A stretch of 64,000 nucleotides of DNA from Paenibacillus amylolyticus (lineage in GTDB: Bacteria; Bacillota; Bacilli; Paenibacillales; Paenibacillaceae): assembly GCF_029689945.1 (NCBI RefSeq), contig NZ_CP121451.1:1178001-1242000 (forward strand). The letters are read 5' to 3'. Below are positions 1 to 64,000 of this stretch, piece by piece. A program made the position numbers and the translations under genes. A model generated the notes under the pieces. It was not told the origin of the DNA, made no database searches, and saw only the letters and a program-made list of their open reading frames with translations. Every line of letters begins with the position of its first letter. Position 1 is the first letter of the stretch.

Positions 1-396
1 GTCTGGATTTTCTGAGCCCAGAGAGACCTCTTTCACAGTTGGGTCTAAAAGGATGCGAAGACGGTACGTTCCATATCCGAATGATGATGAGGGTTGGGGT
101 AACGCTGCTCTCCAGTCACCGGGAACTTGAATGCGTGTGGATGGGGTGTCCACTGTTTTAACGTCATAATTAGAGATTAATGCATGAGGGTAAAATTCCC
201 ATTCTCCATCCAGGGATATGGGTGAAGCGTTGGCGAGGTCCCAACCTCGAAGGTCCAGCACGCCTTTAGCGGGTTCAGGATGATTGGGTATAGCGAAAGA
301 CTCAGACCATATCCAACGAAAACCAAGTAAAATAGTCAGAAATAGAATCGACAACAATACATATCGGGGTATTTTTTTATAGGTTAATGGTTTCAT
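1..396 (-). CDS. 7TMR-DISM sensor histidine kinase, N-terminal fragment (cut by window edge)
   Basis: Only the first ~132 codons lie in the window; the gene runs off the left edge. The ATG is at 396 on the minus strand. The translation starts with a short basic stretch and one membrane helix (about residues 10-30), then motifs such as GVLDLRGWDL, LDGEWEFYP and VPGDW. These match the N-terminus of the complete hybrid kinase at 18597-21738 almost phrase for phrase, so this is very likely a paralogous extracellular-sensing 7TMR-DISM kinase. It diverges from the SARP-type regulator at 572, which is probably its partner. The kinase domains are not visible, so the class of the C-terminal part is inferred from the paralogue. 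Confidence 0.8.
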   Translation of the reverse strand, partial: MKPLTYKKIPRYVLLSILFLTILLGFRWIWSESFAIPNHPEPAKGVLDLRGWDLANASPISLDGEWEFYPHALISNYDVKTVDTPSTRIQVPGDWRAALPQPSSSFGYGTYRLRILLDPTVKEVSLGSENPD

Positions 397-571
397 GGCA
401 GACTTTAGTTTTCGACAGTTTAATCCAAATTCCTGCAAGCTGTATGGTAATGAAGAACATTTTTCGATACGGGAACATGGATTCTTTGTTCAAATGATAG
501 CGGTACCACATCAGGATTTATGGTAAAATTATAGATTAAAGGATGATCAGTGAGCCAGAGGAGTTGTGCAT

Positions 572-1708
572 ATGAGAGTGATTTTGGTTGATGATGAATA
601 TCTCGCTCTGAGCAGGTTGAACAAACTGTTGGAAGAGAGAGAGGATTGTGAAGTTATCGGCTCTTTTCTGACGGCACAAGAAGCCATCGATCAGATCGAA
701 CTTCATCTGCCGGAAATCGTCTTCATGGACGTACAGATGCCGGGGATGAACGGGATCGAGGCGACCGAACGGATTCATGAGGTTTCCCCTGGAACAGAGG
801 TTATTTTTACAACAGCCTATAACGAACATGCATTGACGGCCTATGGGCTCGAAGTGCTGGATTATATTATGAAGCCTGTAACGCGTGACCGTCTGGAAAA
901 AACGATGAAGATGTATCAACGCCGAACGGTGCCAGCAAATCTGAATATAACAGAAGGGCCATCTATGGTCATTCGCTGTCTGGGAATGCTTCAAGTCCAA
1001 CTGCACCCGAATGAGCCGCCAAAACATATGAAGTTCAGAACAACCAAAATTAGAGAGTTATTCGCCTATCTGCTCCACCATCGGAACAAACCGATTAAGC
1101 GGGACACGCTACTTGAACTGTTGTGGCCAGAGTTGGATGAGCGGAGAGGCATATCCAATCTGCATAGTGGCATCCATCGCTTACGCAGCATGATGAATGA
1201 ATTCATGGGCGAAGACAAGATGTTCATTCGCTATCAGCAGTTTGGTTATCTATTGGAAACGGGAGAATTCAGGATTGACGCGGAAGAATGGGAGAGTCGT
1301 CTTAACCGATTGTCTCTACTATCTTCGTCTACAATAGCTGAACATCGGCAGAATTCAGATCAATATGAAGGTAAATATTATGGCGAGGATGATTACGCAT
1401 GGGCCGAGCTGGAGCGTCAGCGCTTGCATGCACTTTGGCGTAACCACGCCATGCAGCTTGCAGAGTACTATATTGAACTGGGACAACACACGGAAGCACT
1501 CACATTATATCATCGGGTTCAGCAATTCGAGCCATCATTGGAGCAAGTTGGACTGGCGTTAATGAAAACCTATGATCGATTAGGCAATAAAGATCCTGTA
1601 ATCGCTCAATATAATCAGTTAGTTACTGCGTTAGAGCAAGAAGCGGGCATACGTCCTGGTTTGGAAGTGGAGTTGTGGTACCAGCAATGGAAACAATCCA
1701 ATATGTAA
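572..1708 (+). CDS. Response regulator with SARP-type (winged helix + BTAD) output domain
   Basis: An N-terminal receiver domain (about residues 1-120) has the acidic pocket VDDE, the phospho-acceptor Asp in FMDVQMPGMNG and the conserved Lys in DYIMKP. A winged-helix segment follows (RTTKIRELFAYLLHHRNKPI...LLELLWPE), then a bacterial transcriptional activator (BTAD/TPR-like) domain to the C-terminus. The ATG at 572 is preferred over an in-frame GTG at 566 because AGAGGAG at 557-563 is correctly spaced only for 572. The gene diverges from the kinase fragment at 1-396 and precedes the SLH surface protein. It is a cytoplasmic transcription factor; its targets are unknown, though the two neighbours are candidates. 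Paralogue of 17437-18600. Confidence 0.88.
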   Translation: MRVILVDDEYLALSRLNKLLEEREDCEVIGSFLTAQEAIDQIELHLPEIVFMDVQMPGMNGIEATERIHEVSPGTEVIFTTAYNEHALTAYGLEVLDYIMKPVTRDRLEKTMKMYQRRTVPANLNITEGPSMVIRCLGMLQVQLHPNEPPKHMKFRTTKIRELFAYLLHHRNKPIKRDTLLELLWPELDERRGISNLHSGIHRLRSMMNEFMGEDKMFIRYQQFGYLLETGEFRIDAEEWESRLNRLSLLSSSTIAEHRQNSDQYEGKYYGEDDYAWAELERQRLHALWRNHAMQLAEYYIELGQHTEALTLYHRVQQFEPSLEQVGLALMKTYDRLGNKDPVIAQYNQLVTALEQEAGIRPGLEVELWYQQWKQSNM

Positions 1709-1711
1709 TTG

Positions 1712-1748
1712 AAACAGCCTTGCAGCTTCATGTGCAAGGCTGTTTTTT
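1712..1748 (+). terminator. Intrinsic terminator after the response regulator
   Basis: GC-rich inverted repeat AACAGCCTTGCA / TGCAAGGCTGTT with an 8-nt loop, followed by a T run, starting 4 nt after the stop codon. Confidence 0.85.
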
Positions 1749-1920
1749 TGGTTGTATGTGCTCGTGAAAGGTTTGGTAAGAGTTTGGTAAGAGGCTTTGT
1801 GTAGAATAAAAACAATATGTGTCAGATAGCCACTGGGCTTAGATGAAGCAGGGTTTATGCGTTAATGATTGTCCCAGTCAATGACCGAAACATTCGAATC
1901 ACATAGGAGGTTGAATTAAT

Positions 1921-4900
1921 TTGAAAGTATTTAAGGCGATGAAAATATCGTTTTTGGCTTTTGTGGTCTTATTGTCATCCATTTCATCGTTGTTTGCTCC
2001 GATAGCAAGTGCGGCCGATGGCAATGTCTACGTATCATCGACGGGAAGTGATACCAGTGGCACGGGTACAGCAGAAGCGCCAGTGGCAACAATAGAAAAG
2101 GCACTTGAATTGGTTGATGCTACAGGGTCTATAATCCTGCAAAGTAACATTATCCAGGAGTCCACCTTGGCAATCTCTTCTGCTGGGAAGAATATCACAA
2201 TAACCTCTGCAGAGGGAAATGCATACTCCATTATACGTGGTGAGAGTTTTGTTAATGGAAACCTGATTCAGATCAGTGGTGGAAGCAGATCGAATAGTGT
2301 AACGTTTGAGAAAATCATCATAGACGGCAATCATGTAAATACAAACGGCCAGATATATGGGATTAGTAATGCGGGCGGTACAGTGAATTTTAAAGAGGCT
2401 GAGATTAGAAATCACTATGTGAAAGCAAGTGCTAGTCAGCCTGCAACGGTTATTTCCACTAGCGGCGGCAATTCAATGATTGTCATCCAGGAGGGAACCC
2501 TAATTCATGGTAACAAGGTTTCGGGCAATGTAAAAGAGAATCCCTCTTCAGTACTGGGTGCCGGTTCAGGAGGCTCTCTGGTTATTGAGGATGGTCTGAT
2601 TACAGATAATGAAATTTCAGATGGAAATGGAGTCATTATTGGAGTAGGGCTATATCAAAGTCCTAACTTCAGAATGACCGGAGGCAAGATAACAGGCAAC
2701 AAGCTGTTGGGAACGGAGCTAAGTGAAGGTGAAACCATAGGGAATGTGGCTGTTTTTATGCGTGGGAATGCGAGCCAGGCTCGATTCGACTTTGGTGGCA
2801 CAGCCTACGTTTACGATAATTTTAATACCGATGGGAATCAACGTAATGTGTACCTGAAGAATACAGCGGCGACCGGTAGTGCTTATCTGACCTTGGTTGG
2901 TCCGATGCAATCGGGATCAAAGGTTGGCGTGTATGCCAAGATTATGCCTGATGAAAGTACGAATCCGGTGGTCGACATTGCGATAGGCAGATCCCCGTAT
3001 CAAGCAGTACAAGAAGACCAGACATTCTTTGTATCTGATATCAATACAACGGCAGCGATTGCATATGATAATCAAGCAAATAAGGTTATTCTGACATATC
3101 GTATGCCGGTACATCTGGAACTGGATACTCCTTTGGATCTTTCTACTGTGAGTGCCAGACCCACAATGAAAGGTTCCGTTACATCTGGTGCTGTGGTAAC
3201 CATTACAATGGTAAACAAATTGGACCCAGCTAAGAACGTTGTTGGGGAAGCTGCAGTCAACCCAGACGGAACATGGGAGTTCACACCTTCCTCTGCATTG
3301 TCACCTGGAGAATATACATTGCGGGTTACAGCAACGAATAACGGAATCTCTGCTGAACCTGTGCGCAGGGATATTACTGTAGTAGACAAGTCAGTTCTGC
3401 AAGGCAATTATGACGAAATTACAGGTGAGAACCTGGAAGAATCAAAATATACATCAGACAGTTGGACTGCACTTCATGATGCGCTGAATACAGCAGAACA
3501 AGTGCTAAGTGAACCAAATGTAACCCAAGAGCAAGTCAACAACGCGCTTCAGGAACTAACAAATGCACGGACAGGGCTTACCCTGGTGAATGGTGGAAGC
3601 ACAGCGGGTCCAGGTGGAGTGGGTTCTCCTTCACTATGGCTTCGATCTGATCTGGGCACGGAAGTTACCAGCGGCCAGAAGGTGGGTACCTGGGAAGATC
3701 AAGGTACTAAAGTAAACAACGCAATACAAGATGAGGTCGATAACCAACCGACGTATTGGAATGACAAGAATCATAATATTAACTTTAATCCGGTATTGGA
3801 ATATGACGGAACGAAAACTTTTATGAATCTGGATGTAAATAAGCTTCCACAAGGGAAGACTGCCAGATCAATTATTACGGTTAGCAAAACCAGTAGAACT
3901 GGAGGCATCAAGTATATCATTTCCTGGGGAGCCCAAACGAGTGGTTATACGGGTATAGGGATGCTTCAAAATGGTACAAGAGGCGGCTTGACCACATTTA
4001 ACAGTGATAAGAACCAGACATTATACACTGCCGAAGGATTTATGGGAACGACATTCCCCAATGAGCAATTTGTTACTTGGACAGGCGGAGATACGGGTAT
4101 AAACCAAGCCAGATTGTACAGTAAAATGAAGCAGGTACAGCAACTAAATGACTGGGGAAAAGATAATGTTAAGCTATGGGATACGGGTAACTCTGGCGGA
4201 GCAGTAATCGGTAAGCTTATTCCAGCAACTGCGAGTGTTGAACATTGGCAGGGAACGATTGAAGAAATTATCGTATACGATCATGCGCTGACGGACGAGG
4301 AACGCCAAAAAGTGAGCACATATCTGGCGATCAAATATGGCTATACGCTGGATCAGTCAACAGCCAATTCATATGTCGATTCAAACAGGGCTATGATCTG
4401 GGATTCGAATGTGAATGCAGCCTATACCCATCGCGTTACAAGCATCGGTCGAGATGATCAGAGCAACTTGCTGCAGAAACAAGCCAAGGCGCAGGAATTG
4501 GGGTCCATGTTAACAATTGCATTGGGCAATAGTATCGAGGATACCAATTCTGCGAATCAAAATAATTTTTCAAACGATTCTTCTTCTTTACGTTTGGTGA
4601 TAATGGAGCAAGTACTGAGTTCAAGACACCTATGACGAAAGATCAAGAAAAACTGCTTGGGATGGAGCGCATCTACAAAGTACAGAAAGCAAACTGGACT
4701 GAATCACAGATTACACTTCAATTAGACGACACCGGAGGTACCTCGGCGTCTGACTCAGTATCTTGTGATCAGCGATGATGCTCAATTTGCTAATCCAAAC
4801 TCGTTACATTTAATTCAAAACGGCCAAGTAACGCTTAACACCTCAAATTTTGGTCCGGATTCGTACTTTACCATTGCAACTGCTGTCACTCCTTTGACAG

Positions 4901-7061
4901 CACCAGACGTCACACTGACCGATGATGAATTACAATGGGAAACGGTTGAGCATGCAGATAAATATGAAGTAACGATTGAAATGGAAAATGGTACGAAGCG
5001 TACAGTGGAGGTGCCTGGAACGGTACTTAACCTGTCGCAATTGGAACCACCGCTGAAAGCTGGCGCCTACACGGTGACAGTCACAGCGAAGACGAACAAT
5101 CCAGCATATGCAGACTCAGAAGCATCAGATGGGAAAAGTTATGTTGTTATTATTGACAAAGCGAAGTTGAAAGCCAAAATCGATGAGATTAACGGTAAGA
5201 TCGAAACAGGCGAACTGGACACAGAGGAGTACACGCCAGAATCATGGCAAACGCTGCAAACCGCGTTAGAAGTTGCTCAATCTGTGTTCGATGACGAAAA
5301 TGCAACACTGGAACAAGTGGAACAAGCGTATCAGGATTTGGTAGATGCCCAAGAAGGTCTCACCAAAAAGCCTGGTTCGGGTACTGACACATCAACGCTG
5401 CAAACGTTGATCCCGTCTACAGGAAGCTTGTCCCCGCCCTTTGATCCGGCTAGAGACACGTACACCATCTCCGTGCCGAATAGCGTATATCAATTTCAAT
5501 TAACGCCAACGGCACTTGATCCACTTGCGAAGATTGAAATAGCGGTTGGAGATGGAGAATGGAACGAGGTTACAAGTGGTAGTGCCAGTGAGAATTTACC
5601 GCTTCAAGTTGGCGGAAATACCATTGTTGTTAAAGTCACAGATTCACTTGGCCATGTTACGGAGTACAAAATCAACGTAAACAGAGCATCCAGTGATAAT
5701 GGTAACAATGGTGGAGGCAACAATGGCGGCAATGGAAATACGGGCGGCAACAGTGGAAGTACGCCATCACCTACACCTGCGCCAGTACCAACGCCAACTC
5801 CGGCACCCGTGAAGGATAATCTGGAAACAACCCGGGATGGCAGTCATCAACCATTTGCTACATCCAAACCATCTGACAACAAAGAAACCATGGTTCAAGT
5901 TGATCCAGTCAAGCTGAACGATGCCATGTCTCAAGGCACAGGTCAACAGTTCGCCATTCATTCGCCCAATGATGGGGATATGAAGGTGGATGGTTTAACC
6001 CTTGAAACACTGAAACAATTAGTAAATCAAGGTTCCAAACTAAACATTAGCAATCCGCTGGCGATCTATCCGGTACCCGGTGGCAAAATGGACTTAAACG
6101 GTGTCTCCAGGCAGCTGGATAATGCAGCATTGAATGATATTGATGTTCATATCGATATTGCACGTTCATCGGATACGTTGATTGACAGCGCCGAAACAAG
6201 AGCCGCTTCCCAAGGATACGAGCTACTTGTCACACCGGTTGATCTGGACCTCACCTTCTCAAAAGATGGACAAACGGTTCGATCCGGTCAACTGAACGGC
6301 TATGCACCGAAGTATATTGCATTGCCGGAAGGGATCGATCCGAACCGGATTACGACAGGCGTGATCATCAACCCGGACGGCAGTATATTCCATGTACCGA
6401 CGGTTGTTACCAAAGTCGATAGCCGTTACTACGCGCTCATTAATGACTTGCGTAGCAGCGGAAGTTATTCAGTTATCTGGAATCCGCAAGATTTCGAAGA
6501 TGCCAGATCCCATTGGGGCAAAATGGATGTGAACAACATCGCTGCGAGATTAGATCTGAAAGGTAACGGAGATAACACGTTCTCCCCGAACCGTCAGGTT
6601 ACTCGTTCCGAATTTGCCGAGATTGTTGTACTTGGACTGGGCTTAATGCGTCAGGACGCACCACAGAATCTATTCCCTGACGTTAACGATTCGGCGTGGT
6701 TCCGCAATGCGGTAGCTCTTGCGAATGAATTCGGTATCGTTCGCGGATACGATAATGGGAACTTCTACGGCAATCAGGAAATCACACGTGAGCAAGGGTT
6801 TGCCAGGGTTGCTCGTGCCTATCGTCTGATTGAACCGGATGCGGCAATCAGCCCGGATCAGATGAACGCTGAACTGGAACGTTACAGCGACGCTGCGGAT
6901 GTATCGAATTGGGCAAAGAAGATGTATCCCAGTTGATCGCCGCGGGGATCATCCAAGGGAATGGACCAGAGGTTCTGAGTCCGAAGACCACGATGACCCG
7001 TGCTGAGGTTACTGCATTGATTGCAAGAATGTTGAAAGTAACCAACTTGATTGATAAGTAA
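1921..7061 (+). CDS. Giant multidomain surface protein with three SLH domains (three frameshifts)
   Basis: A TTG start at 1921 follows AGGAGG at 1905-1910. A signal peptide ends near residue 30 (IASAAD). In order: a parallel beta-helix region (residues ~35-390), a bacterial Ig-like domain (~395-490), a FIVAR-like helical repeat, a LamG/DUF8202-like region (~560-900), a second FIVAR-like repeat, a cadherin-like beta-sandwich, an Asn/Gly-rich then Pro/Thr-rich linker, and three C-terminal SLH domains (HWGKMDVNN..., FPDVNDSAW..., YSDAADVSNWAK...). SLH domains anchor proteins non-covalently to pyruvylated cell-wall polymer. The frame breaks near 4588 (lost T), is restored near 4749 (extra base) and breaks again near 6918 (lost G). 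Corrected length is about 1713 residues with the stop at 7059-7061. No catalytic site is recognisable; adhesion or polysaccharide binding is an inference. Confidence 0.85.
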
Positions 7062-7074
7062 ACACATCGATAAG

Positions 7075-7115
7075 GAAAAGCCTTTGCTGACATTGGGGGT
7101 CGGCAAAGGCTTTTT
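7075..7115 (+). terminator. Intrinsic terminator of the SLH gene
   Basis: AAAAGCCTTTGCTGAC and GTCGGCAAAGGCTTTTT form a long stem, 14 nt after the corrected stop codon. This supports the stop at 7061 rather than the premature one at 6936. Confidence 0.88.
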
Positions 7116-7362
7116 CTATTTCATTAAACTCATGCTATTTATGTCGTAATACTTTCGCCCTGTTGGTAGATCGTGGAATCTGAGATGATGGGTTCACCAG
7201 AGGTTCGGATGACGAACTTCGAACCGCTGGCCTTCAGGCTATTGCGATCCTTCCTTCTACAATCATTGGAGATATCATAGGGTCGCAGCTCTCCTGAAGA
7301 TCTCATTATCAGAGAGGAGGTGTCCAGGCTATCACATTCCTTCCTTCTAACCCTAACCTTTC
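7116..7362. other. Non-coding stretch with a short direct repeat
   Basis: I see no convincing gene. A 25-nt segment beginning CAGGCTAT and ending CTTCCTTCTA occurs twice (7235-7259 and 7325-7349) with a few differences. A small inverted repeat GGTTCG/CGAACC lies near 7202-7224. An AGAGGAGG-like motif at 7312-7320 has no obvious open frame in register with the next gene. Confidence 0.4.
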
Positions 7363-9509
7363 ATGTTATATAGGGATGTGGCTTTCCTGGACTCTTTTAT
7401 CATGAACAATACAATCTATTTGCGCAGAGCGAACAAACTCATCATTGAACCCAACGAAGGGAAGCAACAGTTACCAAAGACACACCTGGCGACTGCCCTC
7501 AAAAATATAGAAGCACTTGGATACACCTTCTCAGATGAGTTAATGCAGGCGATGTTGCAGCTGTCCAAGGAACAATTCGAAGCAGTATATCATCAACTTG
7601 TGGCTGATCTGAGAGTTATGGTCGGCGCGCATGTGCAGTACACACCGATGTATGCAGGATTCCCGATGCAAGTGATGCAGGCAGATGAAGCGGAGTTATA
7701 CCTTAATGCAATGATTCATTATCTGACCAACCTGAATGTGGTCTATACGGATCAACCATCTGTGGAGAGAATGCCTTTGCTGGAGAAGACGGACTTAAAA
7801 CTCATTGGTTTGGGAAACAAAGAAGCATTCCAGACACTCATCCGTCAGATCATTGAAGCGAAAGGTTCCATCTCTGATACGGACAAGAAAGATATCGATA
7901 CCGTGTTAAAGCATGCAGACCCAGAAGAAGTGGATGCGATTCTACCCGCCGAGATTCCGTTCAAAGAAAATGTAGGCTTCGTGGTCTCCTCGCTGTTGAA
8001 GCATGAAAAGGCGAATATCGACCGGATCGGTCGGTATTTCAAAACGGCAAGTGATGTTCTGCGTCTGGCTGTTGCCTGGTCGGATGGGGATGTCAGTCTC
8101 GCTGCGGCTTCTCCTTTCCGGAAATTCAAACGGCGGGAGAGACGACTTTTGCTTGGATTACTGGAGCAATGTGGCTCCATTACGGAGGATATGCTGCGAT
8201 ATAAGGATCGCTGGATTCGCCTTGGCGAAATTCTGCATCCTTCGGAATATAAGCTTCGGTATCCACGATGCGAAGAAGCCTTTGATATTTTGCGTAATAA
8301 TAAGCCTTATTCGACCTTCAACGGAAGTGTGGAACTTGCCTTCCAATATCGGAATATCTGGAGTCTGATCGATCTGTTGTCGCAGCGTCCAGGTGAATTT
8401 GCAAGAAGACTGGATCACATGCTGCGTATGACTGAAGATGAAGCGTACGTCCTGCTGGCCTTTGGTGAAGTAGCTGCACAGGTATCCACGCCCGTGTTAT
8501 TACAGGTGAGACAGCATTTTGCACAGCGGAATGAAGGAATGGATTTGCGGGTCTTTTTCCGAAAGGTAATGTAGCGAAGGCTTTTGGCATCCCACATGAG
8601 CTGCCAGTGATCCATGAAGCCACGTGTCAGGAAGTCGTGCAATTGTGCGAGCAGGCCTTGATTACACGGTTCGCTGAATTCCCAGCACTCGGAAAAACGT
8701 ATATAGATGAACGTCTCCAGCATTATCTGGTTCCTTTTTCACAACGGTCCGCGAGCAAAACTCTACGAACCATTGTGCGTGGAAGCCGCATCCCGATGGG
8801 TGAAGGAAATACGATACGTTTCTTTAGCTGGTGGAAGGAGGGCGAGGTGGATGGTACACCTACAGGGCGTGTGGATATTGACCTGTCAGCGGTCATGTAT
8901 GATGAGAATTGGAATTACGTTGAACATATCTCCTACACCAACCTGCGATCAGTCAAATACAAAGCGGCCCATAGCGGGGATATTGTGACAGCACCTTATG
9001 GTGCAAGTGAATTTATCGATCTGCATATCCCCTCAATTGTGAATTATGGCGGACGATATGTGGTGACGACACTGCACTCCTTCACGAGCCATCCGTACTG
9101 TAATTTGCCGGAATGTTTTGCAGGCTGGATGATGCGTAAGAAGCCCGGATCAGGCGAAATCTATGAGCCATCCACGGTGGAGGACAAGATCGATATTACT
9201 GCCGACACCCAGATTGCCATTCCGGTTATTCTCGATTTGGTCGAGCGAACGATCATCTGGACGGATCTGGCGCTAACCAGATATCCCGACTACCACAATA
9301 ACGTCGAGGGCAATCAGAAGGGCATTGTACTGATGGGCAAAGCAATGACCACATTACGTAAACCTGCCCTGTATGACTTATTCATGCTGCACGCCAAAGC
9401 AAGAGGTGAGTTGGTGGACACTAAGGATCAGGCCGATACCATCTATGCGGTTGATGAAGGCGTGACGCCGTATGATATCGAGCAGATTATGGCGGAATAT
9501 CTTGCCTGA
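7363..9509 (+). CDS. MXAN_6230/SCO0854-type protein with TerD-like C-terminal part (one frameshift)
   Basis: The N-terminal part (IYLRRANKLIIEP, NIEALGYTFSDEL, MVGAHVQYTPMY.GFP, ELYLNAMIHYL) matches the poorly characterised MXAN_6230/SCO0854 family. The C-terminal ~230 residues (RVDIDLSAVMYDENW, SGDIVTAPYGASEFIDL, NLPECFAGWM, PGSGEIYEPSTV) resemble the TerD-like fold of tellurite/stress proteins. I see no Cys-rich RING motif despite the family name. A lost T in the T run at 8554-8558 splits the reading frame; restoring it gives one protein of ~715 residues. The start is uncertain: ATG 7363 or ATG 7402, neither with a clear ribosome binding site. The gene stands alone, without other ter genes nearby. 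The biochemical function of the family is unknown. Confidence 0.75.
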
Positions 9510-9545
9510 GTCCAAGTGCATGTGAATATCGGGTCGGGAATAGAG

Positions 9546-9572
9546 AGAGCAGCGGAATGCTGCTCTTTTTTT
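9546..9572 (+). terminator. Intrinsic terminator
   Basis: AGAGCAGC-GGAAT-GCTGCTCT hairpin followed by a T run. It lies between the convergent TerD-like gene and glycosyltransferase. Confidence 0.85.
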
Positions 9573-9597
9573 GAGATTCAATTGGTTATTAACGGGG

Positions 9598-10335
9598 TCA
9601 GCTTTTTGGTTTCTTCTGTACATATTTCTTGTAATTCGTAACAGAAGGTATTCTTCTGCTTTGAGATAGGAGTTCTTTATCGCTAATGATCCAAGTATGG
9701 TTGGATGAGTTCCGCCTGCGGAGCGCAACAAAATTATTTTTTCCAGCAGAATATACGCGATAACCCTTTCGCTTGCTTCTAATGCAAAATAGATCGTCCT
9801 CACCGACGCTTTGATTTGGGAATGGTACGTGTTTTGCTACCTTGCGTTTAAAAACAAGCGTTGCGCCAGGGATTAGGGTTACCGTTCGATGTTCATCATG
9901 AGGAGAACGAAGGATAAACGTCTTAGATCCGCGTAAATACATGTAATGAGCCTTCTTGCCAATGACATCAGCATTGGTTCTTTGAAAGGTCAGCATACTT
10001 TCCTTCAAATAATAAGGAGCATAATAATCATCATCGTCAAACTTGGCAATATAGTTGTATTTTGTCTTCTTGATAGCATAATTTAGACAGGCGCCGAGGG
10101 AAGTGCGTTCTGGAAGACGATAAACCTGTACGTTTAGAAGTTTTTTGGCAAGACTTAGATATGGAGTGAGGGGAACGTTATTGTTATTGACAATAATAAT
10201 AAGTTCCTTCCTGGCATGGATCTGTCGACTGTAGTTATTGAACAAATTTCTTATATAGCTTTGGCGTTTTGTGCAGGCAATAATAGAAACTCCCTGCTTT
10301 TGGATAGCGCCTTGTGGCTTACCTCCCATCTCCAT
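9598..10335 (-). CDS. Family 2 (GT-A fold) glycosyltransferase
   Basis: A 245-residue protein with a GT-A nucleotide-sugar fold. The N-terminal beta strand is VSIIACTKR, the mid region RTSLGACLNYAI.K..YNYIAKFDDDDYY carries the acidic metal-binding motif, and VGEDDLFCIRSKRKGY is the typical GED-type acceptor/catalytic loop near residue 190. It should transfer a sugar from a nucleotide-sugar donor in the cytoplasm; donor and acceptor cannot be read from sequence. No membrane helix is evident. The proposed ATG at 10335 has AAGGGG only 4 nt upstream; the in-frame ATG at 10329 is better spaced and equally possible. It is monocistronic, so there is no pathway context. Confidence 0.82.
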   Translation of the reverse strand: MEMGGKPQGAIQKQGVSIIACTKRQSYIRNLFNNYSRQIHARKELIIIVNNNNVPLTPYLSLAKKLLNVQVYRLPERTSLGACLNYAIKKTKYNYIAKFDDDDYYAPYYLKESMLTFQRTNADVIGKKAHYMYLRGSKTFILRSPHDEHRTVTLIPGATLVFKRKVAKHVPFPNQSVGEDDLFCIRSKRKGYRVYSAGKNNFVALRRRNSSNHTWIISDKELLSQSRRIPSVTNYKKYVQKKPKS

Positions 10336-10699
10336 TGCACCCCTTATCTGTTAGGATCAAAACTAGTTCTCTATAAATTATGTAAGCGGAAAATAAGAGG
10401 AACGGCATATCTGCAAAATGGAGAGTGAGAGTGCCATTTTCATTGCAAATATATGTAATATAATGGTATTATTTTATTGGAATTGTAAGAATTCTTGTAT
10501 ATAGAAGAGTGATTTAAGAAGGGGGCGAGATCGGGTTTATATGAAGTGATGACTCTACTCTATATGCACGCAGACATAACATTTCATGGATGATGGACAT
10601 GCCCGCATAGCAGAGATAGCGATGTGAGACGGAAGTGTCAGTTGTTATACATTATAATGTAAGCGCTTTATAAAATGGATTCCAAGGAGGGATTTACTT
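10336..10699. other. Intergenic region holding the promoter of the PL4 lyase
   Basis: No gene is supported. The region carries the divergent upstream regions of the glycosyltransferase and the PL4 lyase. Near its right end are a TATAAT box (10653-10658) and an overlapping cre-like site (listed separately), then AAGGAGG before the ATG at 10700. Confidence 0.6.
10658..10671 (+). promoter_or_regulatory. cre-like catabolite repression site
   Basis: TGTAAGCGCTTTAT matches the CcpA operator consensus TGWAARCGYTWNCW at all but one position. It begins on the last base of a TATAAT box, so a bound repressor would block the promoter of the rhamnogalacturonan lyase. Confidence 0.7.
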
Positions 10700-12325
10700 A
10701 TGACCCAACGTAGTTTAAGAAAGGCATTTGGCCTGTTTTTAATGGTCGTTATGATCGCAACAGCTGCTGTATACCCTGCATCTACCGGACACGCAGCAAC
10801 GATATATGTTACCGACAACGGCTCCAGAATTGAAGTGAATACCGGTTCAGGGTTAGTCTATGTGGTGAACAAAACCAATGGGGATATCATTTCGGCCAAA
10901 ATGAACGGTACGGAGCTGAACAGCAACCGAGGGTCGCATATCGGTTCAGGGTTGGGTTCATCCGCCAACGTGACTTGGAATACTTCTCCTTCTGGATCAA
11001 CCGTGTTAATCACGGTATCTACAAGCACGCTAACTCACTATTATGCTTCGCGTGGTGGTGAGAACATCATATACATGGCAACGCATATCACCGCTCAACC
11101 TTCGATCGGAGAGTTACGCTATATTTTCCGCGGTAATGGCAGTGTCCTGACAGGTGTTCCGGCGAATTCCAACAACCGCGGTAACACTGGAGCGATTGAA
11201 AGTCAGGATGTGTTCGGGTTTGCCAATGGACAGTCGGCCTCCAAATATTATGGTAATGATCAGGCCAAAGATTTATCCGTTCGTGGAGTTACGGGTAATG
11301 GCGTCGGTGTATTTATGGCCTACGGCAATCGGGAGAAAAGCTCCGGCGGTCCATTCTTCCGTGATATTCAGTTCCAAAGTGGAACGGAGACAGAAGTATA
11401 TAATTATATGAACTCGGGACATGCGCAGACGGAGAATTGGCGCCTGGGTCTGCATGGGCCGTACGCTTTGATCTTCACCACAGGTGGTACGCCAAGTGTA
11501 CCCGACTTCAGCTGGATGTCTGGTCTGAACCTGCAGGGTTGGGTATCCAGCCGAGGGAACGTGGTGCTTAATGGTCTCTCCGGAATGGATACCGGTTATG
11601 CATATACCATTGGGTACGCCAATAGCAATGCCCAGTATTGGGTAGGTACTTCTTCAAGTGGGGCAGCTGCCAAATACAGCATGATCCCAGGAACATACAC
11701 CATGACAGCCTATAAGGGAGAACTGGCGGTATATTCAGAAACGGTTAATGTCACGGCAGGCCAAACGACGACACTGAATACACGTACGATCAACAATGAT
11801 CCGAGTAAAGCCTCCAGCATCTGGCGAATTGGTAACTGGGACGGTACACCACGGGAGTTCCTGAATGGACAGACCATTCCGATCCGTCACCCGTCCGATA
11901 GTCGCAATCCAAGCTGGGGGCCTGTCACATATGCTACCGGCAGCGCGACCAATCGATTCCCGGCCATCCAGTTCCGTGGACAGAATTCACCAACCACAAT
12001 AACGTTTAACTTGAACGCATCTCAAGCGGCATCTGCTCATACGCTCAACATCGGGATTACCGCAGCCTACAATAATGGTAGACCGAGTGTAACGGTTAAT
12101 GGACATGCATTGTCTAACCCAGCCGCGTCTTCACAGCCCAATTCTCGCAGCTTCACCATTGGTACGTATCGTGGCAACAACACAACCTTCAGCTGGAATG
12201 TTCCGGCATCTTACTTCGTCAATGGTTCCAACACAATCACGATCACACCGATCAGCGGTTCCAGTGATTTGGGGAACTGGTTAAGTGCAGGTTGGGTCTA
12301 CGATTGTGTTGAGTTGCTGAATTGA
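10700..12325 (+). CDS. Secreted rhamnogalacturonan endolyase, polysaccharide lyase family 4
   Basis: A 541-residue protein with a signal peptide (cleavage near GHAA|TIYV, residue ~34). The N-terminal beta-sandwich (RIEVNTGSGLVYVVNKTNGDI..., RGGENIIYMATHI) is typical of the PL4 catalytic domain. A short FnIII-like segment follows (PGTYTMTAYKGELAVYSETV), then a C-terminal jelly-roll carbohydrate-binding domain (IWRIGNWDGTPREFLNG...). Domain order and length match bacterial and fungal RhgB-type enzymes, which cleave the rhamnose-galacturonate backbone of pectin by beta-elimination. AAGGAGG precedes the ATG. A cre-like site overlaps the promoter, suggesting glucose repression. Confidence 0.88.
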   Translation: MTQRSLRKAFGLFLMVVMIATAAVYPASTGHAATIYVTDNGSRIEVNTGSGLVYVVNKTNGDIISAKMNGTELNSNRGSHIGSGLGSSANVTWNTSPSGSTVLITVSTSTLTHYYASRGGENIIYMATHITAQPSIGELRYIFRGNGSVLTGVPANSNNRGNTGAIESQDVFGFANGQSASKYYGNDQAKDLSVRGVTGNGVGVFMAYGNREKSSGGPFFRDIQFQSGTETEVYNYMNSGHAQTENWRLGLHGPYALIFTTGGTPSVPDFSWMSGLNLQGWVSSRGNVVLNGLSGMDTGYAYTIGYANSNAQYWVGTSSSGAAAKYSMIPGTYTMTAYKGELAVYSETVNVTAGQTTTLNTRTINNDPSKASSIWRIGNWDGTPREFLNGQTIPIRHPSDSRNPSWGPVTYATGSATNRFPAIQFRGQNSPTTITFNLNASQAASAHTLNIGITAAYNNGRPSVTVNGHALSNPAASSQPNSRSFTIGTYRGNNTTFSWNVPASYFVNGSNTITITPISGSSDLGNWLSAGWVYDCVELLN

Positions 12326-12356
12326 GTTAAACATGTAATCTAGTGGAAAGAATAAA

Positions 12357-12404
12357 GGAGGTAATCTGCCGGGTTTTCTTAACCGGGTTCAGGTTACCTT
12401 TTTT
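12357..12404 (+). terminator. Intrinsic terminator
   Basis: AAGGAGGTAATCTG... pairs with ...CAGGTTACCTTTTTT around an inner CCGGGTT/AACCGGG pairing, 30 nt after the lyase stop codon. Confidence 0.8.
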
Positions 12405-12490
12405 AGCTTGCTTTGGTGGAGATGGTGATCTCAATAGTGGTATAATTTTCAATACGTAATCATGAGTGAATGAACGGGGAGGCCAAAGGA

Positions 12491-13469
12491 ATGAGAGACG
12501 ATCTGTTGGTTCAATTGCAAGAGTGGCATGAAGAAGATGAATTTCAGGAAATTGTAGATGCAATTCAAGCGATTCCTGTGGAGGAAAGGGATTATGAGCT
12601 GGTTAACCATCTGGGACGAGCGCTGAATAACCTGGAACGGTATGATGAAGCGGTTGAACAATTCCTGACGGTTGCCAAAGAGGGCACAGGCGACCCACTC
12701 TGGCATTACCGCATTGGACTGGCTTATTACTATCTGGAGCAATATGCGCATGCGCTGCAAGCATTCGAAAGAGCGGATGAATTGGACCCTGAGGATGAAG
12801 ATACGCTGGAGTTTCTGGAATGGATTCGAAGCAAAATGGAGGAGGAATCCTCAGCGGAATCGGTAGAGGAATCCGTAGATGAGTCGGTGAGCACCCACCC
12901 ATCTGTCTCCGAGATCTCAACCGCACCTTTTAGTGTTAGCCATCTGGAACCAACGGGTTTCTGGAATGACAGTGCTGAAGCCGTGGACCAATATGTGCTG
13001 GCCCCGCCTACCGATGGACAGATCGAGTCTGTAGAAGAGCAATTGGTGTTCAAGTCTGCCGACTTCCTACATTAACATGATGAAATTACATAATGGTGGT
13101 GTTCCCCACTATCGATATTATCCTGTTAGCCAAGCGGAGACTGCCAAGAAGGTCCGCGTTGAGATCGCGGCAATACTGGGTATTGGACGGGAGAAGGCGC
13201 ATTCATTGGGTGGTGAAGCGGGCAGCCGATTTATTATTGAGCAGGGGGGTTACCCCGAAATCGGTGTTGTTGTATGTGAGTGCTCTTCCGATTCGGAGGT
13301 GGTGATGCTGGATTATCGTGAATCCGGCAATGCAGGTGAGCCCGAGGTTGTTCATGTGGATAAAAATGAAAACTACAAGATCACTTGGCTTGCGCCCAAT
13401 TTTGAAACCTTTATCCAAGGTCTGTTGAATGAGGAACATCAACCTGCAAACCTTCAAGGTTCACTGTAA
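12491..13469 (+). CDS. TPR protein fused to a SUKH (SMI1/KNR4) domain (one frameshift)
   Basis: Residues ~1-110 form tetratricopeptide-like repeats (YDEAVEQFLTVAK..., LWHYRIGLAYYYLEQYAHALQAFERADELDPED). After an acidic Ser/Glu-rich linker, the motif GFWNDS...YVLAPPTDGQIESVEEQL begins a SUKH domain. It continues as LPTSYINMMKLHNGGVPH in the next frame once one extra base near 13055 is removed, giving ~325 residues. SUKH proteins are often immunity proteins against secreted nuclease or deaminase toxins, but stand-alone copies also occur and no toxin gene is adjacent. ATG 12491 is chosen over 12470 because GGGGAGG at 12477-12483 is well spaced for it. Cytoplasmic; partner unknown. Confidence 0.75.
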
Positions 13470-13509
13470 TCAGAGTGGGAGCTTCTCTTTATATAAAAAG
13501 TTGAAAAGG

Positions 13510-13540
13510 CTGCATCCGTCATGACGGATGCAGTTTTTTT
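13510..13540 (+). terminator. Intrinsic terminator
   Basis: CTGCATCCGTC-AT-GACGGATGCAG hairpin followed by seven T. Confidence 0.9.
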
Positions 13541-13662
13541 GCTGCCTGGTTATGCGGGGAAGCCAAAAATGATGCCATCCAACATCGGCTCTTTATTATT
13601 GTGTTAGTCTGGCTTAAAAATCCAAAATAAGGATATACGGGTATGCTCGTTGCATAAAGGAA

Positions 13663-13717
13663 TTGACTCTGATAATATTTAGGTATTAAATAGTTAGACA
13701 TCTAAATATTATAAGTC
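13663..13717 (+). promoter_or_regulatory. Promoter and probable MarR operator of the SDR gene
   Basis: TTGACT (13663-13668) lies 17 nt upstream of TTAAAT (13686-13691), a plausible sigma-A promoter. Immediately downstream is the palindrome TTAGACATCTAA (13694-13705), with a second GTCTAA half-site near 13713-13718. This AT-rich symmetric pattern is typical of MarR-family operators, and a MarR gene is the next but one gene. The regulator-operator link is an inference. Confidence 0.55.
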
Positions 13718-13751
13718 TAAATAGAAGACCAATACGTTAGGAGCGATCCAC

Positions 13752-14486
13752 ATGGGAAAATTAGATCATAAAGTAGCCATTATTACTGGCGGAGCCTCTG
13801 GAATCGGAGAGGGCATGGTAGATCTTTTTGCGCAGGAAGGCGCCATCGTCATTGCTGCAGACATTAATGAAGAATCACTGGAGAGAGTAAGCCAAAAAGA
13901 GAATGTGTACGGAATGAAGTTGAATGTATCTTCGGATGAAGATTGGCAGGCACTGGCGAAAGTCGTGAATGAACGATTTGGCAAAATTGATATTCTGGTC
14001 AACAATGCAGGTATTTCATCAGAGAAGCCATTTGAGGAAATCAATGCACAGGATTGGGAGAAAATGCTCTCCATTAATGGTTACGGCCCATTCGCAGGCA
14101 TGAAACATGTCACTCCTTATATGGCAGCCCAGAAGAAAGGCTCCATCGTCAATATCTCATCCTACACTGCCATGATTGGACAAGGCTTTAACCATTACTC
14201 GGCATCCAAAGGTGCGGTACGTGCATTATCCAAAGCCGCTGCGACCACCTTCGGTCGTCAAGGTATTCGGGTGAATGCTCTTTTCCCCGGGATCATCGAA
14301 ACACCAATGACCCAATCCTTGAACACATCGAAGGAACTGCTTGAACGATTAATTCAGGCTACGCCTTTGCAGCGTCTCGGTCAGGCTATCGATATTGCCA
14401 AAGCCGCGTTGTTCCTGGCGTCGGATGATTCTTCGTACATTACCGGATCTGAACTGGTGATCGATGGTGGCTACTCAGCCCAATAG
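13752..14486 (+). CDS. Short-chain dehydrogenase/reductase (SDR, classical type)
   Basis: A 244-residue classical SDR. The Rossmann glycine motif TGGASGIG (residues ~12-19) and acidic D39 in AADINEES suggest NAD preference. NNAG near residue 87, the catalytic Ser in NISSYTA (~136-139) and the YSASK active-site Tyr/Lys (~152-156) are present, as is the C-terminal SSYITGSELVIDGGY typical of 3-oxoacyl-ACP reductase or glucose dehydrogenase-like members. The substrate is not predictable. It is probably controlled by the MarR protein encoded just downstream, given the palindromic operator in its promoter. Confidence 0.87.
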   Translation: MGKLDHKVAIITGGASGIGEGMVDLFAQEGAIVIAADINEESLERVSQKENVYGMKLNVSSDEDWQALAKVVNERFGKIDILVNNAGISSEKPFEEINAQDWEKMLSINGYGPFAGMKHVTPYMAAQKKGSIVNISSYTAMIGQGFNHYSASKGAVRALSKAAATTFGRQGIRVNALFPGIIETPMTQSLNTSKELLERLIQATPLQRLGQAIDIAKAALFLASDDSSYITGSELVIDGGYSAQ

Positions 14487-14500
14487 CGTGTAAAATGATG

Positions 14501-14537
14501 ACAGCCCTTAAGTTAATGAGGGCTGTTGTTTTATTTT
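14501..14537 (+). terminator. Intrinsic terminator between SDR and MarR genes
   Basis: ACAGCCCT-TAAGTTAATG-AGGGCTGT hairpin followed by a T-rich stretch. Partial read-through to the MarR gene is possible because no separate promoter is obvious. Confidence 0.75.
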
Positions 14538-14551
14538 TCAAGGAGGATCTA

Positions 14552-14971
14552 ATGGAAGAACAGAATATATTTGAGCTTATACACAACATGGATAATTTCA
14601 CCAATAAATTGATCATACAGTGGAACAAAGCATTTAATGAGGACCTTGGAGTCTCTCATGTGCTTGTCCTCAGCCATCTTCATCAACATGGAAAAAGCCG
14701 ACCTTCGGATATTGCAAAATTATTAGGATTCACTCCGCCTACCCTCAGTTATCTATCCGACAAGATGGTAGCCAAGGAATTAGTCGTTCGAATGGTAGAC
14801 GAAGCGGACCGTCGCATTATTTATCTGAACATTACGGATAAAGGAGCCGAAGTCCTCGAAAGAGCCATATTGGAGGGTCAGAAGCTGCGTAAGAGTTTAT
14901 TCCAGAAATTAAACGAAGAGGATCGCGCGCAATTGGTTCGTATTTTTGAGAAGATGAATCGGGAAGATTGA
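14552..14971 (+). CDS. MarR-family transcriptional regulator
   Basis: A ~139-residue winged-helix protein. The central helix-turn-helix SRPSDIAKLLGFTPPTLSYLSDKMV and wing LVVRMVDEADRRIIYLNITDKGAEVL are diagnostic of MarR (DxR in the wing). The start at ATG 14552 follows AAGGAGG at 14540-14545; an upstream ATG at 14495 would overlap the terminator and has no ribosome binding site. It is likely an autoregulated repressor of the upstream SDR gene, released by a small phenolic or oxidant ligand as in other family members; the ligand is unknown. Confidence 0.88.
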   Translation: MEEQNIFELIHNMDNFTNKLIIQWNKAFNEDLGVSHVLVLSHLHQHGKSRPSDIAKLLGFTPPTLSYLSDKMVAKELVVRMVDEADRRIIYLNITDKGAEVLERAILEGQKLRKSLFQKLNEEDRAQLVRIFEKMNRED

Positions 14972-14974
14972 GCA

Positions 14975-15376
14975 ATGAATGGAAGGGAGACCGAAGGTGA
15001 TATGGAGGAACCGCTCAAAGTATATAACACCGCAGTTGAAGCCTTTCTTGAAGTGATCGGTGGAAAGTGGAAGCCTGTTATTCTATTCCATCTTACGTTT
15101 GGCAAGAAACGTAATGGTGAGCTCATGAAACTGATCCCTGCGATCACCCAGAAAGTGTTGACTCAGCAACTTGGTGAACTGACGGAGGCGGGGGTCATCG
15201 TCCGAATCTCCCATCACCAGGTCCCGCCAAAAGTGGAGTATGAATTAACAGCGTATGGGTGGACGCTTAAAGAAATCCTTCATCTGATGTGCAGGTGGGG
15301 CGATATACATGTGGACAATGTTTATGGTGAGCGAGGAAAAATTCTGTTTAAGCCGCCGACTGCTACGGACTGTTGA
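14975..15376 (+). CDS. HxlR-family transcriptional regulator
   Basis: The winged-helix domain has the family signature AVEAFLEVIGGKWKPVILFHL...NGELMKLIPAITQKVLTQQLGELTEAGVIVR, followed by VEYELTAYGWTLKEIL. HxlR proteins respond to electrophiles or thiol stress, but this one has only two Cys residues, both in the C-terminal part (CRWGD and the last residue). It starts 3 nt after the MarR stop and is probably co-transcribed with it. The start is uncertain between ATG 14975 and ATG 15002; typical family N-termini favour 15002. The converging PRISE reductase gene has a symmetric element upstream (16574-16596) that could be its target; this is speculative. Confidence 0.85.
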   Translation: MNGRETEGDMEEPLKVYNTAVEAFLEVIGGKWKPVILFHLTFGKKRNGELMKLIPAITQKVLTQQLGELTEAGVIVRISHHQVPPKVEYELTAYGWTLKEILHLMCRWGDIHVDNVYGERGKILFKPPTATDC

Positions 15377-15386
15377 GGGACTTATA

Positions 15387-15418
15387 TAAGCCGATTCTGG
15401 AATTCAGGAATCGGCTTA
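15387..15418. terminator. Bidirectional intrinsic terminator
   Basis: TAAGCCGATTC-TGGAATTCAG-GAATCGGCTTA hairpin between the converging HxlR and reductase genes. Confidence 0.8.
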
Positions 15419-15436
15419 TTCTGCATTTTATTGACT

Positions 15437-16506
15437 TTACGGGAGGATCTTGCGATCACGCAGATTTCTGAAAATATCCATAAACATAGCTTCAGTGTCA
15501 ATGAAATCATGAAATCCGAAGCGGCGAGCTTTGGAACCATCTGCGAAGAAGTCATAATCCCACGAGAAGACAAAATCACCAAATGCCCAGGAAGAGACAT
15601 CATCATAAGAGGTATTGACCAATCCGTACTTTTCAATCATGGACTTCCATAGATCTTCTTTATCTGCCATCACAGTTGCAAGTGAGAGAGGCAGTGGAGG
15701 TGCAGTTTCTAATTCGAAAAATGCAGCGATTCGGGGCCATAGTTCGTTCCAGCGAAACAGATCACCATTGGTGATATTGAATGCCTGATTGGCGCAGCGA
15801 GGTTCGGTTGCCGCCCATACGGTTGCATGAGCCAGCAATGTGGCATCCGTCATCTCAAGAAGCGAATGATACGCTCCTGTTTTTCCAGGGAATCGAAGTG
15901 GCAAGCCAAGCTCCTTGGAAATAGCCGCATATACGCCAATAACCATGGCAAGGTTCATGGGATTACCCAGAGCAAATCCACATACAACAGACGGGCGCAG
16001 GGCTGACCAAGTCCAGCTACTTCCGGGTTGCCGCTCCTCGAGAAACTGTTGCTGGTCGACATTGAATTCAGGGGCATGTGATATGCGTCCGTTTCTTTGG
16101 CAGGTGTTTTAAATGGACCCAGATGTGCACCGTACACTTTATAACCTTGCATTAGGCTAATATGCTGGAGATCTGGAGCGATCGGTTCGATGGTATTCAC
16201 CACATTGACGAGCATGGCCAGGTTGGGCTGTACCAATTCGGCCCAGGTTGGCCGATCCTGATACGCGGCGTAGAAAATATGTGTAACGGTCGTCAAATGA
16301 CTCAGTTTATCCTGTGTATCTGCTTCGTTCAATAGATCAGCGGATATATAATGTAACCTAGGGGCATCCTCCCCTCCTCGGCGGGATACACCAATGACAT
16401 TCCACTCGGGAAGTGTCGTCAGATAATCTATAAGGTTTCTTCCAATAACACCTCCAGCGCCGATGACAAGCGCGGTATAACGGGTAACCAATTCTTCGGT
16501 TTTCAA
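15437..16506 (-). CDS. NAD(P)-dependent PRISE-type (progesterone 5-beta-reductase-like) SDR (one frameshift)
   Basis: An extended Rossmann protein: ALVIGAGGVIGRNLIDYL is the dinucleotide loop, and VTHIFYAAYQDRPTWAELVQPN..., MQGYKVYGAHLGPFKTPAKE (catalytic Tyr) and SALRPSVVCGFALGNPMNL are typical of bacterial PRISE enzymes that reduce enones. The frame is broken by loss of one C at 16071-16074 (plus-strand G run); correction gives ~356 residues. The start is the TTG at 16506, preceded by AGAGGAG with 8-nt spacing; longer upstream readings lack a ribosome binding site. The substrate is unknown. Confidence 0.82.
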
Positions 16507-16573
16507 TGGACATGCTCCTCTCTTCTTCTGTACATATTGTGGTTCAGAAAAAGAAAGATGAGAAGTACGCACC

Positions 16574-16596
16574 TCAAAGTCATATACGCACTTTGA
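16574..16596. promoter_or_regulatory. Inverted repeat upstream of the PRISE reductase
   Basis: TCAAAGT and ACTTTGA flank a 9-nt spacer, a dyad about 70 nt upstream of the reductase start. It could be a regulator binding site; no protein can be assigned with certainty. Confidence 0.4.
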
Positions 16597-16766
16597 AGTA
16601 ATATATGAGCCTAGAGCAGGATATGAGCGTTAGAATCAGCATTTCACTGGAAGTTACTTGAGATGATACTTGGCCTATAACCACAAGAAGCTGCAAAAGG
16701 AGCAATCGTCCTTTCACAGCTTAGATGTGTCTGTATATTCATCCAATCGACCTGATGTAAACAGGA

Positions 16767-17264
16767 TTACGCCGGGTACCCGCCTCCTGGTGGTGGCCAT
16801 GCGCCGTAGAAGCGACGAAGCAGAACAATTTCGCCCAGATGGTACGAGTTATGGGAGGCGATATTGCGCAGAAGGCCTGCTTTGGTTTCCCCGGGGAAAT
16901 AAAGGAGTGACTCATCTAATTGCGCTGTTTCTGCAATGGCTACGGCTTGATCAATCCCATCCAGGAATGCCTGAATATCTGCCTTCCACGCAGCTTCGTC
17001 CTGTGGACCTTTCTCTCCAGGCCAGCTCTCGCTCACGTTGGCAGGGAGCTGTGGCTTGCGTCCTTCCAAGTGTTCGAGCATGAATTGCTGCCAATAATGC
17101 ATATGCTTCACCAACTGATAGATCGTATATGGCATGGCCTCGTGTGTACGAGCAGCAAGTGTGACATCGATATCGGGTAGAGCATGAGCAATGCGGATAT
17201 GACCGCGTTCCCCCACTAATGATTTGACAAGGGCTTGCCCAAAGCTATGATTTGCATCTGACAT
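16767..17264 (-). CDS. DinB/YfiT-family four-helix metal-binding protein
   Basis: A 165-residue protein with the helix-bundle pattern of DinB-like proteins. The metal-binding His triad is visible as His in the early helix (LVKHMHYWQQ, residues ~54-58) and the C-terminal pair HNSYHLGE (~138-142). Family members are thiol-dependent S-transferase-like or uncharacterised enzymes; despite the name, this is not DNA polymerase IV. GAGAGGAAGG precedes the ATG at 17264. No operon partner. Confidence 0.83.
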   Translation of the reverse strand: MSDANHSFGQALVKSLVGERGHIRIAHALPDIDVTLAARTHEAMPYTIYQLVKHMHYWQQFMLEHLEGRKPQLPANVSESWPGEKGPQDEAAWKADIQAFLDGIDQAVAIAETAQLDESLLYFPGETKAGLLRNIASHNSYHLGEIVLLRRFYGAWPPPGGGYPA

Positions 17265-17436
17265 AGGGTACCTTCCTCTCTTTCAAGACCTGATCTATTA
17301 ACTTGTCTTCTATTAATTATTATACAATTAAATTGCTAAAAACTGAAATTCGGAAACAAGGACCTAAATCGTAAAACGCCTATGATATAATAGTGAAAAT
17401 AAATCTCGAGGCCTCAGGGTCAAGGAGGAAGCTCCT

Positions 17437-18600
17437 GTGAAAGTGATATTGGTTGACGACGAACGTCTAGCGTTGATAGGCCTTCAAAAATCACTAGAAA
17501 AAGAAGTAAGTGGCATTGAAATTATTGCTACATATATGAATCCAACAGAGGCGATGGCAGGGATTGTGGAGCATCGACCTGATGTTGTATTTCTGGATAT
17601 CCATATGCCAGAGATGGATGGTATGGATCTGGGAAGACAGATTCAAGCGGCGACACCGGGCACTGAGATTATATTTGTGACCAGTTACGATCAATATGCG
17701 GTGCATGCTTTTGAACTGCAGGCTCTGGACTACGTAATGAAGCCTATCCAAAAAGATCGATTGAAGCAGACCGTGATTCGTGTAAGAGAGAAACTGAACG
17801 TAAAACGTGAGCAGCGGTCAAAGGATACAAACGTACCTTTAATTTGCTGTTTTAATAAGATTCAGTTCAAGCTTCCAGGGAAGGAAATCCAGGTTGCCAA
17901 ATGGCGCACAAGCAAAGCACAGGAGCTGTTTGCATACTTGCTCCACCATCGGAACCAGGTCATTCATCGCAGTACGTTGCTGGAACTTCTGTGGCCGGAC
18001 ATGGAAGAAGAGAAGACAGCACACCAACTCTACACTACGATGTATCATGTCCGACAAACCTTGAAAACTTGCAATATGGATATGATCACGATTCAAAGTG
18101 GACATCTGGAGGCAGGATATCGACTTGAATTGGGTGAGGCTCAGTTGGATAGTGAGCAGTGGGAACGGGAAATCAGGCAATGGAAAGTTATAGACGCAAG
18201 TAACGTTCATGCCTATGAGCAAGCGCTTTATCAATATAAGGGTACCTATCTTGGCAATTATGAATATATGTGGGCTGAACCTGAGCGCGAAAGATTACGT
18301 TATCTGTGGCTGTATCATATGAGGCAACTGAGTCTGTATTACCAGCGGCATGGGCTCGCGGAGAAAGTGATTGAGAGTACACAGCGTATACAGCACATGC
18401 TTCCGGATGAAGAAGAAAGTTATTTTATTCTAATGAAGTTATATGATGAAATGCACAACGATCTCGGTGTGGAGGAGCAGTATCGTCTCTTAACCACCAG
18501 AATGGAGCAAGATTTGGAGATACCGATTAGTGAAGAGGTTCGAGAATGGTACAGGGACTGGAAGCTCGGGTTGATCAAGTCAGGACATCGTAACCAATGA
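17437..18600 (+). CDS. Response regulator with SARP-type output domain (second copy)
   Basis: A GTG start follows AAGGAGG (17424-17430). The receiver domain has VDDE near the N-terminus, the phospho-acceptor in FLDIHMPEMDG and Lys in DYVMKP. A winged helix follows (KWRTSKAQELFAYLLHHRNQVIHRSTLLELLWPD), then a BTAD helical domain ending in DLEIPISEEVREWYRDW. About 387 residues. Its stop overlaps the kinase start by ATGA, so the two are translationally coupled and form a two-component system. Closely resembles the regulator at 572-1708. Confidence 0.9.
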   Translation: MKVILVDDERLALIGLQKSLEKEVSGIEIIATYMNPTEAMAGIVEHRPDVVFLDIHMPEMDGMDLGRQIQAATPGTEIIFVTSYDQYAVHAFELQALDYVMKPIQKDRLKQTVIRVREKLNVKREQRSKDTNVPLICCFNKIQFKLPGKEIQVAKWRTSKAQELFAYLLHHRNQVIHRSTLLELLWPDMEEEKTAHQLYTTMYHVRQTLKTCNMDMITIQSGHLEAGYRLELGEAQLDSEQWEREIRQWKVIDASNVHAYEQALYQYKGTYLGNYEYMWAEPERERLRYLWLYHMRQLSLYYQRHGLAEKVIESTQRIQHMLPDEEESYFILMKLYDEMHNDLGVEEQYRLLTTRMEQDLEIPISEEVREWYRDWKLGLIKSGHRNQ

Positions 18601-21600
18601 ATCTACGACAGGCAAATCCCGTGAGTCGTTTCAAATATGTGCTGATCCTGTCGATCATTTTAGCGGCATTGTTCGGCATGCGCTGGGTCTGGTCGCAGTT
18701 CTTCCCTACCTTGGACAATTATCATGCTGTGAATGGTGTAGTTGATTTGCGAGGTGTCGATCTGGAGCAAGTCCCGGTCATGTATCTGAACGGAGAATGG
18801 GAACTATATTCGAATGAATTACTGACTAGCAAGGATACGGAGGATAGGGGAGGAATGCAGGCGCCGGATGTGGTTCAGGTTCCGGGAGATTGGAAAAATG
18901 CCGAGAACCGGGATCATGAGAGTTCACTTGGATATGCCACATATCGATTGCGTGTGTTGACTGATCCGCTCAAGCAACCTGTGACCTTCTGGTTCAGAAA
19001 CATAAGAAGTTCATCCGAGATTGAACTCAATGGGAATATCATGGGCGGCATGGGGAAGGTGTCGGTGGATGCGGATACCTATGAACCGCGAAGTACCTCT
19101 TATACAACAACCTACGAAGATGAAGGCGCTACAGAGATTGAATTACTCATTCGTGTAGCTAATTATGATAGCCCGTTCATCGGAGGGATCGGTAAACCCG
19201 TTCGCTCCGGTTCCCAGGCGGCGGTTGATTACGCACGTTGGTATTCCATTGGTTTTCAACTGGCTATTTTTCTCGTTTTACTCCTTCATGGCATGTATGC
19301 CTGTATTCTGTTTGTATTTAATCCCCAGGAGCGGGCCTTACTCGTCGCAGCCATATTAACCTTATCTGTGGGCATGGTTGTTATGCTGGGTCATGATAAC
19401 ATTCTGATGTTATGGCTCCCTATTAACTATACGTGGGGAATCAAGCTTCGTCTGATCTCTCTGCTGCTGCAAAATGCGTGTATTCTACTGTTGTTCCAGA
19501 GATTGACCGCGGTACATATACGAACAAAGATCCTTCAATTAGGTATTGTCACAACAATAGCTTATATTGCTGTTATTCTGGCGGTGCCCATTCGCGTTGT
19601 TTATGCCATGGTTCATTACTCTTTTATCGACTTATACTTTCTCGTCTCTTCTCTCTGGTTCCTGTACATTGTAGGTGTCATGCTCTTCAGGAAACAGGCT
19701 GATCGGGATATGGTCTTTCTGCTCCTGACAGCTGGAGGTATCATATCCAATATGTTGTGGAGTACAGGTGAGACATCAAAAGATGTGACAACCGTCTATT
19801 ATCCCATTGATATCATCTTTGCCATTACCGGCTTCTCCGCCTACTGGTTCAAGAAGTACTTCAGGAATGCCAGGGAGAATATGAAGCTGAATTCGGAACT
19901 GCAGAAGGGTGACAAAATTAAGGATCAATTCTTGGCGAATACATCGCATGAACTGCGAACCCCGCTGCACGGGATTATTAACATTGCTCACAACGTGGTC
20001 ACCCGAGAGAAGAACAGATTGGATGAACGGAGCCTGGAGGATATGGAGTTGCTGATTACAATCGGTCGACGAATGTCCCATCTCCTGGGTGATCTGCTGG
20101 ATGTAGTCCGGTTGAAGGAACACCGCATTGTGTTACGTCAGGTCCCTCTTTCCATACAGTCGGTTGTGCCTGGCATTATCGCCATGCTGCAATTCATGGC
20201 AGAACGCAAACCGGTCCGCCTTCATATGGAGATTCCGGAATCGTTCCCATCAGTCATGGCTGATGAAGAAAGACTCGTTCAGATTTTGTATAATCTGCTT
20301 CATAACGCGCTTAAACATACCGAGGAAGGGACGATATCCGTGAGTGCCGACATTCGTGAAGGACATGCTCTGATTCATGTGACGGATACAGGCATCGGCA
20401 TGGATGAGGACACGCGGATGCGCATTTTCCTTCCGTATGAACAAGGGTCATATGGAATCAGTGATGGACAAGGCATCGGGCTTGGACTGAACATCTGCAA
20501 AGAACTCGTAGAATTGCACGGCGGGGCGCTAACGGTTCACTCGGAACTCGGAAAGGGCTCGGTGTTCACCTTCGATCTGCCGCTCGCGAACGAAACCACG
20601 CATCAGGTTCAGCCACAACTTCCCCTGATCTGGGAACAGGCTGCGGAGATGATGGAGGATGCGCCTAGTGGATTCCTGTTACCTCGCCCAGGCATGGGGG
20701 ACGCGGAAGCCCTGGCGACAGCAGAGATGGCTCCCTTGTTAAAGAGGGGAAAGCAAACATTCTGGCTGTAGATGATGATCCGGTGAATCTGGATGTGCTG
20801 GTCAGCATTCTTTCGAATGAACCCTACACCATAACAACGGCCCGGTCGGGCCAGGAAGCGATAGAACTGCTGGGCACACGCCAGTGGGATCTGCTTATTA
20901 CGGATGTGATGATGCCCCATATGTCCGGGTACGAGTTAACCCAGAAGGTGCGGAACAATTCTCCATGTCAGATCTTCCGGTGTTATTGTTGACTGCGCGA
21001 AGCCAGCCACCGGATATATATACCGGTTTTGCTTCGGGGGCCAATGATTATGTCACGAAACCTGTAGATGCGTTGGAGCTAAAATATCGGATACGTGCAT
21101 TGACCATGTTAAATCAGTCCATCCAAGAGCGGTTACGCATGGAGGCCGCTTATTTGCAGGCTCAGATCCAGCCCCACTTCCTGTTCAATACGCTGAATTC
21201 GCTTATGGTTCTAAGTGATATTGATACAGAGCATATGCGCAAGCTTGGTGAAGCTTTCTCGTCCTATCTACGGATCAGCTTCAACTATCTTAATACAGGG
21301 GAACTGGTGAAATTATCATACGAGCTGGAACTCGTGGAAGCCTATCTTTTTATTGAGAAAACGCGATTTGAAGATCGCTTGTCGGTGGTATTAAACGTAG
21401 AGCCGGACCTTCCGTTACTTCTCCCGCCGCTGTCGATTCAGCCCTTGATCGAAAATGCCGTAAGACACGGGTTATTAAGCCGAAATGTAGGTGGGACAGT
21501 ATGCCTCTCCATCGCTCGCCATGAGGGTTATACCCGTATTGAAGTGAAGGATAATGGCAAAGGCATGGAACCGGAAAAGGTTGCAGAGCTGCTACAAGCT

Positions 21601-21738
21601 ACGCCAGGTGGAAAAGGCGGAATAGGCATTGTGAATACGAACCGCAGATTGTTGCAACGGTATGGTCAGGGATTATCCATCGTAAGTGAGCCGGGTGAGG
21701 GCACGATGGTATCATTTGATATTCCGGACGAGATATAA
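18597..21738 (+). CDS. Hybrid 7TMR-DISM sensor kinase with receiver and LytS-type kinase modules (two frameshifts)
   Basis: In order: one N-terminal membrane helix; an extracellular 7TMR-DISM ligand domain (VVDLRGVDL, LNGEWELYS, VQVPGDWKN); about seven membrane helices (residues ~215-410); HisKA with phospho-acceptor His in NTSHELRTPLHG; HATPase_c (NLLHNALKH, DTGIGM, GIGLGLNI); a receiver domain (LAVDDDPVNLD, LLITDVMMPHMSG, YVTKP); and a second LytS-like kinase module (QIQPHFLFNTLNSLM) with its own ATPase (ENAVRHGL, DNGKGM, GGIGIVNTNRRL). Lost bases near 20733 (C run) and 20952 (G run) split it; corrected length is ~1047 residues. It overlaps and partners the SARP regulator at 17437. The signal is unknown; DISM domains usually sense carbohydrates or other small extracellular ligands. 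Confidence 0.87.
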
Positions 21739-21740
21739 GG

Positions 21741-21775
21741 AAAAGGCCGCTGAAGTGAAGACTTCCGGCCTTTTT
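21741..21775 (+). terminator. Intrinsic terminator of the two-component operon
   Basis: AAAAGGCCG and CGGCCTTTTT flank a 16-nt loop just after the corrected kinase stop. Confidence 0.85.
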
Positions 21776-21894
21776 GTGCTGCTTGGGTGTTCATTCCCTA
21801 ATTTTAATTATTTCTAATGCATCTTTCATATGTTAGTATATTTAACATTAGAAGCGCAGGTTCCGGCATTGAGCGCTAAACGTTGTTATAGTGG

Positions 21895-23224
21895 GTGAAG
21901 AGATCGATGCGCAATTGGGTTAAAAATGAGAATGTGCAGATGACGGCCATTGCCTTTGCCACAGCGGTAGGGGCGCAATTCAAGATAAATCCGTTCCGTG
22001 AAGATTACTTCCGAATCGGGCTGGGGGTTAGCATTCTTTTATTTTTGCTTATGATTATGCCACATTTATCTTATGTGAAGACAGGAATCCTGACAGGCAT
22101 TGCAAATCTCCTGTTTCAGTCGGCAGATCTCATGAATCACGTACAGACCGTATCTATTCTGGAAAGCATGCGGGACAATCTGGGGCAGGCATGTATTATG
22201 TAGTCTTTGCCTATGGGCTTAGCAAGTTCAGGCATCGATTCCACGAAATGCAGCCTCTTCTGCTCGGCGGGCTGATTACCTGTATCGATTTTTCCTCCAA
22301 TCTGGTTGAGCTGCTGCTTCGCGGCATGTTAAGCGGGACCAATATCTTTTATATGAAGGAATGGTTGTATCTGCTTGTGGTGGGCGGTCTGCGAAGTTAT
22401 TTTGTCATTGGGCTCTACAACAGCTTTGCGGTGAGGCAGATGCGACTTTTGCATGCAGAGCAGGAGAAACGGATGGAGCAGATGCTGAGTGTAAACTCGG
22501 GTCTGTATGGTGAAGTCTTTTACTTGAAGAAAGCAATGAATACGATTGAAGGCATTACGGCAGACAGCTATGATCTATATCGGGATCTCCGGGAGCAGGA
22601 GATGAACCAATACAGTCAGCGTACGCTGGGTATTGCTCAGCAGATTCATGAAGTGAAGAAGGATTCACAGCGCATTCTCGCGGGTCTGCTGAAATTGTAC
22701 GATAACGAAAAAGCGGTCAACATGAGCTTGTCTGAAGTATTGAACTTTGCCAGCAAAGCAAACCGAAAATACAGCCAGATGTTGCACAAGCAGGTCGAGA
22801 TCGATATTGAGCAACAGTATGATTGTGAGTCTCCGTATTATATTCCTCTGCTAACGGTAATGAATAACCTGATTGCCAATGCGGTAGAGGCGATTGAGCA
22901 TGATGGGACGGTCCAAATTCGTGTGTATGAGCAAGAAGATGATGTGCATATGGTCGTGATGGATACTGGGAAAGGCATACCTGAAGCCAAACGGGATGTT
23001 ATTTTCGAACCGGGCTATACAACGAAGTTTAATGAAGTCGGTATTGCCGCAACAGGCATTGGTCTGTCCCATGTGCGTGATATCGTTCAGTCGTTAGAAG
23101 GAAGCATCAAGGTTGAATCGGCGCCACCGGGAGCGAGTGGGACTACATTCCGTATAACTATTCCCAAAATGAATCTAATCAAGGGGGCGATGTCGATGAC
23201 ACTTTCTATCATGATCGTGGATGA
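21895..23224 (+). CDS. GlnK/YcbA-like sensor histidine kinase (two frameshifts)
   Basis: The N-terminal half has several membrane helices (GVSILLFLLMIMPHL, MYYVVFAYGL, EWLYLLVVGGL). A coiled-coil dimerisation region with QQIHEVKKDSQRI follows, then a HATPase domain (MNNLIANAVEAI, DTGKGI, GIAATGIGLSHVRDIV). This matches GlnK/YcbA, the glutamine-responsive kinase of Bacillus. A lost G at 22182-22185 splits the gene. A second lost G in the run 23183-23187 removes its own stop and artificially fuses it to the next gene; corrected, it ends at 23222-23224 after ~443 residues and overlaps the regulator by 29 nt. Start uncertain (GTG 21895 or ATG 21907). The adjacent amino-acid ABC transporter is the likely target. 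Confidence 0.78.
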
Positions 23225-24088
23225 TGATGTGGTAAGCCGAAGCATGCTGCATGATATCATTGAATCCTGTGGAATCGGCGAGGTTGCAGGCATGGCAGAG
23301 GGTGGCATAGAAGGAGCGCGGATGATCATGGATCTGCGTCCCGATGTGGTGCTGATTGATCTGCTGATGCCGGATCAGGACGGAATCGAGACGGTTGCGA
23401 AGCTGAAGCACAGCGGGTATACCGGCAAATTCATTATGATCTCTCAGGTGGAGAACAAAGAAATGGTAGGGGTCGCTGACCAGAACGGAATTGAATTCTT
23501 CATTCATAAACCGATTAATCGGGTGGAAGTGGAGCATGTGCTTAGCAAAGTGAATGAACAGTGGAAGTATGAACGCTACGTCCTGGAGATCAAGCAGTCG
23601 ATGGCCCGGTTGAATCTGGTAGAAGCCCCAGCCCCTGTCCAAGCTCGTACGGTGCGGGATGCGGCGAGAAGCATTCTGATGGATCTGGGGATTATCGGGG
23701 AAAGTGGCAGCAAGGATATTGTGGCCCTTATGGAATATGCAATTGATCAGAAGCGGGCCGGAGAGTGGCCGCCATTGAAGGAGTCGTATGAAGCAGTGGC
23801 CCGAACATACAAGTCTACGCCCAAGGACGTGGAGAAGAGAGCAAGGCGATGGAACAACGCATCCGTAGAACGGTCATCGCCGCGTTAACGAACATGGCCT
23901 CGATTGGACTCACCGACTATAGCAACCACAAGTTTGAGCATTATGCTCCCCTCTATTTCGACTTCCAGGATGTTCGAATGAAGATGAGAGCGATGGAAGA
24001 GGATCAGGCAGGCGACAAAGGCAAGGTGAATATCAAAAAGTTCCTGCATGTGTTCTATATGGAGACGATTGAAAAGATGAATAACTGA
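23196..24088 (+). CDS. GlnL/YcbB-like response regulator (one frameshift)
   Basis: The receiver domain has MIVDDDVVSR, phospho-acceptor in LIDLLMPDQDG and Lys in FIHKPI. A YcbB-type output domain follows (ILMDLGIIGESGSKDIVALMEYAI, YKSTPKDVEKRARRWEQRIRRTVIAALTNMASIGLTDYSNHKFEHYAPLYF). The lost G at 23851-23852 truncates the raw frame; corrected length is ~297 residues. ATG 23196 is chosen because AAGGGGG at 23181-23187 is well spaced for it. In Bacillus the orthologous GlnK-GlnL pair activates glutamine uptake and glutaminase genes; here an amino-acid ABC transporter lies directly downstream. Confidence 0.82.
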
Positions 24089-24117
24089 ATCATGGAGATA
24101 TTGTATTTCTTAACAAA

Positions 24118-24165
24118 AGCCGAATTCCCGGAAGTAAGACTTCATGGGTGTTCGGTTTTTTTATT
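24118..24165 (+). terminator. Intrinsic terminator
   Basis: AGCCGAA...TTCGGTTTTTTT outer stem with an inner GAAGT/ACTTC hairpin, 30 nt after the regulator stop. Confidence 0.8.
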
Positions 24166-24400
24166 TCGGCCGCCTTAATTGTTATATAACCTAACATTTA
24201 TTATTGATATTGAGTGATTTATTAGCACTTTTTGTGCTTTTATTGATTTAAAATTATTACATGTTAATTTAATTTTCATACATTGTAATTATTTTGTGTA
24301 GGATCATGTAAGTTGGCGTAGGGAGCGAACTACAATACGTACATAAATACAAATGGTCGATTCGGTCGATCCCAATCTAATTCGGAAAAGGGGTTTTTCT
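24166..24400 (+). promoter_or_regulatory. AT-rich upstream region of the amino-acid ABC operon
   Basis: No gene is supported. The region is very AT-rich, contains the dyad AGCAC-TTTTT-GTGCT (24224-24238) and precedes AAAAGGGG before the ATG at 24401. It is the natural place for a GlnL-type regulator to bind; the exact site cannot be assigned. Confidence 0.45.
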
Positions 24401-25198
24401 ATGAAAAAGGTAGCATCCATTGTAATGGCGTCCGTTCTTGCTCTAACACTTAGTGCCTGCGGTGCAGCGAAATCGGGTGAAGAGAATAGTGCCCAGTCGG
24501 CAAGTGGTTCAGCTGTTGAGAAATACACGTTCGGTACCGATGCAACGTATCCCCCTTTTGAGTTCCAGAAGGACGGCAAATATGTAGGGATCGATATTGA
24601 CCTCATGAACGCGATTGCGGAAGAAGAGGGCTTCGAAGTAGAGATCAAACCGATGGACTTCAAAGGCATCATTCCTGCCATTACGGCGAATCAACTGGAC
24701 GGAGCCATTGCAGGCATTAGCATTACTGACGAACGGAAAAAAGTGGTGGACTTCTCGGACCCGTATTATCAGGCCGGTCTGTCCTTAATTGTACATGAAG
24801 ATAACACGGACATCCAAAGTCCTCAAGATTTAAAAGGAAAAACGATTGCGATTAAAAAAGGAACCTCAGGTGCCAATCTTGCAGATGAATATGCAAAAAC
24901 CTATGGGGCAACCGTGAAATATTTTGATGACAGTCCATCGATGTATCAGGAAGTCGCGAACAAAAACGCAGATGCTACGCTGGAGGATTTCCCGGTCATC
25001 TCCTACAAGATTGCCATTGATCCTAACGCCAAGCTCAAAATTGTTGGAGATCGATTGAACGGTGACTTCTATGGTATTGCTGTTGCCAAAGGTGATGCCG
25101 AGTTGCAGAAGAAGATTAATGATGGATTGAAGAAATTGCAGGAAAACGGAAAGTACGACGAGATTGTCAGCAAGTATCTGGGAGAAGCGGCTAAATAG
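24401..25198 (+). CDS. Amino-acid ABC transporter substrate-binding lipoprotein
   Basis: The lipoprotein signal peptide has lipobox LSAC (MKKVASIVMASVLALTLSAC), so it is tethered to the outer membrane face. A family 3 solute-binding fold follows: FGTDATYPPFEFQKDGKYVGIDIDLMNAI near the start, ITANQLDGAIAGISITDERKKVVDFSDPYY, and LKGKTIAIKKGTSGANL. This class binds polar amino acids such as glutamine or cystine. ATG 24401 is preferred over an upstream start at 24353 because the signal peptide begins there and AAAAGGGG precedes it. First gene of a three-gene operon with permease and ATPase. Confidence 0.93.
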   Translation: MKKVASIVMASVLALTLSACGAAKSGEENSAQSASGSAVEKYTFGTDATYPPFEFQKDGKYVGIDIDLMNAIAEEEGFEVEIKPMDFKGIIPAITANQLDGAIAGISITDERKKVVDFSDPYYQAGLSLIVHEDNTDIQSPQDLKGKTIAIKKGTSGANLADEYAKTYGATVKYFDDSPSMYQEVANKNADATLEDFPVISYKIAIDPNAKLKIVGDRLNGDFYGIAVAKGDAELQKKINDGLKKLQENGKYDEIVSKYLGEAAK

Positions 25199-25215
25199 AA
25201 GGGAATGTGGTACGG

Positions 25216-25872
25216 ATGGACTCCTCCTTGCAAGTCATCATAGACGCACTGCCTCTACTGTTAGAGGGTACAGTTGTGACGTTGAAACTGGTCGTGATCT
25301 CGCTCATCATTGCGATGGTAATCGGATTGATCTCAGGTCTGATGAGTACTTCCTTGAATCGATTGTTGCGGCTGGTAGCCACACTTTACGTGGATATCAT
25401 CCGTGGTACACCCCTTCTGGTGCAGGTATATTTCATCTACTTCGGGCTGCCGGTGTTCCTGGATATGCGCATTCCGGCAATGACCGCAGGCATTATTGCG
25501 ATTAGTCTGAATGCCGGAGCCTACATCTCGGAGATTTTCCGAGCGGGTATCAATTCCATTAGCAACGGGCAGCATGAGGCGGCACGATCCCTGGGCTTAT
25601 CTCGTTTTCAGACGATGAGACTGGTCGTGTTGCCTCAGGCAACGCGGCGCATGATCCCTACCTTTGTGAACCAGTTCATTATTACGATTAAGGATACATC
25701 GCTATTGTCCGCGATCGGTATCGCCGAATTAACGCAGAGCGGGGAGATTATTATCTCCTCCAACTTCCGGGCTTTCGAAATCTGGGGTGTGGTGGGTATA
25801 TTCTATCTGATCATCATTGTGCTATTGTCCCGGGCTTCCCGGTTCATTGAGAGGAGGTATGCAATCCGATGA
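25216..25872 (+). CDS. Amino-acid ABC transporter permease (HisM/GlnP type)
   Basis: About 218 residues with ~5 membrane helices. [47 protein letters not shown] and the ATPase-contact EAA loop [22 protein letters not shown] are all diagnostic of polar amino-acid permeases. GTG 25207 is an alternative start 9 nt upstream. Its stop overlaps the ATPase start by ATGA, so expression is coupled. Probably forms a homodimer in the membrane. Confidence 0.93.
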
Positions 25873-26591
25873 TTACCGTAGAGAATCTGAAAAAGCAGTT
25901 TGGTGCCAATGAGGTATTGAAGGATATCTCCACAACGATTCAGGAGAAAGAAGTCGTATGTGTCATCGGACCTTCCGGTTCTGGTAAAAGCACGTTCTTG
26001 CGCTGTCTCAATCTGCTGGAGGGTGTGACGTCTGGGAAGGTGACCATCGGCGGTATCGAGGTGACATCGCCCAAGACGGATATCGATCAGCTGCGAACCA
26101 ATGTGGGCATGGTGTTCCAGCAGTTCAACCTGTTCCCGCATCTGACCGTGCTGGAGAATATCATGCTCGCGCCGAAGCATATCAAGAAACTGAATAAGGC
26201 CGAGAATGAGAAAAAGTCAATGGAACTGCTCGGTAAGGTTGGACTGTCTCAGAAGAGAGATGCTTATCCCGAGCAGTTGTCAGGTGGCCAACAACAGCGT
26301 GTAGCCATCGCGCGTGCACTCGCCATGAACCCCAGTGTGATGTTGTTCGATGAACCTACCTCTGCATTGGACCCGGAAATGGTCGGAGAAGTACTGCAAG
26401 TCATGAAGGACCTCGCTCATGAGGGGATTACGATGATTGTTGTTACGCATGAGATGGGCTTCGCCCGTGAGGTGGCGGACCGGGTGATCTTTATGGACGG
26501 CGGATATATTGTAGAGGAAGGCACGCCTGAAGAACTCTTTCAGAATACCCGGCATGAGCGGACCAAGGCGTTTCTGGGTAAGGTTTTATAA
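25869..26591 (+). CDS. Amino-acid ABC transporter ATP-binding protein (GlnQ type)
   Basis: 240 residues with a complete ATPase set: Walker [10 protein letters not shown] (~34-42), Q-loop [13 protein letters not shown], signature LSGGQQQR, Walker [15 protein letters not shown] and switch His in VVTHEMGF. Highest resemblance is to GlnQ/HisP-type importers. It overlaps the permease gene and completes an import system for a polar amino acid, plausibly glutamine given the GlnK/GlnL-like pair upstream; specificity is inferred. Confidence 0.95.
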
Positions 26592-26616
26592 GCCTGATGG
26601 AACAGATAAAAGAATG

Positions 26617-26693
26617 AAAAAAATCCCCTATGGGCAAACAATCGCTCCAGCACATCTGATATGATGGACATGGCTTGCTTGCAGGGGATTTTT
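26617..26693. terminator. Long-loop terminator-like hairpin
   Basis: AAAAATCCCCT and AGGGGATTTTT are complementary arms separated by about 53 nt. T runs follow on both strands, so it could act for either direction. Confidence 0.5.
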
Positions 26694-26761
26694 GGTGCTG
26701 TGCGTAATACATAATAGGATAGATTCATCACGACAAACATGAACCAAGGAGGATATCGCTT

Positions 26762-27163
26762 ATGCGGAGAACAACTCATATGGACAGAACGATATTTCGA
26801 GTGCATTTGTTGTCCACACTGGATGAGATCAAAATTCGGGATCACCTGAAATATGAGGATGTCTCCTTGGTAATTGAACCTGTCTTCGAGTCCGATAAAT
26901 CCTTGAATGGTGCAGATGAGATAATGCGACTTGTGGTGCTGACAGAAGACAATGTGAGGAACCGGAGGTTCACTGTAGATGAGGCTGTAGATCTTCTATG
27001 CTGGCGTTTACCGTTGGTACCCCTTTGGATTGATGTTTCACTGGTAGAGGTAGTGCGGAATGAGGGGGTGTTCAAACTGGCTTGCAGCCTGCGCTTACGC
27101 AAACCAACAGAGCTTCTTCATACAGAGACAGGGCATGCACCATTCCGTGCTGATTTTCAGTAA
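26762..27163 (+). CDS. Hypothetical protein
   Basis: 133 residues (ATG 26762) with a strong AAGGAGG ribosome binding site at 26746-26752, which supports a real gene. I recognise no domain. The protein is soluble, rich in Leu, Val and Arg, with an internal stretch FTVDEAVDLLCWRLPLVPLWIDVSLV. There is no signal peptide and no convincing membrane helix. It sits alone between the ABC operon and the esterase. An antisense frame (26842-27102) has no ribosome binding site and is ignored. Confidence 0.6.
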   Translation: MRRTTHMDRTIFRVHLLSTLDEIKIRDHLKYEDVSLVIEPVFESDKSLNGADEIMRLVVLTEDNVRNRRFTVDEAVDLLCWRLPLVPLWIDVSLVEVVRNEGVFKLACSLRLRKPTELLHTETGHAPFRADFQ

Positions 27164-27184
27164 CGGACACATTATCGATATAAA

Positions 27185-27198
27185 AGAAAGCGCTTAAT
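27185..27198 (+). promoter_or_regulatory. cre-like catabolite repression site
   Basis: AGAAAGCGCTTAAT, a near-consensus CcpA operator 35 nt upstream of the esterase start codon. Confidence 0.6.
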
Positions 27199-27232
27199 AC
27201 CTACGTTTATGAAGCGTTGAGGGGAATAAAGG

Positions 27233-28362
27233 ATGAATGTACAAGCGAATACCGATTTAAAGATCTATGAGTTAACGGAACTGCCTTATCTCAAAGTGCA
27301 TGGCAGAACAACTGGTGAGCTTGCGCCGCTGACGTTATTTTGGACGGGAAGTGCAGTTGAACTCCATGTACAAGGCTCCGAACTATGGGTTGAGTTAGAG
27401 TCTGAATACGATATGTATGAGTCATGGATCAGTATTCTGATCAACGGTGTGCCGGTGAGCAGGCAGATGTTGCTGGCGGGAAGGTACTGGGTCTGTGTAT
27501 TTGGGGGATGAATGCGGAAGTGGTGAAGAATGTACGGATCGTTAAAGATGTTCAAGCGATGAGTGGTGACTCGGGGTGCTCTCTACAGATTCATGCGGTG
27601 AAATCGGATGGAGCGTTCCTGCCTGTGCAGGAAAAACCGTACAAGATCGAGTTCATTGGTGACAGCATTACATCTGGCGAAGGTGCGATTGGAGCCAAAG
27701 CGGAGGAGGATTGGATTCCGATGTGGTTCAGCGCCATACATAATTATACGTATATGACAGCAGAAGCACTGAATGCAGAATATCGGGTCATCTCGCAAAG
27801 TGGCTGGGGTGTGCTGACAAGCTGGGATAACAATCCGAAGGGGAATATCCCTGAATATTACGAACAGGTCTGCGGCTTGCTTGCCGGTGAACGTAACAAA
27901 GCGCTCGGCGCAGGAGATCCCCATGATTTTAGTTCGTGGCAGCCGGATGTGGTGGTTGTGAATCTGGGCAGCAATGATGGGGGTGCATTTCAGTCACCTG
28001 AGTGGACAGACCCCGACACGGGCAAGGTGTACAAGCAGCGGCTGAACGAAGATGGTACGTATCATGAAGAGGATCTGGCTGCTTTTGAGAAAGCGGTGGA
28101 GCAGTTCCTGTTCAAACTTCGAAAAAACAATCCGGCGGCACATCTCGTATGGGCGTATGGCATGCTTGGTTTCCCCATGATGCCTGCCATCTACCGTGCG
28201 GTTGATGCGTATACGAAAAAGGCAGGAGATCGCAGGGTTACCATTATCCAGCTTCCTGATACAACCGAAGAGACGGTAGGCGCACGCACCCATCCAGGCG
28301 AATTATCCCACCGTGGAACAGCAGAGGTGTTGTCGGAATATGTACGAGGCATGTTAGGATAG
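27233..28362 (+). CDS. CE2-like SGNH-fold carbohydrate esterase (one frameshift)
   Basis: An N-terminal beta-sandwich (LPYLKVHGRTTGE...LTLFWTGSAVELHVQGSELWVELES) precedes an SGNH hydrolase domain. This order is characteristic of carbohydrate esterase family 2 deacetylases. The nucleophile Ser lies in FIGDSITSGEGA, the block III Asn in NLGSNDGG, and the catalytic His in GARTHPGELSHRG. A lost G in the run 27503-27507 breaks the frame; corrected length is ~376 residues. There is no signal peptide, so it probably acts on imported acetylated oligosaccharides. The cre-like site upstream suggests carbon-source control. Confidence 0.82.
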
Positions 28363-28380
28363 CCCGAAATAGGGTAATGG

Positions 28381-28478
28381 AAAGACCACTCTCACAAGAA
28401 CGGTATCCCAGTGGTTGGATATGTGATGCGTCTCACTGTATGGGGGGCCGTTCATCATAAGAGTGGTCTGTTCCTTTT
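28381..28478. terminator. Two-tier bidirectional terminator hairpin
   Basis: Outer arms AGACCACTCT / AGAGTGGTCT and inner arms GAACGG / CCGTTC lie between the converging esterase and reductase genes. Confidence 0.65.
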
Positions 28479-28487
28479 CCGCATGAT

Positions 28488-29048
28488 CTAGATATTCAAG
28501 GGTGTGTCCTCTGTAGCGCTGTTCTGTACCTTATAACGAATCGAGATGATCTGTCCGAGCGTCTGCGTTCGGACCATTTTGAACTGACTTGGCACAGTGC
28601 CTCTCGGGAATAAGGGGATGCCTTCACCAAGAACTTTCGGAATGATGGCGACTTCAATCTCATCCAGTAATTTCTGGGCCAACACAGCTTCAACCAGTAT
28701 GCCGCCACCCACAATCCATACGTCTCCATCAGAATTCTGCTTTAATCGGGGGATGAGCGTATCTACCGTCTCAGTTGTAAACTGTACATGTGGAGCGGGC
28801 GGCTGTTCCGAGCGGGACAGCACATACGTTGGGCGATCCGCATAGGGGAATTCCTCAGAAAGTGTGAGTACCTCTTCATACGTATTACGTCCCATAACAA
28901 CGCTGCCGATCGTTTGATAAAATGCTGCATACCCGTTGTCTCCACCATCACCCTCCACATCAAACAACCAATCTACAGAACCGTCCAGCCTAGCAATATA
29001 TCCATCCAGACTCATTGCAATGTACAAAATGGTTTTGTTATCTTTCAT
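28488..29048 (-). CDS. Dihydrofolate-reductase-fold protein (RibD C-terminal family)
   Basis: About 186 residues. ILYIAMSLDGYIARLDGSVDWL is the N-terminal substrate strand and SVVMGRNTYEEVL the nucleotide-site helix. DVWIVGGGILVEAVL carries the GGG cofactor loop, and LDEIEVAIIPKVLGEGIPLF completes the YwjB/RibD-C pattern. Likely an NADPH-dependent reductase of unknown substrate; not the housekeeping DHFR. ATG 29048 is preferred over 29054 from the spacing of the AAGGGAG ribosome binding site. Divergent from the WYL regulator at 29123, which may control it. Confidence 0.85.
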   Translation of the reverse strand: MKDNKTILYIAMSLDGYIARLDGSVDWLFDVEGDGGDNGYAAFYQTIGSVVMGRNTYEEVLTLSEEFPYADRPTYVLSRSEQPPAPHVQFTTETVDTLIPRLKQNSDGDVWIVGGGILVEAVLAQKLLDEIEVAIIPKVLGEGIPLFPRGTVPSQFKMVRTQTLGQIISIRYKVQNSATEDTPLNI

Positions 29049-29122
29049 ATTCATCGCTCCCTTCTACAATGTATGATACACTCTAACTATGACAAAAGTT
29101 GACGTAGTTTGGGTGTTGAATT

Positions 29123-30030
29123 ATGAATAATCGGAAGCTGGCCATCATGCGTCTGATGGATTCCAGACAGAAGTTTACAGCCCGGGAGTTGGCAGAGTGG
29201 TTTGATGTATCGGTTCGAACGATTCAGCGAGATCTGGATGCATTGCAGACACTGGGCTTTCCGTTGTATACCGAAGTTGGGGTAAACGGGGGATATCGGG
29301 TGTTGCCCAATCGCATTTTGCCACCTCTTCAATTGACGCAGCAGGAGGCGTTAGGACTATTTATGATGCTGGAATATCTACAACAAGTCCCGGATCTTCC
29401 ACACGGTTCCATGCGTGAGCATCTGGCCGAACAGTACTTTTCCACTTTGCCTGCGGATGTACAGGATCGAATAATGCGAATGAGAGAACATATCACCTTT
29501 GTCCAGCATCCTGGTGAGCATGCGGAGCCTTTAACAACCGGGATATTGGATGCAGCGGTAGAAAGAGAGAAATTCAGTTTATGTATCATGCCCGCAATGG
29601 TCATAAAAAAGTTCGGGTCTTCCCCTATGGCATCTACTATGAGCAGGGGCGTTGGTACATGCCGGCACGAAATAAGGATCGCGTGTTGTTGTATCGGGTG
29701 GATCGCATGCGTCAGTTGGTTGTTTTGGAATCCGTTGATGAATCTGTTCCAAGCCTGAAGGCGTGGCTGGATGCCAAAGAAAGCAGAGCAAGCGTAGAAG
29801 CGGTGCTGCAATTCACGGAGTTTGGAGCAAGGATGGCCGCGTCAGATGTGTTGTTCCAATCGGTTCAAGGCAACGAGTGGCGCGGTTTGGTTCCGCCCGA
29901 GGAGTTTTCTTTTACAGCGCGAAAGTTACTCTCCTATGGCCCCGAAGTGAAAGTAATCTCGCCCCCTGAATTAATACAGCAGGTTAGAGAGCTGCTCGAA
30001 CGGAGCATAAGCCAGTATGACAGGGGATAA
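29123..30030 (+). CDS. YafY-type HTH/WYL-domain transcriptional regulator (one frameshift)
   Basis: The N-terminal DeoR-like helix-turn-helix (LMDSRQKFTARELAEWFDVSVRTIQRDLDAL, GGYRVLPN) is followed by a WYL domain. The WYL part reads FMYHARNGHKKVRVFPYGIYYEQGRWYMPARNKDRVLLYRVDRM in the second frame, and PEVKVISPPELIQQVRELL closes the protein. A lost A at 29570-29572 breaks the frame; corrected length is ~302 residues. WYL domains bind small or nucleic-acid ligands. It diverges from the DHFR-like gene, a common arrangement for this family, so regulation of that gene is likely. Confidence 0.82.
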
Positions 30031-30089
30031 AGGCTGCATACACTCGATATTTGGGTATTAAGAAAAAGACAAGAGGGGTGTGTAGAGAC

Positions 30090-31015
30090 ATGAGCACAGT
30101 GTGGACGAAAGACATCATTCCGACGATATCCAATAAAGTAGTGATTGTGACAGGTTCGAACGGTGGGCTAGGGTATGAAACGGCATTGGCGTTAGCAGAA
30201 AAAGGCGCGAAAGTTATCCTTGCCGTTCGTAATTTGGAAAAAGGTGAAAGGCAGCTCAGCAGATCAAGTCGTCTGCCCATGTCGCTGGAGAAGTTAACGT
30301 TATGCAGCTTGACCTTAGTGATTTGGCTAGTATCCGCAAGTTTGCAGCTGCTTTCCTTGAGCAGTACGATTCCTTGTCCATTCTCGTTAACAATGCAGGA
30401 ATCATGAATCCTCCATTCCAGTTGACGAAGGATGGCTTTGAATTGCAGTTTGGCAGTAATCATCTGGGCCATTTTGCGCTTACGGGCCTGTTATTGCCGC
30501 GATTGATTTCTACTCCGAAATCGAGGGTAGTTACTGTAAGCAGTTTGGCAGCGGGTAATGGCGCCATTGATTTTAATAATTTGGATGGGTCCAAAGGGTA
30601 TGCTCCCATGAAGTTTTACAGTCAAAGCAAGCTGGCCAATCTGATGTTTGCGAGAGAACTGCAGAATAAGTTTAATGCTGCTCACATTGATTCGATGAGT
30701 ATCGCCGTTCATCCAGGAATCTCGCATACCAATCTATTTTCCTTCGGTTCGGGGAAACAGGCTAGTATATTCATGCGCAGTCTTCTGAAAATCATAAGTC
30801 AACCTGCGCATATGGGAGCATTACCTACCTTGTATGCTGCAACAGATCCAACGATTAAGGGAGGAGAGTATATTGCTCCTGGCGGTATTGGCGGCACCAG
30901 GGGCTATCCTAAGAGTACCAAGATTATCGAAAAATTATATGATGCTCACATTTCAGGCAAGCTGTGGAGCGTTTCAGAAGAATTAACAGGAGTGTATTAC
31001 CAATTTGACGCGTAG
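30090..31015 (+). CDS. Short-chain dehydrogenase, retinol-dehydrogenase/WW-oxidoreductase-like (one frameshift)
   Basis: The cofactor loop TGSNGGLGYETALALAEKGAKVILAVRN includes Arg after beta-2, suggesting NADP. Then follow MQLDLSDLASIRKF, LVNNAGIM, NHLGHFALTGLLLP, the catalytic VTVSSLAA and FYSQSKLAN. The NHLGHF motif places it in the large retinol-dehydrogenase-like group. A lost G at 30250-30251 splits it; corrected length is ~308 residues. ATG 30090 follows AGAGGGG at 30072-30078. Substrate unknown; no operon partner. Confidence 0.84.
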
Positions 31016-31135
31016 ATTTTGCCATTCAGAGAAATATTCCTTATTATGGTATAGATAGTTGAAAATACTTTAGGGTAAATATGAATGATTGAATGGGGGC
31101 TACCATGATTCGATTCATAAGAAGTTTCACGACCC

Positions 31136-31185
31136 GCTCTATGCAGAGTCCATGTGATGAACAACGGCGGTTGTTTGCATAGAGC
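31136..31185. other. Nested perfect inverted repeats in an intergenic region
   Basis: GCTCTATGCA (31136-31145) pairs exactly with TGCATAGAGC (31176-31185), enclosing a second hairpin ACAAC-GGCG-GTTGT (31161-31174). There is no T run. The rest of 31016-31283 holds no supported gene. Confidence 0.5.
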
Positions 31186-31283
31186 CTGAAATTCATTTCC
31201 GCCATCCATTGTAGTGCATATTCAATGTGTTCATCGTAAGACTCTGCTGCCTTAAAGATTTTAAATTTAAGGAGTGGAGCAAC

Positions 31284-31553
31284 GTGAAATATATTAATGC
31301 GGATACAATCTTCCCGGAAGAATTGCTTAGAGAAATACAGCGTCATATCCCTGGTGACTTAATCTATATTCCGAGGCCCAAGGATGCCCATAAGAAGTGG
31401 GGCGAGAACTCGGGTGGCAGAATACTTGTGCAGGAACGGAACCACGAGATTCGCCAGCTATTCACCGCAGGGACAACCATTGATCAGCTTGCAGAGCAAT
31501 ACTGTTTATCCGTGGATAGCATCAAGAAAATTGTATATGGCAAAAAGGGATGA
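31284..31553 (+). CDS. CD3324-family small DNA-binding-like protein
   Basis: 89 residues from a GTG start at 31284, with AAGGAG at 31269-31274. The sequence KYINADTIFPEELLREIQRHIPGDLIYIPRP and C-terminal helix-turn-helix-like RNHEIRQLFTAGTTIDQLAEQYCLSVDSIKKIVY match the CD3324 family. That family has a Mor-activator-like helix-turn-helix; its role is unknown. The longer reading from 31227 lacks a ribosome binding site. Confidence 0.75.
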   Translation: MKYINADTIFPEELLREIQRHIPGDLIYIPRPKDAHKKWGENSGGRILVQERNHEIRQLFTAGTTIDQLAEQYCLSVDSIKKIVYGKKG

Positions 31554-31731
31554 ACTGTAGAAGCCGCGTTCGAACCATCGAATGTGGCTTTTCGTATGTA
31601 GAGAATGATTAATAAAGATTTATTACATATTCGATTGCTATAGCTGAGCGTACAATTCGTATGACGGACAAAGGATGCGCGAAGAGCATTCTTTAACTAG
31701 ATCTTTTTCGATCATCTGGAGGTTGGTGAAT

Positions 31732-32280
31732 ATGAATATAGAAGTGAAGTTAACAAACAAGGACGAGGCGTATGTGATTAAAAATATGTACCCGCTATAT
31801 CTTCATGATCTATCCGGTCATTACGGTCTGGGTGGAGAGCATACCCCGAATGAACACGGCATTTTCGAACCAAGTCCTGATTATAAAACGTTACAGGATC
31901 AGTATGATGTGCAGAGCGTCTGGTGGGAAAAACCGGAGTGTCTTTATCCGTTTCTGATGATTGTAGATGGCATTCCAGCTGGGTTTGCATTCGTAGCCAC
32001 GCCGCCTCATTGCTCACAAGGAATAGACTTCTTCGTACATGAATTCTTTCTGATGCGGCCGTTTCGAGGGCGAGGCGTGGCTGAACAGGCAGCGTCGACG
32101 ATCTTTGGAATGTTTAGAGGAAGTTGGGAGTTGTTCACCAATCCATCGGAGAACAATAAGATCGGCCAATCTTTCTGGCGGAAAACGGTGGCTAATTATA
32201 CCGAAGGGAACTATCGGGAAATGTACGGGCATACGTTCGATGGCTATAAATTAATTTTCCAATTTTCCAATCATCTCTGA
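31732..32280 (+). CDS. GNAT-family N-acetyltransferase
   Basis: 182 residues. ECLYPFLMIVDGIPAGFAFVATPP and FFVHEFFLMRPFRGRGVAEQAASTIF contain the acetyl-CoA pyrophosphate loop (RGRGVA), followed by NPSENNKIGQSFWRKTVANY. The fold is GNAT; the substrate is unknown. ATG 31732 follows GGAGG at 31718-31722, and an upstream start at 31675 is not supported. Confidence 0.83.
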   Translation: MNIEVKLTNKDEAYVIKNMYPLYLHDLSGHYGLGGEHTPNEHGIFEPSPDYKTLQDQYDVQSVWWEKPECLYPFLMIVDGIPAGFAFVATPPHCSQGIDFFVHEFFLMRPFRGRGVAEQAASTIFGMFRGSWELFTNPSENNKIGQSFWRKTVANYTEGNYREMYGHTFDGYKLIFQFSNHL

Positions 32281-32312
32281 AAAATAAATGTACGGATCTA
32301 TATCACGTAAAG

Positions 32313-32345
32313 AGAGAGAACGTCTTCCTTTGCGGAAAACGTCTC
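32313..32345. terminator. Terminator-like hairpin
   Basis: GAGAACGTCTTCC and GGAAAACGTCTC form an imperfect stem between the converging GNAT genes. The T tract is poor, so confidence is low. Confidence 0.4.
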
Positions 32346-32362
32346 CCTCGCTGTACCTTCTC

Positions 32363-33223
32363 CTATAGATTACCGCTGAAATAGTGATACTCTGAATTCA
32401 CTTCAAAACCTACACTGCGGTACAGATTCAAAGCGCGTTCGTTCTCGGTAACAACGGATAGGCGAATATCTGTATAATGTTGTTTCCTTAGGAGATTCAC
32501 CAGAATATGAAGCACGGTGCGTCCTATTCTCTGTCCCTGATACGCAGGTAAGATGCAGAAGTTATGAATAAAGGCGGTCGTTGCATTAATGGAGTTGACC
32601 CGTATCAGCCCAACCGGCTGTTGATCCTGCCATGCAACATAGGTGACTCGACTGGGTTCATTCGTTTGCATAAAGTAATCGCGTGTCCAGTCCTCCGATT
32701 CTCCAAAGGCCTGGGATGAGCAAGTGACTATAAACTCCATATCCTTGGCTTCTGCTACGGACAACATTAGTTCAGGCGTTTCCACAACCTCAACGACTTG
32801 ATTCACAAGTTGCATTGAATACTCCGCACGATCATATATGGCCCCTAGGGACTGCGCAGTAAAAACACCCGGGGATAAGCCCTGAGGAACGCGATAACTG
32901 AGCTGGTTAATCCCCTGTGGTTTCATGTCCAGGATGGCTTGTTTCAGCAGGCGGGTGAACACACCTTGGCGACGATAATGCGGATGTACGATGGCATTAA
33001 TATTCCCGGTTACACCGTCAGAAGCATACCAACTGAGGAGTCCTGCCAAATCACCGTCACGATAACAGAGGAGCGCATGGTCTCCGTCTTTTTGGCTGAT
33101 ATGGTCAAGGTCTGCCTTTAGATGCACGGAATCGAGCTGTTTACATTGTTGTTCGAGTAAAATAATAGCATCAATCTGTTCCTTGGAGTCATAGACCATG
33201 GGAATGACTTGATAAATGGACAT
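32363..33223 (-). CDS. Tandem GNAT-domain acetyltransferase
   Basis: About 286 residues with two GNAT halves. The N-terminal one has INAIVHPHYRRQGVFTRLLKQAI. The C-terminal one has FIHNFCILPAYQGQRIGRTVLHILVNLLRKQ with the Q-x-x-R/G-x-G/R acetyl-CoA loop, plus VVTENERALNLYRSVGFE. Both loops look intact. ATG 33223 is chosen over the upstream GTG because GAAGGTG is correctly placed for it. Cytoplasmic; substrate unknown. Confidence 0.83.
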   Translation of the reverse strand: MSIYQVIPMVYDSKEQIDAIILLEQQCKQLDSVHLKADLDHISQKDGDHALLCYRDGDLAGLLSWYASDGVTGNINAIVHPHYRRQGVFTRLLKQAILDMKPQGINQLSYRVPQGLSPGVFTAQSLGAIYDRAEYSMQLVNQVVEVVETPELMLSVAEAKDMEFIVTCSSQAFGESEDWTRDYFMQTNEPSRVTYVAWQDQQPVGLIRVNSINATTAFIHNFCILPAYQGQRIGRTVLHILVNLLRKQHYTDIRLSVVTENERALNLYRSVGFEVNSEYHYFSGNL

Positions 33224-33344
33224 AGCTTTCACACCTTCATTGTTGAAGGAAACGCGCAGTTATTGGACCCGCAGGCGCTATCCCTCGAGAGTTGGTTCAC
33301 TTCCCGATGACTATAACATAATCTATGACGCAGATGACACCAAA

Positions 33345-35212
33345 TTAGTAATTAGTCCGCCCGAACGTGGCATCAGCCTTCACTGTTGCGCTGCTGGCTG
33401 CATTGACAGCAGCGAGCTGCAATACATAATCATAATGCCGGATGTAATATCCGGGCTGGCTGTACGATTGAAGGGATACTTTGGTGCTATCCGCCCAACC
33501 AGGGCCGCTCAGGAACGTGGCATCTCCCTTGTAGGCAGCGCTGTCGGCGTAGGCTTCAAGTACAATTTTGTTGCTGGCGTTGCGCTTCAGAAAGTAGCCT
33601 GGATAGTTGATGGACTCCAGGGATATGCCTGTAGAACTTGCCAGACCCGGTACAACGCGGAACTGGGAGTCCAGAGCAGGAGAGACATTGGCATCAATGC
33701 GTGCGATGTAGTTGGCATGACGGATGTATCGATCCGGAACATTATGTGAATTGAATCGACTATACCCCGTGGCTTCCGGTGTGGCAGGCCCCAACATTTT
33801 GACCTCGTGCAGGGTTGGGGTGTACCAGTTCCCTGGATTATTCCACAAGACGGCATTCACCATATTAATCCGTACATAACGAGCGGTGAAATGTACGGCA
33901 TCCGTGGTGAAACCATAGGTCAGATTGTTGGTGCGATCCAACGTGGAGTAATTGACACCATCGTTGCTAATCTCGATTTTATATTTGTAATAGCCCTCAG
34001 AACCTTTATACATAAACCAGGAAGTGTCAATCTCCGTAATCGTCTTTGGTGCACCGAAGTCCACTTGCCACCACGCGGGCCAACTATTGGATGAAGCCAC
34101 CCACGATGTCTGGTAGTTGCCATCATTGACGTTGGATGCAGACGAGCCGGAGGCTGTGGAGCTGGCGGTAGCCGTTTTGCCTTGTGCATGGTTGACGAGA
34201 GCAGGAGGTGTTACCGCTCCTGTTGCTGCATCAATATTCCACGTGGTATACCACTCCAGTGATGCGGTTCCGTTGGAATCATTCAGGGTTAGCGGCAGCC
34301 AGATATGTTTGTGCTCCCCAAGGTTCATTGGATTCCAGCGATCCCCCATGTAGATGTAGGATGTGGTGTTGCTGCCTGTAATCGTGGCAATATCATGAAT
34401 CTGCGAACCGAAGGCAGATGGATTGCCATATGGCGTAAGCGCAGTCCATGGGCCCGTCATGGAAGTCGCTGTAGCGTATGCCCCCTGATTCGGATACCAG
34501 CCAGCGGCTTGGGAGGTGAAGAGGTAGTAACGGTTCCCTTTTTTACCACGGCAGGTGCCTCACGATAGGCGTTCTCGAACAGCCAGCCTTCGAAGGACTG
34601 TATTCCGGTGTAGCTTGCATTCATTTTGAAAATAGCCATCGTATCATTGGCACCGCCATTCTTGCGGGAAGCGGTAACCAGATAACCTGTACCATCGGTA
34701 TCCACAAAGACGGTCATGTCCCGGGATTCATAATTGAGTGGGCGGAAGCTGCCCTCATAGGTGAATTTGCCATTTGGGGTATTGCTCGTTGCCACCGCTA
34801 CACGCCCGAGGTTGTAGTCTGTGCCATTCTCATAGTGTGCCCAGAGCACATACTGGTTGGTTGATGCGTTATAGATGACCTTGGGGCGTTCGATCTTGCT
34901 GGAGGCTAGCTCGGTTGCGGAATCTTTCGTCAGGATGGCATTGCTGAAAGTCCAGTTCTTCAGATCGGTGGAGGTGTAGACGTTCACACTGTCGAACTTG
35001 CCACTCACCGCATGTTCACCATAGAGATAGTACGTTGAGCCGACCTGCAGAATGTTGCCGCTATTCGCATGGATGGGATTGCCCGCGGTGTCGAGCCAGT
35101 CGGTGCCGTTGGTGATCGTGACACTTGCTGCGCTTGTTCGTTCAGGATGAAGTCCAAACAGGGTGAACGTGAGTGCGAAGACCATAATCCAGACCACTTT
35201 CCTCTTACCCAT
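33345..35212 (-). CDS. Secreted GH43-type galactan/arabinan hydrolase with CBM32-like and AbfB modules (one frameshift)
   Basis: The signal peptide ends near RTSAAS. The five-bladed-propeller GH43 domain (DWLDTAGNPIHANSGNILQVGSTYYLYGEH, STDLKNWTFSNAIL, ERPKVIYN, YESRDMTVFVDTDGTGYLV, REAPAVVKKGNRYYLF) resembles the exo-beta-1,3-galactanase-like subfamily. A discoidin/CBM32-like module follows (SASNVNDGNYQTSWVAS...WWQVDFGAPKTITEI), then a C-terminal AbfB/CBM42-like arabinose-binding trefoil (RYIRHANYIARID..., GYYIRHYDYVLQL). A lost base in the T run 34539-34544 splits it; corrected length is ~622 residues. ATG 35212 follows GGGAGG. A sigma-A promoter and a cre site lie upstream. Likely acts outside the cell on arabinogalactan-type side chains; exact specificity is inferred. 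Confidence 0.82.
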
Positions 35213-35243
35213 TGCATACACCTCCCAGAAGATAAAAAACAGA

Positions 35244-35290
35244 ATATAACGCTTTCATATATATTCTAGTTCGGCTACACTATTTGACAA
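35244..35290 (-). promoter_or_regulatory. Promoter and cre site of the GH43 gene
   Basis: On the minus strand, TTGTCA (35290-35285), a 16-nt spacer and TAGAAT (35268-35263) form a good sigma-A promoter. Just downstream, TGAAAGCGTTATAT (35257-35244) is a near-perfect cre, positioned for repression of initiation. Confidence 0.7.
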
Positions 35291-35406
35291 GTGAACAATC
35301 CATGCATTTCTGAACTAAGAGGTTTTTTTACCTGTTCTAGCGGTGGGAGCGGGTTAAGAGAGCGGATCGTTAAAGTAGAAATGAGATGCCAGAGGAGTTG
35401 AAGAGC

Positions 35407-36125
35407 GTGCGTAATACGATGTGCTATGAGGTTCAATCACTGGATGAGTATCTATTCCTTATGGAGGAGCTACAGCTTACAGAGGGGCAGTATTATTTTC
35501 GTGGAGAGAATCGCAGGTATCCCTCGTTAAGTTCATCCTTGTTACGTCCCCAGTTCGCCCGATTGTTGCGGGATAATCCTGCTTATTGCGAAGAGACCGT
35601 GAACGGCTATATCCACGATCTGGCGAGTGATGCAGGAGCTTGGGAACGTGAATACACGCTGGCATGGTGCCATCATGAAGGATTGCCTACCAACTTGCTG
35701 GAGTTAACGCGCTCTCCGTTACGTGCCCTGTATTATGCGTGTATTTCCCGATCGGATCAACACGGGCAGGAAGAAGAGGGGGTTGTGTATGGATTTGCTC
35801 AAAAAGATATGAAGGACATCACGGGAATGGTCTCCGTTCCAACAGATGCCTGCCTGAACAGGGATAATCTGTTGATTGGCATGGATTATAATGCAGAGCT
35901 CCATCCGGAGCAGCTTCCCTATCTTATCTATCAGGCACCTTACAAGTATGAGGGATCAGATGAAGAAGGTGGCTTATATTTCTATCAGTTGTTTCAGCTG
36001 CTGCCTACACCGGGTGAGGAGCTGCCCATGAATTAATCCAGCAGTCTTACACGCCGGCGTTCACAATTAAAGTGACCCATCAGGATCAGATTTTGCGTGC
36101 GTTGCAACGTTCAGGTAACCTATGA
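35407..36125 (+). CDS. FRG-domain protein (one frameshift)
   Basis: VQSLDEYLFLMEELQLTEGQYYFRGENRRYPSLSSSLLR contains the Phe-Arg-Gly signature. It is followed by WEREYTLAWCHHEGLPTNLLELTRSPLRALYYAC, the conserved WL-H-G-PT-LLD-like core. A lost C at 36025-36027 truncates the raw frame; correcting it extends the protein through LPHELIQQSYTPAFTIKVTH to a stop at 36123-36125 (~239 residues). GTG 35407 is preferred over ATG 35386 because AGAGGAG at 35391-35397 fits it. FRG domains are of unknown biochemistry and appear in many stand-alone and mobile-element proteins. Followed closely by the DKNYY protein. Confidence 0.75.
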
Positions 36126-36161
36126 TGAATATGATCCTATATGGTTGGGAGTGAATGCGTT

Positions 36162-37586
36162 ATGGACACATTTATTGCGGATGAAGACCTTCAGGTGATC
36201 GTACATGTGAATGATAATGGAGAGAGAACGACGATAACAGGAGGCATTACCACTCAGGATTTTGAAGTCATCTCTACATATGCAAGGGGATGGCTGACCT
36301 TCGCGTATCTCCGTGATCGTCAAGGCATATGGTGGTTCAATGCCCGTAAGAACAAGGCGAGTTTGTTCAGCCGGGATACGGAAGCTTTTCGTATAGTCGA
36401 TGAAGATTACTGCTGCGATTCCGAATACGTCTATCTGGAAGATCAGGCTGTGCCTGGCTCTGACCCGAACAGCTTTCGGCTGTTACCGGATACGCCCTAC
36501 TTTGCACAGGACCAACGTTATTTATATGTGAAGAGCAGCCAGCATTTTCATCTATTTGAGGATATCGATACGAATGCTGTGATTGCTTACCACCACTACT
36601 GCACCGACAAGGATCACTTATTCCATCTGTCCAGCTCTCTTCGCTATGCGAATGGGGAAAAGGATGAGGTGAGGGCATGGTTGCGTGAACATCATCCCGA
36701 CGTACCTGGCTGGTGGCAAACGGATTATGCCCACAGTGCTGATGGAGCTGTGCAGATCACAGGCAATTGGTTTGAGACTGCATCGTCTATTTTTTATAGA
36801 ACCGAATGGGGCGGTACCCCGCATCGAGAAGCAAAAGCTGTGTTCAACCTTGTTCGAGGGGCGGACAGACCTACCTATGAACCATTGGATGAACAGTTTG
36901 CACGGGACCGGGAGCGTGTTTATTTTCAGTGGCGCACTGTAAAAGGAGCAGACCCCGACACATTCCAACCACTAGGTGGACCTTTTGGACGTGACCGCAA
37001 TCATGTGTATTACAACGGATACCGTGTCGATAAGGCAGATGTTCGGCATTTTGAAGTGTTTGCCGGGACGGGGCATCTCGGACTTTCCAAGGGTCAGCAA
37101 CATGTATATCGTGCAGAGGTTGTGCGGACAAGTCAGCCTTTCGGTCATCCAGACGATGTGCTTCAGATCGTTAAAGGGGCTGATGCAGCGACGTTTGAGT
37201 TAATAACCCCTTCTGGAAGCTGGGCGGTGGATGCCAATCGGGTATATCTATGGGGTAAACCAAATAAACATATTGATCGTGCCAGCTTTACACATCTATT
37301 CGATGCTGATCCCCAGAGTTGGGCTATGGATCAGAATGGTCTGTATAATGCCAATGGCAAGCGTACGGTAAAGGGTGTAAACGGTAGTACATTTGTCATG
37401 CTGAACGAATATTGGGGCAAAGATGACCTTGTGGTGTTCAGCTTTGTAACGGGGAGTGTATACAAGTCGGGGGACGTAGCGACGTTTCAAGTTACGGATG
37501 ATATCGGGGGCGCGGAAGATGCTTTGTATCGGTACACGGTGGAAGGCAGTACAGTGCGGAAACAGAAGAGGTTGATCGAAAAGTAA
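36162..37586 (+). CDS. DKNYY-repeat protein
   Basis: About 474 residues built from repeats of the DKNYY type: FAQDQRYLYV, CTDKDHLFHL, FARDRERVYFQWRTVKGADPDTFQPL, FGRDRNHVYYNGYRVDKADVRHFEV, WAVDANRVYLWGK, WAMDQNGLYN. There is no signal peptide, so it is probably cytoplasmic. ATG 36162 follows GGGAG; the alternative ATG at 36141 has no ribosome binding site. It starts 36 nt after the FRG gene and is probably co-transcribed with it. Function of the family is unknown. Confidence 0.78.
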   Translation: MDTFIADEDLQVIVHVNDNGERTTITGGITTQDFEVISTYARGWLTFAYLRDRQGIWWFNARKNKASLFSRDTEAFRIVDEDYCCDSEYVYLEDQAVPGSDPNSFRLLPDTPYFAQDQRYLYVKSSQHFHLFEDIDTNAVIAYHHYCTDKDHLFHLSSSLRYANGEKDEVRAWLREHHPDVPGWWQTDYAHSADGAVQITGNWFETASSIFYRTEWGGTPHREAKAVFNLVRGADRPTYEPLDEQFARDRERVYFQWRTVKGADPDTFQPLGGPFGRDRNHVYYNGYRVDKADVRHFEVFAGTGHLGLSKGQQHVYRAEVVRTSQPFGHPDDVLQIVKGADAATFELITPSGSWAVDANRVYLWGKPNKHIDRASFTHLFDADPQSWAMDQNGLYNANGKRTVKGVNGSTFVMLNEYWGKDDLVVFSFVTGSVYKSGDVATFQVTDDIGGAEDALYRYTVEGSTVRKQKRLIEK

Positions 37587-37627
37587 GAGAGTTCTGGAAT
37601 ATTAGAGACATGCAACGAAAAAGAATG

Positions 37628-37668
37628 AAAAAAGGGATGGCAGACTTAGAAAAGAGTCCACTATCCCT
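37628..37668 (-). terminator. Intrinsic terminator of dbpA
   Basis: Read on the minus strand, GGGATAGTGGACT pairs with AGTCTGCCATCCC and is followed by TTTTTT, about 35 nt beyond the helicase stop codon. Confidence 0.78.
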
Positions 37669-37704
37669 GGTTGAATTCCTATTTACTTGTCTGTGTTAAC
37701 CAAA

Positions 37705-39150
37705 CTATTTGTGACCTTTGCGAACCTTGAGCTGCATCTTTTTGATCGTTGTATTCTGCATGAGCTCCAGTACGATTGGGCCTTTGCCGTTCAGGATCTC
37801 CACATCCGTTACATTGTCCTGAATGGTAATAATCCCGATGTCGTCCGCCGTAACGCCCTCAAGCTTGGCGATGGTACCGACAAAGTCTACGGCACGAAGT
37901 TTCTTCTTCTTGCCACCGTTGAAGTTCAGCTTCATGATCTGCTGATTCAACTGTTCACGCTTATCCTTTTTACGCTCAGGCACGATCTTCAATCGCTTCT
38001 CAAAATCTTCTCTGCGGCGATCTACAGCTTCCTCGGAGGGTGCCTTCATCACAGGGATTTCGAATCCGATATAGGATTCAATCTCGGCTAGACGTCGGCC
38101 GTCTTTCGGTGTAACCAACGTGATGGCTTTACCCGTTTTGCCTGCGCGACCCGTACGGCCTGTACGGTGAACATATCCCTCTTTTTCCAAAGGAATATCG
38201 TAGTTGATGACATGGGTGATATTCGTGATATCAATACCACGTGCAGCTACATCCGTCGCGATCAGATAACGGAATTGGCCCCGTCGGAATGCATTCATCA
38301 CTTCGATCCGCTCATCCTGCTCCATGCCGCCATGGATACGATCTGCTGGATAATCAAGGTCTGCCATAACCCGGAACAGCTTATCTACATTCTCTTGCGT
38401 ACGGCAGAACACGATGCAGCTATCCGGATTTTCCGTAATGAACAAGTCCTGAAGCAACGCAGTTTTGTTCACCTCTGGCACATGAATCACAGCATGTTCA
38501 ATGGTGGCTGTTGTCAGTCCACTTGCCTTGATCTCGATCTCCACCGGTTTGTTCATGTATTTGCGCGACAGCTTGGCTACATCTTCAGGGAATGTTGCGG
38601 AGAACAGCATCGTCACTCGCTCCTGCGGCAGTTTCTGAATGATCGCTTGTACCGTCTCGATAAAGCCCATATTCAGCATCTCATCGGCCTCGTCAATAAC
38701 GAGATAGGCGATTCGTTCGAGTGGCAGCGTGCCGCGTTCGATATGATCCAGTACCCGACCTGGCGTACCAACAGCGACATGAGTTCTTTGTTTTAACTCG
38801 GCTTTTTGGATATGAAAAGGGGACTGTCCGTATAGTGCGGTTGCTTTAATACGCTTAAAGCGGCCGATATTCGTAATATCTTCGTTAACCTGCAAAGCCA
38901 GTTCCCGGGTTGGTGTAAGAATCAGAGCCTGCGGCTTATTCTCATTCCAATCCACCAGCTCACAGAGCGGAATGCCGTAGGCGGCTGTTTTACCACTGCC
39001 TGTCTGGGATTTGACCACAAGATCCTGGTTCTCCAGTGCTACCGGAATAACTTTCGTTTGAACTTCGGTTGGTGTCTCATAGCCCAGACTGTCCAGTGCT
39101 TTTACGATCTCTTCACCAAGTCCGTAATCTTTAAATTGTTGCTTGCTCAT
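37705..39150 (-). CDS. dbpA: DEAD-box RNA helicase DbpA/YxiN
   Basis: 481 residues, the usual length of Bacillus YxiN/DbpA. All helicase motifs are present: Q-motif (ETPTEVQ), I SQTGSGKT, Ia PTRELA, Ib [35 protein letters not shown] and [12 protein letters not shown]. The C-terminal ~75 residues ([46 protein letters not shown]) form the DbpA RNA-binding domain, which directs the enzyme to hairpin 92 of 23S rRNA during large-subunit assembly. AAGAGGTAAACG precedes the ATG. Single gene with its own terminator. Confidence 0.95.
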
Positions 39151-39263
39151 CGTTTACCTCTTTTGCGTTAGTTTTTGTACAATTATTGCACCGTACATTT
39201 TTCGTATACCTCTTCATTATACTCTATATGCAGACAGGCTAACGGAGTAAATGCATTAAGTGG

Positions 39264-39524
39264 TTAAATAGTTTTCATCCACTCCGATATTAGGAGCAAC
39301 CGCCCGTTGCTGTGCGTAGGTGTATCATAACGTTCCACGTGAAACGAAATGTATCGGCGTATTTTGCTTGGTGTTAATGAATGACCTCTTTCTTCCTCAA
39401 AATCCGTAATCATTCCTCGTACATGTGGCTTTTCTTTCTCTTGTTCCTCGGATTGCTCTCCGCATCCAAGCGTTAGCAGAAGCAAGATCACTGGTAATAT
39501 GGATAACCCTCGTACAATGGACAT
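39264..39524 (-). CDS. Small lipoprotein, hypothetical
   Basis: 86 residues from ATG 39524 with GAGAGGTGAG upstream. The signal peptide has lipobox LTLGC (ILPVILLLLTLGC), so it is membrane-anchored outside. The remainder is highly charged and ends GRLLLISEWMKTI, which loosely resembles DUF3221-type lipoproteins. Given the many frameshifts nearby, the C-terminal part could be out of frame, but I cannot prove this. Confidence 0.6.
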   Translation of the reverse strand: MSIVRGLSILPVILLLLTLGCGEQSEEQEKEKPHVRGMITDFEEERGHSLTPSKIRRYISFHVERYDTPTHSNGRLLLISEWMKTI

Positions 39525-39633
39525 CGGTTGCTCACCTCTCATCCTTTTGAATACATCTATACCTATGGACGTTACTTGGGACGACGATGTTCCCGTTTAT
39601 CATTAAAAAGAGTCAAAATCATTCCATTCAGTC

Positions 39634-39662
39634 TGGAACTGGGATATGGAATATGTTAGCAT
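39634..39662 (+). promoter_or_regulatory. Probable extended -10 promoter of the mph leader
   Basis: TGGAAC (39634-39639), a 17-nt spacer ending in TGT, and TAGCAT (39657-39662) form an extended -10 promoter. Transcription would start near 39669, placing the leader ribosome binding site ~12 nt into the RNA. Confidence 0.5.
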
Positions 39663-39692
39663 AGGGGTAACTTACTGAACGGAGGGATACGT

Positions 39693-39719
39693 GTGCTAAA
39701 TTTTTCCCGATTGAGATAG
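39693..39719 (+). CDS. Macrolide-sensing leader peptide of mph (8 codons, ends Arg-Leu-Arg)
   Basis: GTG start with GGAGGG at 39681-39686 (6-nt spacing); reads MLNFSRLR and stop. The C-terminal Arg-Leu-Arg is the +X+ motif at which ribosomes carrying erythromycin-type macrolides stall (known from ErmD-type leaders). It lies ~235 nt upstream of a macrolide phosphotransferase gene, with a terminator and alternative pairings in between. It acts in cis as a drug sensor; the peptide itself probably has no other role. Confidence 0.75.
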   Translation: MLNFSRLR

Positions 39720-39812
39720 TGTGGCGAAACGTTTGTTTACGCTTGCTGTTTTCTGCCTGTGTGCAGTTCATCGGGATTGGTTTGCCATGGTACACGTATG
39801 CCGCTAGTCATG

Positions 39813-39840
39813 AAAGAATCACTCTCTAAAGTGGTTCTTT
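39813..39840 (+). other. Additional hairpin inside the mph leader
   Basis: AAAGAATCACT and AGTGGTTCTTT form a stem with one mismatch around a short loop. It lies between the two antiterminator arms and would shorten the distance between them. Confidence 0.5.
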
Positions 39841-39896
39841 GGTGTACTACTATTTTTTTGTGAGCATTCAGGTATGCCAACTTCCGAAATGAGCTG

Positions 39897-39924
39897 CACA
39901 GACGAACTTTGTCTGTGTTTTTTT
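39897..39924 (+). terminator. Leader terminator upstream of mph
   Basis: CACAGAC-GAACTTT-GTCTGTG followed by TTTTTTTA ends only 30 nt before the mph start codon. A terminator directly in front of a gene is the hallmark of conditional attenuation. Confidence 0.85.
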
Positions 39925-39954
39925 ATTTTATCCAGGAAAAGGGGAGTACCTGAT

Positions 39955-40894
39955 ATGACAAAATCGAAATTGAATGAGCATCATGCAATTGAAAAGGAAC
40001 TATTAACTTTAGCGAAACAGAATGGACTTCTTATCCTTGAGGAATCCTTGGACATCAACGAGTCGGGTATGGATTTTCGTGTAGCATTCGCCATGGATGA
40101 AGAAGGCCGCAGATGGGTTCTGCGCCAGCCGCGACGGCAAGACGTCTGGGAGCGTGCCGAGAATGAGCAAAAGGTGCTGAATGTGGTCCGAGGAAAACTA
40201 CCTGCACAGGTACCGGATTGGCGAATCTGCACGCCAGAGTTGATTGCTTATCCTTTACTTGAGGGTGATCCGATCGCAATTGTGGATCCCGCGGGGGAGG
40301 GTATGTGTGGCGATTCCCTCAGGAAAACTTGTCTGATGTGTTCCTGGATTCACTGGCTACGACTCTCGTTGCACTGCATAATATTGATCCCGACAAGGCA
40401 AAGGAAGGCGGAGTGAGGGTCAAGACTCCGATGGAGGCCCGCAAAGAATTTGCAGCCAATATAGAGGAGATCAAGCGGAACTTTACAGTGCCAACGGAGC
40501 TGGTTGAACGCTGGACGGTATGGCTTTCTATGAATAGCTATTGGCCTCAGCATTCGGCGTTCATCCATGGTGATCTGCATCCGCCGCATATAATTGTTGA
40601 TGATGCCCAGCGAGTAACCGGACTTATTGATTGGACGGAAGCGGAGATTGCAGATCCGGGTAAGGACTTCGTCATCTACTATGCACTTTTTCAGGAGGAT
40701 GGACTGCGTGAGCTTTTGAATCGTTATGAGAAGGCAGGGGAAGAACATGGCCCCGGATGCTGGAGCATATTCGGGAACAATGGGCAGCCTATCCTGCGAT
40801 TGTTGCCAAGTTTGCGCTAATTACGGGCAAGGAGTCGGACATGGAGATGGCGAGAGGCATGCTTGCGAACTGGGAAGTGAAGAGGGGTGAGTAG
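39955..40894 (+). CDS. mph: Macrolide 2'-phosphotransferase (two frameshifts)
   Basis: About 313 residues after correction. A kinase-like fold: FAMDEEGRRWVLRQPRRQDVWERAENEQKVL (nucleotide-binding Lys/Arg and Glu region), AYPLLEGDPIAIVDPAGEGYVW, catalytic loop FIHGDLHPPHIIVDD, metal-binding GLIDWTEAEIADP, and a C-terminal helical region AAYPAIVAKFALITG. This arrangement is typical of Mph enzymes, which phosphorylate the desosamine 2'-OH of macrolides using GTP. Lost G at 40299-40301 and at 40737-40740 break the raw frame. AAAAGGGGAG precedes ATG 39955. Expression is probably macrolide-inducible through the upstream leader. The TAG stop abuts the GTG of the next gene. Confidence 0.85.
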
Positions 40895-41580
40895 GTGGCA
40901 AGAATCCGAAGGATATGTTGGCTAACAGGTATTGCACTGCTGTTTAGTTTAACAGGATGTACAACTCTGTGTGTCAATTCAGATGATGGTGTAGGGAACC
41001 TGCTTCCCCAAGAGCGTATAAAGGAACTACGCGAGGAATATCCACTATCTACGAACACCCCAGCGACGATATCCATGAGAGAAGTAAGCTTCAGAGAGGT
41101 CATGACATATGGGGATGGCGTTGTTGTGGCAGAGGTAATGAAGGTTTTACCAAACTTTCGTGTGGAGTTAACTACTGATCCGGGTACGCCGGAGCGAAAG
41201 ATGGCTGATAAGGATAGGGCTAACGGAGTCACACCCTACCAACCTGAATTCATCTCCTATCAGGTGAAGGTACATGAAGTGGTAACAGGGGATCATGTAG
41301 CTGAGGACACTTTTTTGTTCTACAATGCTGACTTTGCAGGTATGGAGCCAGAACTTAAACCAGGTATGAAGATTATCGCTGTAGTCAAAAGGGGACGACC
41401 GGAGAACAGCTGGGAGGATATTCGTTCACCCGCTATGGCACATACTATATTGTTGATGTTAACTACGTACTTGCCGCCTATGAGGGAGAATCTGAGGAAT
41501 TACGTGGTTTCACTGAAGAAACGAATGGCATCCAGCTGGACGCTTTTATGGATAAAATCAAGAACCTCCCACAAAGCTAA
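40895..41580 (+). CDS. Lipoprotein of unknown function, translationally coupled to mph (one frameshift)
   Basis: The GTG start at 40895 is the very next base after the mph stop, and AGAGGGG inside the end of mph serves as its ribosome binding site. The signal peptide has a lipobox-like LTGC (ALLFSLTGC). The middle part (MREVSFREVMTYGDGVVVAEVMKVLP..., ISYQVKVHEVVTGDHV...LKPGMKIIAVVKRG) looks like a small beta-rich extracytoplasmic domain. A lost G at 41412-41414 shifts the raw frame; correction gives YSFTRYGTYYIVDVNYVLAAYE... to a stop at 41578-41580 (~228 residues). Function unknown; coupling suggests it is also induced by macrolides. Confidence 0.68.
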
Positions 41581-41642
41581 ACGACTCCATTCCCGTAGAG
41601 CAGCAGAGTACAGCAACACGTATAACCATTCGTTAACCTAAC

Positions 41643-41686
41643 AAAGGGCGATTCTCACCATGAGTTCCATGGGAGATTCGCCCTTT
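41643..41686. terminator. Bidirectional intrinsic terminator
   Basis: AAAGGGCGATTCTC and GAGATTCGCCCTTT arms between the converging lipoprotein and 5'-nucleotidase genes. Confidence 0.85.
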
Positions 41687-41720
41687 CATTTTCGTTAAGT
41701 GTGGTGCGTAACGATGGTAC

Positions 41721-44009
41721 TTATTTTAAAATACTCACATATTTCCCGTATACGAAGGCTACACGTCCATCCAGCTTCACTTTGACCCAACCATACTTGT
41801 CTGTACTGATCACCTCAAGCACGGTGCCTTTCCGTACGGCAGCAATAACTTTGGCTTTGGATGAAGCGCCAGCACGTACGTTCAGGTAAGCCGCAGTAAC
41901 CTTGGCTTGTTTGCCTTTGGTGACGGTGCCCGGTTTACCGGTGTTTGGCGTTGATGGTTTGCCAGGTTTCGTCGTGCCTGGATTCGGTGTTGGTTTGGGT
42001 ACTACTGGTGTCGTAGGTTTCTCAGGCGTAGTTTCTTCCTCAACACTACCTGCCGCTTTGCGAGCTTGGTTCAGCTGTTGATAGAACGCTCCCTTGGTTT
42101 TCACGCCTGCGAACTGTGCTGCACTCACATCGGCTTTGGCAGATAGGGCATCAATCTCTTCCTGAGTCACCGTATCCAAAATGTTAATGGAGGCAATGTT
42201 GGTGTACTTGCCATCTTCCGTTGTTGGCACAGACATGATGCCATCATTAACCAGCTCCACCACATCCGCACGCTCTGGTGCAGTCAGGTCTACGCCGGTG
42301 ATTTTCCAGTTGTGTTGAATCTTCGGTTCGTAGACACCTTTCATAACATCTTTCAGATAGGCGATGGACAAGTTGCGAATCGTGCCTTGGATCTCACCAA
42401 ATGCTGAGGCGTCCTTGGAGGACCAGAGCTGCTTGAACTTACGCCCTTCCATGGCGCCGCCTTTGGCAATCAGGGCTTCCATCCGATAGGCATTCATGCC
42501 GAGCTTCAATGTATCGTCTTCTTTTACGGCCTTACCGTTGCTGTACTTGAGATTCGTAATCCGACTGCCATATGGCTTCGTCAGGTCAATCTCATACGTT
42601 ACGCCGCCGAAGAAATCATCGGTACTGTATTTGGAAGCACGTCGTTTCGGATCAAAACTAATGGTCACATCACCAGGACGTGTGGAGTTAAAATAACCCG
42701 CAGACCATTCCATATAATCCATCAGATCGCGTCCGGTTACTTCATATACGGTCACTTCACCGAAGGTGTATTGGTAGTTGAACGCAATATCCTTTTTCTT
42801 GATCGGGCCTACATCCAGCTTGGCCTTGTCGTTATCAATCTGGTGCGCGACCACATCGGCATCACTGTAATGCAACATCACTTCGGTGAAAAAGTCAGAC
42901 AACGGGGTTTCCTGGATCTGCACCGCAGGGATACCCTTAATCTCATCGGCAGGGACCAGGTTCGTTCCTTTCAGTTCAGCCACTTCAATATTGGCATCGG
43001 CACGAGCGAACTCGTGGAATGGATGCAAGGTCTCTTCCAGCGCAGGATCGGAGACTTCATAGGTTCCGTCTGCTGCTTTGACAGCGAGTGCTTGAGCTTC
43101 TTTGCTTTTGAGCACAACTTTGTCGCCGTCTTTAGCAAATGTCAGATCGATTCGTGAGATATGTGAGCCATATTTATTCGGTTCGGAGATCAATACACCG
43201 TTAACCGTTTGGGATTCAATCAGGGTATGCATGTGTCCGGCAAAAATGGCAGCCAGCTCCGGGTTGGCATTGGCGATATCCGTCACTCCGGTTCCCGGAT
43301 TTCCGTTCTCGTTATCCAGTCCCATATGCATAAGTCCAACCATGACATCGACTTTGCCTTTCAGCTCGGCAATGGCCTTCTTGGTCTCTTCGACAGGATC
43401 TTTGACGATGATCCCATCCAGGTGATCCGTACCTTTCTCGAACTCGGTAATCATCGGTGTGTTCATTCCGATGACACCCACTTTGATGCCGTCTTTCTCA
43501 ATAATTGTATAGGCAGGCATGTAGCGGTCGCCATTTTCTTTGAAAATGTTACCCACGAGAGGCTGTCCATTGAATTGGGAAGAGATCTTCTCCAGTACAT
43601 CCAGCCCAAAGTTAAACTCATGGTTACCCATAACCCATGCGTCATATTTCATTTCGTTCATTGCAACCATCATGGGAGATTGGGGTTGATCGTTAAACAA
43701 CTCAGCCGAGTTATCCTGAATCATGTCTCCTGCGTCCAGCAGGATCGTATTGGGATTCTCTGCGCGGACTTTTTTCACGATGGTGTAGAGTTGTGTCATG
43801 CTTCCGGTTGGGTTTGGACCGTCCAGCGCATAGTCCCATGGCATAAATCGGCCATGAATATCCGATGTACCCAGCAACGTGATCTTGGTTTCCTTATCTG
43901 CCTCAGCAGCCTGAGCTGGTGTGGTAGCAAAAGGGGCAAACAAAATGGAGGCACATAAGAGGAACGATAAAGGCCATCCGGCGAAACGTTTCGTTGAAAT
44001 TTTGCGCAT
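41721..44009 (-). CDS. Secreted 5'-nucleotidase / 2',3'-cyclic phosphodiesterase with SH3 domain
   Basis: 762 residues, intact. Signal peptide to ~residue 34 (PAQAAE). The metallophosphatase domain carries LLGTSDIHGRF (metal Asp/His), LLDAGDMIQ, WVMGNHEFNFG, MVGLMHMG and FAGHMHT. The C-terminal 5'-nucleotidase domain (~350-590) is substrate-binding and includes DFFTEVML and LGMNAYRMEAL. After a Pro/Thr/Gly-rich linker comes an SH3_3 domain (AYLNVRAGASSKAKVIAAVRKGTVLEVI) likely to bind cell wall. It would hydrolyse extracellular nucleotides for phosphate or nucleoside recovery. A cre-like site lies ~85 nt upstream of the ATG. Confidence 0.93.
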   Translation of the reverse strand: MRKISTKRFAGWPLSFLLCASILFAPFATTPAQAAEADKETKITLLGTSDIHGRFMPWDYALDGPNPTGSMTQLYTIVKKVRAENPNTILLDAGDMIQDNSAELFNDQPQSPMMVAMNEMKYDAWVMGNHEFNFGLDVLEKISSQFNGQPLVGNIFKENGDRYMPAYTIIEKDGIKVGVIGMNTPMITEFEKGTDHLDGIIVKDPVEETKKAIAELKGKVDVMVGLMHMGLDNENGNPGTGVTDIANANPELAAIFAGHMHTLIESQTVNGVLISEPNKYGSHISRIDLTFAKDGDKVVLKSKEAQALAVKAADGTYEVSDPALEETLHPFHEFARADANIEVAELKGTNLVPADEIKGIPAVQIQETPLSDFFTEVMLHYSDADVVAHQIDNDKAKLDVGPIKKKDIAFNYQYTFGEVTVYEVTGRDLMDYMEWSAGYFNSTRPGDVTISFDPKRRASKYSTDDFFGGVTYEIDLTKPYGSRITNLKYSNGKAVKEDDTLKLGMNAYRMEALIAKGGAMEGRKFKQLWSSKDASAFGEIQGTIRNLSIAYLKDVMKGVYEPKIQHNWKITGVDLTAPERADVVELVNDGIMSVPTTEDGKYTNIASINILDTVTQEEIDALSAKADVSAAQFAGVKTKGAFYQQLNQARKAAGSVEEETTPEKPTTPVVPKPTPNPGTTKPGKPSTPNTGKPGTVTKGKQAKVTAAYLNVRAGASSKAKVIAAVRKGTVLEVISTDKYGWVKVKLDGRVAFVYGKYVSILK

Positions 44010-44093
44010 GTTGTAATCTCCCTTGTTATCTAGTGTATGTAAAGATATGTATCATTTCATACTAGATAAACATGTGGGAAATGTAAACTCCAA

Positions 44094-44107
44094 TGTAAGC
44101 GTTATGT
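44094..44107. promoter_or_regulatory. cre-like site in the nucleotidase/xylanase divergent region
   Basis: TGTAAGCGTTATGT matches the CcpA consensus except one base. It lies closer to the 5'-nucleotidase start than to the xylanase. Confidence 0.5.
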
Positions 44108-44216
44108 TGGATTTAAGGGAGGAATCTATAAATATAGCTGACTATTAATTTACGATTTTTGAAGATAATATAATTTGCAGGTGTTAAAGACCAAAATTAT
44201 CCAGTAAAATGGTTTT

Positions 44217-44230
44217 TGTAAGCGCTTAAC
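44217..44230 (+). promoter_or_regulatory. cre-like site upstream of the xylanase
   Basis: TGTAAGCGCTTAAC, a near-palindromic CcpA-type operator 32 nt upstream of the TTG start codon of the GH10 gene. Confidence 0.65.
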
Positions 44231-44261
44231 AATTCTAAATAATGATTAAGGAGGAATTTCA

Positions 44262-45224
44262 TTGTTCAAGTCCAAGTGGTTCAAGACGGTTGGTTCACTA
44301 GCATTGGTAGGCGTTCTCGCTGCTTCGGTTGCAGTTGGTAGTGTGAGCGCTGGTTTGGCAAAAGGTAGCAAATTTCTGGGCAATATTATCGCTAGCCAGG
44401 TTCCTTCGAATTTTAGCCCCTATTGGAACCAGGTAACTCCAGAGAACTCCACCAAGTGGGATGCTGTGGAAGGTACACGCAACGTGATGAACTGGGGTCA
44501 GGCAGATATGGCCTACAACTATGCAGTCAACAACAATTTTCCGTTCAAATTCCATACCCTCGTATGGGGAAGTCAGCAGCCGAATTGGATTAACAGTCTC
44601 TCCGCCGCTGATCAGAAGGCTGAAGTGACACAATGGATTAACGCCGCAGGACAGCGGTATCCAAAGGCAGCATTTGTAGATGTCGTCAATGAGCCGCTGC
44701 ATGCCAAGCCTTCTTATCGCAACGCGATTGGTGGAGATGGAGCCACTGGCTGGGATTGGGTTATCTGGTCATTCCAGCAGGCGAGACAAGCCTTCCCGAA
44801 CGCCAAATTGTTGATCAATGAATACGGAATTATCGGTGATCCGGCTAAAGCGGACCAATATATCCAGATTATCAACCTTCTGAAAAACAGAGGTTTGGTT
44901 GATGGTATTGGTATCCAGGCCCATTACTTTAATATGGACAACGTCTCTGTGAGCACGATGAACACGGTACTCAACAAGCTGGCTGCGACAGGTCTGCCAG
45001 TCTATGTATCCGAGCTGGATATGACTGGCGATGATAATACGCAATTGCAGCGTTATCAGCAGAAATTCCCTGTTCTTTGGAAGCATTCTGCCGTTAAAGG
45101 TGTAACACTGTGGGGTTATAACCAGAACCAAACCTGGGTGAGCGGCTCCCATCTGGTCAATAGCAATGGTACAGAGCGTCCAGCTCTGCAATGGCTGAGA
45201 AATTATCTGGCGAATAATCCATAA
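44262..45224 (+). CDS. Secreted endo-1,4-beta-xylanase, glycoside hydrolase family 10
   Basis: 320 residues, intact. A TTG start follows AAGGAGG. The signal peptide ends near SVSAG (residue ~31). The compact GH10 barrel shows TPENSTKWDAVE, FKFHTLVWGSQQPNW, the acid/base Glu in VDVVNEPLH and the nucleophile Glu in VYVSELDMTG, then VKGVTLWGYNQNQTW. There is no carbohydrate-binding module. It hydrolyses internal xylan linkages outside the cell. The cre-like site immediately upstream suggests CcpA repression. Confidence 0.95.
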   Translation: MFKSKWFKTVGSLALVGVLAASVAVGSVSAGLAKGSKFLGNIIASQVPSNFSPYWNQVTPENSTKWDAVEGTRNVMNWGQADMAYNYAVNNNFPFKFHTLVWGSQQPNWINSLSAADQKAEVTQWINAAGQRYPKAAFVDVVNEPLHAKPSYRNAIGGDGATGWDWVIWSFQQARQAFPNAKLLINEYGIIGDPAKADQYIQIINLLKNRGLVDGIGIQAHYFNMDNVSVSTMNTVLNKLAATGLPVYVSELDMTGDDNTQLQRYQQKFPVLWKHSAVKGVTLWGYNQNQTWVSGSHLVNSNGTERPALQWLRNYLANNP

Positions 45225-45283
45225 GTTTGCTTCTTTGATGAGGCTCTGAGTATCTCTTGTAAATTCGGTAATGATAGCATATC

Positions 45284-45330
45284 AAAAAGCGCCTGTTCCA
45301 CATGATGAACATGGGAACACGGCGCTTTTT
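45284..45330. terminator. Bidirectional intrinsic terminator
   Basis: AAAAAGCGCC and GGCGCTTTTT arms with an inner TGTTCC/GGAACA pairing, between the converging GH10 and GH30 genes. Confidence 0.88.
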
Positions 45331-45363
45331 GGTGTGTACGTTTTTAACCATGGGTTGAGTTTG

Positions 45364-46703
45364 TTATTTCGGTTCAATAACCATGCTGTTGAAAGAATCA
45401 GCTTCCAGCTCTATATGAAGGGTCTGCCCTTCTTCAAGGGTTAGATACAGGTCACGACGGTCGTGGAATGGATTATTGATGACAATGACCAGACTGTTAT
45501 CCGGGTTGCGGAAAGCGACGGATTTCCCGCTCCACGCGCCAGACAGGCCGACTCTTCGAGCACCAGGGACAACATGATGTGCGAAGTGTTTCATCACATA
45601 ATACTCGGGATTCCGAGTAACCTCCTTGTTGCCGGGATCTACGGTGATCATGGAGTTCTGCTCCCAGCCCCATGTGCTGCGGCCTTTGGGTTCCAGAACC
45701 ATATTCCAGTAGATGTAGGCGTTCACACCGTTGCTAAAGTAATGCTGGTAGAGATTATATACATATTTGGCATAGTTCCAAGAGTTGTTGCCATCACCGC
45801 ATTCGTTCTCGGTCTGCATATAACGCAGCTCCGGGTAACTTGCTGCGGTACGTTGGATGGCATTTTTGCCTGCCCATTGATACCCAACACCCTTGATATA
45901 GGAATAGGCCTTCGGATCACTCAGGACAAGTCCGGCGTACTCATCGAAGTCATTGGTCTTTTTCTTGATCAGTTCTTCCCATGGATCAGGGGCGTTGATC
46001 GTCCCAGCCAGATTTCCGTATCCAGACCGTGTTTGTCAAAAGCCGGACCCATATAATCCGCGATAAACTCACGAAGCTGCTCGCCTGTCCACATGCAAGA
46101 AGGGAATTTCTGATCCGCAATCACTTCGTTCTGCACGTGCACCTGATGAATCGTAATGCCTGCTTCGCGGTAAGCCTGTACAAATTTGACGAAATACAGG
46201 GCGTAAGCCTCCAGAATATCTTTCTCCCAACGGAGCGTGCCATAGTTATAGGCTTTCGGCGATTTCATCCACGTTGGGGGGCTCCAAGGCGAGGCGAAGA
46301 ATTGCAGGTTCGGGTTATACGTCAGAGCTTCCTTGATGTAAGGAATCAGATATTTGAAATCACGTTCGATCGAAAAATGTTCCATGGCCACGTCGCCGTC
46401 CACCTCGTTGTGGCTGTACCACTGCTCTGCATAATCACTTGCGCCGATCGGCAGGCGACAGATATTGAACTTGTGTTCACCCTCTGGATGGAAGAGGGAA
46501 TGAAATACCTCATGGCGCTGCTCCTTATTTAAGTGGGACAGAGCGATATAACCAAGCTCGTTAAAACATCCGCCGAACCCTTCCACAAGCTGGTGCTCTA
46601 CACCTGTGAGTTTAAAGTTAGCGCTTTCATTTGTCGACAAAAAAGATAACTCTTTCCATGGGCTACCTTGGGTTGTGGAATAACCCGTGAACGTGAATGT
46701 CAT
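45364..46703 (-). CDS. Glycoside hydrolase family 30 enzyme (one frameshift)
   Basis: About 446 residues after correction. An N-terminal strand (FKLTGVEHQLVEGFGGCFNELGYIAL) begins the barrel, then FASPWSPPTWMKSP, the acid/base Glu in QVHVQNEVIADQKFPSC, the nucleophile Glu in LRYMQTENECGDG, YWNMVLEPKGRSTWGWEQNSMI, and the side beta-domain ending AFRNPDNSLVIVINNP. A lost base at 46005-46007 (C run on the plus strand) splits it. There is no signal peptide, so it probably cleaves imported oligosaccharides. Start ATG 46703, with AGGAGG 7 nt upstream. A perfect cre lies within the coding region near its start. Specificity within GH30 is not assigned. Confidence 0.86.
46616..46629 (-). promoter_or_regulatory. 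Intragenic cre site in the GH30 gene
   Basis: Minus strand TGAAAGCGCTAACT matches TGWAARCGYTWNCW at every position. It lies ~75-90 nt inside the GH30 reading frame, the typical place for a roadblock-type cre. Confidence 0.65.
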
Positions 46704-46916
46704 ATGCATTTCCTCCTCACCTAAACTTCAGCTATCATCTATATTGCACTCAGTATAACAACTCTCGTGGCAGAAGAAGATAGACTAAACCGTGTAAAAT
46801 TTACCCTAATCCAAGGTTTGGTATCCACCTGTGTGTGTCTGTATATCAGACGACATCATGTATTGGTTGCCTAATTGGAGCTATCCATATACCATTATCC
46901 AACATCGTAGTATAAC

Positions 46917-46950
46917 AAAAATCCCCACCGATAGTTTCGGCGGGGATTTT
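46917..46950 (-). terminator. Intrinsic terminator of the leucine-rich-repeat gene
   Basis: AAAATCCCCGCCG-AAACTAT-CGGTGGGGATTTTT on the minus strand, 45 nt past the stop codon. The rest of 46704-46994 holds nothing else I can identify. Confidence 0.85.
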
Positions 46951-46994
46951 CGCTATGTTTCTCTTGCCGCTGTAAATGAACTTGGGATACAACA

Positions 46995-48511
46995 TCAAGG
47001 CTCAATACGCTCAGCAGGTTGTTTATTTTCGAAGATCAATGTTGTTTTGCTGTTTCCGATATATGCAACCGTCGTATTAAATTGCTCTGAAATGAAACGT
47101 ACCGGAACAAAAGCTTTGCCATTTCTCATCAATAGAGGAGCATCATTGATCGCAAGCTCATCGTTCACGACAACCTGTTTGTTGCCCACGCTCCAGCGAA
47201 TCGTCTTGTCATTCTGTGTGATCACCGCTTCCCGTGTACCACTGTTCCAGTTCACACTGGCCTTCAACTGCTCCGAGACAAAGCGCAGAGGCACATAGGT
47301 CCGGCCTTCATCGATAAAAGGTGCAGCATCCAGTGCATAAGCGCGATCACCTACATAGGCAGTGGTAGACCCTTCAATCAGACGCTGGAAGCTGCCCTGC
47401 GGCGTTCTTTTCTGCTCCCGCACATTCATCCGATTCAGAAGCTGCATCGTCTGACTGCCGCTTGCGACATCCAGATAATTGTTCTGCACCGTGAGTCCGG
47501 CAGGCTCAATCTCTGAGGTAGATGTCTGCATACCGGAAGATAACGAAGTGGACGCCGAGATATCCTGAATGACGTTTGTCGCTGACTGATCACGGGTAAA
47601 CGTAAAACCTGCAATCGGTGACAGGTCCCACACCCGGTTGTTGGATAATTTTAAAACGTCCAGGCTGGATTGTTGCCGAAGAGGTTCCAGATCATAGATC
47701 TGATTGGATTCTGCATTCAGTTCCTTCAGCCCAGTCAGTCCCTCAAGCCCCTTGAGGTGTTGTACTTGGTTATTGGAGATATCAAGTGTCCGAAGGCGTG
47801 TCATGTGCTCCAGTGGTGTCAGATCCGTAATCTGGTTGCCTGCTACATTCAGATTTCGCAGTGTATTTGGCAGTTCAGCGAGTACGTCCAGCGACTGAAT
47901 CTGGTTGTTAGCTATATTGAGTTGTTGAAGCTGCGTTTACCCATGAGCGGTGTCAGATCGCTAATCCTGTTATTCGAGATCTCAAGCCACTTCAGTGCAT
48001 CCGCATCCGAGAGGGCCGCAAGACTGTCAATCTGGTTACCGCTGGCGTGGAACGTATGTAATCGGTTGAACCCACGTACAACCTCTATGGAAGATATGGA
48101 ATTGTTGCTGATATACAGCCGCCCCAGGTTTTTTAATTCAGCAAGTGCGTGTATGGATGTAATGTAATTGTTGCGAACATCGATCTCGCGAAGCTGGGTC
48201 AGGTGCTCCAGCGGTGTGAGATCCTCAATCTCATTCCCATATAATCGGAGGTGAGTCAAGTTGGTGGCGTATTCCAGACCGGACAGGCTTTGAATACCTG
48301 CATTGCTCAGATCTACCACCTCAAGCTGTTCCAGATCTGATGGAGTCAGTGGAACATCCAGAGGTTTGTTAAGGATCAGCTTCAATCCGTCTTCAAGCAG
48401 GGGATCTTCAATGATGCCCTCGCCCGAGTCTGTAGTTGCGTAAGCCATGGCTTGCCCCGATGCCCCGAGACTCAGGATGAATATTAAAAATAAAAGCGTC
48501 ATTCTTCTCAT
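46995..48511 (-). CDS. Secreted leucine-rich-repeat protein with copper-amine-oxidase N-like domain (one frameshift)
   Basis: Signal peptide (LLFLIFILSLGASGQAMAYA). About ten internalin-like SDS22-type repeats follow (NLTHLRLYGNEIEDLTPLEHL, QLREIDVRNNYITSIHALAEL, ALKWLEISNNRISDLTPLMGK...). Next comes a linker with Ser/Thr, and a C-terminal copper-amine-oxidase N-like module (YVPLRFVSEQLKASVNWNSGTREAVI, FVPVRFISEQFNTTVAYIG), common in Paenibacillus surface proteins. A lost A (T run 47936-47938) splits the frame; corrected length is ~505 residues. ATG 48520 is an alternative start. Probably a cell-surface binding protein; ligand unknown. Confidence 0.82.
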
Positions 48512-48520
48512 TGCATGCAT

Positions 48521-48875
48521 TCCCTCCGATTTTTAGAGTTATATAATCATCCGAACAGATTGAGTGAGATAAGTATCCTATTTACACGATAACGGAAGGT
48601 TGTTCTGTCTACGAAGCTTCAGTGTAAATTGAACAGTTTAACATATACAGTTTCGGCTAAAAGCACATCTATAGTTATTAACCCGTCAACAGGAAAAAGG
48701 AACAAGAAATTTCGTAAGGGTATTCTATACTTCTATTCTATATGAAACAAACCCTGCCCTGCACTCTTCAGAGACATGTTTATCAAAAAAAATAGAACAT
48801 CTCCCGCTAGGCCTATTCAATCTACCCTTCAAACGGGTATAGATGAAGTAAATATGCCAATTTGGAGGGGAAGAT
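48521..48875. other. Divergent intergenic region without recognisable gene
   Basis: 355 nt between the divergent leucine-rich-repeat and lipid-kinase genes. It is AT-rich and presumably carries both promoters. I see no convincing small ORF or hairpin. Confidence 0.5.
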
Positions 48876-49772
48876 GTGAGTATGCGCCAAGCCATGATCA
48901 TTAGCAATCCGTCATCAGGTAAGGAAGAGGCCGAACAGTATGTGTCCCAAGTCAGAGAAATTCTGGAGTCACAGCAGTACGAGGTGGCGGTTAACGAGAC
49001 GGCCGGGGAAGGTGATGCGACGGACTTTTGCCTGAACGCCTGCAAGGAAGGTTGTGATCTGGTTATTTCCATCGGAGGCGATGGCACTCTGCATGAGACG
49101 ATCAATGGCATGATGGATCAGAAGCATCGTCCCCGACTGGGCGTTGTACCGCTAGGTACGGTGAATGATTTCGCGCGTGCGCTGAATATCTCGCTTGACC
49201 CCGAGGAGGCCATTCGGCAATTACGTTCGGATCAGACCCATATCGTGGATATCGGCAAAATCAATGATCGCCTGTTTGCCAACGTGGTGGCAGCAGGTTC
49301 TTTGGCAGAAGCGCTATTCTCCGTATCCTCGGAAGAGAAGTCGAAGCTGGGCTCATTTGCATATCTAAAGGAAGGTTTGAAAGACCTGGTGAATACACCA
49401 GCCAATCAACTGACCATTGAATATGACGGCCAAATCTGGGAGGGAGAATCTCCTCTTTTTCTGGCGGCGCTGACCAATTCGGTTGGAGGATTCCAGAAGT
49501 TGTCCCCGGATGCTGAGGTGGATGATGGTCTGATACACTGTTTTGTTGTTCGCAACATTAGTGTGTTCAACAGCCTGACACTGGGTACTTCCCTGTTCTT
49601 TGGCAATCTGAAGGACCATAAGGATGTGGACTATTTTACGGCCAAAGAAGTTCATGTCCGCTCAGATGAAGCCATTCGCACGAATGTGGATGGTGAGCAA
49701 GGTCCTGCCTTGCCTATTCACATCCGTGTCCTGCCAAGACATATTGAGGTCATCGTGCCTGAAGATATATAA
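48876..49772 (+). CDS. Diacylglycerol kinase / YegS-like lipid kinase
   Basis: 298 residues, intact. The DAGK catalytic domain has AMIISNPSSGK at the N-terminus, the ATP-site motif SIGGDGTLHETINGM and GVVPLGTVNDFARAL. The C-terminal beta-sandwich contains NSVGGFQKLSPDAEVDDGLIHCFVV and RTNVDGEQGP. Members phosphorylate diacylglycerol to phosphatidic acid at the inner membrane face; DagK is the housekeeping member in Bacillus, and this may be it or a paralogue. GTG 48876 is favoured by GGAGG at 48864-48868; ATG 48882 is possible. Confidence 0.9.
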   Translation: MSMRQAMIISNPSSGKEEAEQYVSQVREILESQQYEVAVNETAGEGDATDFCLNACKEGCDLVISIGGDGTLHETINGMMDQKHRPRLGVVPLGTVNDFARALNISLDPEEAIRQLRSDQTHIVDIGKINDRLFANVVAAGSLAEALFSVSSEEKSKLGSFAYLKEGLKDLVNTPANQLTIEYDGQIWEGESPLFLAALTNSVGGFQKLSPDAEVDDGLIHCFVVRNISVFNSLTLGTSLFFGNLKDHKDVDYFTAKEVHVRSDEAIRTNVDGEQGPALPIHIRVLPRHIEVIVPEDI

Positions 49773-49919
49773 TTCATTCCTGCGTAATTACAGGTTAAGA
49801 CTCAGAACCTATCATTTCTCCATATGAATATAGGATAAATCTATTGAAACCGATTGCAGATGTGTGTCACAATCATAGATAAGATACACGATAATATTCG
49901 AATATGGAGGGAAAACATC

Positions 49920-50837
49920 TTGAGAACCATTAAATTGGGCAGCAGCACACTGGAAGTACCTGTAGTCGCTGTGGGTTGCATGCGGATTAATTCACTGGAC
50001 GGTAAGGAAGCTGAACATTTTGTTCGTTCTGCCATGGAGGTCGGCGCGAATTTCTTCGACCATGCAGACATATATGGTACAGGAACATGTGAGGAGATCT
50101 TCGCTGAAGCGGTGCAGATGAATCCCCAGGTTCGTGAAAATATGATTCTTCAATCCAAATGCGGTATCCGCAAAGGCATGTTTGATTTCTCCAAAGAGCA
50201 CATTCTGAATTCGGTCGATGGCATCCTGCAACGTCTGAAAACGGAATATCTTGACGTTCTGCTGCTGCATCGTCCAGATGCTTTGGTTGAGCCGGAGGAA
50301 GTGGCTGAAGCCTTTGATCAACTGGAGCGCGAAGGCAAAGTGCGTCACTTTGGGGTGTCGAACCAGAATCCAAACCAGATCGAATTGTTGCAAAAATACG
50401 TGAAACAGCCGCTGGTAGCCAACCAGTTGCAGATGAGTATTACCAACACTACGATGATTGACAGTGGAATCAACGTGAACATGGAGAACGATGCCGCGGT
50501 TAACCGTGACGGTAGCATCCTGGATTACTGTCGTCTGCATGATATCACCATTCAGCCGTGGTCTCCGTTCCAGTACGGATTCTTCGAAGGTGTATTCCTG
50601 GGCAGCGACAAGTTCCCGGAATTGAATGCGAAAATCGATGAGATTGCTGCGAAGTATGACGTGAGCAATACAACGATTGCAATTGCATGGTTGCTTCGTC
50701 ATCCTGCGCAGATGCAGCCTGTGACGGGCACGATGAATATTGAACGTCTGCAAGACTGTGTGAAAGCAGGAGATGTTCATCTTACTCGTCCGGAGTGGTA
50801 TGAAATTTACCGTGCCGCAGGCAATATCCTGCCTTAA
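49920..50837 (+). CDS. Aldo/keto reductase (YdhF/YcsN type)
   Basis: About 305 residues, intact. A TTG start at 49920 follows GGAGGG with 8-nt spacing; an in-frame ATG at 49854 lacks a ribosome binding site. Barrel motifs: VAVGCMRINSLDG, NFFDHADIYGTGTCEEIF (catalytic Asp and Tyr), ILQSKCGIR (catalytic Lys), LDVLLLHRPDAL (catalytic His), VRHFGVSNQNPNQIELL and TIQPWSPFQYG. NADPH-dependent reductase of unknown carbonyl substrate. A large antisense frame here is a shadow. Confidence 0.92.
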   Translation: MRTIKLGSSTLEVPVVAVGCMRINSLDGKEAEHFVRSAMEVGANFFDHADIYGTGTCEEIFAEAVQMNPQVRENMILQSKCGIRKGMFDFSKEHILNSVDGILQRLKTEYLDVLLLHRPDALVEPEEVAEAFDQLEREGKVRHFGVSNQNPNQIELLQKYVKQPLVANQLQMSITNTTMIDSGINVNMENDAAVNRDGSILDYCRLHDITIQPWSPFQYGFFEGVFLGSDKFPELNAKIDEIAAKYDVSNTTIAIAWLLRHPAQMQPVTGTMNIERLQDCVKAGDVHLTRPEWYEIYRAAGNILP

Positions 50838-50879
50838 TTCCAAGATATAATGAGCATACTGACTAATGAGTCAGTTGAG

Positions 50880-50909
50880 AACACGAGCCGATAGTTGGCT
50901 CGTGTTTTT
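50880..50909 (+). terminator. Intrinsic terminator
   Basis: AACACGAGCC-GATAGTT-GGCTCGTG hairpin followed by five T. Confidence 0.9.
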
Positions 50910-51025
50910 GTCTGTTTTCAAGGTTTGATGCCAAGCGCATTTCCGATATAAAATATGGATAGACGTTTTTTGATTTTATAAAAGGATTAAAATGGTTTTT
51001 ATACAAATTAGTTGAATTTATTATA

Positions 51026-51054
51026 TTGACCGCTACTTTCTAATTACATATAAT
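51026..51054 (+). promoter_or_regulatory. Strong sigma-A promoter of the AloR-like gene
   Basis: TTGACC (51026-51031), a 17-nt spacer and a perfect TATAAT (51049-51054), about 60 nt before the TTG start codon, inside a markedly AT-rich region. Confidence 0.75.
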
Positions 51055-51112
51055 TACTTTTGCATACCGATAATCCTGTTTATGTTTTTTTATTTTGGAG
51101 GGTGGTGTTTGT

Positions 51113-52495
51113 TTGGAGCCAACAACCACGATACGCGATCATTTAGAGAGTTATTTGAAGCGTGAACAGATGTCCATTAGTCATTTTTCGGAGACGTCGG
51201 GGATTAATTCAGGTACGCTGAGCAACATTTTGAATAAAAATCGGCCTATTGCCATGCAGCAGCTGGACCGCATTACTTCCGCCATGCGATTGGAGGAAGG
51301 CTACTTCTATGAGTTATACATAGATGAGTGTTTTGTGCATGCAACACCGGACTGGCGAAGACTGGGACCTTTTCTTCATCGCTGTGCCGAGTTGGACAAG
51401 CTGGACTGTATTGAAGAGGTTATTCGTCTGATGATGGATAATCTGTCCTATATTCCTTTGTTATTTGATGTGGCTGAAGAATTCTACCAAGCGGGTAAAT
51501 TCAAACCGGCCATTCTTTTATATGAGAACATCGCTGAAAGCGAGAAAATGCAGCATTCCGAGCGGCTTGCACTCTGTCAGTATCGACTGTTCCGATTGGG
51601 GTTAACCAATGATCAGCAGCGGAATCTGATTATTGCAGCCCGGTTTGAATACTATGTGGATCGGCTGGATGAACGCTACCAGTTGGATGCGCTGAACGAG
51701 CTGATTAATGCTTTTGGAGCATTGCATAGATGGAACAAGGTTCAGGAGTTAGCTGATAAATTGAAAGTAAAAGCGTCCATCCATTACGAGATGAATGGTC
51801 GACGGAAGCAAGAAGAGACGAAAAGACCCATTGTGTTTTATATACTTTATTCTTATCTAGCCGCAGGAAGTGCCTGTTATCATTTGAAGGACTACACTGG
51901 GGCGCTTAAATATGTTTCTTTATATTCAGATAACGGCTGGGTGAGGGACCCGGATCAAGATGAAATGGTCGTGATGAATCAGTTTCAGGAATGGGCTGAA
52001 GCCAATCGTTATATATATCACTTAATGGGTGGTCAATTTGAGGTATTACCTGATTATCTGGCGTATATTTCAACAAAGGAAAATGAGATATTCCCAGCGC
52101 TATGTGATATTGTAACGGCGGCTAATCGCTATGATAAGGATATTGATCATGTACTCAAACAGTATGAATCCTACTTCACTTATCAGGAGCAGAGTAACCG
52201 AATTGGCAAAGTGAGCAGACAGGTTACAGATGACCGATATTTAAGACTTTTAGCAGATTTGGGTGCATACTATTTAAAGAAGGACGAGTTTCATTTAGGG
52301 ATAGAATTTGTTCTGGATAGTTTAAGATTTTCTATTGAAATTAGCAGTGGGCGAGGTATGCTTAGAGGTGTCGGACTGTTTGAGCAATACCGGGAGTTTG
52401 CATCTGAGACGGCGAAACAGCAATACAAAAAGATAATTAGTGAGGTGCAGAAACTCAATGAAGAGAAAGTTGGCTTTGCTGATAGTTACCTGTAG
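51113..52495 (+). CDS. AloR/AimR-like peptide-receptor transcriptional regulator (HTH + TPR)
   Basis: 460 residues from TTG 51113 (GGAGGG at 51097-51102). The N-terminal helix-turn-helix (TIRDHLESYLKREQMSISHFSETSGINSGTLSNILN, to ~residue 60) is followed by ~400 residues of helical TPR-like repeats (FYQAGKFKPAILLYENIAESEKM, YLAAGSACYHLKDYTGALKYVSLY, GAYYLKKDEFHLGIEFVLDSL). This is the architecture of RRNPP peptide receptors, closest to the AimR-like AloR proteins described in Paenibacillus. A small secreted-type pro-peptide gene overlaps its 3' end in another frame, as expected for a cognate signal. Targets unknown; the adjacent spo0E-like gene is a candidate. Assignment to AloR rests on architecture and context. 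Confidence 0.75.
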   Translation: MEPTTTIRDHLESYLKREQMSISHFSETSGINSGTLSNILNKNRPIAMQQLDRITSAMRLEEGYFYELYIDECFVHATPDWRRLGPFLHRCAELDKLDCIEEVIRLMMDNLSYIPLLFDVAEEFYQAGKFKPAILLYENIAESEKMQHSERLALCQYRLFRLGLTNDQQRNLIIAARFEYYVDRLDERYQLDALNELINAFGALHRWNKVQELADKLKVKASIHYEMNGRRKQEETKRPIVFYILYSYLAAGSACYHLKDYTGALKYVSLYSDNGWVRDPDQDEMVVMNQFQEWAEANRYIYHLMGGQFEVLPDYLAYISTKENEIFPALCDIVTAANRYDKDIDHVLKQYESYFTYQEQSNRIGKVSRQVTDDRYLRLLADLGAYYLKKDEFHLGIEFVLDSLRFSIEISSGRGMLRGVGLFEQYREFASETAKQQYKKIISEVQKLNEEKVGFADSYL

Positions 52496-52598
52496 TTTCG
52501 TTGTATTCATCGTAGCTCCTGCTACGGAACCTGTCCCAGACGAGAAAATCCCGAACCCCGAAATTTTGAGACCTGCTGATCATGGATTTGGAACTTAA
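52458..52598 (+). CDS. AloP/Phr-like signalling pro-peptide (46 residues)
   Basis: A small gene overlapping the last 38 nt of the receptor gene in a different frame. ATG 52458 has GAGGTG at 52442-52447. The product has a basic N-terminus (MKRK), a hydrophobic export segment LALLIVTCSFVVFIVAPA and a short exported tail. The tail begins TEPVPDEKIPNPE and ends ILRPADHGFGT. A signal peptide plus short tail with a C-terminal candidate peptide (for example RPADHGFGT or a shorter form) is the Phr/AimP/AloP layout: export, cleavage, re-import by oligopeptide permease, binding to the TPR receptor. A terminator follows 14 nt after the stop. Confidence 0.72.
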   Translation: MKRKLALLIVTCSFVVFIVAPATEPVPDEKIPNPEILRPADHGFGT

Positions 52599-52611
52599 TA
52601 AAATGGTAAAC

Positions 52612-52647
52612 GGACGCTTCTGAATCATTTCAGAAGCGTTCTTTTTA
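52612..52647 (+). terminator. Intrinsic terminator of the receptor/pro-peptide pair
   Basis: GGACGCTTCTGA-ATCATT-TCAGAAGCGTTC followed by TTTTTA. Confidence 0.88.
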
Positions 52648-52737
52648 TGTATCAAAGTGGAAGAATAAGTATGTCGTATCTCACATGCGCTTTTGATTGG
52701 CATAATACACTAAAATATGACAAAAAGGAGGGGTATT

Positions 52738-52908
52738 ATGGAGCGCCTGGATTTGATGTTACGAATCGAAGATGCCAGACAGTTGTTATATCGCATGCAT
52801 ATGGAATACGGCAGTCTGCTTCATCCTGAAGTAATCCAGCAATCCGTAGTCCTGGACGGTCTTATTAATCAATACAACAAAGTCAACGTAGGAAAGACGC
52901 TCAATTAA
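52738..52908 (+). CDS. Spo0E-like aspartyl-phosphate phosphatase
   Basis: 56 residues with AAGGAGGGG upstream of ATG 52738. The helix-loop-helix LRIEDARQLLYRMHMEYGSLLHPEVIQQSVVLDGLINQY matches the Spo0E consensus, with a QSVVLD variant of the usual SQxLD dephosphorylation motif. Such proteins remove phosphate from Spo0A-P and delay sporulation. Its position right after the quorum-sensing pair is suggestive of a link between cell density and sporulation, but it has its own ribosome binding site beyond a terminator. Confidence 0.82.
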   Translation: MERLDLMLRIEDARQLLYRMHMEYGSLLHPEVIQQSVVLDGLINQYNKVNVGKTLN

Positions 52909-52935
52909 GTTCGCCTATTTACATTTGCGTTTTTG

Positions 52936-52966
52936 TATACTATAGTTAGTTACATGAGTAACTAAC
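52936..52966 (+). promoter_or_regulatory. Promoter with GntR-type operator
   Basis: A TATACT -10 box (52936-52941) is followed directly by a perfect dyad, GTTAGTTAC (52945-52953) and GTAACTAAC (52958-52966) with a 4-nt spacer. It sits over the start of transcription, typical of autoregulation by YtrA-subfamily GntR repressors. Confidence 0.72.
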
Positions 52967-53007
52967 CGACTAACTAACCAATGAATACGTATGAAAGTTG
53001 GAGGCAC

Positions 53008-53388
53008 ATGAAATCGACTTTGGATGAATCTCAGCCCATTTTTCATCAGATTGCCACGATGATTATGGACGATATTGTGGAAGGCAGATTGAAGGTGGAA
53101 GAACAGGTTCCCTCAACCAATGAACTGTCACGCTTCTACAATATCAATCCGGCTACAGCCCGCAAAGGACTGCAGGAGCTTGTGGACAAAGGGATTATAT
53201 ACAAACAGCGAGGTGTTGGGATGTTTGTGGCGAAGGGAGCAAGAGAAGCCTTGCTCATTGAACGGAAGCAGGATTTTTATGAAGAATACATCAAGCCTTT
53301 ACTTGAAGAAGCCAGACGGATTCACATGAATGAAGATATGATCATTGATCTGATTCGCGGCAAGAAGGATAAGGAGAGTGAATTATGA
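53008..53388 (+). CDS. GntR-family (YtrA subfamily) repressor
   Basis: About 126 residues. The winged helix PIFHQIATMIMDDIVEGRLKVEEQVPSTNELSRFYNINPATARKGLQELVDKGIIYKQRGVGMFVAKGA is characteristic, with a short C-terminal dimerisation helix as in YtrA. The start at 53008 is the usual family N-terminus, though GGAGG is close; ATG 52981 is an alternative. The stop overlaps the ABC ATPase start. It likely represses its own operon through the dyad at 52945-52966 and responds to cell-envelope stress as in Bacillus ytr operons (inference). Confidence 0.87.
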   Translation: MKSTLDESQPIFHQIATMIMDDIVEGRLKVEEQVPSTNELSRFYNINPATARKGLQELVDKGIIYKQRGVGMFVAKGAREALLIERKQDFYEEYIKPLLEEARRIHMNEDMIIDLIRGKKDKESEL

Positions 53389-54260
53389 TTCATATGGAGC
53401 AGGTCAACTACAGTTATCAAGAGACACCCGTTCTGAAGCAGGTTACGCTGCACGAGAGTGAGCCCATCATTAGTGCCATCTGGGGAAGAAATGGAGCGGG
53501 CAAAACAACATTGATGAGTTTGCTCGCAGGACATAACCGCCCGGATCGTGGAACCGTGCAGATCATGGGTCAAGATCCCTATAATAATCTGGCTGCCCAA
53601 GAGCATCTCTGCTATATCCAGGAGAATCATCCCCTGGGGAAGAACTGGACGGTTAATGACATGGTCACCATGGGGAGATACTTTCATCCACAGTGGAATC
53701 AGGAATTGGCGGAGCGTTTAATTGATATGTTTGAGCTACCAGCGAAGAAGAAGATCGTTAAATTTTCGAAAGGCATGAAGACTGCGGCTCAAATTACATT
53801 GGGTCTGGCCAGTAATGCCAAGATCACCATTCTGGATGAACCCACCAATGGACTCGATGCCGAGAAGCGTAAATTCTTCTACAATGCGTTACTGGAAAGT
53901 TATGAAGATAACCCGCGTCTGATCCTGATCTCCAGCCATCATATTGAGGAGATTCAGCCTTTGTGTGAGTCCCTTATCGTTTTGCAAGCCGGCGAGGTGT
54001 TGTTCAATCAGCCTATGGAAGAGATGCGCGAAAAAGGAGTTCTTCTAACAGGGAGAATGGAAGATGTTAATCGGGTGACAGCAGATGTTAAAGTTATAGA
54101 GTCTTCCCGGATGGGATCGACTGTAAAAGTGATGATTGATGAGCCCTATTCGAAAATGTGGAAGGATATCGCTCAGACACAGGGACTTTCCATTGAGAAA
54201 GCAGCCTTACAGGATTATTTGGTTAACAGGACCCGTAAACAAGAGGGGGTTAAACCATGA
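53385..54260 (+). CDS. ABC transporter ATP-binding protein (YtrB-like)
   Basis: 291 residues. Walker A GRNGAGKTT, Q-loop YIQENHPLG, signature FSKGMKTAAQI, Walker B ITILDEPTNGLDAEKR and switch His ISSHHIEE. The FSKGM variant of the signature is usual in YtrB/export-type ATPases. The C-terminal ~80 residues are an accessory domain. Overlaps the preceding GntR gene and the following permease gene, so all three form one operon. Confidence 0.92.
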   Translation: MIHMEQVNYSYQETPVLKQVTLHESEPIISAIWGRNGAGKTTLMSLLAGHNRPDRGTVQIMGQDPYNNLAAQEHLCYIQENHPLGKNWTVNDMVTMGRYFHPQWNQELAERLIDMFELPAKKKIVKFSKGMKTAAQITLGLASNAKITILDEPTNGLDAEKRKFFYNALLESYEDNPRLILISSHHIEEIQPLCESLIVLQAGEVLFNQPMEEMREKGVLLTGRMEDVNRVTADVKVIESSRMGSTVKVMIDEPYSKMWKDIAQTQGLSIEKAALQDYLVNRTRKQEGVKP

Positions 54261-54953
54261 ATGCAGTACAAGGCACCAATCGACTGATTCGGGATGATAT
54301 GCGATTGTATTTGATCATATTCACATCCATTTCGCTAATGCTCACTGTTGTATATTTGGCTATCGGGCTCATCTTTGATGTCTCGTACACCACACAATTG
54401 TTTGGCCCCATGTACGGGGGATATGTACGTTTGCAATCGGGGGATCATTACATTGTTCCCGGTTGCGATCGGTATGGGTAGTACGCGAATTCAATTCATG
54501 AAATCCTTCTATATGAATTCGGTATGGATGGTTGCAGGTACCATGGTCATTCTACATGTAGTGTATTTCCTCATCCATTTGCTTCAGGAAAGGGGGATTG
54601 TTGACGTTACCCTCTATCAACCAGGCATGTTGTATTCAAACGAATATCAATTCTTATCCTACCTGTGGATTGATCTGATGTGTGGCTATTTCGTACTGGG
54701 AATCTCGGTCTTCCCGACAGTTTGTTGGATGCGATTGGGGTTGCGTAACTTCTTCATTATGTTCTTTGGGGTAGGCTTGGTCATTACGCTGATCATAACA
54801 TTGGGCGATCTTGGTGAGTTGATGTTGTGGATTGCTGGAATTAATCGCATGACATTGTTCACCGCTCTTGGGTTCATAGGTGGTGCGCTACTTCTCTCTA
54901 CGTACCCGATGATGAAGAATGCGCCGCTAACCATGAAATCCCAAAAAGACTGA
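54257..54953 (+). CDS. ABC transporter membrane subunit (two frameshifts)
   Basis: About 232 residues after correction, with ~6 hydrophobic helices (LIIFTSISLMLTVVYLAIGLIF, GIITLFPVAIGMGSTRIQF, VAGTMVILHVVYFLIHLL, LMCGYFVLGISVFPTVCWM, FIMFFGVGLVITLIITL, LFTALGFIGGALLL). Lost bases at 54430-54432 (T) and 54439-54443 (G) fall within 15 nt; repairing both gives one frame reading YVRFAIGGIITLF. Its start overlaps the ATPase stop by ATGA. Probably the permease of an exporter or bacitracin/antibiotic-stress-type ABC system; substrate unknown. Confidence 0.78.
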
Positions 54954-55015
54954 CAACATATTGCTACATGAATGAACTGGAGCTAATGAAACGATACGAA
55001 AATTCCTGTAATACC

Positions 55016-55047
55016 AAAAACACGAGTGCGAAATGCCTCGTGTTTTT
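55016..55047. terminator. Bidirectional intrinsic terminator
   Basis: AAAAACACGAG-TGCGAAATGC-CTCGTGTTTTT between the converging ABC operon and the next gene. Confidence 0.88.
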
Positions 55048-55100
55048 GCATATCATTTTGATCACTGAATCTACCTATTTCAAATTGAAATGTGTGTACG

Positions 55101-55615
55101 TTATGCCTGAGCTTGCGGCTTGAATCCTTCGTCATGGAGATATTCGCCAGCTTCGCTGCGTGTTTCGAAGGCCATATCCAGATTATCGCCAGAATACACA
55201 TACCACATGTCATCTTCATATTTTAAAGTCAGCGTATGTCCCTCTTCATCGACCCATGTTCCGCCGCCTGTAGAGGTTGGAGCCAATGCAGGAGCAACTT
55301 TTACTTGTTCTGGCTCTTCGAATTCAACTGCGTTGGGATTGTGTGACATCGCTTGGATCGTTTCATCCAACAAGGTGCGCAGATCAGCTTCGGAGTAATC
55401 CCGAATATTGACGAATCCTTTTGCATCGGTCTCAACGTTGGGCAGTAGCCCTGCATAGATATAACCGTTACCGTTCGGGTGAATATGGAGAGCAACAATT
55501 TTTTTATCATACGCACTTTCCTCGTAGTGGAAATTCACACGGCCGAGAGAACGTCCTTGCGTTGCAGTTGGGGATACGATTGTAACACTTCAAGCTTTTG
55601 TTCCACGTTAAGCAT
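55101..55615 (-). CDS. Hypothetical protein (one frameshift)
   Basis: ATG 55615 follows CTAGGAGG. The first segment reads MLNVEQKLEVLQSYPQLQRK; after restoring a lost base near 55542 it joins RVNFHYEESAYDKKIVALHIHPNGNGYIYAGL... for ~171 residues. The C-terminal ~40 residues (GHTLTLKYEDDMWYVYSGDNLDMAFETRSEAGEYLHDEGF) look like a small beta/alpha domain. No signal peptide or membrane helix. I do not recognise a characterised family. Confidence 0.6.
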
Positions 55616-55667
55616 AATTGCCTCCTAGTTAATGTCGGGTAGGGGTGATTATACCATAGGTGATCGC

Positions 55668-56453
55668 TTATGACGATTCGGAACTACGCATCAAAATGCT
55701 TTGTCCCAGCTCTTTCAGGTGTTCCATCGCTTGCAGGTAGGGATAAGGCCCATAGCTTACACGCGCTACGCCCAGTGCGGCAAGTTGTTTGGGGGAAGGC
55801 TCAGGAGACGTAACCATAACGTTAATGGGCAGCGGTGAACGCTCACACAATTCCTGAATCAGTTCGTGATCCTGCAGACCGGGTACAAACAGACCGCTGG
55901 CTCCTGCATCTGCATAACGGTTCGAACGTATAAGTGCTTCCTCCAGGAGGGAATGGTTATGGTGTTCAGGTGCATGTTGCAGGAAAATATCTGTGCGGGC
56001 GTTAATGAACAACGGGATTCCTGCCTGCTCCGCTGCTTCCCGGGCGGCGGACAGTCTCAGGCATTGCTCCTCCACGGTGTACAATCCCAAGCCAGTGGGA
56101 AGTTGATCTTCCATGTTGACGCCTACAGCACCATGATCAATGACTTGCAGGATATTTTGCTTCACTTCTGACACCAACCTCCCATACCCTCCCTCTATAT
56201 CGATCGTTACAGGCAGATCCACGCTCGCTGTGATCCGTGCGAGATTGGCAAGCACCAGATGGAATGGCATGGCTTCGCCATCTTGCTCACCGTGGGCCGC
56301 AGCAACGGACCAGCTTCCGGTAGCGATGGCTGTTGCGCCTGCGGATTGAATGGCTTGTGCACTTCCGGCATCCCACACATTGACCAGAACAAGTGGTTTG
56401 CCTTTTACATGATATTGTTGGAACAACACTGCTTTCTCTTCTAATGTACTCAT
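55668..56453 (-). CDS. Isocitrate lyase/PEP mutase family protein
   Basis: 261 residues, intact. Barrel motifs: LVLVNVWDAGSAQAIQSAGATAIATGSW (substrate loop), LPVTIDIEGGYG (metal-binding Asp/Glu), GAVGVNMEDQLP, LFINARTDIFL and ADAGASGLFVPGL. The active-site lid typical of isocitrate lyase is absent, as in the PEP mutase/oxaloacetate-decarboxylase-like subgroup. Probable C-C or P-C bond lyase; substrate unknown. AAGGAGGG precedes ATG 56453. Encoded just downstream of ada on the same strand. Confidence 0.85.
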   Translation of the reverse strand: MSTLEEKAVLFQQYHVKGKPLVLVNVWDAGSAQAIQSAGATAIATGSWSVAAAHGEQDGEAMPFHLVLANLARITASVDLPVTIDIEGGYGRLVSEVKQNILQVIDHGAVGVNMEDQLPTGLGLYTVEEQCLRLSAAREAAEQAGIPLFINARTDIFLQHAPEHHNHSLLEEALIRSNRYADAGASGLFVPGLQDHELIQELCERSPLPINVMVTSPEPSPKQLAALGVARVSYGPYPYLQAMEHLKELGQSILMRSSESS

Positions 56454-56526
56454 AGTATGATGACCCTCCTTTGTTATATCATGTATTCCTTTGGATATTG
56501 GATGCGTACTGTGTTACTTGATTCCG

Positions 56527-57589
56527 TTATTCGCTGCGATCCGGCGCCTGTCCCTGTTTCTCGTGAGTCAAAAGCCAGTTCTTGCGAGTTAATCCCCGCC
56601 GTAACCACCGAGTTCACCACTGGCATTGATCACACGGTGACATGGAATCACAATCGCAAGCTGATTGGCCCCATTTGCCTGTGCCACGGCTCGACACGCC
56701 GTTGGTTTGCCCAGTGCATTTGCAATCTCCTGATATGACCTCGTTTCACCAGCCGGAATGGCCATTAACTGTTCCCACACACGTTTTTGAAATAGTGTTC
56801 CTAAACAGAACAACGGTGTGTCGAATGCTGTCCGTTTTCCCTGAAAGTACTCGTTTAGCTCAGACTCAATGGACTGAATGGGAGCCGTAGTGCCAGGTAC
56901 AATAGCGGATTTGGTTCGTTTGCGCAGGCGCTCAACCTCGCGTTCCAGACCTCTACGATCCACAAATTCCAGTAAATATAGAGCCTCGTCATCCGCTATA
57001 GCCATCATCGGACCAAGGCGGGTGTCAATCCAGGACGCTTTTAGAATCTGCCCTTCATGCACTTGGGTAGGAGCCGCACCCATGATCCGTGAAAAGGCAT
57101 CACGGAAGCCACTGCTTGACTCATAACCCGTAGATAATTGGCTATCAATCACGGTGCGACCGGAGCGAATATTCTTCAGTGCAAGTCCCATACGGCGGGC
57201 ACGGGCATACTCGACAAATGTCATACCAAACCGCTTCTTAAACTGACGGCGAGCCGTGGATTCATCGATGGAGAGTGCCTTGAAGTCCTGTCCTTTCCAA
57301 CGTTTCTCCGGATTTTCTCCACAGCTTCCACTAATATGCGAACGACATCGGATACCTGGTTGGGGTGAGAGAGCGGGCGACAGCGCTGGCAAGGGCGATA
57401 AGAGGCCAGAAGGGCTTGCTGAGCCGTCTCATAGAATTCGCAGTTTTCGAATTTGGGTTTTCGCGCTGGACATGTGGGGCGACAGAACACACCTGTGGTT
57501 CGGACCCCGACGTAGAATAAACCCTCGTATTCGGAATTCTTGGCCACGAGCGCCTCGTAATATTGTTCCTTCAGATCAGCAGAAATCAT
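56527..57589 (-). CDS. ada: Bifunctional Ada: DNA repair methyltransferase and transcriptional activator (two frameshifts)
   Basis: N-terminal Ada zinc domain (LFYVGVRTTGVFCRPTCPARKPKFENCEFY...YRPCQRCRP) with four zinc Cys including the phosphotriester acceptor. An AraC-type helix-turn-helix follows (RWKGQDFKALSIDESTARRQFKKRFGMTFVEYARARRM, GYESSSGFRDAF), then the O6-alkylguanine methyltransferase domain with active-site PCHRVI. Lost bases at 57313-57316 (A on the coding strand) and 56594-56597 (G) break the raw frames. The corrected protein has ~354 residues, ends with ...GGYGGGLTRKNWLLTHEK..., and stops at 56529-56527. It repairs methylated DNA and activates its own regulon when methylated at the N-terminal Cys. 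Confidence 0.88.
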
Positions 57590-57894
57590 GGGGGCACGTC
57601 CTTACCTCATTGGAATCTTTATCTATAACCTATTATAGAAAAACGTTGCAGCAAGCATCGCCGAAAATCAGGCATGAATATTGGAAAGATTGCTTCGGAA
57701 ATACCATGGCGTTCGATTGTTCAGAATTTGTTTAGAGTGAACTGGTAGTATAGACCTATCAGTGTGAAACGACTTAGGCAAAGATACCTAGATGTAGAAA
57801 AATGGGATTATTGATGTCTCATTGTTATAGGAAAAATACATAGGTAGACATGAAATTCAAGATTAGCCGAATGAAATTCTGGAGGTCGAATAGA

Positions 57895-58272
57895 ATGAGA
57901 TATTCAACGTACAAAAGTATTTATGAATCCGTGTATACCAAAACGTCCGAGTCTCGCATCTTGCATGTTAAAGAGCAATTCATGCAGCGTGTGAAGACGC
58001 CAAACCGGCTATTGAAGATCGTCACCATAACTCTAATTATAATCATAGGGTGCAGTGCTGTATTCACTGCGTTTGCCGGGGATGAGCAATTGTTATCGGG
58101 GGACCAGATCGTTGTATCTCAGGGAGATACGCTGTGGAGTATTTCACTGGCACATAAACCTCAGCAGATGGATACTCGTGTCTACGTGGAAGCAATCAAA
58201 AAAGTAAATGAACTGGAGCATAACGCGATTCGGATTGGACAAGTGTTGGCTCTGCCTGGGTTTGATCGATAA
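57895..58272 (+). CDS. Membrane-anchored LysM protein (YneA-like)
   Basis: 125 residues. A cytoplasmic N-terminus, one membrane helix (IVTITLIIIIGCSAVFTAF, ~residues 46-64), then a LysM domain (QIVVSQGDTLWSISLAH...VYVEAIKKVNELEHNAIRIGQVLALPG). The layout resembles the SOS cell-division suppressor YneA, but no LexA gene or clear LexA box is adjacent, so a general peptidoglycan-binding role is equally possible. ATG 57895 follows TGGAGG. It diverges from ada. Confidence 0.8.
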   Translation: MRYSTYKSIYESVYTKTSESRILHVKEQFMQRVKTPNRLLKIVTITLIIIIGCSAVFTAFAGDEQLLSGDQIVVSQGDTLWSISLAHKPQQMDTRVYVEAIKKVNELEHNAIRIGQVLALPGFDR

Positions 58273-58440
58273 AATATACGGTGTATGATGTCGTGAGCAG
58301 AGCTCTTCCTTTATTCATTGAGGTGCAGTGACAACCTGAATTTATTAATCATTTACATATAATGGAGCTTCACGAGGGACGATATGGTGTAGTGATTAAT
58401 AAGTGGTGTATGTGCTGTAGATAAATGAAGGGAGAATGAG

Positions 58441-59019
58441 ATGATGATCATGAATATAAAGAAATCTGTACTTTGCATGTCTGTGCTCTGTATTTCGCTG
58501 GTCGTTAGTGCGTGTGGTGCCAAAAATAACAATGAATCCGTTCAGGAGCATGCCTATCCGCAATCGAAGCAACCCGTAGAAGAAGCTGGAGAAAGCTCTG
58601 TTCCGAATGCGGATGCAAAGAATAACAATGATCAAGGTAGTGCGAGTGGTGAGGAGGGCAAGCCGACGGCTCAATCGGAATCCACTGACCCGTCTGAGCA
58701 GATTGATATCGTCATTGACCAGTCGGAGAAACCGATGGAGGGCAACAGCTTTGATTTTGGCATTAAGCAGGTTCCGAAGGGTTATGCGCTGACGGAGATG
58801 CGATGGACCTCCAACACGGTGACGATTGTGAATTCGCTACAGGAAGCCATTGAGCATGGTGCGAATGGCGAAGAGGGATTTTATTTTAGCGGTAATGGAC
58901 AGATCTCCGGGTTTATCTATTCGGATGAGATGAAGGGCGAGCGCGGGAAAGCCACGTTTGTATTTACCAATGATGAAGGCGACGAAATCATGTCGGAGAA
59001 AGAAATTACGTTGAAGTAA
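58441..59019 (+). CDS. Lipoprotein, hypothetical
   Basis: ~190 residues. Lipobox VSAC near residue 25 (VLCMSVLCISLVVSAC), then a long Asn/Gln/Ser/Glu-rich disordered linker, then a C-terminal globular part (DIVIDQSEKPMEGNSFDFGIKQVPKGYALTEMRW..., FYFSGNGQISGFIYSDEMKGERGKATFVFTNDEGDEI). AAGGGAG at 58428-58434 precedes three clustered ATG codons (58441, 58444, 58450). Function unknown. Confidence 0.78.
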   Translation: MMIMNIKKSVLCMSVLCISLVVSACGAKNNNESVQEHAYPQSKQPVEEAGESSVPNADAKNNNDQGSASGEEGKPTAQSESTDPSEQIDIVIDQSEKPMEGNSFDFGIKQVPKGYALTEMRWTSNTVTIVNSLQEAIEHGANGEEGFYFSGNGQISGFIYSDEMKGERGKATFVFTNDEGDEIMSEKEITLK

Positions 59020-59069
59020 TGTCAGGTCAGGCAGATCAATATGGCTCAGACAGGAGCCTGTTGAACAGG

Positions 59070-59097
59070 AAAAGCAGCCACTTGGGCTGCTTTTTTG
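59070..59097 (+). terminator. Intrinsic terminator
   Basis: AAAAGCAGCC-ACTT-GGGCTGCTTTTTT. Confidence 0.9.
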
Positions 59098-59151
59098 ATA
59101 TCCATGAATACAAGATCAGCGATCTGAGGGTTGTTCTGTCATGGTTGGTTG

Positions 59152-60067
59152 CTACATAAAGTCAAAGAAATAGCGGACCACGTGGAACATTACCGGGGAG
59201 GTGTAAGTCAGGCTGTCGACCCGGCTCAGGTAGCTTTTTTGAGCGAATCGGACTTGTTGTCATCCCCGATTAACAGATCGCGCTTGAGCACAGACACCGT
59301 CAGACTGCCGAAGAATCCAGCCAAACTGATCAGCACTCCGATGAACAGCGAGAATTTCCAATCAAATGGTGTCAGGTAGGGATGGATAAAATAAGACGTG
59401 GCTGTCGTTACGATGAACGCACACGCGAACCCTTCCCAGGTGACAAACGGATTGGCGGTAGGCACTACTTTTCGTTTGCCCAGATGAGAGAGACCAGATA
59501 ATGCACCACATCGTTAAGCTGTGTTAACACAACCAGGAACAGTACCAGCTTGGACCCATACTCCGGTGTGGCGAACGGGAAGTAGGCCAGGTGGCTCAGC
59601 CCGAAGACCATCAGCATAAGTCCCCATTGTGTGGAGCTGACACTGCGCAGGAACCCGACCGTACCTTTGTTAATCAGGCGTGGCAAGGGAAGTACCAGGA
59701 ACACATATAGTGGAATAAACACGATAAACATGCCATACCATCCAATGTAGATCCAATAGAACTGGACCGGAATCGCCAGATACGCCCATAGGAACAGCCT
59801 GCGGTCGGCTTTGCGTGTGCTGCGAATCATGGAGAAGTATTCTTTGAGTGAGAAGAATGCAAGCACCATGAGGGAGATCAGGGACACGATGGGGTTGAAA
59901 AGAGTAGCGAGGCAGAAGATCACAAGCATGCCCCACCAAGTTTTGATTTTTTGGCCGATACCTGAGTAGTCCTTGCTTGGCTGAAGCTTCGTAATCACTT
60001 TGTAGACGATATGTATCACAAGTAAAGCTGTGAAGATGAGTGCTAATGTAAAAAGTGAACTGCTCAC
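59152..60067 (-). CDS. Phosphatidate cytidylyltransferase (CdsA family, two frameshifts)
   Basis: About 305 residues after correction, with ~8 membrane helices. The family signature reads LNDVVHYLVSLIWGKRKVVPTANPFVTWEGF (conserved D, GKRK and P-TWEG), followed by LISLAGFFGSLTVSVLKRDLLIGD (the conserved S-KR-K/D region) and KKSYLSRVDSLTYTSPVMFHVVRYF. Lost bases at 59479-59481 and in the T run 59235-59240 split the raw frames; the true stop is at 59154-59152. Forms CDP-diacylglycerol from phosphatidate and CTP, or is a specialised paralogue, since it is not in the usual uppS-dxr context. GTG start, AGGTGATCG upstream. Confidence 0.83.
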
Positions 60068-60163
60068 GAACCGATCACCTGCTTATTCAAAGTAAGATTC
60101 CATTATAGGGTACCTATGTTATTATGAAGGAATAGTGCCAACTTGATAAGGGGAAATTTTGCT

Positions 60164-60718
60164 ATGACAGATGAACGCTCCATTTATATTCTGCTTACGA
60201 ATACAGGAACGCTGTTTACCAAGGTTATCCAGAGCTATACCCGAGCGCCATATAATCACGCATCCATCTCATTTGACCGGGAATTAACCGAGCTGTACAG
60301 CTTCGGCCGCAAGCATCCGAGCAATCCGCTGAACGGCGGGTTCGTGAAGGAAGATATTCAGACAGGTACATACAGCAAGTATCCCAACACCACATGTGTC
60401 ATATATGAGCTTCAGGTGACGGATCGTGAAGTGGAAAAGATGAAACGCGTGCTGAATATCTTCATCCGCAGCCGCCAGAAATATATGTACAATCTGTTGG
60501 GTGTGATCGGCATTACGCTCAAGGAACCGGTGGAGTTCAGCAACTCCTACTTCTGCTCCCAATTTGTAGCCGAGATTCTGCAACGCTCGGGGATCAAGTT
60601 GTGGAACAAGCTGCCGGCGCTCGTGACACCGGATGATTTTCGTCAGAGTGAACGATTGCAGTTGGTTTATGAAGGAAAGCTGAGCGAGTATACACGTGGA
60701 GATGCAGAGCAGGAATAG
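60164..60718 (+). CDS. Permuted papain-like (YiiX/NlpC-P60-type) amidase or peptidase
   Basis: 184 residues. IYILLTNTGTLFTKVIQSYTRAPYNHASISF carries the catalytic His, and SNSYFCSQFVAEIL the catalytic Cys downstream. The His-before-Cys order is the circularly permuted NlpC/P60 arrangement. No signal peptide. Probable hydrolase of an amide or thioester-linked substrate, unknown. ATG 60164 follows AAGGGG at 60148-60153; 60143 lacks a ribosome binding site. Divergent from cdsA. Confidence 0.82.
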   Translation: MTDERSIYILLTNTGTLFTKVIQSYTRAPYNHASISFDRELTELYSFGRKHPSNPLNGGFVKEDIQTGTYSKYPNTTCVIYELQVTDREVEKMKRVLNIFIRSRQKYMYNLLGVIGITLKEPVEFSNSYFCSQFVAEILQRSGIKLWNKLPALVTPDDFRQSERLQLVYEGKLSEYTRGDAEQE

Positions 60719-60769
60719 GTCAGGTATTTGGGCTGATGCGAATGCTTGCCGAGGAAATCCGACCATAAC

Positions 60770-60808
60770 ACAGCCCGCTGCCACGGATAACGAGGCAACA
60801 GGCTGTTT
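60770..60808 (+). terminator. Terminator-like hairpin
   Basis: ACAGCCCGCTGCC and GGCAACAGGCTGT form a stem with two mismatches, followed by TTTG. Confidence 0.55.
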
Positions 60809-60819
60809 GTGTACTTTAT

Positions 60820-60924
60820 ATGGATGATGGTGCACAGATCACCTCAGAAATGAACACGTCCCAACCTTCGGTTAAGGAAAGAATCCTGAAACTGGAGGAA
60901 AGAGGAGTGATAAGGGGATATTAG
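60820..60924 (+). pseudogene. Remnant of an Lrp/AsnC-family regulator
   Basis: A 34-codon open stretch reads ...EMNTSQPSVKERILKLEERGVIRGY and stops. This is the recognition helix of an Lrp/AsnC helix-turn-helix (the full family motif continues about 100 residues further). No upstream ribosome binding site and no ligand-binding domain follow, so I interpret it as a decayed fragment rather than a gene. Unlike the other broken genes in the window, no single-base repair restores it. Confidence 0.55.
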
Positions 60925-61315
60925 GCGACTCGATCTATAATCTCGCCCAGCAAGCGCGCAAAAAGTCTCGAAGCCCAAGCTTGGCTGATCCCGGGCGAAT
61001 GAGTGGGCTGTTTTTCTAAGGAACACAGGAAGCCTTATTTAGCCTCTCAGCCTTCTTTTGAAAATGTAAGGAACACCAGATGCGTTATTTCCCGCAATCC
61101 CTTGATAAAAACGCTGCAAACGACTATTTATTCAGGAATAACGTGTCTCAGGTTCATTAGATTTTTGCTGGCGCTTCAAACCGCTTAATAAGACGTCTCA
61201 GATTCCTTAGCGCTCCGGTCCAATTCAGCTTTTGCCCCAACCCATCCACGAGTGAGTGGATGGGTTCGATTCGCGCCCGCCCAAGCAGCTTAACATTCGA
61301 AGGGAGGAAATCGCG
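60925..61315. other. Non-coding stretch with four related 26-nt repeats
   Basis: No gene is supported. It holds the repeats listed separately and a long hairpin, AACCCATCCAC / GTGGATGGGTT (61239-61266), without a T run. Confidence 0.6.
61016..61210. repeat. Four-copy degenerate 26-nt repeat, two direct and two inverted
   Basis: Units at 61016-61041 and 61066-61091 (plus), and 61135-61160 and 61185-61210 (inverted). All share a left part close to CTAAGGAAC and a right part close to CGTTATT, with variable middles. The inward-facing symmetry (unit 1 with 4, unit 2 with 3) would let the RNA or DNA form a nested cruciform. Confidence 0.7.
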
Positions 61316-61331
61316 TTGTGCATATGCACAA
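61316..61331. promoter_or_regulatory. Perfect 16-nt palindrome upstream of the glycerate operon
   Basis: TTGTGCATATGCACAA is exactly self-complementary. Its centre is ~65 nt upstream of the likely transcription start (TATAAT box at 61376-61381, with a weak -35), a position typical of activator sites. A CdaR/SdaR-type activator of glycerate genes is one candidate; the regulator is not encoded in the window. Confidence 0.6.
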
Positions 61332-61419
61332 TGAATTTCGTCCTTTCATCAATATTTATTCTCGCCTCCAGCAACTATAATGAAAGCGTGTTCAACAAGT
61401 GCATGGGGGGCAATTGACA

Positions 61420-62715
61420 ATGGAACCTTTAACAATTAGCTGGATTGGCGCGCTGGCAGGACTGGCTATAGCCATCGTTTTGATTTTGAGGAAACTGAAT
61501 CCGGTCTATTCTTTATTTCTGGGTGCAATTGTAGGCGCTTTAATTGGCGGAGCGAACCTGGATGAGACCGTAAATATACTGGTAAATGGCACGCAAAGTG
61601 TTATGGGAACCGTACTCCGTGTATTAGCGGCCGGGGTGCTTGCAGGTGTCATGATGGAATCGGGAGCGGCGGAGACGATCGCGCAGGCGATTGTACGCAA
61701 ATTTGGCGGAAGCAAAGCCATTCTAGCCCTGGCATTGGCTACGATGATCATTACCGCAGTGGGCGTATTTATCCCCGTAGCCGTGCTGATCGTTGCACCG
61801 ATTGCATTGTCTGTAGGTAATAAGATGGGCATATCCAAACTGGCCCTGTTACTGGCTTTATCCGGTGGAGGCAAGGCGGGCAACATTATCTCTCCGAATC
61901 CCAATACCATTGCAGCAGCACGCGGGTTCGATCTGGATCTGAGCAATGTCATGTTGGCTGGCGTTATCCCTGCCATCTGCGGATTAATTGTAACCGTTCT
62001 CGTAGCTTCAATGCTCAAGAATAAAGGGGTTATGGTCTCCGATCAGGAAGCCGAACAAGGCGATATAGATACATCGAAGTATCCTCCACTGGGCAAAGCC
62101 ATTGTTGCTCCGTTGGTAGCGATCATCCTGTTGATGATTAATCCCATTGGCTCCATTGCTGGCATTGAAGTATTAACCACCTTCAAAGTGGACGCCATGT
62201 ACATTCTGCCAATTGCAGGCATCATCGGTATGCTGGCGATGGGGCAAGGCAGGAATATTGTGAAATATACAACCTCAGGTTTAAACAAAATGACTGCAAC
62301 TGTGCTCATTCTAGTGGGTGCAGGCGGAATAGCGGGACTCATCTCTGCTTCAGACCTATCGGGTCAGGTAGTGGGTCTGATTGAAGCGTCAGGCATATCC
62401 GGTACCTTCCTCGCACCAATCGCGGGTATTCTGATGGCGGCAGCAACGGCTTCGACATCAACAGGGGTTATCTTGGCAACAGGCTCTTTCGGTGATGCCA
62501 TCCTGAACATGGGTACAGCACCGCTCGCGGCTGCTGTTATGGTGCACACGGGGGCTACCGTTATTGACTCCCTGCCACAGGGCAATTACTTCCACGTGTC
62601 CGCTGACAGCATGAAGATGACGATTCGGCAGCGGATGGGCGTGATCCCATATGAAGCGATTGTGGGTGGCACGATGGCGATCGTAGCGACGTTACTATAC
62701 GGATTTATTCTGTAA
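61420..62715 (+). CDS. GntP-family sugar-acid (probably glycerate/gluconate) permease
   Basis: About 431 residues, intact, with 12 or more membrane helices. Characteristic GntP motifs: LRKLNPVYSLFLGAIVGALIGGANLDETVNIL, GVFIPVAVLIVAPIALSVGNKMGISKLALLLALSGGGKAGNIISPNPNTIAAARGF, and DSLPQGNYFHVSADSM near the C-terminus. ATG 61420 is preferred because GGGGGG lies at a good distance; GTG 61399 is an alternative. It lies 30 nt before the glycerate kinase gene, so glycerate or a related sugar acid is the likely substrate, imported with protons. Confidence 0.88.
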   Translation: MEPLTISWIGALAGLAIAIVLILRKLNPVYSLFLGAIVGALIGGANLDETVNILVNGTQSVMGTVLRVLAAGVLAGVMMESGAAETIAQAIVRKFGGSKAILALALATMIITAVGVFIPVAVLIVAPIALSVGNKMGISKLALLLALSGGGKAGNIISPNPNTIAAARGFDLDLSNVMLAGVIPAICGLIVTVLVASMLKNKGVMVSDQEAEQGDIDTSKYPPLGKAIVAPLVAIILLMINPIGSIAGIEVLTTFKVDAMYILPIAGIIGMLAMGQGRNIVKYTTSGLNKMTATVLILVGAGGIAGLISASDLSGQVVGLIEASGISGTFLAPIAGILMAAATASTSTGVILATGSFGDAILNMGTAPLAAAVMVHTGATVIDSLPQGNYFHVSADSMKMTIRQRMGVIPYEAIVGGTMAIVATLLYGFIL

Positions 62716-62745
62716 TTCATTAATCTAACGGATGGAGTGAGAGAG

Positions 62746-63911
62746 ATGAGAGAAACTGGCGTGACTAGAGAGAAGACATTTGTTCTGGCACCGGATTCGT
62801 TCAAAGAAAGCATGACAGCGAAAGAAGTATGTATCGCGATGGAAAAAGGGTTGCGTAAAATATATCCGACCGCAGGATACATCCATGTGCCCATGGCAGA
62901 TGGTGGGGAAGGCACGGTGCAGTCCCTTGTAGATGCCTCTGGTGGTGTCCTTCACCATCAAGAGGTGAGCGGACCATTAGGTCAGACCGTGACTGCCCGG
63001 TATGGCATTCTGGGTGACGGAACAACGGCGGCCATAGAGATGGCATCGGCCAGTGGCATACATCTGGTCACCAAGGAAGCCCGAGACCCGCTGCGGACGA
63101 CAACGTATGGAACAGGAGAGTTAATTCGGGCATGTTTGGATCTGGGTATCCGTAAAATGATTATCGGCATTGGTGGCAGTGCGACGAATGATGGTGGTGC
63201 AGGCATGGCTGAAGCCCTTGGTGCGAAGTTTCTGGATGCACAGGGTCATCCACTTGCCCGGGGTGGCGGGGCTTTGGATCAACTGGCTCAGATTGATGTA
63301 TCCGGTCTGGATGAGCGTTTGCAGGAAGTGGAGTTCATTGTCGCCTGTGACGTGACCAATCCGCTCTGTGGGGAGCATGGCGCATCAAGGGTATTCGGGC
63401 CACAAAAGGGGCTACCCCAGAGATGGTTGAGCAGCTGGATGCGAACCTCTCCCATTATGCAGAAGTGGTGAAACACCAGTTGAGCAAAGATATACGTGAT
63501 ATCCCGGGTGCCGGAGCGGCAGGCGGATTGGGTGCGGGACTTTTGATTTTTACACAGGCGGTACTGCGTAAAGGAATTGAAATTGTCATTGAATACACGG
63601 GATTGCGTGAGAAGTTACATGCTGCGGATTTGGTATTTACGGGGGAGGGCGGAATTGATTTCCAAACGAAATTTGGCAAGACACCCTATGGTGTTGCTCG
63701 GGCAGCCAAGGAAGCGGGTAAACCTGTAATTGCCATTGCAGGCTATGTAGGTGAAGGAATCAACACCCTGTACGCGGAAGGCATTGATGCCATATTTGGC
63801 ATTGTGCCTGGGGCAGCAGATCTGGAGCGGCTATTGCGAGAAGGCCCGGAAAATGTGGAGCGTACAACCGAGAATATTGCCAGGGTGCTGAGACTGGGGC
63901 TCCTCACTTAG
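62746..63911 (+). CDS. glxK: Glycerate kinase (GlxK/GarK family, one frameshift)
   Basis: About 388 residues after correction. FVLAPDSFKESMTAKEVCIAMEKGL at the N-terminus, [107 protein letters not shown] and LVFTGEGGIDFQTKFGKTPYGVARAAK are all diagnostic. A lost G in the run 63408-63411 splits the gene. It phosphorylates D-glycerate to 2-phosphoglycerate using ATP, feeding glycolysis. Second gene of an operon with the GntP permease. No terminator is visible before the window ends. Confidence 0.9.
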
Positions 63912-64000
63912 GCCATTGAAGATCACAATCGTAAGGGGAGTTACGTAACCGTATTGGATGCGATGTAAAAAAGACGGGATACGGATATGCCTGATTCCAG

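What the first reader, a model, noticed from the sequence alone, without database searches (positions are those of the whole stretch)
39634..39955. Macrolide-inducible leader: 8-codon peptide ending in Arg-Leu-Arg plus a complete attenuator in front of mph
Seen: a leader MLNFSRLR with its own ribosome binding site, an intrinsic terminator 30 nt before mph, and two alternative pairings (39705-39711 with 39770-39776; 39760-39771 with 39889-39900) that are mutually exclusive with each other and with the terminator. Known: Arg-X-Arg (+X+) motifs stall macrolide-bound ribosomes, as in ErmD-type leaders. Inferred: stalling on the last codons covers the first pairing arm, frees the antiterminator and allows transcription into mph. 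A minimal 8-residue sensor whose arrest motif lies at its very C-terminus, controlling a phosphotransferase instead of an erm methylase, would be notable.
Basis: partly seen in the sequence, partly recalled or inferred. Interest (0 to 1): 0.87.

Follow-up and report, generated by a model that had tools for sequence, protein, structure and literature searches.

The report
Shared drug-sensing RNA switch before mph
A short RNA in front of a macrolide-resistance gene in a Paenibacillus bacterium most likely switches the gene on when a drug-blocked ribosome jams on a tiny leader peptide, and the same RNA appears to sit in front of several other resistance genes in related bacteria.

Summary
Confirmed: a GTG-started 8-codon ORF (39693-39719, MLNFSRLR) with an SD, then an anti-antiterminator, antiterminator and terminator before mph (ATG 39955). 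All 30 mph loci fetched from the genus carry an SD-preceded Arg-Leu/Trp-Arg leader. The closing helix P1 covaries. Over 136 related RNAs a footprint at the predicted stall lowers computed terminator probability from 0.92 to 0.65; one 60 nt past the leader start does not (0.94). In the window's own sequence the terminator stays at 0.98. Drug dependence is inferred, not shown.

Larger result: the RNA is a Bacilli family (matches in 222 of 295 Paenibacillaceae and 104 of 398 Bacilli genomes) without an Rfam match. It precedes mph, hflX paralogues, erm, msr ABC-F and macrolide esterases, with exchanged sensor ORFs: Arg/Lys-X-Arg in 109 of 142, but a three-codon ORF in the 30 copies from an esterase-anchored search, possibly a ruler for drugs that block the first peptide bonds. 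Leader-dependent attenuation itself is known (ermK, tlrB, hflXr). The window's mph is frame-interrupted, most likely by assembly indels.

The parts
39633..39662 (+). Promoter-like block: CTGGAA 39633-39638 and extended -10-like TGTTAGCAT 39654-39662 (labels mine)
   Evidence: Conserved in the upstream sequences of 23 mph leaders printed; the consensus scan did not list it; start site inferred near 39667
39681..39685 (+). Shine-Dalgarno GGAGG of the leader ORF
   Evidence: 7 nt before the GTG
39693..39719 (+). Leader ORF, GTG start, MLNFSRLR-stop; R6-L7-R8 is a +X+ motif
   Evidence: R-[LW]-R at codons 6-8 then stop in 24 of 30 genus loci, a +X+ leader in all 30
39687..39694 (+). P0 5' arm (leader SD/start region), may pair with 39792-39799
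   Evidence: Complementary by sequence; over 142 family RNAs longest stem 8.98 vs 7.20 shuffled, p<=0.05 in 42: moderate support only
39792..39799 (+). P0 3' arm
39705..39711 (+). P1 (anti-antiterminator) 5' arm, inside the leader codons
   Evidence: covariation
39770..39776 (+). P1 3' arm; also part of the antiterminator 5' arm
39753..39766 (+). P3 hairpin CTGCCTGTGTGCAG, core of the antiterminator 5' arm
   Evidence: Two-sided changes across Bacilli; invariant among 23 close leaders
39753..39790 (+). Antiterminator 5' arm
   Evidence: fold
39871..39903 (+). Antiterminator 3' arm, overlapping the terminator 5' arm
   Evidence: fold; alignment A1
39803..39853 (+). Intervening hairpin; followed by a T-run in the window's subgroup only
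   Evidence: T-run absent in L019-L025, so not a conserved terminator
39896..39928 (+). Intrinsic terminator stem-loop and U-tract
   Evidence: terminator-like hairpin before the gene in 117 of 142 family members
39955..40892 (+). mph (macrolide 2'-phosphotransferase), interrupted in two places in this assembly; two pieces searched apart, the tail piece not scanned
   Evidence: open over 304-316 codons in the 29 other genus loci; window-wide frame breaks

Best explanation
The element is a ribosome-operated transcription attenuator for mph. Without drug, a ribosome translates the 8 codons quickly and leaves; P1 (and perhaps P0) closes over the antiterminator 5' arm, the terminator forms and transcription stops about 30 nt before mph. 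With a macrolide in the exit tunnel, the ribosome stops with Leu7 in the P site and Arg8 in the A site. It covers the P1 5' arm, so 39753-39790 is free to pair with 39871-39903, which includes the terminator 5' arm, and polymerase reads into mph. Shown here: the anatomy, conservation, covariation of P1 and P3, terminator placement, and a computed ribosome-position effect in about half of the mph and hflX relatives. Inferred: that macrolides cause the stall, which macrolides do so, and transcription read-through. The same RNA chassis serves mph, hflX paralogues, erm, msr ABC-F and macrolide esterases in Bacilli, with the sensor ORF exchanged between members.
For: 30 of 30 fetched genus loci (of 33 matches in 32 genomes) have an SD-preceded R-[LW]-R leader before mph. 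P1/P3 across 84 distinct Bacilli RNAs: 91% paired versus 33-52% when slid, 84 two-sided changes versus 25 shuffled, covariation score 0.378 versus 0.188 with 0 of 500 shuffles reaching it (that alignment was fitted to the structure). The MAFFT alignment of 31 gives 97% versus 31-45% slid, and 7 two-sided changes versus 2.3 shuffled. Footprint scan over 14 of 23 leaders: mean terminator probability 0.88 free, 0.21-0.51 with the P site at codons 2-8, 0.98-1.00 at codons 17-26. 136 family RNAs: 0.92 free, 0.65 stalled, 0.94 with the footprint 60 nt past the leader start; a drop above 0.2 in 53 versus 1. Downstream genes belong to macrolide-resistance families or hflX. +X+ arrest with Leu7 in the P site is documented for ErmDL (PMC8298421), and tlrB and hflXr are experimentally studied attenuators with R-X-R leaders (PMC6851288, PMC6310831; passages).
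Against: No drug experiment. In the window itself the terminator probability stays 0.98 when stalled. Of 23 close leaders only 11 switch cleanly at equilibrium, 7 keep the terminator and 5 already hold much of the antiterminator when free. In the scan, footprints upstream of the leader (0.46-0.56) and at codons 29-38 (0.70-0.85) also lower the terminator. Most of the 136 RNAs (83) show no drop above 0.2, and none of the 8 msr +X+ members does. 33 of 142 family members lack a recognisable +X+ leader, and in 5 of the 109 counted as +X+ the motif is in a lower-ranked start. In one search the number of pairs with a two-sided change was not unusual (84 of 500 shuffles as high). The ErmDL N-terminal context matters for arrest (PMC8298421).
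Confidence: 0.8

Rival explanations
1. General early-elongation sensor: any drug or condition that halts ribosomes on the first codons (16-membered macrolides, other peptidyl-transferase inhibitors) opens the switch; the Arg-X-Arg motif is only one way to be caught.
For: Leaders without +X+ keep the RNA chassis: 3-codon ORFs in the 30 esterase-search copies and in 4 mph copies, 6-codon MIDFSR-type ORFs, and QIPVFAL-type leaders. The footprint scan relieves the terminator best near codon 2.
Against: 109 of 142 distinct RNAs keep +X+ with varied middle residues (RLR, RVR, RFR, RIR, RWR), which argues for selection on the arrest motif in most members.
Confidence: 0.15
2. A drug-binding riboswitch: the RNA itself binds a ligand and the ORF is incidental.
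For: Strongly conserved RNA segments (CTGCCTGTGTGCAG, CGGGATNGGTYTGCC) with changing leader peptides.
Against: In the window those segments take part in the antiterminator and P1 pairings. SD, start register and stop are kept in very different ORFs, and P1 lies inside the leader codons of the +X+ members.
Confidence: 0.04
3. The window copy is decaying: mph is a pseudogene and the leader is a remnant.
For: mph is interrupted twice. Two relatives carry the leader with no mph match in the 2.6 kb examined (L157, L158).
Against: 7 of 22 compared proteins are frame-shifted in this window against each of two relatives, while the relatives compared with each other show no frame shifts (0 of 25 and 0 of 23), so assembly indels are the simpler cause. 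Leader and arms are intact.
Confidence: 0.1

Closest known systems
tlrB (yxjB) leader of Bacillus subtilis (PMC6851288, passages)
   Same: 9-residue leader MIIQFIRYR with R-X-R at its very C-terminus; transcription attenuation plus translation attenuation; tylosin-induced stalling with X in the P site and the last Arg in the A site
   Different: Controls an RlmAII methyltransferase. There the stalled ribosome blocks the base of the terminator. Here leader stop and terminator are about 177 nt apart and a separate antiterminator is used. The tlrB RNA was not scored with model R1 here.
ermK/ermD leader of Bacillus licheniformis (ErmDL, PMC8298421 passages; the ermK attenuation paper was seen only as a reference entry)
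   Same: Arg6-Leu7-Arg8 at the same codon numbers; arrest with Leu7 in the P site; transcriptional attenuation of ermK (title of the cited paper)
   Different: 14 codons, controls erm. Model R1 does find ErmDL-like leaders (MTHAMRLRFPTLNQ before msr, MYSARLRFPTLNR before erm) in unnamed Bacilli; B. licheniformis ermD/ermK itself was not fetched.
hflXr (lmo0762/rli80) of Listeria (PMC6310831, passages)
   Same: RLR-containing 14-aa leader, alternative terminator/antiterminator; hflX relatives follow 32 of the 142 RNAs examined
   Different: rli80 was not aligned here, so shared RNA ancestry is a lead and not a result.
msrD leader (PMC10314930, search listing only) and ermB leader (PMC9178857, passages)
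   Same: Short macrolide-sensing leader ORFs before resistance genes; 16-membered macrolides and erythromycin act through different parts of the ermB region
   Different: Different peptides and RNA structures as recalled; not tested here.

Membership tests
Ribosome-mediated transcription attenuators of macrolide-resistance genes | Short translated leader ORF with its own SD upstream of the gene | tested here: met
   SD and ORF present and conserved; translation itself not shown
Ribosome-mediated transcription attenuators of macrolide-resistance genes | Intrinsic terminator before the gene | tested here: met
   117 of 142 family members
Ribosome-mediated transcription attenuators of macrolide-resistance genes | Mutually exclusive antiterminator and anti-antiterminator, the latter overlapping the stall site | tested here: met
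   Pairings present and conserved, P1 covaries; computed switching in 53 of 136 family RNAs but not in the window alone at equilibrium
Ribosome-mediated transcription attenuators of macrolide-resistance genes | Drug-dependent ribosome arrest and induced read-through | not testable with these tools
   Needs toeprinting and reporters
ErmDL-type +X+ leader | Arg/Lys-X-Arg/Lys with X in the P site of the arrested ribosome | tested here: inconclusive
   Motif present at codons 6-8; arrest not tested and N-terminal context is known to matter (PMC8298421)
Macrolide 2'-phosphotransferase (Mph) | Mph sequence family | tested here: met
   Two pieces of the window gene match Mph models; three intact relatives match eight Mph models each, all below the exact-type cut-offs
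MphI/MphK subgroup | Poor activity on C3-cladinose macrolides | not tested
   Reported for MphI and MphK (PMC5760710, passages); the MphI sequence was not held and no tree was built here
Known Rfam families | Score above gathering threshold | tested here: not met
   No match in the whole window; on six loci carrying the RNA only two T-boxes at other places

The most novel reading that the evidence does not exclude
One RNA chassis, many sensors: a Bacilli-wide attenuator family in which the leader ORF is an exchangeable cartridge and its length acts as a ruler for drug class. Eight- to fourteen-codon +X+ leaders catch tunnel-binding macrolides and ketolides. Three-codon leaders (Met-X-Asn/Asp/Ile-stop) finish before most tunnel drugs matter and are caught only by drugs that block the first peptide bonds, such as 16-membered macrolides; they sit before esterases of a kind shown elsewhere to protect against 16-membered macrolides only.
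Probability: 0.3. Interest if true: 0.88.

Novelty: new variant of a known kind. Interest (0 to 1): 0.74.

Why it matters
In the papers I saw, macrolide-inducible leaders are described one gene at a time. If these belong to one RNA family, a single covariance model predicts inducible resistance genes across Bacilli, including intrinsic ones that gene-centred screens may miss, and shows how resistance genes with five different biochemistries share one sensor design. The three-codon leaders would be very small regulatory ORFs and would turn the question of how a leader discriminates between macrolide classes into a direct length-versus-drug experiment.

Tried and rejected
Second terminator at 39815-39860: a hairpin with a T-run in the window's subgroup, but the T-run is missing in L019-L025, so it was rejected as a conserved terminator. 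Rfam membership: none. Spread on plasmids or phages: no match for window 39620-39960 in either collection at blastn sensitivity. Per-sequence shuffle tests were weak: P1 48 of 142 at p<=0.05, antiterminator complementarity 46 of 117, P0 42 of 142; the alignment-based tests are the stronger evidence. RNAalifold on 23 close leaders found no two-sided changes, so covariation had to come from more distant members. The automatic leader picker chose the first GTG of CGTGTG in several esterase copies (MC-stop); the second GTG, homologous to the mph leaders, gives the three-codon ORF in 29 of 30 by script, and the thirtieth (L266, GTGTGTG) reads MAN. In the census, where the first-ranked start lacked +X+ I took a lower-ranked start that had it; this affects 5 of the 109 (L075, L239, L191, L180, L246).

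Paper searches for prior description. Passages were read; no paper was read whole. None of the listings or passages describes an mph leader attenuator, a leader of these esterases, or a shared RNA family. Supplements and most subscription journals were not available.

Full report
What is there. The SD GGAGG (39681-39685) lies 7 nt before a GTG ORF of eight codons (39693-39719, MLNFSRLR). TCCCGAT (39705-39711) is complementary to ATCGGGA (39770-39776), and TGTGCAGTTCAT (39760-39771) to ATGAGCTGCACA (39889-39900). A terminator stem at 39896-39918 with a T-run precedes the mph ATG at 39955. The 292-nt segment folds far better than its shuffles (z -6.56, 0 of 200). In the folds the antiterminator is longer than described, 39753-39790 against 39871-39903, so it competes with P1 over the whole AUCGGGA arm. 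A further helix between 39687-39694 and 39792-39799 could lock the leader's own SD; across the family its support is moderate.

Conservation in the genus. The N-terminal piece of mph (39955-40308) matched 32 of 75 genus genomes in 33 places. Loci were returned for 30 places, the window's own among them; two genomes (G044, and G054 where the match is in two pieces) had none. All 30 have an SD-preceded short ORF with Arg-Leu-Arg or Arg-Trp-Arg: 24 are eight codons ending R-[LW]-R-stop, four are MLI[AT]Y[IL]RLRN-type, and two are MCTHYMRLR. The promoter-like block, SD, leader register, P1, P3 and terminator are conserved in 23 of these leaders that were aligned (L013 and the six most divergent, L026-L031, were left out).

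Named relatives. A scan of named genomes with an Mph alignment found 208 relatives, of which the best 80 were kept. A covariance model, R1, was built from 31 leaders (its E-values are rough). With it 63 matches were found in 86 loci, 59 of them in the 80 named loci. Among these are Bacillus spizizenii and B. halotolerans; I take their mph to be the mphK/ycbJ lineage (name from PMC5760710, assignment by genus and not by a tree). Their leader is MAFIRFRLTRIQ.

A Bacilli-wide family. R1 matched 45 of 75 genus genomes, 222 of 295 family genomes in 15 of 19 genera, and 104 of 398 class genomes in 45 of 145 genera, 29 of those 104 being Paenibacillaceae. In a phylum draw it matched 12 of 249: four Paenibacillaceae and eight genomes outside the class at 27-48 bits, which bounds the background. 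I fetched 80 stretches around matches picked by me from the listings; they held 85 matches. In the genus I picked matches not already known to lie at mph, and in the family I favoured genomes with several copies, so the numbers that follow show which genes occur, not how often. With the 63 there are 148 matches, 142 distinct. By tblastn of eight reference proteins against the 2.6 kb downstream, the nearest match is mph in 64, hflX in 32, erm in 18, msr ABC-F in 10, esterase in 5, a short-chain dehydrogenase in 3, and none of these in 10. In three of the msr cases the match begins more than 1 kb away. Among the 84 distinct ones from the picked stretches: hflX 29, erm 18, msr 10, mph 9, esterase 5, dehydrogenase 3, other or none 10. 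NCBIfam supports the classes for the proteins scanned: two esterases exceed the cut-off of model macro_16_ester (465 and 433 against 420), two Erm proteins the broad Erm cut-off, two HflX proteins theirs, and one intact Msr its own; one protein, L169, matched nothing. The window's genome has a second R1 match (29.8 bits) before an msr-type ABC-F, with leader MTHAMRLRSLPLNR, close to ErmDL.

Structure evidence. On the MAFFT alignment of 31 leaders the P1 and P3 pairs are 97% formed, against 31-45% when one arm is slid and 95.7% when letters are shuffled among the rather similar sequences; 7 cells change on both sides against 2.3 shuffled (0 of 500 as high), while the number of pairs with such a change, 3, is not unusual (84 of 500). 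On the model-fitted alignment of 84 distinct Bacilli RNAs: 91% against 33-52% slid and 79.7% shuffled, 84 two-sided changes against 25, covariation score 0.378 against 0.188 (0 of 500; fitted alignments lean towards the structure). The 60 distinct rows agree. An example is UCUUCGAU/AUCGAAGA in esterase copies against UCCCGAU/AUCGGGA in the window. Terminator-like hairpins lie between RNA and gene in 117 of 142, against 0 of 132 equal stretches inside the genes.

Ribosome position. I folded RNAs with a 31-nt footprint held open. In 14 of the 23 close leaders the mean terminator probability is 0.88 free; 0.21, 0.40 and 0.51 with the P site near codons 2, 5 and 8; 0.98-1.00 at codons 17-26; but also 0.46-0.56 just upstream of the leader and 0.70-0.85 at codons 29-38. 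Over 136 family RNAs with a detected terminator (two esterase loci counted twice) it is 0.92 free, 0.65 at the predicted stall and 0.94 with the footprint 60 nt past the leader start; a drop above 0.2 occurs in 53 against 1. By class: hflX +X+ 15 of 25, mph +X+ 21 of 45, erm +X+ 3 of 11, three-codon esterases 7 of 27 and 1 of 3, three-codon mph 2 of 4, msr +X+ 0 of 8. In the window itself the terminator stays at 0.98 when stalled; covering the SD as well lowers it to 0.78-0.85. Of 23 close leaders 11 switch cleanly, 7 do not, and 5 hold much of the antiterminator even when free. The equilibrium model therefore supports part of the family and not this single copy; co-transcriptional timing would have to carry it there, and an assembly indel in the window's terminator cannot be excluded.

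Sensors. 109 of 142 carry a +X+ motif: RLR 57, RVR 18, RFR 11, RIR 10, KFR 5, RWR 4, RSR 2, two others one each (5 of the 109 by a lower-ranked start). 33 do not. Searching for relatives of the esterase in L161 gave matches in 45 of 245 family genomes and 16 of 250 class genomes; 46 loci were fetched and 30 carry the RNA. In those 30 the leader, read from the second GTG of CGTGTG (the register of the mph leaders), is three codons: MAN, MLN, MVN, MLI, MID or MIN, followed by TAA or once TGA. The script counted 29 of 30, and the thirtieth reads MAN. Of three esterase copies outside that set, L161 reads MLN, L166 MLI and L156 a 12-codon MVNFSRLSKHCK. Three-codon leaders occur in 4 of 137 non-esterase copies, all mph. 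Fisher's test on 30 of 30 versus 4 of 137 gives 4e-29 but ignores kinship and is only descriptive. 27 of the 30 esterases have no stop inside; all 27 match macro_16_ester at E <= 4e-126, about its cut-off by interpolation. Of the 16 esterase loci without the RNA five have tlrB-like leaders such as MIIKFIRLR.

Why length might matter (inference). Six esterases of this kind, among them BRB-1, raised resistance to 16-membered macrolides but not to 14- or 15-membered ones (PMC12704417, passages); 25 of the 27 here match the BRB family model at E <= 4e-126. As I recall it, 16-membered macrolides reach towards the peptidyl-transferase centre and stop chains after two to four residues, while erythromycin allows more. 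A three-codon ORF would then respond only to early blockers. A loosely related hint: with truncated ermB coding segments (not leaders) of three residues, induction was seen with 16-membered macrolides but not erythromycin (PMC9178857, passages). The alternative is that these ORFs have no drug specificity and sense any early arrest.

Enzyme-sensor match (inference). MphI and MphK act poorly on C3-cladinose macrolides (PMC5760710, PMC5155152, passages). +X+ is decisive for arrest by the cladinose-free ketolide telithromycin but much less so for erythromycin in ErmDL (PMC8298421, passages), and tylosin but not erythromycin induces through RYR in tlrB (PMC6851288, passages). If the window's Mph shares the MphI/MphK range, which was not tested, an +X+ leader would suit it. 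This predicts tylosin or a ketolide, not erythromycin, as the better inducer.

State of mph. The gene is interrupted twice in this assembly and was searched in pieces. Of predicted proteins from two relatives, 9 of 22 and 10 of 22 are interrupted in the window, seven of each by frame changes and the rest by stops only. The relatives compared with each other show 4 of 25 and 2 of 23, none by frame change (some of these are unannotated and possibly spurious ORFs). The window's genome also has lower completeness (95.84) than 69 of the 74 other genus genomes. Assembly indels are the likely cause.

Verdict. The kind of device is known. The new elements are its unity across unrelated resistance genes and the three-codon sensor class.

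Noticed in passing
window 39955-40892 and elsewhere in the window: mph and several unrelated predicted genes are frame-shifted relative to two congeners (7 of 22 in each comparison), while the congeners compared with each other show no frame shifts: likely indel errors in this assembly.
   Followed up: yes
own genome C1:4913000-4916400 (L155): A second, weaker match of the RNA family precedes an msr-type ABC-F gene with leader MTHAMRLRSLPLNR, nearly ErmDL; the open frame is shorter than in a relative (393 vs 489 aa).
   Followed up: partly
L079, L081, L089 (named Bacillus siamensis, velezensis, nakamurai) and L231: The RNA is kept but the leader is a different conserved peptide without +X+: MADQIPVFALMK, MASQNPVFALIK, MANQIPVFALIK, MANHIPVYALMK.
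   Followed up: partly
L185 and L187: Two tandem copies of the RNA precede one erm gene, with leaders MIDFSR and MINDRLNRRELNN, neither with +X+.
   Followed up: no
L180, L181, L182; L077, L084, L104, L250: hflX relatives with the RNA lie before erm or mph; the erm genes in L180-L182 have their own second copy of the RNA.
   Followed up: no
L157 and L158: The mph leader (MANFIRWR) is intact but no mph match follows; L158 keeps a short mph-like start running into another sequence.
   Followed up: no
L291-L294, L297: Macrolide-esterase relatives without the RNA have tlrB-like leaders (MIIKFIRLR, MIIQFIRLR, MIIKWIKQR) 116-136 nt upstream of the match.
   Followed up: no
L189, L213, L221: The RNA with a 6-codon MIDFSR/MIDSSR leader precedes a short-chain dehydrogenase not known to me as a resistance gene.
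   Followed up: no
window 36141-37586: A 481-aa protein with DKNYY repeats (Pfam) lies upstream of the helicase gene.
   Followed up: no
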